Made by a program: the position numbers and the translations under genes. The notes beneath the pieces were generated by a model. That model saw only the letters and a list, made by a program, of their open reading frames with translations, searched no databases and was not told where the DNA came from. A DNA stretch of 29,353 nucleotides from a virus: IMG/VR virus record IMGVR_UViG_3300009509_000081, positions 1 through 29,353 of that record; one strand, written 5' to 3'. Below are positions 1 to 29,353 of the stretch, in pieces. Position 1 is the stretch's first letter, and each line of letters begins with the position of its first letter.

Positions 1-303
1 AAGTGTGAGAAGATCCCAAGCGATGAACTCTGGCGCAGGGCATGCAGCGTCTACGAGCGCTGGCACGGGTGGAGCTATGCCCGTGTCGAGAAGGACACGA
101 TGCGGATTGAGGATGTCTGCGAGTGCAGAGAGCAGGTGGGCTGGCTACTCAACAGGGAGCTGGACCCGAAGCAGTGGGCTGATGCAGTGGCCAGCGCTGA
201 CAGGGGGAGCAGCCGTTCCTTCCCAGTCTGGGGGACCTGGGAAGACCTGCCGGAAAGCACGAGACGATATGCTGAGAAGTACGGTTACAGCAAGGGAGGA
301 TGA
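1..303 (+). CDS. Hypothetical protein, 5' end outside window
   Basis: Reading frame 1 is open from the first base and ends at TGA 301-303, so about 100 residues are visible and the true start probably lies upstream. An internal ATG at 100 is possible, but the residues before it (for example RACSVYERWHGWSYARVEKD) look like genuine protein, so I treat the gene as truncated by the window edge. The product is small, soluble, rich in Trp, Glu and Arg, with no signal peptide or membrane segment. I do not recognise a family. The next gene begins seven bases downstream, suggesting one transcription unit. Confidence 0.6.
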   Translation, partial: KCEKIPSDELWRRACSVYERWHGWSYARVEKDTMRIEDVCECREQVGWLLNRELDPKQWADAVASADRGSSRSFPVWGTWEDLPESTRRYAEKYGYSKGG

Positions 304-309
304 GACGCC

Positions 310-522
310 ATGACCAAGAAGCAATCGAAACGTAAGCCCGCCAAGAAGAAGCCAAGCCAGCATAGAGTAGCCAAGCCTCAGCCGCCAAACCCTATGCTGC
401 AGGCATACAAGATGAAGTTTGTGATACTGAGCAGGGAACTGCTCAAGCTGCAAAGCAAACTGGAAGAGTACTCTGAAGAGCTAGACTCTGTAGTTGCGAC
501 CTTTCATATTCATACGGACTGA
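310..522 (+). CDS. Small basic protein with C-terminal coiled coil
   Basis: A 70-residue product. Residues 1-25 are very rich in Lys and Arg (TKKQSKRKPAKKK) and could contact nucleic acid. Residues 35-62 (MKFVILSRELLKLQSKLEEY and onward) have heptad-like Leu/Ile spacing and probably form a helix or coiled coil. A good ribosome site (AAGGAGG about 10 bases upstream, inside the end of the previous gene) supports ATG 310. It lies directly before the RuvC-like gene with a 3-base gap. The family is not recognised; a nucleic-acid-binding accessory role is only a guess from charge. Confidence 0.6.
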   Translation: MTKKQSKRKPAKKKPSQHRVAKPQPPNPMLQAYKMKFVILSRELLKLQSKLEEYSEELDSVVATFHIHTD

Positions 523-525
523 CCC

Positions 526-978
526 ATGCTCTACATCGGGATAGACCCTGGGCTATCGGGCGGCTGGGCTGCGGTGACGGAAAGCCAGCAGGTGGTGTAT
601 CTCTGCCGATGGAATGAAGAGTTGAGCATGCTTGAGGTGTCAGAGAGGGACAGCGTGTGGGGCTCTGAGGTGGTGGCTATCGTAGAGAACCAACGAGCTA
701 TCAAAGGTGCTGCGTCCAGCTCTACTTTCAAGCTGGCTGAAAACTTCGGACTGTGGCAAGGGTGGCTATCAGCGCTCAGGATCCGTAGAGAGTACGTCTG
801 GCCCAAGAAGTGGCAGTCCACCCTGGGCATCCGCTTTCCCAAGAACTCAACCCATGCCCAGCGTAAACGTATCACCAAGCAGAAGGCACAGCAGCTCTAC
901 CCACAGGTGGATGGGATCACCCATGCCACCGCTGATGCGCTGCTGATTGCAGAGTACTGCAGAAGGGAGTGGAGATGA
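526..978 (+). CDS. RuvC-like Holliday junction resolvase / RNase H-fold nuclease
   Basis: A 150-residue product, a typical RuvC length. The order of acidic motifs fits the RuvC/RNase H fold: IGIDPGLSGG with Asp7 on strand 1, AIVENQ with Glu54, and HATADALLIAEY near the C terminus with His133 and Asp137. Members of this family are metal-dependent endonucleases that cut four-way or branched DNA. In phages they resolve recombination and replication intermediates before packaging. I see the motifs; the substrate is inferred from the family. It sits in a string of small genes on the same strand, with its 3' end overlapping the next start by a few bases. Confidence 0.85.
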   Translation: MLYIGIDPGLSGGWAAVTESQQVVYLCRWNEELSMLEVSERDSVWGSEVVAIVENQRAIKGAASSSTFKLAENFGLWQGWLSALRIRREYVWPKKWQSTLGIRFPKNSTHAQRKRITKQKAQQLYPQVDGITHATADALLIAEYCRREWR

Positions 979-1322
979 TTACGATCCTTAGTTATGTGGC
1001 CACCTTGGGTGCTGGTGTGATCCTCGGCTACTGCCTGGCATGCTTTATGGCCATAGCTGGCCGTGAGTCAGACTGGGAACGTGCATACCGCCAGGCCAGA
1101 CGCGAGGGGTTCCCGGAGTGGAAGAGAAGGCACCTGGGCAAGACCTCATTTAGAGTCACGGGAATACAAGAGATCACGGGGGACAGCCCGCATCCAAGAA
1201 CTCAGCAACCGAAGCAGGAGGCAGAGCATGCGAGAATACCAAGCAAGAGGGCACCAAGGCCGGGGCATGAAGTGTACAGCACCAAGCACTACCAGGTAGG
1301 CACGGACAACGATGGAGGATAA
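975..1322 (+). CDS. Single-pass membrane protein, unknown function
   Basis: About 115 residues from ATG 975; a GTG at 969 in the same frame is an alternative start. The GGGAG at 964-968 fits ATG 975 better. Residues 1-27 (starting MITILSYVATLGAGVILGYC) form one hydrophobic segment with no clear signal-peptidase site, followed by a basic cytoplasm-like region (RQARREGFPEWKRRHLGK) and a low-complexity polar tail. This suggests an N-terminal anchor with a charged soluble tail. It overlaps the RuvC-like gene by four bases (ATGA), indicating translational coupling. I do not recognise the family. Confidence 0.6.
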   Translation: MITILSYVATLGAGVILGYCLACFMAIAGRESDWERAYRQARREGFPEWKRRHLGKTSFRVTGIQEITGDSPHPRTQQPKQEAEHARIPSKRAPRPGHEVYSTKHYQVGTDNDGG

Positions 1323-1530
1323 CAGCATGCAACCTATCGGAAAGGATTGTTCGAAGAAAGCGCTGGAAAGGAGGTGATGCGATCAGGGGAAAAGCAGGTA
1401 GCCCTGGCAGCATGTACGGCGTTCAGAGTTAGACACACATATCGGGTAACTAATCTAAGTGTTCAGTGCTGCCGGGGCTTTTAAAAGATCTTAGAAAGGA
1501 AGAAAGCATGAGCTTAGAAAGGACTAAATC
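1323..1530 (+). other. Intergenic stretch with small ORFs and a long-range inverted repeat
   Basis: About 208 bases without a convincing gene. A 16-codon ORF begins at ATG 1327. A 35-codon ORF runs 1377-1484, but its ATG lies only two bases after the strong ribosome-binding-like AAAGGAGG at 1367-1374, too close for normal use. The notable content is the 12-bp inverted repeat described separately, and a duplicated ribosome site just before the next gene. Confidence 0.4.
1400..1482 (+). ncRNA. Candidate structured RNA element closed by a 12-bp stem
   Basis: AGCCCTGGCAGC (1400-1411) pairs over its full length with GCTGCCGGGGCT (1468-1479): eleven Watson-Crick pairs and one G-T wobble. It encloses 56 bases and is followed by TTTT at 1479-1482. 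Inside the loop TTAGA (1429-1433) can pair with TCTAA (1454-1458), giving a branched fold rather than a simple terminator hairpin. It could be a leader element controlling the gene at 1531, a weak terminator, or a decayed tRNA-like remnant. The pairing is seen; the function is inferred. Confidence 0.35.
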
Positions 1531-1533
1531 ATG
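1490..1533 (+). promoter_or_regulatory. Tandemly duplicated ribosome-binding site and start codon
   Basis: CTTAGAAAGGA occurs at 1490-1500 and again at 1513-1523. Each copy is followed seven bases later by an ATG (1508 and 1531). ATG 1531 opens the 200-codon gene. ATG 1508 opens a different frame, overlapping it for 59 codons, whose product (Arg/Thr-rich) looks like a shadow. The duplication is 23 bp long overall and decides which start is real: the second copy serves the long gene. Confidence 0.5.
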
Positions 1534-2133
1534 CCGTACAAGAAAGTCAAAGTGTCGATTGAGGGCAGGCTTCCACACCTTCAGGCTAACGGGCAGATGG
1601 CCAACCCGCTCTACCACTGGGCCAGGATATCTAAGCCAATTAACGCGCAGCGGAAAAAGAGCGAGGAAGATATTATCAAGATCCTAGAGTACAACTTCAA
1701 AGGAAGCCTCTACATCGACGGACCAGTTGCAGACCTGGATGCAGGCCCCGTGGTTGTGCCAAGTGAGAACGTTCACGCCATGCTGAAGGAGGCAGCCAAG
1801 AACTTCAAACTTGGAAAGGTGTGGGATCAGAGCGTCACCATCGTAGGCAATTTCCCTCTGAAGTACAAAGGACCCAAGACCAGGGGTGCCCTATGGGAAG
1901 ACGAAAGTTTTCGGCACACCTGCATGGTCAAGCGTGGGAACGTGAGAGTCCTGGCCTGCAGGCCCATCTTCAGGGAGTGGGCGCTAGACTTCGAGGTAAG
2001 CTACGTAACGGAAAGGATGAACCCGGACCAGTTCAGGCAGATCCTGGAATGGGCTGGTGACTACATAGGCTTGTCCGATTGGAAATATCGGAATGGCCTG
2101 TTCAGCGTCACATCGATGAGCAACGGAAGGTAA
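1531..2133 (+). CDS. Uncharacterised phage protein, possible RAMP-like fold
   Basis: A 200-residue soluble protein. From memory it resembles a recurrent uncharacterised phage/prophage family with an N-terminal strand followed by N-x-x-x-ANPLYHWA, then SLYIDGPVADLDAGPVVVPS with NVHAMLKEAAK, FPLKYKGPK, RPIFREWALDFEV, and a closing GDYIGLSDWKYRNGLFSV. The pattern of a P-(S/G)-x-x-(I/V)-x-x-(M/A)-L-(K/R)-x-A-A helix and a Gly-rich C-terminal strand is reminiscent of RAMP/Cas7-type RNA-binding proteins, but that is a weak impression, not an identification. The gene ends 13 bases before the A-phased pentamer tract and would be transcribed into it, so it is the first candidate to ask about as a partner of that tract. 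Its start is supported by AAAGGA seven bases upstream. Confidence 0.65.
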   Translation: MPYKKVKVSIEGRLPHLQANGQMANPLYHWARISKPINAQRKKSEEDIIKILEYNFKGSLYIDGPVADLDAGPVVVPSENVHAMLKEAAKNFKLGKVWDQSVTIVGNFPLKYKGPKTRGALWEDESFRHTCMVKRGNVRVLACRPIFREWALDFEVSYVTERMNPDQFRQILEWAGDYIGLSDWKYRNGLFSVTSMSNGR

Positions 2134-2206
2134 TCCTTTCTAGGCTAAACGAATGGAGTCCAACGGAAACGGGACGACGGGAGCAGATGCCAGCCCATAC
2201 GAAACG

Positions 2207-2235
2207 AAACGGCTTTTGTGGGACAAAGCTAAACG
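2207..2235 (+). repeat. Embedded element 1 (AAACG-hairpin-AAACG)
   Basis: AAACG, then the 19-base GCTTTTGTGGGACAAAGCT (2212-2230), then AAACG. The insert folds as TTTGT-GGG-ACAAA, with an outer GC/GC pair past a bulged T. It breaks the five-base phase by 24 bases between the two AAACG units. Confidence 0.75.
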
Positions 2236-2386
2236 ATTGGAGCCGATAGCAACGGATGGCATTGGACGGGATTGGATTGGAACGGAATGCACGCGATCTG
2301 AGGGGACCGAAAGCGATGTGATCGGATGGGACTGCATCGGAACGGATACCAGTAGATCGGAACGGAGCAGATGGGACGCGAGTGCG

Positions 2387-2416
2387 AAACGTGCAGTTGT
2401 GGGACAACTTTAAACG
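2387..2416 (+). repeat. Embedded element 2
   Basis: AAACG, a 20-base insert TGCAGTTGTGGGACAACTTT (2392-2411), then AAACG. It contains the best hairpin of the set: AGTTGT-GGG-ACAACT, six perfect pairs. Compared with elements 1, 4 and 5 the stem bases differ but pairing is kept, which looks like covariation. An extra G at 2386 shifts the pentamer phase by one. Confidence 0.75.
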
Positions 2417-2496
2417 ATTGGAAGGGACGTGAGCCGAACTAATGCGAAAGCAGAGGACACGATCGCAATGGATTGCATTGCAAATGACTGGATCGG

Positions 2497-2525
2497 AAAC
2501 GGCTTTTGTGGGACCGAACTAAACG
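2497..2525 (+). repeat. Embedded element 3
   Basis: AAACG, GCTTTTGTGGGACCGAACT (2502-2520), then AAACG. The left arm and GGGAC are conserved, but the right arm is ACCGAACT instead of ACAA..., so the hairpin is weakened. It is the most diverged copy on the 3' side and may be a decayed one. Confidence 0.7.
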
Positions 2526-2600
2526 ATCGGAGCCGATAGCAACGGATGGCATTGGAGCCGAAATCAGTGGATGGGACGGCAAGGCAGAGGATGCGACACG

Positions 2601-2629
2601 AAACGGCTCTTGTGGGACAACGCTAAACG
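2601..2629 (+). repeat. Embedded element 4
   Basis: AAACG, GCTCTTGTGGGACAACGCT (2606-2624), then AAACG. It forms TTGT-GGG-ACAA with an outer GC/GC pair across a small internal loop. It is identical over 30 bases (2601-2630) to element 5 (2690-2719). Confidence 0.75.
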
Positions 2630-2689
2630 ATTGGATGTGAGCGGATACCAATGGTAAGGAGCGGATCGGATGCGACCGGACCTGACCGG

Positions 2690-2718
2690 AAACGGCTCTT
2701 GTGGGACAACGCTAAACG
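2690..2718 (+). repeat. Embedded element 5
   Basis: Same sequence as element 4: AAACG, the 19-base insert at 2695-2713, then AAACG. The shared identity suggests recent duplication of a unit of about 89 bases. Confidence 0.75.
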
Positions 2719-2845
2719 AGTGGATACGACCAGACGGGAGTGTAGCGGACGGGATACAAGAGGAGCCGAGTGGAACGCAACCGATCGGAATGGAATGGAG
2801 TGGACGCGAAACGTATCTTTCAACCACCAACACAAGGAGTAAGGC

Positions 2846-3328
2846 ATGGAACTTGAACACTTTGACTTCTCAGGTGCAGGCAGGCCAAGGCTGAATGTGG
2901 CGGGGCTCAAAAAGGGTGACTACATCCCACCTGACGAGATAGAGAAAGCGGTGGACGCCAAACGTGGCACGCCAGAGTATGGCCTGAAGCTGTTGGCCCT
3001 GCGGGAAGATATCATCAAGCAATCAGGGGACAACGGCTACCAGCTGGTGGCCAAGGGTGAGAATCATGGACTACGTATCCTGGACAACGAAGAGTGCCAG
3101 GAGTATACCTTGAACCTGCAAAGGCTGCGGCTACGCAGTCACGGCAACTGGAACCGGATAGCAAGAGACGCGGTGGATGTATCCAAGTTGCAAGACCATA
3201 CCCGCGGCAAGTTTGAACGCGAAATGGAGATGCACGCCCGGATCATCCAGCACCACGCCAGGGAGATGCGAAACCTCTTGAGAGAGCAAGGTGCAGACGA
3301 TGGACAAACCGCAAGCAGTGCTGGCTGA
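2846..3328 (+). CDS. Hypothetical protein, first gene after the pentamer tract
   Basis: A 160-residue, charged soluble protein. The start ATG 2846 has a strong AAGGAG at 2834-2839. Residues 1-60 contain an acidic segment (YIPPDEIEKAVDA), and the middle and C-terminal parts are helical and rich in Arg, Glu, His (HARIIQHHAREMRNLLREQG). There is no signal peptide or membrane segment. I do not recognise the family. Its position just downstream of the pentamer tract makes it the second neighbour candidate for a functional link. Its 3' end overlaps the next gene by about 29 bases, so the two are likely translated together. Confidence 0.65.
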   Translation: MELEHFDFSGAGRPRLNVAGLKKGDYIPPDEIEKAVDAKRGTPEYGLKLLALREDIIKQSGDNGYQLVAKGENHGLRILDNEECQEYTLNLQRLRLRSHGNWNRIARDAVDVSKLQDHTRGKFEREMEMHARIIQHHAREMRNLLREQGADDGQTASSAG

Positions 3329-3626
3329 GGAGGTGGTTGAACATATCCTCGAGGGTGGGATACCTGCCAGGGTAGAGCTCAAGCTGCTGGCCCAGTCCTG
3401 GCTTCAGCTCAAGCAGGACATCCACACCCTCGGGGCCAGGCATATAGACCTGGGCCTAAAGTACAACAGCCTCAACTACACAGCCAAGCGGACAGCTGCA
3501 GCCATCAGAGAGACAGCCATCCACCTGCCCATCAGGCCAGACCCCGATACCCTTAGGTCCTTACTGCTCAAGTGGTTCAACGATTTGACCAAGCCACACA
3601 ACACACCGACGATGGAGCATACTTGA
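3300..3626 (+). CDS. Hypothetical helical protein
   Basis: A 108-residue product from ATG 3300; an in-frame GTG at 3291 is possible. AAGGTG at 3289-3294 favours ATG 3300. The sequence is mostly helical (VLAEEVVEHILEGGIPARVE; LLAQSWLQLKQDIHTLG), neutral to basic, with no membrane segment. It starts inside the previous gene in another frame. Family not recognised. Confidence 0.6.
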   Translation: MDKPQAVLAEEVVEHILEGGIPARVELKLLAQSWLQLKQDIHTLGARHIDLGLKYNSLNYTAKRTAAAIRETAIHLPIRPDPDTLRSLLLKWFNDLTKPHNTPTMEHT

Positions 3627-3840
3627 ATATAGCTCTAAACTGATATATCCTACCCACCTACAGGCGCCTGGAACTACACATGCCATGGAGGCTTTAGCCC
3701 AGTGCTGGTGGCGCCTGATTCCAAGTATTCCCTCCCCAAACTGCCCTACCCCATAGCCCCAGGGATTCTCACGAACGGTACTGGAAGCCTATGCACTGGG
3801 CTATCTCTACGCTATGACAGAACAGGACAAGGAAGGCACC
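3627..3840 (+). other. Intergenic stretch, possible weak promoter and inverted repeat
   Basis: About 214 bases with no convincing gene. The first 25 bases are unusually A/T-rich for this window and contain TTGAAT (3623-3628) and TATATC (3644-3649) spaced by 15, a poor but possible sigma-70-type promoter for the lysis-like genes. CAGGCGCC (3661-3668) and GGCGCCTG (3710-3717) are perfect inverted repeats 41 bases apart. An ATG at 3685 opens 23 codons ending at an in-frame TAG (3754), after which the frame stays open into the next gene. Confidence 0.35.
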
Positions 3841-4131
3841 ATGATCAAGTGGCTGAAGGACTATGTGATTCCAGCCTCAGCCGCCTTAGTGGTGGCCACA
3901 GGCGCTTGGGTCAGGCAGGAGGTCAAGATCAATGCGCTTTCTAAACAGCTGGAAGAGAATAGCAGGACGATTGAGCGTGTTTGCGCTTTTGGGCCTACTG
4001 GGTTTTCTGATCCCTCCTCTCATGTCGCACATGATCTGCACTGCGAACACTACCTCAAGCAATTGCTTGGAAGACAAGGATGGCGAAAGTTCCAGCAGGA
4101 CTACGGAAACGGTGGAGCTGGGAACAAGTAA
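3841..4131 (+). CDS. Small membrane-anchored protein, lysis-associated by context
   Basis: A 96-residue product from ATG 3841, preceded by AAGGAAGG; an upstream in-frame ATG at 3814 lacks a ribosome site. A hydrophobic segment spans about residues 8-24 (YVIPASAALVVATGAWV), followed by a helical stretch (EVKINALSKQLEENSRTIER) likely to be a coiled coil, and a Cys/His-containing soluble tail (FGPTGFSDPSSHVAHDLHCE). A short N-in anchor plus periplasmic or cytoplasmic coil is typical of holin, antiholin or spanin-type phage proteins. The next two genes support a lysis role, but this one alone does not identify it. Confidence 0.55.
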   Translation: MIKWLKDYVIPASAALVVATGAWVRQEVKINALSKQLEENSRTIERVCAFGPTGFSDPSSHVAHDLHCEHYLKQLLGRQGWRKFQQDYGNGGAGNK

Positions 4132-4140
4132 GGAGAAGCC

Positions 4141-4539
4141 ATGACGAGATTACATGCTTTCCTCCTGGCTGTAGCTGTCACACTCGGCGGCTGCAGTCTT
4201 TTTGAACCTCAGTATGTTGGGCTCAATCGGGCAGAGGTTGCAGAGATAGTCCAGCAGCATGGAGCTCTGAGCCAGGAGAACCTGGACGCCTGGCTGGACA
4301 GCGTGGCTGGTATCCTGAAGGTAGAACGCGACGAGGTGGTGGACCTCGTGAAGACAGCCAAGGGCTACGTGGTGGAGCTGACACCGCCTGGCGAGGAAGC
4401 CATCGAAGTGGCGGTGGAGAAGACCACTCAGGGCATCGCCAAGAGTCCTGGGCCACAGGGGATCATAGCAGGTGCCATGGCTGCTCTCTTCGGGATAGTC
4501 AGCCTGTTGACCAGACGCAAGAAGTTAGGAGACAAATAA
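4141..4539 (+). CDS. Probable unimolecular spanin (outer-membrane lipoprotein with C-terminal membrane segment)
   Basis: A 132-residue product. Residues 1-18 form a lipoprotein signal ending in the lipobox LGGC, with Cys18 as the lipidation site. Residues about 106-123 (GIIAGAMAALFGIVSLL) form a transmembrane helix followed by TRRKK. A lipid anchor at the N terminus and an inner-membrane anchor at the C terminus is the definition of a u-spanin. These link the two membranes of Gram-negative hosts and fuse them in the last step of lysis; the phage T1 example is of similar length. AAGGAG nine bases upstream supports the ATG. Neighbouring small membrane proteins fit a lysis cassette, although no endolysin is visible in the window. 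Confidence 0.65.
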   Translation: MTRLHAFLLAVAVTLGGCSLFEPQYVGLNRAEVAEIVQQHGALSQENLDAWLDSVAGILKVERDEVVDLVKTAKGYVVELTPPGEEAIEVAVEKTTQGIAKSPGPQGIIAGAMAALFGIVSLLTRRKKLGDK

Positions 4540-4540
4540 G

Positions 4541-4726
4541 ATGCCAGAGCCTGGAATCAAAAGCAGTGAAGCGGTGGCCGTGCTTGGAACGGCGTTCATG
4601 AACTTGGGAGCCACGCTGACAGGCACTAGTGAAGCCGTCCAGATTGCGATCATAGCCGGGTTCAGCTTGGTGGCCTGTGTGTTCATCTGGTCAAGAACCA
4701 GAGTGAAGCAGAATGGAGGTGGCTGA
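4541..4726 (+). CDS. Small holin-like membrane protein
   Basis: A 61-residue product. There are two hydrophobic stretches, about residues 11-27 (VAVLGTAFMNLGATLTG, weak) and 33-51 (VQIAIIAGFSLVACVFIW, strong), then a basic tail (SRTRVKQNGGG). Size, topology and position right after the spanin-like gene suggest a holin, which would permeabilise the inner membrane. The ATG follows GGAG with good spacing and sits one base after the previous stop. Holins share little sequence, so the assignment rests on shape and context. Confidence 0.5.
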   Translation: MPEPGIKSSEAVAVLGTAFMNLGATLTGTSEAVQIAIIAGFSLVACVFIWSRTRVKQNGGG

Positions 4727-5082
4727 TGGAAATACAGGTCAAGCCACAGGAAGTTCTGCAGGGGACCCACACCACGGCAAGCTACCAGGTGCAGCAGGCC
4801 TTTAGCCGAATCGGATTCGTGGCTGATTTCGATCTGAATGAACGGAAGGATCCTACCAAGTCTTGCTGGTTTGCCATCGAACGATCGGAGGATAACCTAA
4901 CTTGGGTGCCCGTAGTTAGCGCGCACTGGCAAGGCGAAGATATCATTGCACCAAGCGGTGAACGATCGCCGAATCCAAGTATCAGTGTGGATTTCAACCC
5001 AGACTGGGTTGGCCAGAGGTTTCGGGTAACGGCTGACATCCCTGTCTCCATGAAGTTTGGGGCCTATATCAGCGTGGAGTAG
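4726..5082 (+). CDS. Small beta-rich structural-type protein
   Basis: A 118-residue product rich in alternating hydrophobic/polar segments (CWFAIERSEDNLTWVPVVSA; RFRVTADIPVSMKFGAYISV), suggesting a beta sandwich. It contains no signal or membrane segment. The start overlaps the previous stop (TGATG). It begins the block of virion-surface-like genes that precede the terminase. The family is not recognised; a virion decoration or fibre-attachment role is inferred from neighbours only. Confidence 0.5.
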   Translation: MEIQVKPQEVLQGTHTTASYQVQQAFSRIGFVADFDLNERKDPTKSCWFAIERSEDNLTWVPVVSAHWQGEDIIAPSGERSPNPSISVDFNPDWVGQRFRVTADIPVSMKFGAYISVE

Positions 5083-5085
5083 CCA

Positions 5086-6465
5086 GTGGCTATCGGCGCA
5101 CCAGATCAGATCAAGGGCGCACAGGGTAACTTTGTGGGGCTCCTGGCTGTCAGCTTTGATTCCACACCAGATGTTGGTGATCTGGTAATCGCAGCGTGTA
5201 CGTCATGGAGATCTGGTGGGGCTACGATCAGCAGCTTCTACGACAATCAAAGCAACAGTTACACACAGGATCAGACGCAGGCAGAAGGATCCGAGCAGGA
5301 CATCTACTTCTACTCGGCGCCAATAAGTACAGCGTCTGGCACCTTCACCGTAACGGTAGACTGGGACTATAGCTGCTGGTGTAATCTAATTATTAGCGAA
5401 TACTCTGGCGTAGACGATAGCAGCGGGAGAAAGGACACAGGTGGCGGCACTAACGGAAGCGCTAACACCAACGTAGATGGCCCCACGCTGAACCCAACAG
5501 CCTCCAACTGCCTCTATGTTGGCTGCATGTCCCATGAGGATTCGCAGACCAGCCTAACGATAGACGGTGGGGACTGGACGCAACGCAGCGAGCAGGAGGC
5601 AGCTGCGGCAGGCCAACCGTGGAACTTCCAGACAGCGGAAGGTTCCGGGTCCAAGATGCCTGGATGGACGATGGGGTCCAGTTCGGGCGGGTGGCTGACT
5701 GTAGGCGTCTGCTACAAACCAGCCGAAACCATTGTCGAATGTGACGCCACAATAGCCAGTGTCACGGCCACGGCTCTAGGCGCTACGGCTGTAGGGGATG
5801 GAACGGCAACGGCTACCGCTGGAATAGCTGGAGTAACAACCACGTCCTTGTCTCCTTCAGCCTCTGGCTCTGGGTCCGCTGCCGTGAGTGCTGGTCTGGC
5901 AACAGCCACGGCCACGGCTCTGGGCGCTGCTGTTGCAGCCACTGGATCAGCGCCTGTCACTGCGTCCATTGCAGCTGTCACAACTACGGCCCTGGATGCG
6001 GCAGCCTTAGGCAGCGGGGCAGCCCCAGCATCAGCTGCGATAGCCACCATAACGAGTGCGGCTTTGGACGCCGCAGCCATTGGAATCGGCACGGCTGCGC
6101 TATCAGCAGGTATAGCCACCTTGACCTCTACGGCCCTGGATCCAGCAGCCATCGGGAGTGGCTCGGCGTCTGTCACGGCAGGGATTGCAACGCTGACATC
6201 GGCTGCGCTGGATGCCGCAGTTGTGGCTACAGGTGCGGCATCCGTAACAGCAACCCTGGCAGGGGTGACAGCTGGCGCATTGGATGCGGCAGCCGTAGGC
6301 TCTGGCGCTGCTGCCGCTGCTGCTACCCTCGCTGGGGTTACTGCGGCAGCTCTGGATGCAAGCGCTCAGGTGGGTGTGGCAGCAGGGCAGCCCACATGGA
6401 AACGCGGAATGAACGTGCCAGGCATGGGGATTGTCAGACCAGGAATAGCCCATAACGTAGGATAG
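5086..6465 (+). CDS. Surface protein with N-terminal beta domain and nine 24-residue Ala-rich repeats
   Basis: A 459-residue product, starting at GTG 5086 (GGAG upstream at 5076-5079). Residues 1-215 look like a lectin-like or jelly-roll domain (SFDSTPDVGDLVIAACTSW; FTVTVDWDYSCWCNLIISEY). Residues about 217-435 consist of nine copies of a 24-residue unit such as SAPVTASIAAVTTTALDAAA followed by LGSG. The last 25 residues (PTWKRGMNVPGMGIVRPGI) are unique. Repeats of this kind usually form elongated beta structures on virions or cell-surface adhesins. The same unit appears in the gene at 7063 and, in a charged form, at 9870. I infer a virion appendage or decoration role. Confidence 0.7.
   Translation: MAIGAPDQIKGAQGNFVGLLAVSFDSTPDVGDLVIAACTSWRSGGATISSFYDNQSNSYTQDQTQAEGSEQDIYFYSAPISTASGTFTVTVDWDYSCWCNLIISEYSGVDDSSGRKDTGGGTNGSANTNVDGPTLNPTASNCLYVGCMSHEDSQTSLTIDGGDWTQRSEQEAAAAGQPWNFQTAEGSGSKMPGWTMGSSSGGWLTVGVCYKPAETIVECDATIASVTATALGATAVGDGTATATAGIAGVTTTSLSPSASGSGSAAVSAGLATATATALGAAVAATGSAPVTASIAAVTTTALDAAALGSGAAPASAAIATITSAALDAAAIGIGTAALSAGIATLTSTALDPAAIGSGSASVTAGIATLTSAALDAAVVATGAASVTATLAGVTAGALDAAAVGSGAAAAAATLAGVTAAALDASAQVGVAAGQPTWKRGMNVPGMGIVRPGIAHNVG
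5734..6390 (+). repeat. Coding tandem repeats, about nine 72-bp units
   Basis: Nine degenerate 72-bp units encoding the 24-residue motif A-x-x-A-x-(I/L)-A-x-(V/I)-T-x-x-A-L-D-A-A-A-x-G-S-G. Nucleotide identity between units is moderate because synonymous sites vary, so expansion is not very recent. The high Ala/Thr content leaves the reverse strand open as well. Confidence 0.8.
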
Positions 6466-6475
6466 GAGACAGACG

Positions 6476-7063
6476 ATGGCTGCAGGTGACGCAAGAACGA
6501 TCCCAAGAAGAGCGCAGGCCTACAGGGCTACCTTCCCGATCTACGATGACAACGGGGATGTCGTGGCAGATGCGGCAGACCTGGATTCTGTGATCTCAAA
6601 AGACGGGGGCACCTTTGGTGCCTGCACCAACGAAGCCACACAGATTGCTACAAGCTCTGGCATCTATTACCTGGACTTAACGAGCGCGGAGATGACAGCC
6701 GATACCGTGGCAATTAAGGTGCAGAGCAGCACCACGAACTCCAAGGATACGGTGTTGGTCTTCTACCCTGAAGGCACAGACGATCTACGTTTTACGCTGA
6801 AGAAGAACCAGGCTCGTAACAACTTTGCACTGCTCATGCGAGATAGCACAAATCACAACCCAGCTACAGGGAAGAGCGTGACAGGCACGGTGTCTAAAGA
6901 CGGCGCAGCCTTTGGTGCTTTGACCAATAGCGTCACCGAGATAGCCAACGGCTGGTACAAGGTCAACCTCGATGCGGCGGATACCAACGCTGACGTCTGT
7001 ATCTATCGCTTCACCGCCACAGGCTGTGACGACACAGCGATGCTGCTTTATCCGCAAGACTGA
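6476..7063 (+). CDS. Virion protein with two tandem BppU-like Ig domains
   Basis: A 195-residue product built of two related halves. The first contains SKDGGTFGACTNEATQIATS and GIYYLDLTSAEMTADTVAIK; the second contains SKDGAAFGALTNSVTEIANG and WYKVNLDAADTNADVCIY. This 'S-K-D-G-x-x-F-x-x-x-T-N ... G-x-Y-x-(L/V)-(D/N)-L' signature is what I associate with baseplate-upper-protein-like Ig folds in tailed phages. ATG 6476 has AGGAG nine bases upstream. The gene sits between the two Ala-rich repeat genes and overlaps the second by one base, so it probably belongs to the same surface structure. Confidence 0.65.
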   Translation: MAAGDARTIPRRAQAYRATFPIYDDNGDVVADAADLDSVISKDGGTFGACTNEATQIATSSGIYYLDLTSAEMTADTVAIKVQSSTTNSKDTVLVFYPEGTDDLRFTLKKNQARNNFALLMRDSTNHNPATGKSVTGTVSKDGAAFGALTNSVTEIANGWYKVNLDAADTNADVCIYRFTATGCDDTAMLLYPQD

Positions 7064-9414
7064 TGGCAACTGAACTGCTTAAAGTAGAGAGTAGCGGATC
7101 TCTTACGGATTGGACGCTTGGTGCAGGCGCCAGTAAGGTTGCCGCCGTGATCTACGATGGTGTGACGTATAACCACGACGGCACCACTAGCTACATCACA
7201 GAATCGACAGACGCAGACTCAGAGCAGTATGTAATCGAGCAGCCATCGGATATTGGAGCTGGTGACACCATCAACAGCGTTACGGTGTACATCTATGCTC
7301 AGGGTGTTGGTGGGTCCAAGATTAATCTGCTAATCCGCAAAAGCGGAGCTGCGTGGTACCAAAGTGGCGATACGTCTGCCCCGGCATCCTGGGGGGAGAT
7401 GTCCTATGCCAGTCCACAATCTTGGACGCTTTCGGACCTGAACAATCAGGCGGAAATAGAGATAGAATGTGGGGCCAACAAAAGCTGCGATGTAACGTCG
7501 GCATGGGTGGTTGTCGATTATACTGTTGCCTCTGTCCAGTGTGATGCCGAGGTTGCCACAGTAACCAGCACGGCTTTAGGTGCTACCGCAGCGCCGAGTG
7601 GAGCAGCGCCAGCTACCGCCGGCATCGCCACCGTTACGAGCTCAGGCCTGAACGCTACGGCGGCAGGGTCAGGTACAGCTACAGCTGCTGCAGGCATAGC
7701 CACCAGTACGGCGTCAGCGCTGGATGCTGCTGTAGCCGCGACTGGATCCGCACCTGTCACAGCTGGGCTGGCAGGGGTAACAGCATCGGCCCTGGACGCG
7801 GCGGCAGTCCCAACAGGCGCAGCACCAGCTGCCGCAACGATAGCCAACGTCACAGCCTCAGCCCTTGGAGCCACGCTTGCTGGTACTGGGGTGGCCCCTG
7901 CTGCTGCTGGCATCGCCACGGTGACGAGCGCTGCCCTGGACGCAGCGGCTTTGGGGACTGGTTCGGTAGGCGTTACCGCAAGTCTGGCTACCGTTACAGC
8001 TGGATCCCTGGACGCCACAGTGGCTGCAACAGGCGTAGCCCCTGTTACGGCCGGGATAGCGAGTGTGACGGCCAGCGCCTTGGATGCGAGTGCCGAGGTG
8101 CTGGGCGCTGCGGTGGCTGTGACAGCCGAAGCCATCGGCGTCACGGACTTCCAGACTACCGTCAGTGTCCTGACACCTGGTCTATCGGACTGGGGATACT
8201 ACCCTGTCGCTGCGGCAGCGGTGACGGTTAGCGCAGAAACAGCAACCGTTACGGCAGCTGCTCTGAACGCTACAGCGAGTGGTTCGGGCAGCGCTGCGGT
8301 TACGGCTGGAATTGCAGGCGTTACGGCTACGGCTTTGAATCCAGCTGCCACCGGCACAGGTGCTGCACCTGCCACGGCTGGGATTGCCGTGGTTACTACT
8401 ACAGCCTTGGCGGCTACGGTAGCGGCTACAGGATCAGCCCCCGTCACAGCGGCTATAGCAATCGTTACCGCGTCAGCTTTGGGGGCCACGGCGGCTGCCA
8501 CTGGTGCAGCGCCTGTCACGGCATCGATAGCATCAGTGACTACGGCAGCCCTTGACGCAGCGGTAATTGGGTCTGGCACGGCAGCGGCTACAGCAGCCAT
8601 AGCTACCGTTACGGCTACCGCCTTGGACGCGGAGGCTGCTATTGGCCTAATCAAGGTAGATGCCGAGATAGCCACCGTTACAGCGTCAGCTTTGGCTGCT
8701 ACCGCAGCAGGGTCAGGAACAGCACCAGCCACGGCTGGGATTGCGACGATCACCTCGGCAGCCTTAGACGCTGTGGCTGTGGGTTCAGGCACAGCGGCAG
8801 CTACTGCTGGAATAGCTACGGTTACAGCCACAGCCCTGGCAGCAACGGTGGCAGCTACAGGATCAGCACCTGTCACCGCTGGTATAGCCGAGGTGACGGC
8901 AGCCGCACTCGGGGCCACAGCCCAGGTGGTGGGCGCTGTCCAGGTGTCCGCCGAGGTGGCCACAGTGACTGCTACGGCACTGCCCGCAGCAGCGTCAGGA
9001 TCTGGTACGGCGGGTGTTACCGCAGGGCTTGCAGGTGTGACCACAACAGCCCTTGATGCCAGCGTAAGCGGTAGCGGATCCGTTGGGGTAGTAGCCGATA
9101 TTGCCAGTGTATCTGTTGCAGCTCTATCGGCTGTCGCAGCCCCATCTGGAGCAGCAGCGGTAACGGCAACGGTAGCCCAGGTTGCAGTTGTTGTCCTGGA
9201 TGCAGCAGCAGTAGGGACTGGTATATCGTCCGTAACTGCCGAAATAGCTATAGTTATAGCAACGGCAGGGACAATTACTGCAGCCAGCCCAAATCTTGCT
9301 AGTATATTGTTTTTCCTCTTAGATTCTGAGACTATACGTTTCGTGACGTTTAAGACGGAATCGATTGGTTTCTCCGAACTCACAACAGACGCCGCCGTGT
9401 TTTCCTCTTTTTAG
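7063..9414 (+). CDS. Long surface protein with about 22 Ala-rich 24-residue repeats
   Basis: A 783-residue product. Residues 1-155 form a beta-rich domain (SINSVTVYIYAQGVGGSKIN-type strands; AWVVVDYTV) similar in style to carbohydrate-binding or fibre modules. From about residue 158 to 745 there are roughly 22 copies of the 24-residue unit found in the gene at 5086. They fall into blocks of about eight, six, four and five units. Blocks end in variants such as AEVLG, AAIGL or AQVVG instead of GSG, and some restart with a V/I-x-V-x-AE motif. The first block is followed by a 38-residue unique insert (around DFQTTVSVLTPGLSDWGYYP). The C-terminal 40 residues are non-repetitive. ATG 7063 overlaps the previous stop. 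An elongated fibre or decoration role is inferred. Confidence 0.7.
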   Translation: MATELLKVESSGSLTDWTLGAGASKVAAVIYDGVTYNHDGTTSYITESTDADSEQYVIEQPSDIGAGDTINSVTVYIYAQGVGGSKINLLIRKSGAAWYQSGDTSAPASWGEMSYASPQSWTLSDLNNQAEIEIECGANKSCDVTSAWVVVDYTVASVQCDAEVATVTSTALGATAAPSGAAPATAGIATVTSSGLNATAAGSGTATAAAGIATSTASALDAAVAATGSAPVTAGLAGVTASALDAAAVPTGAAPAAATIANVTASALGATLAGTGVAPAAAGIATVTSAALDAAALGTGSVGVTASLATVTAGSLDATVAATGVAPVTAGIASVTASALDASAEVLGAAVAVTAEAIGVTDFQTTVSVLTPGLSDWGYYPVAAAAVTVSAETATVTAAALNATASGSGSAAVTAGIAGVTATALNPAATGTGAAPATAGIAVVTTTALAATVAATGSAPVTAAIAIVTASALGATAAATGAAPVTASIASVTTAALDAAVIGSGTAAATAAIATVTATALDAEAAIGLIKVDAEIATVTASALAATAAGSGTAPATAGIATITSAALDAVAVGSGTAAATAGIATVTATALAATVAATGSAPVTAGIAEVTAAALGATAQVVGAVQVSAEVATVTATALPAAASGSGTAGVTAGLAGVTTTALDASVSGSGSVGVVADIASVSVAALSAVAAPSGAAAVTATVAQVAVVVLDAAAVGTGISSVTAEIAIVIATAGTITAASPNLASILFFLLDSETIRFVTFKTESIGFSELTTDAAVFSSF
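7534..9290 (+). repeat. Coding tandem repeats, about twenty-two 72-bp units in blocks
   Basis: The units match those at 5734-6390. Several unit types recur in the same order (a TVAATG-SAPVTA junction occurs repeatedly), suggesting that sub-blocks have been copied. This is a likely hot spot for recombination within and between the two genes. Confidence 0.8.
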
Positions 9415-9424
9415 GAGTTTGGCC

Positions 9425-9853
9425 ATGGCAAGTGGCGTTTATTGGACGGGTATAGCCGCACTGGTAAACGGGGATGTGGCATGGGACACATCGGACATCA
9501 GAGCGCAGCTGACCGCCAACACCTATACCCCGAACTTCGTCGTCCATGACTACCTGAACGATGTCTCAGGTAGCAAGATGTCGGGCACCACCGATGCTGA
9601 CCTGACCATGACAGCCGCAACGGTGGACACCGCAGAGCCAGCTGTCGAGTGTGACAACGCGGAAGCTGGGGGCACCACCACGTGGTCAAGCGTGGCATCT
9701 GGTACCACCTCGGGCTGTGTCATCTACAACAACACTGGCACGGCGTCTACCTCGGTGTTGCTCTGTTGGAATGAGTTCACTACAGCAAAGGCAGCCAATG
9801 GATCCGATATCGAAGTCACCTGGGCGGCCGAGGGACACATCAAGTTCACATAA
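9425..9853 (+). CDS. Virion surface-type protein
   Basis: A 142-residue product starting MASGVYWTGIAALVNGDVAW. ATG 9425 is preceded by TAGGAG at 9412-9417; the frame extends further upstream only into the end of the previous gene. The sequence is Thr/Ala/Ser-rich with alternating beta strands (SVLLCWNEF; DIEVTWAAEGHIKFT). Short proteins of this type (an N-terminal (M)AxxxYWxGxxALxxGxxxW-like start) occur near structural genes in many phages, without a firm function that I know. It is probably a virion decoration or fibre-associated protein. Confidence 0.6.
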   Translation: MASGVYWTGIAALVNGDVAWDTSDIRAQLTANTYTPNFVVHDYLNDVSGSKMSGTTDADLTMTAATVDTAEPAVECDNAEAGGTTTWSSVASGTTSGCVIYNNTGTASTSVLLCWNEFTTAKAANGSDIEVTWAAEGHIKFT

Positions 9854-9869
9854 GCCGGAACCAGTCAAG

Positions 9870-9989
9870 GTGAAAGCTACGTGTGCGTATGTGAACCTGA
9901 GCAGCCTTGCCGCAGCCGCCAAGGGTAAAGGGGTGGCCAAGGTCAGGGCAGAGGTAGCCCATGTAGACATCAAGGCGCTACAAGGATGA
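9870..9989 (+). CDS. Tiny Lys/Arg-rich version of the 24-residue repeat
   Basis: A 39-codon frame from GTG 9870 to TGA 9987-9989. It encodes ATCAYVNLSSLAAAAKGKGV, then AKVRAEVAHVDIKALQG, which aligns with one and a half units of the Ala-rich repeat (A-x-V-x-x-x-x-L-x-A-A-A-x-G-x-G-x-A-x-V-x-A-x-x-A-x-V), but with Lys/Arg where the large proteins have Ser/Thr. The ribosome site is weak, so it may be a real microprotein, a remnant of a third repeat gene, or an extension reached by frameshifting from the upstream gene, whose stop is 17 bases before. The homology is visible; expression is uncertain. Confidence 0.4.
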   Translation: MKATCAYVNLSSLAAAAKGKGVAKVRAEVAHVDIKALQG

Positions 9990-9995
9990 TGGCCC

Positions 9996-10322
9996 ATGGC
10001 TTCAGTCGGGACCGTGAATGAAGCTAGCACGGCTTATCTGACTGTTAGCTTCTACGACAAGGACGGGGAACTGGCAGACCCGTCCTCTATCAGTTACCGC
10101 ATAGACTGCCTCACCAACGGGCAGGAAGTGAAGGATGATACTGCCGTGGTTCCTGCGGCTGCCACTGTCGAGATTACTATTTCGTCTACAGATACAGCGA
10201 TCATCAACGCAGCCAACGAGGTGGAAGAGAAGGAGGTGTCTATCATCGGTAGCGGTGGCGGTATCGTCCAGGTGCAGGAGAAGTGTCAGTTCACCGTACG
10301 GAACTTACGATTTAAGCCATGA
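9996..10322 (+). CDS. Small Ig-like virion protein
   Basis: A 108-residue beta-rich product (TAYLTVSFYDKDGELADPSS; ISYRIDCLTNGQEV; TVEITISSTDTAIINAANEV; ending QFTVRNLRFKP). The pattern fits a single Ig-like domain of the sort found in phage neck, decoration or tail proteins. The ATG lies six bases after the stop of the tiny repeat ORF, and the 3' end overlaps the small terminase by four bases (ATGA), placing it at the head of the packaging operon. No catalytic motif is seen. Confidence 0.6.
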   Translation: MASVGTVNEASTAYLTVSFYDKDGELADPSSISYRIDCLTNGQEVKDDTAVVPAAATVEITISSTDTAIINAANEVEEKEVSIIGSGGGIVQVQEKCQFTVRNLRFKP

Positions 10323-10783
10323 CTACTGTCAGGGAACAGTTCGAACGAGTCACCGCAGCGAGGAACATGCTGCTCCATGGTTACTTCCCTCATCAGATCA
10401 AGCAGGGGCTGCGGAAGCGGTTCGGCATGTCGAAGCGGGCAGCTGATAGCTATCTGCAAAAGGCTAGAGCCTGGATCGTTTACGATACCAGGATGACCAA
10501 GGAAGACCTGAGGGCTGACGCCATCAGCGTCTACAAGGGGATCGTCCAGAACCCAGACGCAAAAGACTCTGACCGCATCAAGGCGCAGGAGCGCATAGAC
10601 AAGCTGCTGGGACTGGAAGTCCCGGTGATCGTGAAGCAGCAGATAGAGGCCAGGGTGGCCCATGAGCACATCCATCAGGTGGTAGTGCTAGAGCAGGTGG
10701 CGCGGGAGAATCCAGACGTTAGAGACGCAATCATAGAGCTATCGAGAAAAGTACAGCAGTGCTTGACACCATCCAAAAACTGA
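10319..10783 (+). CDS. Terminase small subunit (probable)
   Basis: A 154-residue product immediately before the large terminase and overlapping it by about 25 bases. Residues 18-50 (HGYFPHQIKQGLRKRFGMSK, then RAADSYLQKARAWI) look like a helix-turn-helix, as in small terminases that bind the packaging site. The C-terminal half is a long helical region (RIKAQERIDKLLGLEVPVIV; IIELSRKVQQCL), consistent with an oligomerising coiled domain. Sequence alone is not diagnostic for TerS, but position, length and architecture agree. Confidence 0.75.
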   Translation: MTTVREQFERVTAARNMLLHGYFPHQIKQGLRKRFGMSKRAADSYLQKARAWIVYDTRMTKEDLRADAISVYKGIVQNPDAKDSDRIKAQERIDKLLGLEVPVIVKQQIEARVAHEHIHQVVVLEQVARENPDVRDAIIELSRKVQQCLTPSKN

Positions 10784-12171
10784 GTCCTGAGGGTATCAGG
10801 CGGATTGCAGCGCAGATCAGCCCAGCTGACTTTGCAACCTATGCAAGCCGTGGATGGTGGATGCTGGCGCCGCACCTGGCGCTTCTAAACGCAAAGCTGC
10901 TTGAAGTGATGTGGGGGGATCTCAAGCGGCTGATGGTATTCATGCCACCTCGACATGGTAAGAGCGAGTGTATCAGCCATTACTTCCCCGTGGTCTTCCT
11001 TGGGTGCAACCCTGACTCTAAGGTAATCCTCTCGAGCTATGAGGCTGGCTTCGCTGCAACGTGGGGACGCAAGGCACGAAACACCCTCGAGGAATACGGA
11101 AACGAGCTCTGGCATGTCGAGGTGGACCAGACCAGCCATGCAGCGGATCGCTGGGATATCAAGGATAGGCGCGGTGGCATGGTGTCGCTCGGTGTGGGTG
11201 GCCCTATCACAGGTAGAGGGGCCGACCTCCTGATCGTAGATGACCCCGTCAAGAACTCAGAGGAGGCCCGTAGCCAGGTATACCGCCAGAAGGCTTGGGA
11301 CTGGTGGTGTGGTACAGCGCAGACTCGAATAGAGCCGCAGGGCCGGGCTGTGATCATCCAGACCAGGTGGCATGAGGATGACCTGTCCGGGCGGCTGCTT
11401 AGAGACCAGCCTGGCAAGTGGGAGGTGTTGAACCTGCCAGCTTTCGCCGAGAAGGATGATGCCCTTGGAAGAGAAGAAGGGGAAGCGCTGTGGCCTGATC
11501 AGTGGAACAAGGACACGCTACTTGAGAGGAAGCGTGAGGTTGGCAGCTACTGGTGGTCTGCCCAGTTCCAACAGAGACCAGCGCCAGAGGAAGGCGCCAT
11601 CTTCAAGCGGGAACACTTCCGGTATTACACCAACAGCGGGGGCACCTACAAGCTGAGCACAGAGGGTGCCGAGTCTATGGTGGACTGCAAGCGCTGCTGG
11701 ACGTTTTGCACTGTGGATCTTGCAGCGTCTCTCAAAACGTCAGCTGACTACACCGTGATCAGCACCTGGGCAGTAACCCCGAACAACCAGCTGTTGTTGG
11801 TGGAGGCAAGCCGGGTACGGCTAGAAGGGCCTGACCAGGTGCCTCTACTCTGGCGCAAATACAACCAGTGGAAGCCTGAGTTTATCGTGATAGAGAAGGC
11901 TGGCTATCAGCTGGCCCTGATCCAGCAAGCGGTTCGATCTGGTCTGCCGGTCCGATCTGGTATTGTAGACAAAGACAAGGTTTCTCGGGCACTACCTGCA
12001 GCAGCCAGGATGGAGGCAGGCCAGGTCTACTTTCCGTCAGGGGCGCCCTGGCTTACAGACTTCGAAGAGGAGCTGCTGGGGTTTCCTAACGCGACCCATG
12101 ATGACCAGGTGGATACTCTCTCTGCTGCGGTGGCTGAGGTACTCAAGAGATGTGCTGTGAGGTTCGGTTAG
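10759..12171 (+). CDS. terL: Terminase large subunit (ATPase and nuclease)
   Basis: A 470-residue product starting at GTG 10759. The N-terminal ATPase domain has Walker A FMPPRHGKSE (about 61-70), Walker B DLLIVDDPVK (Asp161, Asp162) and a motif III-like IIQTRWHEDDLSGRLL. The C-terminal RNase H-fold nuclease has CTVDLAASLKTSADYTVI (Asp320), EFIVIEK, and NATHDDQVDTLSAAV (His447, Asp448, Asp449, Asp452). TerL translocates DNA into the procapsid and cuts it. It overlaps TerS upstream and is directly abutted by the portal gene. All expected motifs are present and the length is normal. Confidence 0.95.
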   Translation: MLDTIQKLSPEGIRRIAAQISPADFATYASRGWWMLAPHLALLNAKLLEVMWGDLKRLMVFMPPRHGKSECISHYFPVVFLGCNPDSKVILSSYEAGFAATWGRKARNTLEEYGNELWHVEVDQTSHAADRWDIKDRRGGMVSLGVGGPITGRGADLLIVDDPVKNSEEARSQVYRQKAWDWWCGTAQTRIEPQGRAVIIQTRWHEDDLSGRLLRDQPGKWEVLNLPAFAEKDDALGREEGEALWPDQWNKDTLLERKREVGSYWWSAQFQQRPAPEEGAIFKREHFRYYTNSGGTYKLSTEGAESMVDCKRCWTFCTVDLAASLKTSADYTVISTWAVTPNNQLLLVEASRVRLEGPDQVPLLWRKYNQWKPEFIVIEKAGYQLALIQQAVRSGLPVRSGIVDKDKVSRALPAAARMEAGQVYFPSGAPWLTDFEEELLGFPNATHDDQVDTLSAAVAEVLKRCAVRFG

Positions 12172-14313
12172 ATGGCATTCTGGGATAGACTCTTTCAGCG
12201 CAAGCAACCAGCAGATGCCAGGCAGGGTGCGGGTCCAGCCGTGTACTTCATGGGAGGTAGCTGGACGCAACGTCCAAGCTGGGACATGAAACAAGAACTG
12301 GAGGAAGGCTACGAGAGCAACTCTGTGGTCTTCGCTTGCGTAGACCTTATCAGCAAGGTGGCTGCTGGGATCCCGTGGGTGATCCACTCTGAAGTTGGTG
12401 ATGACAAGAAGGAGATAGTAGACCCGAAGCACCCACTGAACCAGCTGCTGGACAGGCCGAACAAGTTCCAGGGCACGTCTGCGTTCTTCTCGCTCTGGTA
12501 CCAGCAGTATCTCTGCTGTGGCAATTCTTTTCTCAAGGGATCCCCAACGGGTCCACCGCTCGAGCTGATAGCGCTGAGGCCTGACCGATTCGAGATCATC
12601 CCGAACGATACGGCCACGGACATCAAGACATACCGCTACACGGTGGACAACAAGAAGCCCATGGACTTCAAGCCGGAAGAGATCCTGCATCTGAAGCATG
12701 GGCAGGTGACGAAGAATGACTGGTTCGGGCTATCTCCAATCAGGGTGGGCGCTCTGCTGATCGATACGGACAACGAGTCTGTCAACTGGAATCGCAACCT
12801 GATGAAGAACAGAGGCAGACCAGACGCACTGTTCAACTTTCCGGTGGGCCTGACACCGCAGCAGAGGGATGAATGGAAGGAGTGGCTCGAGACAGAATAC
12901 ACTGGTGGTAGGGGCGCAGGAAAGCCGCTCAAGATAGAGGGCGCAGAGTTCACATATACCCAGCTATCGGGCAGCCCCAGTGAGATGGATTATGTGAGCT
13001 CGACATCGCTGATCAATCGCAGGATATGTCAGGTATACGGTGTGCCACCTGAGCTCATCGGGGATCCGCAGAACAAGACATACTCGAACCAACAGGAGGC
13101 GCGGCTGGCGCTTATCGAGCAGGTGGTCTTCCCGTTCCTCGACATGGTGGCAGCAGAGCTGAACAACTGGCTGGTACCGAGATACGGTGAGAATCTGGTC
13201 CTAAGCTATGACAAGGACGGGACCGAGATAACCCAGCTCAAGCGCAAGGCATCCTTTGAACGGGTGATGACAGCGGACTGGCTATCGATCAACGAGCAGC
13301 GGGAGGAAACCGGCTACGATCGATTAGAGGAGGAGGAAGCAGATGTTCCTAGAGCCTTACTTCAGCAGAGGGCTTTGTCTTCCTTGGCCATGTTCAACGG
13401 TGGCGGTGATACCACAGACGAAGAGGAAGAAGAGCCGGAAGAACCAGAGGACGATGAGACCCCAGAGGATGAGCCCGAAGAGGAGGAAGAGGAGGAGGGT
13501 GGAAAAGCATACAAGGTGTGGAACCTGGTAGACGAAGAGCAGAAGGTGGACGCCTACCTTAAGCTTGAACGGCAGCGCATTATCTTCGAACAGTTCTTTA
13601 CAGCCAAGATACAGAAGCACTTCCTCAAGGAAAAGAAGGCGGTAGCCGCTGCGGCCAGAAAGCAGGGGAACACCAAGGATGCAGTCCTTGCTGAGGTAGA
13701 GAAGCAGTCCGATGGCTTGGCTGCCGTCTATCGTGAGATGTATTTCACAGTAGGCCGGTTCTTCTTTGATAGAGTACGGGCATCAGTGCCGAAATCCAAA
13801 GCATGGAACGGCATGGAAACCAAGGCCACAGAGGAAGCCCTGGCAGAGATGCGCAGGCGGTTCAACGCGGACATCCCCAAGAGGGTGGAACTGGTGACAG
13901 GTACCACCAAGGACAAGTTCACCAGATTGATAGAGGACCTGCTGCTAGGTGGCAAGAGTGACGAGGAAGTGGCTGAAGCTATAGAGCAAAAGTACGATGA
14001 AGAGTTCATCCCGAATCGTAGCCAGGCGATCGCGGACACCGAGGTGGTGAAGGTGTCGAACTATGGCAGCAACCAGGGGGCCAAGGCCACGGGCAGGAGG
14101 TTCCGAAAGCAGTGGACCAGCCAAAGGGATGGACGTGTACGAAATCACCATATAGTAGCAGACAGCCAGTACAGGCAGGGGATTCCCATAGAGGAGAATT
14201 TCATTGTAAACGGGGAACCCTTGGCCTTCCCAGGTGACGATTCCCTCGGTGCTAGTGCAGGGAACATCATCAACTGCAGATGCTTCATGACATATACAGA
14301 CGCACAGGCCTAA
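12172..14313 (+). CDS. Portal protein fused to a MuF-like minor head domain
   Basis: A 713-residue product, far longer than an HK97-type portal (about 400). Residues 1-390 are portal-like: MAFWDRLFQRKQ, VFACVDLISKVAAGIPW, LNQLLDRPNKFQG, and ICQVYGVPPELIGDPQNKTY followed by SNQQEARLALIEQVVFPFLD. A low-complexity acidic linker (DEEEEEPEEPEDDETPEDEP) follows at about 418-445. The C-terminal 115 residues match the Mu gpF/SPP1 gp7 pattern: RSQAIADTEVVKVSNYG, KQWTSQRDGRVRNHHIVADS, and the closing ASAGNIINCRCF. The portal forms the dodecameric DNA channel; MuF proteins are minor head components thought to act in assembly or ejection. The ORF is uninterrupted, so the fusion appears genuine. The start codon immediately follows the terL stop. 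Confidence 0.92.
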   Translation: MAFWDRLFQRKQPADARQGAGPAVYFMGGSWTQRPSWDMKQELEEGYESNSVVFACVDLISKVAAGIPWVIHSEVGDDKKEIVDPKHPLNQLLDRPNKFQGTSAFFSLWYQQYLCCGNSFLKGSPTGPPLELIALRPDRFEIIPNDTATDIKTYRYTVDNKKPMDFKPEEILHLKHGQVTKNDWFGLSPIRVGALLIDTDNESVNWNRNLMKNRGRPDALFNFPVGLTPQQRDEWKEWLETEYTGGRGAGKPLKIEGAEFTYTQLSGSPSEMDYVSSTSLINRRICQVYGVPPELIGDPQNKTYSNQQEARLALIEQVVFPFLDMVAAELNNWLVPRYGENLVLSYDKDGTEITQLKRKASFERVMTADWLSINEQREETGYDRLEEEEADVPRALLQQRALSSLAMFNGGGDTTDEEEEEPEEPEDDETPEDEPEEEEEEEGGKAYKVWNLVDEEQKVDAYLKLERQRIIFEQFFTAKIQKHFLKEKKAVAAAARKQGNTKDAVLAEVEKQSDGLAAVYREMYFTVGRFFFDRVRASVPKSKAWNGMETKATEEALAEMRRRFNADIPKRVELVTGTTKDKFTRLIEDLLLGGKSDEEVAEAIEQKYDEEFIPNRSQAIADTEVVKVSNYGSNQGAKATGRRFRKQWTSQRDGRVRNHHIVADSQYRQGIPIEENFIVNGEPLAFPGDDSLGASAGNIINCRCFMTYTDAQA

Positions 14314-14330
14314 GACAAAGGACAAGACAC

Positions 14331-15089
14331 GTGGAGACCAAGGAATTCAGGCTAGACATCAAGGGGACTGATGATGCAGCTGGTTCCTTTGTTGGCTTTG
14401 CGTCTACCTATGGGAACGTGGACAGAGACAATGACAGGGTGGAGCGTGGTGCTTTCACCAAGACACTGAAGGAAAACGGTGGCGAAGTCCCACTCCTCTG
14501 GTTCCACGACATGGCACAGCCCTTGGGTGGTGCCAAGATAGAAGACACAAATAGGGGCCTAAAGGCCAAGGGGTTCTTGAACCTGGCGATAGCCAAGGCT
14601 GCAGAAGTCTACGCCCTGCTAAAGCCAACAGAGGGATTCAAGAAGCCGGTTATATCTGCGCTATCCATCGGGTATCAGGCAGTCAAGTCTGACTGGGTGG
14701 AAGGGGTACGTGTACTGAAAGAAATTAAGCTCTTTGAAGTCTCACTTGTCACAGTGCCAGCGAATCCAAAGGCCACGATAAGCCGAGTAAAAGAGCACCA
14801 AGCTGATGAGATGATACTTGCCAAGATCGTCTCAGAGCTTGCCGACATCAAAGCTACTCTGCTCCGAGAAGGGATCTCGGTGGACCCGAGCCATGCTCAG
14901 TCCCTGAAGATACTAGAAGAGTTCAGAGCCAGCACTTGGAATGACAAGCCGCCATACCACAGTCCGCCTGATCCAGGGGAGGATGTGGGGCACTTGCCTG
15001 ATGCACTACTGGAAGACGCCAGAGAGTTTATCAGACAGGTGACCAGTAATGGCCGAGGTAGACATCAAGGAGCTGAAAGACAGCTTTGA
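14331..15089 (+). CDS. HK97-family prohead maturation protease
   Basis: A 252-residue product from GTG 14331, chosen because AAAGGA lies eight bases upstream; an ATG at 14280 would overlap the portal gene. The sequence begins ETKEFRLDIKGTDDAAGSFV and continues GFASTYGNVDRDNDRVERGA, as in the U35/HK97 prohead protease family. The likely catalytic His is His59 in LLWFHDMAQPLG and the catalytic Ser is in SALSIGY (Ser109 or Ser112), followed by LFEVSLVTVPANPKA. The enzyme cleaves the capsid delta domain and itself during maturation. The gene overlaps the major capsid gene by 41 bases. Confidence 0.9.
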   Translation: METKEFRLDIKGTDDAAGSFVGFASTYGNVDRDNDRVERGAFTKTLKENGGEVPLLWFHDMAQPLGGAKIEDTNRGLKAKGFLNLAIAKAAEVYALLKPTEGFKKPVISALSIGYQAVKSDWVEGVRVLKEIKLFEVSLVTVPANPKATISRVKEHQADEMILAKIVSELADIKATLLREGISVDPSHAQSLKILEEFRASTWNDKPPYHSPPDPGEDVGHLPDALLEDAREFIRQVTSNGRGRHQGAERQL

Positions 15090-16314
15090 TGAGATCAAGA
15101 ACCTTTTTGAATCAGAGTTCAAGGCTGCGGTAGAGAAAGGGGATGTCGAGCGGAAGAAGGTAGGAGACCAGCTGGGCCAGACCAAAGAGAAGCTGGCCAA
15201 GATGGAAGAAACCTTCTCCAAGCACGACAAGTTGTGGGACACCTACAAGGCAGAGAAGGCAGCCCAGGAAGCCAAGATGAAGGCTCTAGAGGAGCTTCTG
15301 GCTGAGGGCTTGCGTCCACCTGCCTCTGGCGAAGCCAAGGCTGACGAAGAGATCCACGAAAGCCTCAAGCCCTACTTCTCAGAGAACAAACACTGGAACA
15401 AGTTTCTGAGGAAGGGTGAGGAACGGCTGACGCCGGATGAGTTCAAGTCTTTGGCTACGGACAACGCTGCTAGCGGTGGCTTCCTGATGCCCTACAATCA
15501 GGCGCAGCAGGTCATCGAGCTCAACGTTTTGAGCAGCCCCATCAGGCAGATTGCGTCTGTTGAGACGATCAGCCAGGGTGACAACCTGGAAATCCCCAAG
15601 GAAGGTTCTACGGCCTTTTCTGTGGGGTGGACCAGTGAGCGGGCATCACGGACTGAGACCACGGCTGGAACGCTGGGTCTCGAGAAGATCCCCGTGCATG
15701 AGTGCTACGCTAACCCATTCGTCACCCAGAAGATGATCGACGATGCAGCGTATGACGTGGATGGCTACGTTGTCCGCAAGCTCGGTCAGCAGTTCGGCAA
15801 GTTGGAGGCCACGGCCTTCTGCACAGGAACTGGCCTTGGCCAGCCTGAAGGGATCGCAGCCACGACGAACGGCGTATCCGTCCAGGTCTGTACAGCCAGT
15901 GGTGCCTTTACCGGGGCTTTGCTGATCGACTTGCAGCATCTCCTCGAGGAACCCTACGCGAGCAACGCCACCTGGGTTTCTAAGAGGGTGAACTTCGGGA
16001 AGATCCGCCAGCTGGCTGGCAATGAAGGCTACCTCTGGCAGCCAGGCATCGCAGCGGACAAGGGCCCCACCCTCCTGGGTAGGCCCTATGTCGCAGCCAA
16101 CGACGTGGCAACCATCGTCAGCGCATCTGCTGGTGACAGGGTGATCTACTTCGGGGATTTCATGGCAGGCTACAAGATCGTAGACCGCGTTGGGATCAGC
16201 CTGGTACGGGACCCATTCACCAACAAGCCACATATCGAGTTCTATACCACCAAGCGGGTGGGTGGACAGGTGGTGCTGCCTGAGGCCATCAAGATCGGAA
16301 CGGTCAACTCATAA
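15049..16314 (+). CDS. Major capsid protein, HK97 fold, with N-terminal scaffolding domain
   Basis: A 421-residue product. Residues 1-105 are a charged coiled coil (SFDEIKNLFESEFKAAVEKG; QLGQTKEKLAKMEETFSK), the delta-domain scaffold expected to be removed by the adjacent protease. The mature part begins near residue 137 with TDNAASGGFLMPYNQAQQVI, then SSPIRQIASVETISQGDNLE, WTSERASRTETTAG, and GTGLGQPEGIAATTNGV, all typical of the HK97 gp5 family. ATG 15049 has AGGTGA at a suitable distance. No separate scaffold gene is seen, consistent with the fused delta domain. Confidence 0.95.
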   Translation: MAEVDIKELKDSFDEIKNLFESEFKAAVEKGDVERKKVGDQLGQTKEKLAKMEETFSKHDKLWDTYKAEKAAQEAKMKALEELLAEGLRPPASGEAKADEEIHESLKPYFSENKHWNKFLRKGEERLTPDEFKSLATDNAASGGFLMPYNQAQQVIELNVLSSPIRQIASVETISQGDNLEIPKEGSTAFSVGWTSERASRTETTAGTLGLEKIPVHECYANPFVTQKMIDDAAYDVDGYVVRKLGQQFGKLEATAFCTGTGLGQPEGIAATTNGVSVQVCTASGAFTGALLIDLQHLLEEPYASNATWVSKRVNFGKIRQLAGNEGYLWQPGIAADKGPTLLGRPYVAANDVATIVSASAGDRVIYFGDFMAGYKIVDRVGISLVRDPFTNKPHIEFYTTKRVGGQVVLPEAIKIGTVNS

Positions 16315-16383
16315 ACCGGGCCTGCCGTGGTGGTTTCTGGCGTCTGGCTGCTGCGGTAGGTTCTTTGAACTGGGAGACAAGAT

Positions 16384-16815
16384 ATGCCTTTAAGTGGAGG
16401 ACTGTTTTACGGTGGTGATGTTTCCATCGTCCCTGCAGCTGCAAGGACAACCACCACCACGGGAACTGCGGTAGATACCCTCGGATATGAGGAGGTGTTT
16501 ATCGTTATTGCAACTGGAACGATCACCGATGGGACTCACACGTTCAGCTTGACTGAGTGTGATACCAGCGGGGGAACGTATACGGCTGTGGCTGCAGCGG
16601 ACATCATCGCGGGCTCCACGGGGAGCGGTGCCAACGGAGCTGTGGTGGACACAACCGCAGCCCACGACAACGCCCTGTTGGTCTTCGGGTATCGAGGCAA
16701 TACGCGATACCTGAAGGTGGTCTGCACGGTAACGGGAACCCCATCAACTGGCGGTGTGTACTCTGCCGCCGTGGTGGGCACCAGAGCAAGGCATCAGCCA
16801 GTATCTACTCCGTGA
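16384..16815 (+). CDS. Capsid decoration or fibre-like protein (tentative)
   Basis: A 143-residue Thr/Ala/Gly-rich beta protein (RTTTTTGTAVDTLGYEEVFI; HTFSLTECDTSGGTYTAVAA; TRYLKVVCTVTGTPSTGGVY). Proteins of this style directly downstream of the major capsid gene often decorate the head. ATG 16384 follows GGGAG. The 69 bases between the capsid stop and this gene show no gene or clear terminator. Function is inferred from position and composition. Confidence 0.6.
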   Translation: MPLSGGLFYGGDVSIVPAAARTTTTTGTAVDTLGYEEVFIVIATGTITDGTHTFSLTECDTSGGTYTAVAAADIIAGSTGSGANGAVVDTTAAHDNALLVFGYRGNTRYLKVVCTVTGTPSTGGVYSAAVVGTRARHQPVSTP

Positions 16816-16985
16816 TCGTTGAGATACTGAAACCTATTTCAGATAGACCAGACCTCTGGGTTGGCGTAGTGGCATCACTACCTGACCCAGAGGCCCTGGC
16901 CTTAATTGAGAAAGGGGAAGCCAGACCAGATCCGATGTTTCAGATAGAGGACAAGGACGTGAAGAAGGCGCCAGAGGTGAAGTGA
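16812..16985 (+). CDS. Very small protein after the decoration gene
   Basis: A 57-codon frame from GTG 16812 that overlaps the previous stop (GTGA). The product begins MIVEILKPISDRPDLWVGVV and ends in a charged tail (IEDKDVKKAPEVK). Tight coupling on both sides, no unused space and an acidic/basic soluble composition suggest a real small gene in the head operon. I do not recognise the family. It could be a short head-completion accessory factor. Confidence 0.5.
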   Translation: MIVEILKPISDRPDLWVGVVASLPDPEALALIEKGEARPDPMFQIEDKDVKKAPEVK

Positions 16986-16988
16986 TGC

Positions 16989-17078
16989 ATGGCGTATGTA
17001 ATCGCAGCTCTGGCTATAGGTTTCATCTTGGGTGCGGTGATGGTTGGAATACTCAAGCCCTGGGAGAACGATAGATGA
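16989..17078 (+). CDS. 29-residue single-pass membrane microprotein
   Basis: ATG 16989 to TGA 17076-17078. The product is almost entirely one membrane helix (AYVIAALAIGFILGAVMVGI) with a short tail KPWENDR. GAGGTGA at 16974-16980 gives a plausible ribosome site, and the stop overlaps the connector start (ATGA), the coupling style used throughout this operon. A membrane microprotein inside a head-morphogenesis operon is unusual; its role is unknown. Confidence 0.5.
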   Translation: MAYVIAALAIGFILGAVMVGILKPWENDR

Positions 17079-17668
17079 GCTGCCTGGCAGAGGTAGATAC
17101 AGCAGCAGTAGACGAACCCGTCAGCCTGGCTGAGTTCAAGGACCATCTGCGGATTACAGGTGACGATGAGAACATCAACCTGCAGCGCCTGCTGAAGACA
17201 GCCACCGATGCAACGGAGACGATCCTTCAATCCAGGCTGATCAATACCACCATGCTGGGGTATCTCACCGAGATACCGTCAGGTGACATGGTGGCGCTGT
17301 TGCCGTCTCCAGTGGGCTCGATTACCGAGGTGAAGTATTACGCCACGGACAACACCTCGCAGACATGGGACAGTGACAGCTACACACTGGATACCAGCCG
17401 CAGTCCTTGCCGCCTGGTAAGGAACCACGGCTATTCGTGGCCCAGCGCTACCAGGACGTGGAACCCTATCCATGTCAAGTTCGTGGCCGGGTATGGCACC
17501 AAGGCAAGCGAGGTGCCATGGGAGATACGGCATGCCATCAAGCTAATGGGCGCTCACTGGTGGGATCAGAGGATGCCGTTGAATATCGGTAATATCGTGA
17601 ACGAGATTCCGAACCAGGCAAAAAGCCTGCTTGCGCCTTATAGGGTTATGGTCTTTGGGGTGAAGTGA
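17075..17668 (+). CDS. Head-tail connector protein (HK97 gp6-like)
   Basis: A 197-residue product. The opening SLAEFKDHLRITGDDENINL followed by LLKTATDATETILQSRL is the classic signature of phage connector/adaptor proteins that ring the portal. The middle has VALLPSPVGSITEVKYYATD and the end has VPWEIRHAIKLMGAHWWDQR. Its position after the capsid genes and before the head-closure gene is canonical. Start and stop both overlap neighbours. Confidence 0.85.
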   Translation: MSCLAEVDTAAVDEPVSLAEFKDHLRITGDDENINLQRLLKTATDATETILQSRLINTTMLGYLTEIPSGDMVALLPSPVGSITEVKYYATDNTSQTWDSDSYTLDTSRSPCRLVRNHGYSWPSATRTWNPIHVKFVAGYGTKASEVPWEIRHAIKLMGAHWWDQRMPLNIGNIVNEIPNQAKSLLAPYRVMVFGVK

Positions 17669-17985
17669 TGCAGGTAGGCAGGATGTCCAACTACTTCAGC
17701 TGGCGGAGGAAGGTGACATCTGCTGATGGGCAGGGTGGTCAGGACAAGTACTGGCCCCATGACAGATACGTGTGGGGCAGCCTGGAACCTACCACAGGCA
17801 GTAAACGATGGGAGGCACAGCAGGTGATGCACGGCGTGTCTCATGTGATCGTCACCCACTACTTCTCGGATTACACAGCCCAGAGCAAGTTCGTGCTTGG
17901 GACTCGAGAATTCAAGGTGGTGGGTGTGATCAACCTGGACGAAGAGAACAAAGAGCTGGTCTGGACCTGCAGGGAGGATACATGA
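17668..17985 (+). CDS. Head-closure / head-tail joining protein
   Basis: A 105-residue product from ATG 17668 (the stop of the previous gene overlaps it). Beta-rich: RMSNYFSWRRKVTSADGQGG, YVWGSLEPTTGSKRWEAQQV, HVIVTHYFSDYTAQSKFVLG, TREFKVVGVINLDEENKELV. This matches the pattern of the phage head-tail joining family (SPP1 gp16-like), which plugs the connector after packaging. Position and length agree. Confidence 0.8.
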   Translation: MQVGRMSNYFSWRRKVTSADGQGGQDKYWPHDRYVWGSLEPTTGSKRWEAQQVMHGVSHVIVTHYFSDYTAQSKFVLGTREFKVVGVINLDEENKELVWTCREDT

Positions 17986-18530
17986 ACGTTACCCCTGAAG
18001 TCCAAGGCGCAGACGAACTCAGGCTGGCTCTAACGCAGCTGGTCAAGAGCACTAGAGCACAGCTACGCCAGGAGCTGAATCGGGCTGCCAAGAGCGTAGC
18101 CAAGAACGCAAAGAAGAAGATGCCCAAGCCAGCAACAGGGACACTGAGGCAATCCGAGAAGGTGGAACTGGCCACGGCTACAAATCTGGAATCGAGCGTC
18201 GCGTATGAAGCCGCCCATGCCCCGTTTGTTGAGGGTGTCTATCACAACTACAAGATGGGCAGAGCTCCAGGCAGGTGGCCACCTGTAGAGCCCATTAAGC
18301 GCTGGGCTATCATCCGAGGGATCCCTGCTAAGTGGTTTGGGACAGAAGACGAAAGCAGCATCAAGCAGGCTACGTTCCTGATCCGCAGGAAGATCGGGCA
18401 GAAGGGAACACCAGCCAAGCCGTTCCTTAAGCCCGCCTATGACGAGGAAGAGCCCACGTTCAAAAAGAACATGGACAGGATAGTAGAGCAGGCTTCGAAG
18501 TCTGCAGGTGTGCTCTTGGGGAGATCATAG
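17982..18530 (+). CDS. HK97 gp10-like tail/neck protein
   Basis: A 182-residue product from ATG 17982, overlapping the previous gene by four bases (ATGA). It starts MNVTPEVQGADELRLALTQL and has the typical basic helical part (RAAKSVAKNAKKKMPKPATG) and TGTLRQSEKVEL... YEAAHAPFVEGVYHNYKMG followed by GTPAKPFLKPAYDEEE. This is the gp10/minor tail component family, found just before the tail terminator. The spacing of A-x-(Y/F)-x-x-(Y/F)-V-E-x-G and P-A-K-P-F-L motifs is diagnostic. Confidence 0.82.
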   Translation: MNVTPEVQGADELRLALTQLVKSTRAQLRQELNRAAKSVAKNAKKKMPKPATGTLRQSEKVELATATNLESSVAYEAAHAPFVEGVYHNYKMGRAPGRWPPVEPIKRWAIIRGIPAKWFGTEDESSIKQATFLIRRKIGQKGTPAKPFLKPAYDEEEPTFKKNMDRIVEQASKSAGVLLGRS

Positions 18531-18929
18531 ATGCCAGTAAACAGGCTCCCGACAAACGACCTGCAGAGAGCACTCTACGAGCGGCTGGATACCATCCTGA
18601 ACGTCGGCGTCTTCGATCATGTCACCGAAAGCACAGACCTACCCTACGCCACGATAGGCGAGTGGAGGGTAGACAACCAAGACCAAAAGGCTTCATGGAC
18701 AGCAGAGGTGACGGGCAGCATCCATGTCTGGAGCGAGTACGACGGGATGAAAGAGTGTTCCACCCTAGCAGATCAGATCTTGCAATCTCTGACTACTGAT
18801 GAGCTTGAGCTTCAAACGTTTACTAACGTCGGGACATGGTTTGTAGATTTCGCAACGGCTGCAGAGTTCGCGGGGGATAAGCCTATCAGACATGGAGTGT
18901 TAACCGTCAGGTGGATTGTTTCAAACTAG
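18531..18929 (+). CDS. Tail terminator / tail completion protein
   Basis: A 132-residue product starting directly after the previous stop. NDLQRALYERLDTILNVGVF, TDLPYATIGEWRVDNQDQKA, and SIHVWSEYDGMKECSTLADQ fit the DUF3168-like tail-terminator family, which caps the tail tube at the head-proximal end. It is placed immediately before the tail tube gene as expected. Confidence 0.8.
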   Translation: MPVNRLPTNDLQRALYERLDTILNVGVFDHVTESTDLPYATIGEWRVDNQDQKASWTAEVTGSIHVWSEYDGMKECSTLADQILQSLTTDELELQTFTNVGTWFVDFATAAEFAGDKPIRHGVLTVRWIVSN

Positions 18930-18961
18930 GTATCACAGACGCCAGACTGTGAGTATCGCTT

Positions 18962-19372
18962 ATGACGATGGAAAAGGGCCGCGACTGGCTATATTACCTG
19001 AACACAGGAACGGTGGCTAGCCCTACCTGGACTCTGATTGAACGTCAGAAAGACGGGAGCATGGGTATCACTCAGAACCTGATTGATACCACCACAAAAT
19101 CAGATTCCGGGTGGACCAGCCAGACCGCAACCACGAGGGACGGCAGCTTCAGCTTTTCGATCATCTACGATCAGACGGAAGCTACCCACGTGGCGCTCCT
19201 CTCTGCAGCCATCAACCAGACCTTGAAGCAGTTCAAGGTGGTGGGCTTCTCGGGGGAGAACTGGATCTTCCAAGCCTATGTTGACTTTGACGCCGGGTTC
19301 CCGGTGGACAACATGGTGGAAGTAACCTGCAACCTTGGGCGCTATGACGCTCCCGTCTACGCTGCCAGCTAA
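18962..19372 (+). CDS. Major tail (tube) protein
   Basis: A 136-residue product beginning MTMEKGRDWLYYLNTGTVAS, then WTLIERQKDGSMGITQNLID, TTTKSDSGW and DGSFSFSIIYDQTEA. The G-R-D-x-L-x-Y-L-N-T-G opening is characteristic of TP901-1-type tail tube proteins. ATG 18968 in the same frame is an alternative start. The tube surrounds the tape measure and carries DNA. No sheath gene is seen, consistent with a non-contractile tail. Confidence 0.82.
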   Translation: MTMEKGRDWLYYLNTGTVASPTWTLIERQKDGSMGITQNLIDTTTKSDSGWTSQTATTRDGSFSFSIIYDQTEATHVALLSAAINQTLKQFKVVGFSGENWIFQAYVDFDAGFPVDNMVEVTCNLGRYDAPVYAAS

Positions 19373-19382
19373 GGAGGTGATC
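19371..19382 (+). promoter_or_regulatory. Full-length anti-16S ribosome-binding site
   Basis: AAGGAGGTGATC is complementary to the whole 3' end of bacterial 16S rRNA and lies four bases before ATG 19387. It is the strongest ribosome site in the window and implies high translation of the small tail gene that follows. Confidence 0.75.
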
Positions 19383-19386
19383 ATCA

Positions 19387-19737
19387 ATGGCTGACTACAC
19401 GGCAGACAAGCCTGGACACACAGAGGCTGCCATCACCGCAAGAACCACTGCGGCTGGCGGTGATGCATGGACGAACGATGGGGCCACGATGTTTCGGTTC
19501 GTGAACACAGGGACAGAGAAGACGGTGACGTTCGCGGCACAGGAAACCTGTGGGCATGGATTCTCTCATGATTTGGCAGTCACAGTCCCTGCAACCACGG
19601 GGGATGTGTGGGTGGGTCCCTTCCCGACTGGTAGGTTCAACGATTCCACGGGAAAGGTACAGGTGACGTATTCCTCGGAGACAGGCCTAACGGCCTATGC
19701 TCTTTCAACTGGAGGCACAGTTACAGGAGTTGCATGA
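19387..19737 (+). CDS. Small tail-associated beta protein, possibly tail decoration
   Basis: A 116-residue product (MADYTADKPGHTEAAITART; TMFRFVNTGTEKTVTFAAQE; VWVGPFPTGRFNDSTGKVQV). A short Thr/Gly-rich Ig-like or jelly-roll protein placed between tail tube and tail chaperones. The very strong ribosome site suggests a high-copy structural protein. It ends overlapping the chaperone start (ATGATGA). I recall similar small proteins next to tube genes but no firm function; tail tube decoration is inferred. Confidence 0.6.
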   Translation: MADYTADKPGHTEAAITARTTAAGGDAWTNDGATMFRFVNTGTEKTVTFAAQETCGHGFSHDLAVTVPATTGDVWVGPFPTGRFNDSTGKVQVTYSSETGLTAYALSTGGTVTGVA

Positions 19738-20114
19738 TGAGTAGTTCGAAAGACGCCACGTTCAAGGTGACGATAGACCAAGAGTACACCTGGGATCTGA
19801 GGTGGAAGGATGTACGCGAGATAGAGCGTCAGATTTCCACCCTCAGGGACAAGGACGTAACCTGGATGAAGATACGCCAGGAGCTGAACGATTGGACTAT
19901 CCAGGAGCTTTCCATCATCGTCTGGGCTGGGATCCGCAAGGATGCACCCAACATGACACCAGACGTGATCATGGAGAAAGCCCCGTTCACCTTGCAGGAT
20001 GAATTCGTTGGCAAGTTCTGCCAGGCCATCATGGCTGCCACCCCAGAGTATCTAAAAAAAAGGGTGGAGGAGCTACAAAGGGAAAGCCTCAGTACTACTC
20101 CTCCACAGAGTTGA
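19734..20114 (+). CDS. Tail assembly chaperone, short form (lambda gpG-like)
   Basis: A 126-residue product (FKVTIDQEYTWDLRWKDVRE; IQELSIIVWAGIRKDAPNMT; FTLQDEFVGKFCQAIMAATP). Its place between tail tube and tape measure, helical character and the slippery heptamer near its 3' end identify it as the short partner of a G/GT-type chaperone pair, which holds the tape measure protein while the tube polymerises. Start may be ATG 19734 or 19737. Confidence 0.8.
   Translation: MMSSSKDATFKVTIDQEYTWDLRWKDVREIERQISTLRDKDVTWMKIRQELNDWTIQELSIIVWAGIRKDAPNMTPDVIMEKAPFTLQDEFVGKFCQAIMAATPEYLKKRVEELQRESLSTTPPQS
20054..20106 (+). other. Programmed -1 frameshift site with downstream stem
   Basis: In the chaperone frame the codons CTA AAA AAA AGG give the ideal heptamer A AAA AAA at 20054-20060. 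GTGGAGGAG (20064-20072) pairs perfectly with CTCCTCCAC (20098-20106), a 9-bp stem with a 25-base loop starting three bases after the heptamer. The -1 frame stays open to 20446, so slipping joins the short chaperone to the downstream reading frame. Confidence 0.85.
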
Positions 20115-20446
20115 TGGCTATAGCGTGCCTGCACTTTGGGCTGTTGCCTGATACCTTCTGGGATATGAGGCCCCATGAGACAGACATCATGGCGCACTTC
20201 TACCTGAAGGATCAGGCAGCAGACCGGAGGAAGTGGGCATGGTTTTTCGGCAACCTGATGAGAGCGGCTGGCAACTGGAAGAAACCACGCAGCGTCAAGG
20301 CCATCATCAGGGAACTGCACCCTACCTACTATGACGAGTTACAGGAGGAATCCAACCCAGGCGCGATCAGGATCAAGACGCTCAAGGATGTGGAGGCTTT
20401 CGAAAAACGCTTTGGAGTAAAGCTGCTGCCCGATGCCAGGCCCTAA
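20060..20446 (+). CDS. Tail assembly chaperone, frameshift extension (gpT-like)
   Basis: The -1 frame from 20060 to 20446 adds about 128 residues to the first 109 residues of the short form, giving a fusion of about 237. The extension includes ELMAIACLHFGLLPDTFWDM and DQAADRRKWAWFFGNLMRAA. Independent initiation at TTG 20111 or ATG 20114 lacks a good ribosome site, which favours production by frameshifting. The T-domain of such fusions contacts the tail tube protein. The 3' end overlaps the tape measure start by 14 bases. Confidence 0.8.
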   Translation, partial: KGGGATKGKPQYYSSTELMAIACLHFGLLPDTFWDMRPHETDIMAHFYLKDQAADRRKWAWFFGNLMRAAGNWKKPRSVKAIIRELHPTYYDELQEESNPGAIRIKTLKDVEAFEKRFGVKLLPDARP

Positions 20447-22022
20447 CGAGATCCTAGTTAAATACACTGCAGACATAACCGATCTGCAGAAGAAGACGGC
20501 GGCTGTCCAGTCTTCGATAGTCAAGGGGCCTACCCTGGCAGTCAAGGATCTGCAGAAGCAGACCGGGGAGATGAACGCCAGGGCTGGAAAGCACTTCACT
20601 GCTTTTGCGGCTGCTGTGTCTGCAACCACGCCCTTCCTTGAGGGAACAACCCAGAGGATAGTTGCTTTTGGAACGGTAGGAACATCTGCCGTCAGGGGGT
20701 TATCGGAATCCGTTCAGGCCTTAGGTGTCAGCATAAAGACTGCGCTAACTGGAGCGCTGATCGCTGGGGCTATTGCGCTGATAGCCTATATAGCCCATAC
20801 CAAGGCAGCAGCCAGGGCAGCCAAGGAACACGAAGAGGCAGAGAAAAGACGGAAGGCCATGCTTGACGGGTTGACGGACACCGTTAAGCGAGCAAATTCA
20901 TCCTTGGATTCCTACCTGGGAAGCATCAAGGAAGTAGCGAAAAGAAGGGAGCTGTTCGGAGAGCAGCCGGGGCTTGAGGGTATTCAGCAGAGTCTCGAGA
21001 AAGCAAAGCAAAGCCTGGTTGCGGTATCCATCGCCTATGATGATCTTACCGAGAAGATCCAAGAAGGCGGTCTTGAAGCTTACGAGGCTGGCAGGGTCTC
21101 GCAGGTAGCACTTAAACGCAGAATAGAAGCCCTCAAGGTAGTAATTGCCACGCTTGAAGATGAAGAGAAGCAGGCCCTAGCCACCGCAATAGCCACACTC
21201 AAGAATGCAGAAGCTGCAGAGAAAATAAAAGAGGCATGGAAAGAAGCTGGGGACAAGATCAATGACATCTTTACCCAAGCTGAGCAAAGGACAAAGAGCC
21301 TAACAGACCTTGCACAGATTCAAAGTGAACAGTTGATTTCCGATCTTGGTGGCTTCCTGCAGTGGGCTGTAAGTTTCAAAGCCACCATCGGTGATGTGTT
21401 CAACGTTATTCGGGCAGGGATCGATACCGCAATCCAGGGGACTGCCAATGCTATAGCCAACGCTATCGTATATGCACAGGACTTTGGGGAAGCGATGGCA
21501 GCTGTGGCGAAACAGATTGCTGCTACCATCATCTCGATGATTGTAGAGATCGCACTGCAGCAGCTTATCTACTGGGCACTTGAGGCTCTAGGGCTACTAA
21601 CGCTGGCTTCCAATAAGATTTCATCAGAGATCGCTTATGGCGCCGTGGCTGCTGCCGCCAGTGTGTTGGCTAGTGTTCCTTTTCCAGCAAATATAGCCCT
21701 TGCTCCTATTATTGGTGCAGCGGCTGCGGGGATGCTGACCGCGTTGGCTGCCAGCTCTATGGCGGCTGGGAAAGGTGCCGTTGCTGGTAGCTTTGCGGGT
21801 GGGCTTGCTGAAGGTGGCATTGTGACGTCACCAGCTTACGCCCTGATTGCGGAAGGCGGGCAGCCCGAAGTGGTAGCGCCACGTAGCGACTATGAGAAAC
21901 TCTTTGATGGTGGCGGTGATGTGATCGTCCAGCTGATCATGCCTGATGGGCAGGTGCTGGCAGAGCAGGTGATGAAAGACTTACCCAGGGCAGTTAGACG
22001 CCGAGGTATTAGAGGTCTATAG
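20433..22022 (+). CDS. Tail tape measure protein
   Basis: A 529-residue product. It begins with EILVKYTADITDLQKKTAAV and a long helical N-terminal region, has hydrophobic stretches near residues 103-125 (KTALTGALIAGAIALIAYIA) and 360-450 (TIISMIVEIALQQLIYWALE; AAGMLTALAASSMAAG), and a central coiled coil (EEAEKRRKAMLDGLTDTVKR). It ends with the typical GGLAEGGIVTSPAYALIAEG and GQPEVVAPRS. Tape measure length sets tail length; at roughly 0.15 nm per residue this predicts a tail near 80 nm, an estimate from family knowledge. It follows the chaperones as expected. Confidence 0.88.
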   Translation: MPGPNEILVKYTADITDLQKKTAAVQSSIVKGPTLAVKDLQKQTGEMNARAGKHFTAFAAAVSATTPFLEGTTQRIVAFGTVGTSAVRGLSESVQALGVSIKTALTGALIAGAIALIAYIAHTKAAARAAKEHEEAEKRRKAMLDGLTDTVKRANSSLDSYLGSIKEVAKRRELFGEQPGLEGIQQSLEKAKQSLVAVSIAYDDLTEKIQEGGLEAYEAGRVSQVALKRRIEALKVVIATLEDEEKQALATAIATLKNAEAAEKIKEAWKEAGDKINDIFTQAEQRTKSLTDLAQIQSEQLISDLGGFLQWAVSFKATIGDVFNVIRAGIDTAIQGTANAIANAIVYAQDFGEAMAAVAKQIAATIISMIVEIALQQLIYWALEALGLLTLASNKISSEIAYGAVAAAASVLASVPFPANIALAPIIGAAAAGMLTALAASSMAAGKGAVAGSFAGGLAEGGIVTSPAYALIAEGGQPEVVAPRSDYEKLFDGGGDVIVQLIMPDGQVLAEQVMKDLPRAVRRRGIRGL

Positions 22023-22024
22023 CT

Positions 22025-23044
22025 ATGCCTTTGTTTGATCCTGTAACGAACTTCTGCGAGGTGACGGTAAACCAAGGCTATGACTCTGCAGCCACGTCCA
22101 TCGTCATAGTCTCAACGGATCCGAACCTGGCGCAGCTGCTGGACCCTGCTACCTATGGAGCGTACAACCTGGTCTGGTGGAACTTCACGGCATACCCTCG
22201 TGGGCCAGCCTTGGATCCTGACCGTGAGGTTGTTCGGGTAACGGCAAAGAACAGTAACACCCTGACCGTTACCAGGGGCCAGGAAGGAACATCAGCCAGT
22301 AACAAGAACGTAGCTAACGCCACCTACAAGATGATCCTGGCACCTACCAAGAAGCTACGGGACGATCTCGAGGATGCAGCCATCGATGTGGGCTCTGCCT
22401 ATGGCTATGTCACGGAGAGTGACTTTGGGGCTGAGGGTGATGGCGTCACCGATGACAGGGGTGCGTTCAACTCGGCGGCTGGTGTGCTGACCCACATCGT
22501 GGTGCCGAGTGGAACGTATAAGTTCTCAAGCAACATCACTTTTGGAACGGGCATCACTCTTGAGATCAGGCCAGGTGCCCAGCTATCACCGGACTCTGGG
22601 GTGACCATCACCATCAACGGTGACATCCAGGCAGGCAACTATCAGATCTTCACAGGCTCTGGCACCGTGACGATAGGGACCCGATGCCTGCTTAGATATG
22701 ACCGCTGGGATGGCACGGCATCTGACAAGGTGCAGCTCTACGGCAACCTTGAGATGACAGGATCCACCCTGGTAGAGGGTGGCGTGACTGTAGTGGAATC
22801 AGGTTCTCTGGACGTGTCATCTACCGGGGTGAAGACCTGCACCATAGCACATGGGCTGAGCTATACACCCGTTGCCAGTCAAGTAACGCTGACAGCGTAT
22901 CGCAGCTCTGGCAGTAACGAGCCAGAGATAGATGGCATGTACATTGAGTCTATCGATGGTACTAATATCGAAGTCCACTTTAACGTAACTACGGCGGCAG
23001 CTACAACCAACATGAAGGTGGCAGCGAGGATCTGGGAAGTATGA
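22025..23044 (+). CDS. Tail protein with pectate-lyase-like beta-helix segment
   Basis: A 339-residue product. Residues 1-115 form a virion-binding-like module (MPLFDPVTNFCEVTVNQGYD; REVVRVTAKNSNTLTVTRGQ). Residues about 133-260 begin with DFGAEGDGVTDDRGAFNSAA, the hallmark N-cap of pectate-lyase-3-type right-handed beta helices in tailspikes, followed by short beta coils (ITFGTGITLEIRPGAQLSPD). The C-terminal 70 residues (TCTIAHGLSYTPVASQVTLT) resemble tail-fibre tip or adhesin modules. The helix is short, so binding rather than cleavage is possible. Its position between tape measure and hub is unusual for a spike. ATG 22025 follows the tape measure stop closely. Confidence 0.65.
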   Translation: MPLFDPVTNFCEVTVNQGYDSAATSIVIVSTDPNLAQLLDPATYGAYNLVWWNFTAYPRGPALDPDREVVRVTAKNSNTLTVTRGQEGTSASNKNVANATYKMILAPTKKLRDDLEDAAIDVGSAYGYVTESDFGAEGDGVTDDRGAFNSAAGVLTHIVVPSGTYKFSSNITFGTGITLEIRPGAQLSPDSGVTITINGDIQAGNYQIFTGSGTVTIGTRCLLRYDRWDGTASDKVQLYGNLEMTGSTLVEGGVTVVESGSLDVSSTGVKTCTIAHGLSYTPVASQVTLTAYRSSGSNEPEIDGMYIESIDGTNIEVHFNVTTAAATTNMKVAARIWEV

Positions 23045-24702
23045 CATGGGCTGGCCAAGCATGGGGTGATGCACCGTGGGGTAGCAGCTCAGCTGGTACT
23101 GCCTCAGTGGACCCCCCATCCCATGGCAAAGACATCCACATCATCATCGGTGGGATAGAGTACACAGACAACCTTCGGAACGATAGCCTTGCCATCTCGG
23201 ACGAGATAGGCACCAGGAACGTTTGCACGTTCACCCTGATCGACAGAACCAAAAGCCTGTTCTTCCCTGTGGGTCCAGTGGTCAGGGTGTGGTATGACGA
23301 TGTGCTTATCTTTGCTGGCACTGTGGACGAGATCAGAGAGAACATCGTGGGGGATGTGTCCGACACGAAAGAGATGCGGTTCTCTTGTGTTGACTGGAAC
23401 CAGATGGCAGACAGGCACATCGTAGCGTTCAGGGCAGACACAGCCAACCAGACCGCAGGGGATGTCTTCACCACTATTGTCAATAGCCAGTCAGGAGACG
23501 CCAACGAGAACCTGGTGGACGAGGGGATCACCACTTCTGGTGTGACGCCTGGCCCGGTGGTATCGACGATCAGCTTTAACTACAAGCCAGCATCCGAGTG
23601 CTTTGATGATCTGGCAGACCTGGTGGGCTACAGCTGGTTCTTTGACTACAACAAGGATGCCAAGTTTTTCGACGTGTCCACCTACTACGCACCTGTGGAT
23701 CTGGACGATACCACATGGCAGGAGTATCGGAAGCTAGAGCTCTCAAGAGGCAGAGACGAATATCGCAACATCCAGCACGTTCAGGCTGGCAAAGCGATCA
23801 GCAATACCAGGACAGACTTCTTCACTGGGAACAGCAAGGACAAGCAGTACCTTCTGGCGCTGGATCTGGCAGAGAAGCCACGTCTCTATGTGGATGATGT
23901 CGAGGTCAACTCTACCTATATCGATATCCGCAGATCCGATGAGGACCAGGACACCATCGAGTGGTTCTACGAGATAGGCACAGCCAAGATAACGCAGAAC
24001 TCAGACGATACAGCCTACCCACCGTTGACGGCCTCTGAAGAGCTGAAGGTAAGCTACAAGGGGTTCTACCCCATAGCCCTACAGGGTAGGGATGATGATG
24101 AGATCAGCACCCGGAAGGGGATAGAGTCTGATGCTGGCGTATCTACTGGTGTCTATGCCAACGTAGAGAGCAAGGAGGAGATCAACGACCTGGACCTGGC
24201 GCTTGAGTACATGAACAGCCTCTTGCGTAGATACGCCAGGATAGAGACTGTGGTCTCCTACGAAACAGATGAGTGGGGGTTCCGATCTGGGCAGCGTCTG
24301 ACGGTGAACGTGCCAGAGCTGGCCATGGCTGGGGATTTCCTGATTACTCGAGTGAATTTCCGCTACCTTGGGGACACCCTCTTTCGGTACCAGATTACAG
24401 CTGTCAAGGGACTGCGCCAAGGTGGCTGGGCAGACTTCTACAAACGACTTGCCACCAAGGGAAGACCGTTCACGATCCAGGAAGATGAGACGCTGAACCT
24501 TGCCAGGACTCGGCAGCACCCCATAGCTATAGGCGATGCTGTCAGCATGTCTACCCCCCTCTATTCCTGGAGCCTGGATCCCTACCGCCACTGGATCGTC
24601 GGGGAGTCCAAGATAGGCGGCAGGCGGCAGCTGACTATTGCGGATGCGTTAGACTCTGGGGTAGTCTATGGGCCTATGATAGGGTGGCCGTACAAGCAAT
24701 GA
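23041..24702 (+). CDS. Baseplate hub / tail-associated protein
   Basis: A 553-residue product starting MTWAGQAWGDAPWGSSSAG. Residues 30-150 (IIIGGIEYTDNLRNDSLAIS; FTLIDRTKSLFFPVGPVVRV; DVLIFAGTVDEIRENIVGDV) show the gp27/Tal-like hub pattern, with later strands (AMAGDFLITRVNFRYLGDTL; LFRYQITAVKG) and a C-terminal tail. Such proteins form the trimeric hub under the tape measure and anchor fibres. It overlaps the previous gene by four bases (ATGA). No peptidase motif is seen. Confidence 0.7.
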   Translation: MTWAGQAWGDAPWGSSSAGTASVDPPSHGKDIHIIIGGIEYTDNLRNDSLAISDEIGTRNVCTFTLIDRTKSLFFPVGPVVRVWYDDVLIFAGTVDEIRENIVGDVSDTKEMRFSCVDWNQMADRHIVAFRADTANQTAGDVFTTIVNSQSGDANENLVDEGITTSGVTPGPVVSTISFNYKPASECFDDLADLVGYSWFFDYNKDAKFFDVSTYYAPVDLDDTTWQEYRKLELSRGRDEYRNIQHVQAGKAISNTRTDFFTGNSKDKQYLLALDLAEKPRLYVDDVEVNSTYIDIRRSDEDQDTIEWFYEIGTAKITQNSDDTAYPPLTASEELKVSYKGFYPIALQGRDDDEISTRKGIESDAGVSTGVYANVESKEEINDLDLALEYMNSLLRRYARIETVVSYETDEWGFRSGQRLTVNVPELAMAGDFLITRVNFRYLGDTLFRYQITAVKGLRQGGWADFYKRLATKGRPFTIQEDETLNLARTRQHPIAIGDAVSMSTPLYSWSLDPYRHWIVGESKIGGRRQLTIADALDSGVVYGPMIGWPYKQ

Positions 24703-25193
24703 GAACCAAAGGCTTACTGATACTCAGCCCCAACGTGATCGTAGAGGCCCACGATGCCAGAACCGGGAAGCTCGTACACGAAGAGCGAACCAGCAACCGA
24801 GTGGTCGCAGCAGGCAGAGATGTTGTCAGGGACCTCCTCTGCAACGTGGACCATGCACCCAATTATATTGCGATCGGGACAGACGGAACCACACCGACAG
24901 ACGGTGACGTTGCCCTTGGTACCGAAGTCTTCCGAAACGCTTTTACCCGAACAGTCCAGCAAGCCTCACGATGCATCTTCCAGCTCTTCGTGACGGTGGA
25001 TCAGGGTAATGGGTATACCTGGCGGGAGATAGGGCTATTCCGAGGAACCCAAAGGTTCTATACCGTAGAGCATGGTGGCACACCGCTCTATGGCGGCACT
25101 CTCTTTGCCCGCAGCAACATCAGCCCCGTGGTCAAGGATTCGAACATCACGGCAACCATCACCTGGGAGATACCGATACAATCGGTGGTGTAA
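24699..25193 (+). CDS. Tail fibre-type protein
   Basis: A 164-residue product from ATG 24699, overlapping the hub gene by four bases; a GTG at 24684 is less likely. The stretch IAIGTDGTTPTDGDVALGTE matches a motif common in phage tail fibre or baseplate-wedge-like proteins (a G-T-G-x-T-x-P-x-x-x-D-x-x-L-G-x-E pattern), followed by TWREIGLFRG and ending with SNITATITWEIPIQ. It is probably part of the receptor-binding complex. Confidence 0.65.
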   Translation: MRTKGLLILSPNVIVEAHDARTGKLVHEERTSNRVVAAGRDVVRDLLCNVDHAPNYIAIGTDGTTPTDGDVALGTEVFRNAFTRTVQQASRCIFQLFVTVDQGNGYTWREIGLFRGTQRFYTVEHGGTPLYGGTLFARSNISPVVKDSNITATITWEIPIQSVV

Positions 25194-25196
25194 TCC

Positions 25197-25955
25197 ATGG
25201 CAGACTTCTATGATAACTTCATCGATTACGTGGTGATGCCGAGTGAGAACGATCACTATGGTTCAGGCTATGGGGGTGTTGGGGCTGGGAAAATACCTAC
25301 AGAGCTGCTGCTAACACCACTGATGCAGGGGCTTGGCAACATGCCAGGGTATATCTCGAGTGGGTTTGCGCTGCCCACCAGTGGCACCTTAGCAGGAAGC
25401 CAGGTCAATTGCGTGGTGACTGCTGGTACCGCGACGATTAAAGGGCATCGGATTGAAGGAACTAGCAACATCAACATCAACGTGCCGATCAACGATAAGA
25501 GTTTCGTCTGGCTCTGTCTTGAGCTGGATGGAAGCAATAAGGCCTATCGGCCTATCATCCATACTGACACGACATGGCAGTATCCAACTGATCCATGCCT
25601 ACCGCTTGGTTGGCTAGATGTTGGTGCCACGGACATCTCTACCACTTACGAGTGCGGGTTCTCAGGACAGATTGTCTATGGGTCTATCAACACTGATGGT
25701 AGCAACAACCCCGACATGGAAGACTCGGACACCTACATGGGAACCGCAAATTGGACGCCTAGCAAGGTTGACGCTAGCACGTTTCGGATAACGTATAACA
25801 CGTCCTTCCACTCGCAGCCCTGGGTGTTTTTCGCAACATCTACTCCCCCAGCGGATCCGAGTACAGGATTTAGCATCTCAAGAGGGACAAATAAGGCGTA
25901 CCATGACTTCACGACAAGCCCAGCGGTTACTATCCTTTTCTATATAATCGGATGA
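25197..25955 (+). CDS. Tail/receptor-binding protein
   Basis: A 252-residue product (MADFYDNFIDYVVMPSENDH; GYISSGFALPTSGTLAGSQV; VTAGTATIKGHRIEGTSNIN; FVWLCLELDGSNKAYRPII). The 'G-x-A-x-I-x-G-x-x-(V/I)' strand pattern with a following beta sheet is common in fibre-tip and baseplate adaptor proteins. The C-terminal 80 residues (FRITYNTSFHSQPWVFFATS) look like a small receptor-binding head. The family assignment is approximate. It starts three bases after the previous stop and overlaps the lyase gene by four bases. Confidence 0.55.
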   Translation: MADFYDNFIDYVVMPSENDHYGSGYGGVGAGKIPTELLLTPLMQGLGNMPGYISSGFALPTSGTLAGSQVNCVVTAGTATIKGHRIEGTSNININVPINDKSFVWLCLELDGSNKAYRPIIHTDTTWQYPTDPCLPLGWLDVGATDISTTYECGFSGQIVYGSINTDGSNNPDMEDSDTYMGTANWTPSKVDASTFRITYNTSFHSQPWVFFATSTPPADPSTGFSISRGTNKAYHDFTTSPAVTILFYIIG

Positions 25956-28330
25956 GCATAGTAACTTACACAGTCCGGTCTACCTATCCACGCATCAGCG
26001 TGACACAGGCTGACAAGTCCGTGATCACCGCAAGGAAGAACCTGCAGAACAGCTGGAAAGGGTTCTGGGATGGAGTGTTTACCAGCGCGGCCAACACTTA
26101 CCTTACCGCTAGCAACTCAAGCCTCATGGACGGTGACGATGCCTGGCGGGAGCTGCAGGTGCTTGGGCTCTACGGCTGGATCATGAACAGCCCCAGCTAT
26201 CATGACAAGATGATAGAGGCTGCGGTGTGGCTGGCTGACAATCCGTCCAACTACCACGGCTGGATCACCAGGCGCTTCGAGCTCATGGGGATGTGTATAG
26301 CCTACAACTACGGACGCTCTGGGCTTACCACGTTCACCGAAGCAGATCGGAAGAAGATCGGGGATTCGATTGTTGCCTACGCGAACTCCTCCACTTCAGA
26401 GGAAGAATTCTTAGATGGCTGGTCTGGCGGCAACATGATGGCGCACCTTTGGTGTGGCATCACCCTCTACGGTGAGTCTGGCGCAGGTTACAACTACACA
26501 TCGGCAGCCACCACCTTGATAGACCAGGCTCTGGGCTTCTGGTTCGGGGATACGGCTGGTGACGATAGCCACCTCGAGACATATCGGTACTTCGCCAACG
26601 CGGGGGCGCTTTGGTCTGGTGTCACCTACACCTCGATAGAGCTCTGGAAAGCGTTCAACGTGCTGGACGCTATGCGTACCGGATTCGTGCAGAATTCCGA
26701 GACAGCTTCCAGCCTGCAGCTCAACGGGGTGGATTACAACCCAGTGGTGGATGAGGACTGGATCCAGAAGATAGGCGAGTGGCTCCTCTGGGCATGGTAC
26801 CGAGGCGATCAGGACAATTGGCGGATAGACGATACGTCCTCTCAGACAGCCCCTTGGGTCAGCTACTACATGAGGCCATCCATCAGCTGGCTGATCACCT
26901 ATGGTGGCACCTGGAGGAAGCCGCTTCACTGGATGTTGTATCAGTTGAACGGTGCCGAAGCCGCCAACGGCAGCTACTCTGCTCGCAACATCGTCTATGA
27001 CGTAATCAACTACGATCCTGCAGACCCTGACAATGCGAGGGTACCACCTACTACCCACACCCCAGCGATACCCAAGACCAGATTCTTCCTGCCACCTGGT
27101 GACTTTTGGCATAGGAACAACTGGGACTATTCGAGCTCGGTGGCCATCAACATCCAGTGCCAGGAGCACTACTACAGGGGGCACTGCCACCTGGACTGTG
27201 GCGCTATCCAGATCGGGGTGAACGATGACATGGTTCTGACAGGCTCGGGCCTGTACTCTACCTCGGACCAATACGCAGATTACGGTGGGCTGCATCACCG
27301 CTACTGGTACCAGCAGAGTATCTCGAAGAGTGGCATCCCCAGGGTAGACGATGGATCGACCACCCATGAAAATACCAACAGATCCGGACAATATATCACT
27401 CTGCCGTCTGGTGATGGTGGTCAGCTATTCAAGACCTGGACTGACGGTGCGTTAAAGCGGGATTGCTACAATGTCAACGATATGCGGTTTGACGGAGGAG
27501 GAGAGGCATGGCTCCGGTGTATACCTACCATGCCAGTCAACACAGACAACCACACCTTCCTCCACCTGGACATCCGACGAGCTTATGCTTTGGATTATCA
27601 GGACCTTGATACTGACGCCGAACGAGTTAGACGATGCCACGTCAAGTATCTGGTCATCAAGGAAGAGAGTCCGCATCCCATTATCCTCAAGGTAGTCCAC
27701 CTGCAGGCCAGGCTTGCGAGCATGGATAAGTACCTCAGTTACCATACCTATGGTGGCTGGACGCTAACGTACCCACACCCTGACGGGCAGGGGCTAGGGC
27801 CTACCCAGCGAGCAGAGGGGACAGGCTATGCTGGCACGGGCAAGGTGCTGGTGGACCACTACAACTGGCCTGACCACTCTACGCAGGCCCTTGGTGGCAC
27901 TCCGGATTCTAACGGCTACCTGACATGGCAATTCCGCTACGGCGGGACGCAGTATGCTCCTGACCGTGGGGCGCACTTCCGAGAAGTTCGAGACATCGGC
28001 AGGTGGCGCTTGCAGTATCGAGCAGCGATCCAGAGGACAGAGGAGTACTTCGTCTTCCTGTTCTTCCCGCTACCGATCAACGAAAGCCCACCAGGGTATA
28101 CCTGGATAAATGAGGCTAATTGGTATGGGGTAAGGTTCGGCGGCAGTGGTCATGAGTACAGAATCCACAAGACGCTAGCCCAGGTAGCGACAACGAGTGA
28201 CACCACCCCACCTGGGCAGCCAGGCCCCTTGACGGCCACGGTGGGCAACCAGCAGATCGGGCTGAGCTGGCCACCGAACGTGGAGACGGACATAGCCAGC
28301 TACAAGAGCTGGTATCGGGAGAAGGTATAG
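25952..28330 (+). CDS. Heparinase II/III-like polysaccharide lyase (tail depolymerase) with C-terminal FN3 remnant
   Basis: A 792-residue product. Residues 1-370 are helical, consistent with an alpha/alpha toroid (WRELQVLGLYGWIMNSPSYH; WITRRFELMGMCIAYNYG; WLLWAWYRGDQDNW). Residues about 385-740 are beta-rich and contain YRGHCHLDCGAIQIGVNDDM with His411, His413 and Asp415, followed by LTGSGLYSTS. This fits the H-x-H-x-D-x-G signature of heparinase II/III-type lyases, which cleave acidic polysaccharides by beta-elimination. The last 43 residues (TTPPGQPGPLTATVGNQQIG, then LSWPPNVETD) are the first half of a fibronectin type III domain, cut off by the stop codon. In a tail-fibre cluster it is probably a capsule- or exopolysaccharide-degrading virion enzyme. 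The substrate is not predictable from sequence. Confidence 0.7.
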   Translation: MSIVTYTVRSTYPRISVTQADKSVITARKNLQNSWKGFWDGVFTSAANTYLTASNSSLMDGDDAWRELQVLGLYGWIMNSPSYHDKMIEAAVWLADNPSNYHGWITRRFELMGMCIAYNYGRSGLTTFTEADRKKIGDSIVAYANSSTSEEEFLDGWSGGNMMAHLWCGITLYGESGAGYNYTSAATTLIDQALGFWFGDTAGDDSHLETYRYFANAGALWSGVTYTSIELWKAFNVLDAMRTGFVQNSETASSLQLNGVDYNPVVDEDWIQKIGEWLLWAWYRGDQDNWRIDDTSSQTAPWVSYYMRPSISWLITYGGTWRKPLHWMLYQLNGAEAANGSYSARNIVYDVINYDPADPDNARVPPTTHTPAIPKTRFFLPPGDFWHRNNWDYSSSVAINIQCQEHYYRGHCHLDCGAIQIGVNDDMVLTGSGLYSTSDQYADYGGLHHRYWYQQSISKSGIPRVDDGSTTHENTNRSGQYITLPSGDGGQLFKTWTDGALKRDCYNVNDMRFDGGGEAWLRCIPTMPVNTDNHTFLHLDIRRAYALDYQDLDTDAERVRRCHVKYLVIKEESPHPIILKVVHLQARLASMDKYLSYHTYGGWTLTYPHPDGQGLGPTQRAEGTGYAGTGKVLVDHYNWPDHSTQALGGTPDSNGYLTWQFRYGGTQYAPDRGAHFREVRDIGRWRLQYRAAIQRTEEYFVFLFFPLPINESPPGYTWINEANWYGVRFGGSGHEYRIHKTLAQVATTSDTTPPGQPGPLTATVGNQQIGLSWPPNVETDIASYKSWYREKV

Positions 28331-28331
28331 C

Positions 28332-28838
28332 ATGGCTGAAGAAATCCAGATCCCCCTGCAGCTATGGCCCCAGCGAACGAATAACGCCAACGCCACCTGG
28401 GATCAACTGACGCAGACGAACAACAACCACCAGGCAGCTGGCTGGCGGTTCAAGGACGGGGACACTGCCGACATCAACGGGAAGATAGCGCAGCCCATAC
28501 CCTCGGACATCAACGGTACCCCAGCAGGGAAGATCCGTATCCACTGGGTCTGTGGCGCTGCTACCGCGAACGACTGTAAGTGGTTCGTCTACTGCTCTGA
28601 TATCGCCTACAACACAGACTCGACAGACCCAAGCACCTGGGATGACTCGCTGACCGTAGTAGACACGAACAGCGGGCAGTACGTAGAGAACGAGTGTGAG
28701 GTGTCCATAGCGACAGCCAGCCTGACGGCAGGGAAGGGCCTGCGGGTCCTGATCAGGCGCAACACTGGAGACGGGCAGGACACCCTCTCTGAAGATGTGA
28801 TCTTGACTGACGCTCTATTCATAGCGGATAAGACATAG
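28332..28838 (+). CDS. Tail-module beta protein
   Basis: A 168-residue product (QIPLQLWPQRTNNANATWDQ; KIRIHWVCGAATANDCKWFV; CEVSIATASLTAGKGLRVLI; ending ILTDALFIADKT). The pattern suggests a single jelly-roll or carbohydrate-binding-like sandwich. It starts two bases after the lyase stop and overlaps the next gene by one base. It is likely a fibre or surface-binding component; the family is not recognised. Confidence 0.55.
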   Translation: MAEEIQIPLQLWPQRTNNANATWDQLTQTNNNHQAAGWRFKDGDTADINGKIAQPIPSDINGTPAGKIRIHWVCGAATANDCKWFVYCSDIAYNTDSTDPSTWDDSLTVVDTNSGQYVENECEVSIATASLTAGKGLRVLIRRNTGDGQDTLSEDVILTDALFIADKT

Positions 28839-29353
28839 TGGCCATCCAGTTCCCGAACAACAACGCAGCCTACTACGATGCTGCCAACTGGCTGGATAAC
28901 ATCGATAGCCTGAGCTGGTGTGGCTGGGTCCGGGTGGACAACCTGAGGGTGCCTGCCGCAGACCAGACGATTTGGGGACACCGTGGGGCTGTGGACCGCA
29001 TGCAGTTCTTCCGTGACGATGGGGGGGAGATCTGGTTTGCCGTTACTGCTGGCGGTGTCTACGACAGGGTAGAGGATACGATTACCTGTGTAGAGGATAC
29101 CCTCTATCACTTTGCTGTGACGTGGGAGAAGAACTCTGCGACAGGGCTGAAGCTGTATCGGAACGGCGCCTACATCACGTCTGCCTCCACTACCGATCAA
29201 CCGAACAATTACCAGAGTGGTGGTACGGTAGACCTGTTCCTTGGGTGCTATTCGAACGACAACAGTTTCGGCCAGTGTACTGGTGAGGGGTGGTGCTGGT
29301 GGACTGGGACTGTACTGGACGCAGATCAGATAGCTGCTCTCTACTGGGTAGGT
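28838..29353 (+). CDS. LamG/concanavalin-like domain protein, 3' end outside window
   Basis: Open frame from GTG 28838 to the window edge, 172 codons with no stop. FPNNNAAYYDAANWLDNIDS, LSWCGWVRVDNL, GGEIWFAVTAGG, LYHFAVTWEKNSATGLKLYR, NGAYITSAS and LDADQIAALYWVG follow the LamG/concanavalin-like pattern (hydrophobic strands, Y-H-(F/V)-A-x-T-W, K-L-Y-x-N-G). These domains bind carbohydrate and are common in phage adhesins. Continuation beyond 29353 is unknown. Confidence 0.75.
   Translation, partial: MAIQFPNNNAAYYDAANWLDNIDSLSWCGWVRVDNLRVPAADQTIWGHRGAVDRMQFFRDDGGEIWFAVTAGGVYDRVEDTITCVEDTLYHFAVTWEKNSATGLKLYRNGAYITSASTTDQPNNYQSGGTVDLFLGCYSNDNSFGQCTGEGWCWWTGTVLDADQIAALYWVG

Follow-up and report, generated by a model that had tools for sequence, protein, structure and literature searches.

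A period-five intergenic tract in a phage contig, read as a VIPR guide array with a variant grip triplet

What kind of element holds an A at every fifth base of a non-coding stretch while the two bases that follow it vary almost freely? We addressed this question for the + strand tract at positions 2147-2813 of a contig from a virus record (IMG/VR IMGVR_UViG_3300009509_000081), all 29,353 nucleotides of which are referred to here as the window. The tract sits between two co-directional genes, at 1531-2133 and 2846-3328, on a contig that also carries terminase and portal genes and, at 526-978, a RuvC-like resolvase gene. Further downstream, the genes at 5086-6465 and 7063-9414 contain long Ala/Thr/Val/Gly-rich internal repeats (ATVTATALGAT-like) and probably encode repetitive structural proteins. 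A first-pass annotation, made from the letters of the sequence, had described an A-phased pentamer tract and favored a filament or ring protein that binds nucleic acid with a step of five nucleotides.

The A-phased tract is not an artefact. Base composition modulo five with phase tracking, the check suggested by that annotation, resolves six in-phase blocks, and a direct count gives 113 five-base units, A being the first base in 111. Position 2172 has G and position 2655 has T instead, exactly the two positions named at first pass; the earlier tallies of 107 of 109 units with A and 105 of 109 with G/C at base 5 hold as a signal and differ from ours (111/113 and 109/113) only through the choice of edge units. 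G/C also occupies base 4 in 101 of the 113 units, and bases 2 and 3 are near-random, with 0.06 and 0.01 bit of information when a few flanking units are included in the phase tracking. Pairs of A at lag 5 number 125, against 61 +/- 5 (maximum 78) in 1000 shuffles that preserve dinucleotides, and in no other 100-bp stretch of the window does any base exceed 0.70 at a single phase. As had been claimed, the units are not copies of one repeat: there are 51 different units among the 113 by direct count and TRF finds no array in the tract, which together exclude a copied repeat and led us to reject a simple satellite or slippage origin. The tract was also rightly called non-coding, since lag 15 gives no higher match fraction (0.425) than lag 5 (0.44), which argues against coding, and a coding tract was rejected on this ground. 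Rfam returned nothing for the tract, its CRISPR-DR41 match lying far under threshold (16.8 vs 36 bits), and a scan for promoters and terminators gave nothing above chance.

What the first-pass annotation overlooked is how the blocks are framed. Each starts and ends with AAACG, and the blocks are separated by a recurring linker of 19-20 nt with a TTGTGGGAC core, present in five copies and absent after block 6 (Table 1). The linkers look palindromic to the eye; a linker hairpin was nonetheless rejected, as all five copies fold no better than shuffles (z from +0.5 to -1.2). They probably mark sites of processing or tails. Blocks 2 and 4 have part of their content in common (2231-2280 vs 2521-2555): units 3-7 are identical (variable letters GC TA AC TG TT), unit 2 differs by one letter (TT vs TC), and the blocks diverge after unit 7. 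These two blocks are probably guides derived one from the other; we infer that one was copied from the other or that both were aimed at variants of one gene.

Table 1. Features of the candidate VIPR locus (window coordinates)
Feature	Position	Strand	Detail
vipr gene, RAMP (Cas7/Csm3-like), 200 aa, by homology and model	1531..2133	+	phmmer, AF2, Foldseek/VIA, PHROG 4652
Putative vrRNA block 1	2147..2211	+	13 pentamers ANNSS (= SSA/NN)
Linker GCTTTTGTGGGACAAAGCT, conserved	2212..2230	+	fold not above shuffles
Putative vrRNA block 2	2231..2385	+	31 pentamers, double length
G + AAACG + linker TGCAGTTGTGGGACAACTTT	2386..2411	+	
Putative vrRNA block 3	2412..2501	+	18 pentamers
Linker GCTTTTGTGGGACCGAACT, conserved	2502..2520	+	
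Putative vrRNA block 4	2521..2605	+	17 pentamers
Linker GCTCTTGTGGGACAACGCT, conserved	2606..2624	+	
Putative vrRNA block 5	2625..2694	+	14 pentamers
Linker GCTCTTGTGGGACAACGCT, conserved	2695..2713	+	same sequence as the linker at 2606..2624
Putative vrRNA block 6	2714..2813	+	20 pentamers; ends ~30 nt before next start codon
vap-like accessory gene, 160 aa	2846..3328	+	profile match, conserved position in relatives

The gene upstream of the tract supplies a candidate reader. Its product matches PDB 36pp_D, 'SUSP1 Vipr protein', over residues 5-199 on 3-193 (phmmer E=4.9e-25), with a profile match to Vipr at E=3.5e-37, and its family corresponds to PHROG 4652 (unknown function). The AF2 model (pLDDT 92, pTM 0.87) has Csm3/Cas7 RAMPs as its top Foldseek/VIA matches, with VIA Z scores reaching 11.6 across 157 residues, and the C-terminal IGLSDWKYRNGLF aligns with the RAMP glycine-rich loop (G-loop). 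By sequence comparison and modeling, then, the product is a Vipr homologue with a predicted Cas7/Csm3-type RAMP fold, comprising the RRM core and glycine-rich loop. The gene downstream of the tract resembles, at the profile level, the VIPR accessory gene vap: its family compared with SUSP1-clade vap (PHROG 5926) and with the second array-linked family (family B, described below) scored 95.9% in hhalign (E=5e-9), and its close relatives in loci L017 and L093 occupy the same position beside arrays. The gene has no family assignment, the single-sequence PHROG match of its product was not significant, its fold gave no confident structure match, and the protein used as a query against viral contigs found no matches.

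VIPR, described in a 2026 preprint, is a CRISPR-like system carried mainly by viruses in which a RAMP protein of the phage, Vipr, is accompanied by the accessory gene vap and by guide RNAs termed vrRNAs; seven types have been published (PMC13142463). In the published vrRNAs, 9-16 pentamer repeats, each a fixed GGY plus a variable NN, are followed by an invariable structured 3' tail; the NN letters pair with dsDNA, with one target base skipped per NN, and 'a related consensus' is admitted beside GGY (PMC13142463). The statement in the first-pass annotation that no described element has this design is thus superseded by that report. With a Vipr homologue upstream and a vap-like gene downstream, the tract reads as the six vrRNA guide blocks of a VIPR locus, and 1531-3328 is very probably a phage-borne VIPR system made up of vipr, the six guide blocks and the vap-like gene, with SSA as the grip triplet. 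The Vipr homologue, the RAMP fold, the vap-like gene, the intergenic pentamers beside vipr and viral carriage all agree with the published description. The GGY triplet does not: 111 of 113 units have A in place of Y, which we take as marking a variant and not as grounds for exclusion. As a kind, VIPR has been known since 2026, and the present locus is a VIPR whose grip triplet departs from the usual one; SSA is new unless the 'related consensus' of the preprint already covers it (PMC13142463).

Compared with the systems of Escherichia phage SUSP1 and a P. fulva prophage (PMC13142463; PDB 36PP), the locus shares a full-length Vipr homologue with a vap-like neighbor, and tandem, phage-borne guide blocks built of pentamers in which two bases vary, with several vrRNAs in a row. 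It differs in having SSA in place of GGY and blocks of up to 31 units in place of 9-16, only blocks 1 and 5 lying within the published range. It differs from SUSP1 further in that all six blocks are located between vipr and vap, whereas there they lie outside both genes, and in that short TTGTGGGAC linkers take the place of the pseudoknot tail of SUSP1. The likeness to class 1 CRISPR RAMPs (Csm3/Cas7) with crRNA consists of the RAMP fold, the G-rich loop and a putative filament reading RNA in regular steps; here, however, the step is five and not six, there is no contiguous spacer, and neither CRISPR repeats nor other cas genes occur among the genes scanned. Near-identical direct repeats alternating with spacers, as in CRISPR-Cas, were not found at the locus.

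The arrangement is widespread. The first-pass annotation had suggested a search of metagenomic phages, and an IMG/VR scan for fourteen ANNNS units recovered, besides simple repeats, numerous degenerate tracts of pentamers whose fixed letters differ (GACNN, CACNN, GAGNN, GGANN, GCANN). Two gene families adjoin these tracts; the larger includes homologues of the 1531-2133 gene and the second ~175-aa proteins related to the 2846-3328 product (profile comparison 95.9%), so that an order of gene A, array and gene B is conserved. Vipr plus an array occurs in well over a hundred other loci; among ~130 loci fetched by the Vipr protein alone from viral and bacterial collections, 19 lacked a nearby pentamer array, and a shuffled sequence control yielded 0 arrays in 337 kb. 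GGYNN arrays stand beside the homologue in the isolated phages Felixounavirus allfine, MakoManhole and LittleE and on an Azospirillum plasmid. Loss of the mod-5 signal from related phages had been named at first pass as the observation that would speak against the tract; the signal is present in them at the same locus. Direct DNA relatives were found neither in IMG/VR by linker pattern nor among phage records by blastn. That the tract is degenerate satellite DNA produced by slippage, or an assembly artefact, is hardly credible: the pentamer scan did pick up some ordinary simple repeats elsewhere, but the 51 distinct units, the empty TRF result and an arrangement that recurs across isolated phages and many independent assemblies all speak against it.

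The relatives vary in layout. Their arrays lie both upstream and downstream of vipr, and in locus L094 (5030-5819) GAGNN blocks split by strong GC hairpins (AACCCCGCCATCGCTGACGGGGTT) run antisense to vipr, so the two can lie on opposite strands. In L126 (1640-1773 and 2885-3236; Gordonia phage MakoManhole) and L127 (5142-5507; Mycobacterium phage LittleE), GGYNN arrays are interspersed with stretches resembling a tRNA T-arm and 3' end (GGTTCGACTCCCCACCCGAGCA; GGTTCGAGTCCATC), in which ARAGORN finds no whole tRNA; these stretches may serve vrRNA processing by tRNA enzymes. A 1.3-kb GGANN array in L047 (10440-11830, - strand), adjoined by a distant Vipr homologue, has blocks parted only by CTGTA, and the GGANN blocks of L093 (6800-8520) and L175 (3570-4020) are parted by long GC-rich hairpins of differing sequence, which makes the linker or tail seem freely replaced between related systems. 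No hammerhead was found in ten relative loci at the Rfam gathering threshold. Vipr homologues with arrays also occur in many bacterial genomes (loci L209-L255), including Microvirga, Methylobacterium, Azospirillum, Bradyrhizobium, Streptomyces, Pseudomonas, Vreelandella and Acidobacteria, and this set holds a Diapherotrites archaeal contig with a short partial Vipr match and a GGCNN array.

If the two variable letters pair with coding DNA at a one-base skip, they should fall on two positions of one codon phase throughout. On this premise, six models were compared on 229 GGY arrays, and codon positions 1-2 (on either strand) were best in 136, against 51 after letter swapping. The same positions were best in 33 of 55 GAC arrays (12 swapped), 23 of 31 CAC (2), 10 of 11 GAG (1) and 23 of 51 GGA (13). 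When each Vipr cluster was given one vote, real letters exceeded swapped ones in 12 of 13 GGY clusters (sign p = 0.003) and in 22 of 25 non-GGY clusters (p = 0.00016), single non-GGY classes being mostly too small for significance alone (GGA 5/6, p 0.22). These comparisons support a one-base-skip, wobble-phase rule that would extend beyond GGY. For the window's own NN letters, antisense codon positions 1-2 were best by 1.9 nats over the next model, with 197 of 1000 shuffles as good, so a codon phase there is suggestive at most. The first-pass annotation had placed selection on the spacing and the fixed letters, and both are indeed conserved; its view of bases 2 and 3 as free does not stand, these being the guide letters of the published system and carrying the codon-phase signal in related arrays. 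Unit bases 2-3 most likely spell the DNA target.

The same evidence bears on the analogy that the first-pass annotation itself had drawn, under which the tract would be a TRAP-like or other RNA- or ssDNA-binding array regulating the downstream gene, with the two other bases as spacers without information. TRAP (trp RNA-binding attenuation protein) reads triplets two bases apart, hence with period five and fixed letters as here, and the tract lies just upstream of the start codon at 2846. The triplet of a TRAP site, repeated at a spacing of 2-3 bases, is (G/U)AG, however, and not SSA (GGA/GCA/CGA); the adjacent gene here encodes a RAMP protein, a Vipr homologue and not TRAP; and the spacer letters are informative in arrays related to the window's, where they keep codon phase. 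Blocks with shared ends and linkers, and arrays on either side of vipr in relatives, also fit guide RNAs better than a leader, and we regard a TRAP-like array as very improbable. What survives of the earlier proposal is the protein with a five-nucleotide step, still the best explanation and now with a Vipr RAMP gene adjacent; the tract is better seen as RNA guide information than as a TRAP- or DnaA-like binding site.

The fixed triplet itself varies among relatives. In the window, SSA resolves into GGA (25), GCA (12) and CGA (8) of 51 units in detected arrays, and the related loci mostly have GGY, with GGA, GCA, GAC, CAC and GAG also present. Mapped on the Vipr tree, on which the window branch is long and its nearest neighbor unsure, triplet type requires 34 changes against a shuffled mean of 58, and 0 of 200 shuffles were as low. 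A serine in the G-loop (S182 of the window protein) occurs in 11 of 18 Viprs with third-letter A arrays and in none of the other 115, with four or more changes on the tree; this column is the best of ~190 scanned and the independent-pair test was too small for significance, which makes the association exploratory. We tentatively suggest, at somewhat short of even confidence, that the grip triplet, far from being tied to GGY, switches in evolution together with Vipr, giving mutually exclusive codes, with the A type perhaps read by S182.

By analogy with the published system, the + strand of 2147-2813 would be transcribed and cut to one vrRNA per block. Vipr subunits would line the RNA, one per five bases and each gripping an SSA triplet, leaving the two variable bases of every unit pointing outward to pair with DNA at one skipped target base (target 5'-NNxNNx...). 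A 14-unit block would in this way read ~42 bp of dsDNA, and the bound complex may block transcription of a competing phage or satellite, with Vap assisting.

Targets for the window's guides were sought in 4.3 Mb of fetched DNA on both strands with skips of 0-3, and the matches were at chance level. Three 8-unit one-skip seeds found 15 loci in IMG/VR, with flanking units matching at chance, and a guessed 31-aa peptide from block 2 had no match in phages. A VIPR system that is inactive or decayed here, whose guides match nothing now or serve self-regulation only, would account for this result and for two further features: positions 4-5 looser than in GGY arrays (S, not G) and the double length of block 2. 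On the other hand, few seeds were searched for targets, and in a single collection; decay would blur the phase, yet 111 of 113 units retain their A; vipr and vap both have intact reading frames; and the six blocks are distinct with shared ends. We consider inactivity or decay unlikely.

VIPR is a very young discovery and has reportedly been proposed as a CRISPR ancestor. The locus and its relatives indicate that the scaffold letters of the VIPR code vary in step with Vipr and that the codon phase expected from one-base skipping persists in the two guide letters of clades with other triplets. The grip of protein on RNA thereby becomes testable through one loop residue or one triplet, and the pattern suggests RNA-guided DNA binders with non-cross-reacting codes. 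Period-five tracts beside a RAMP gene offer, in addition, a simple scan for more VIPR loci.
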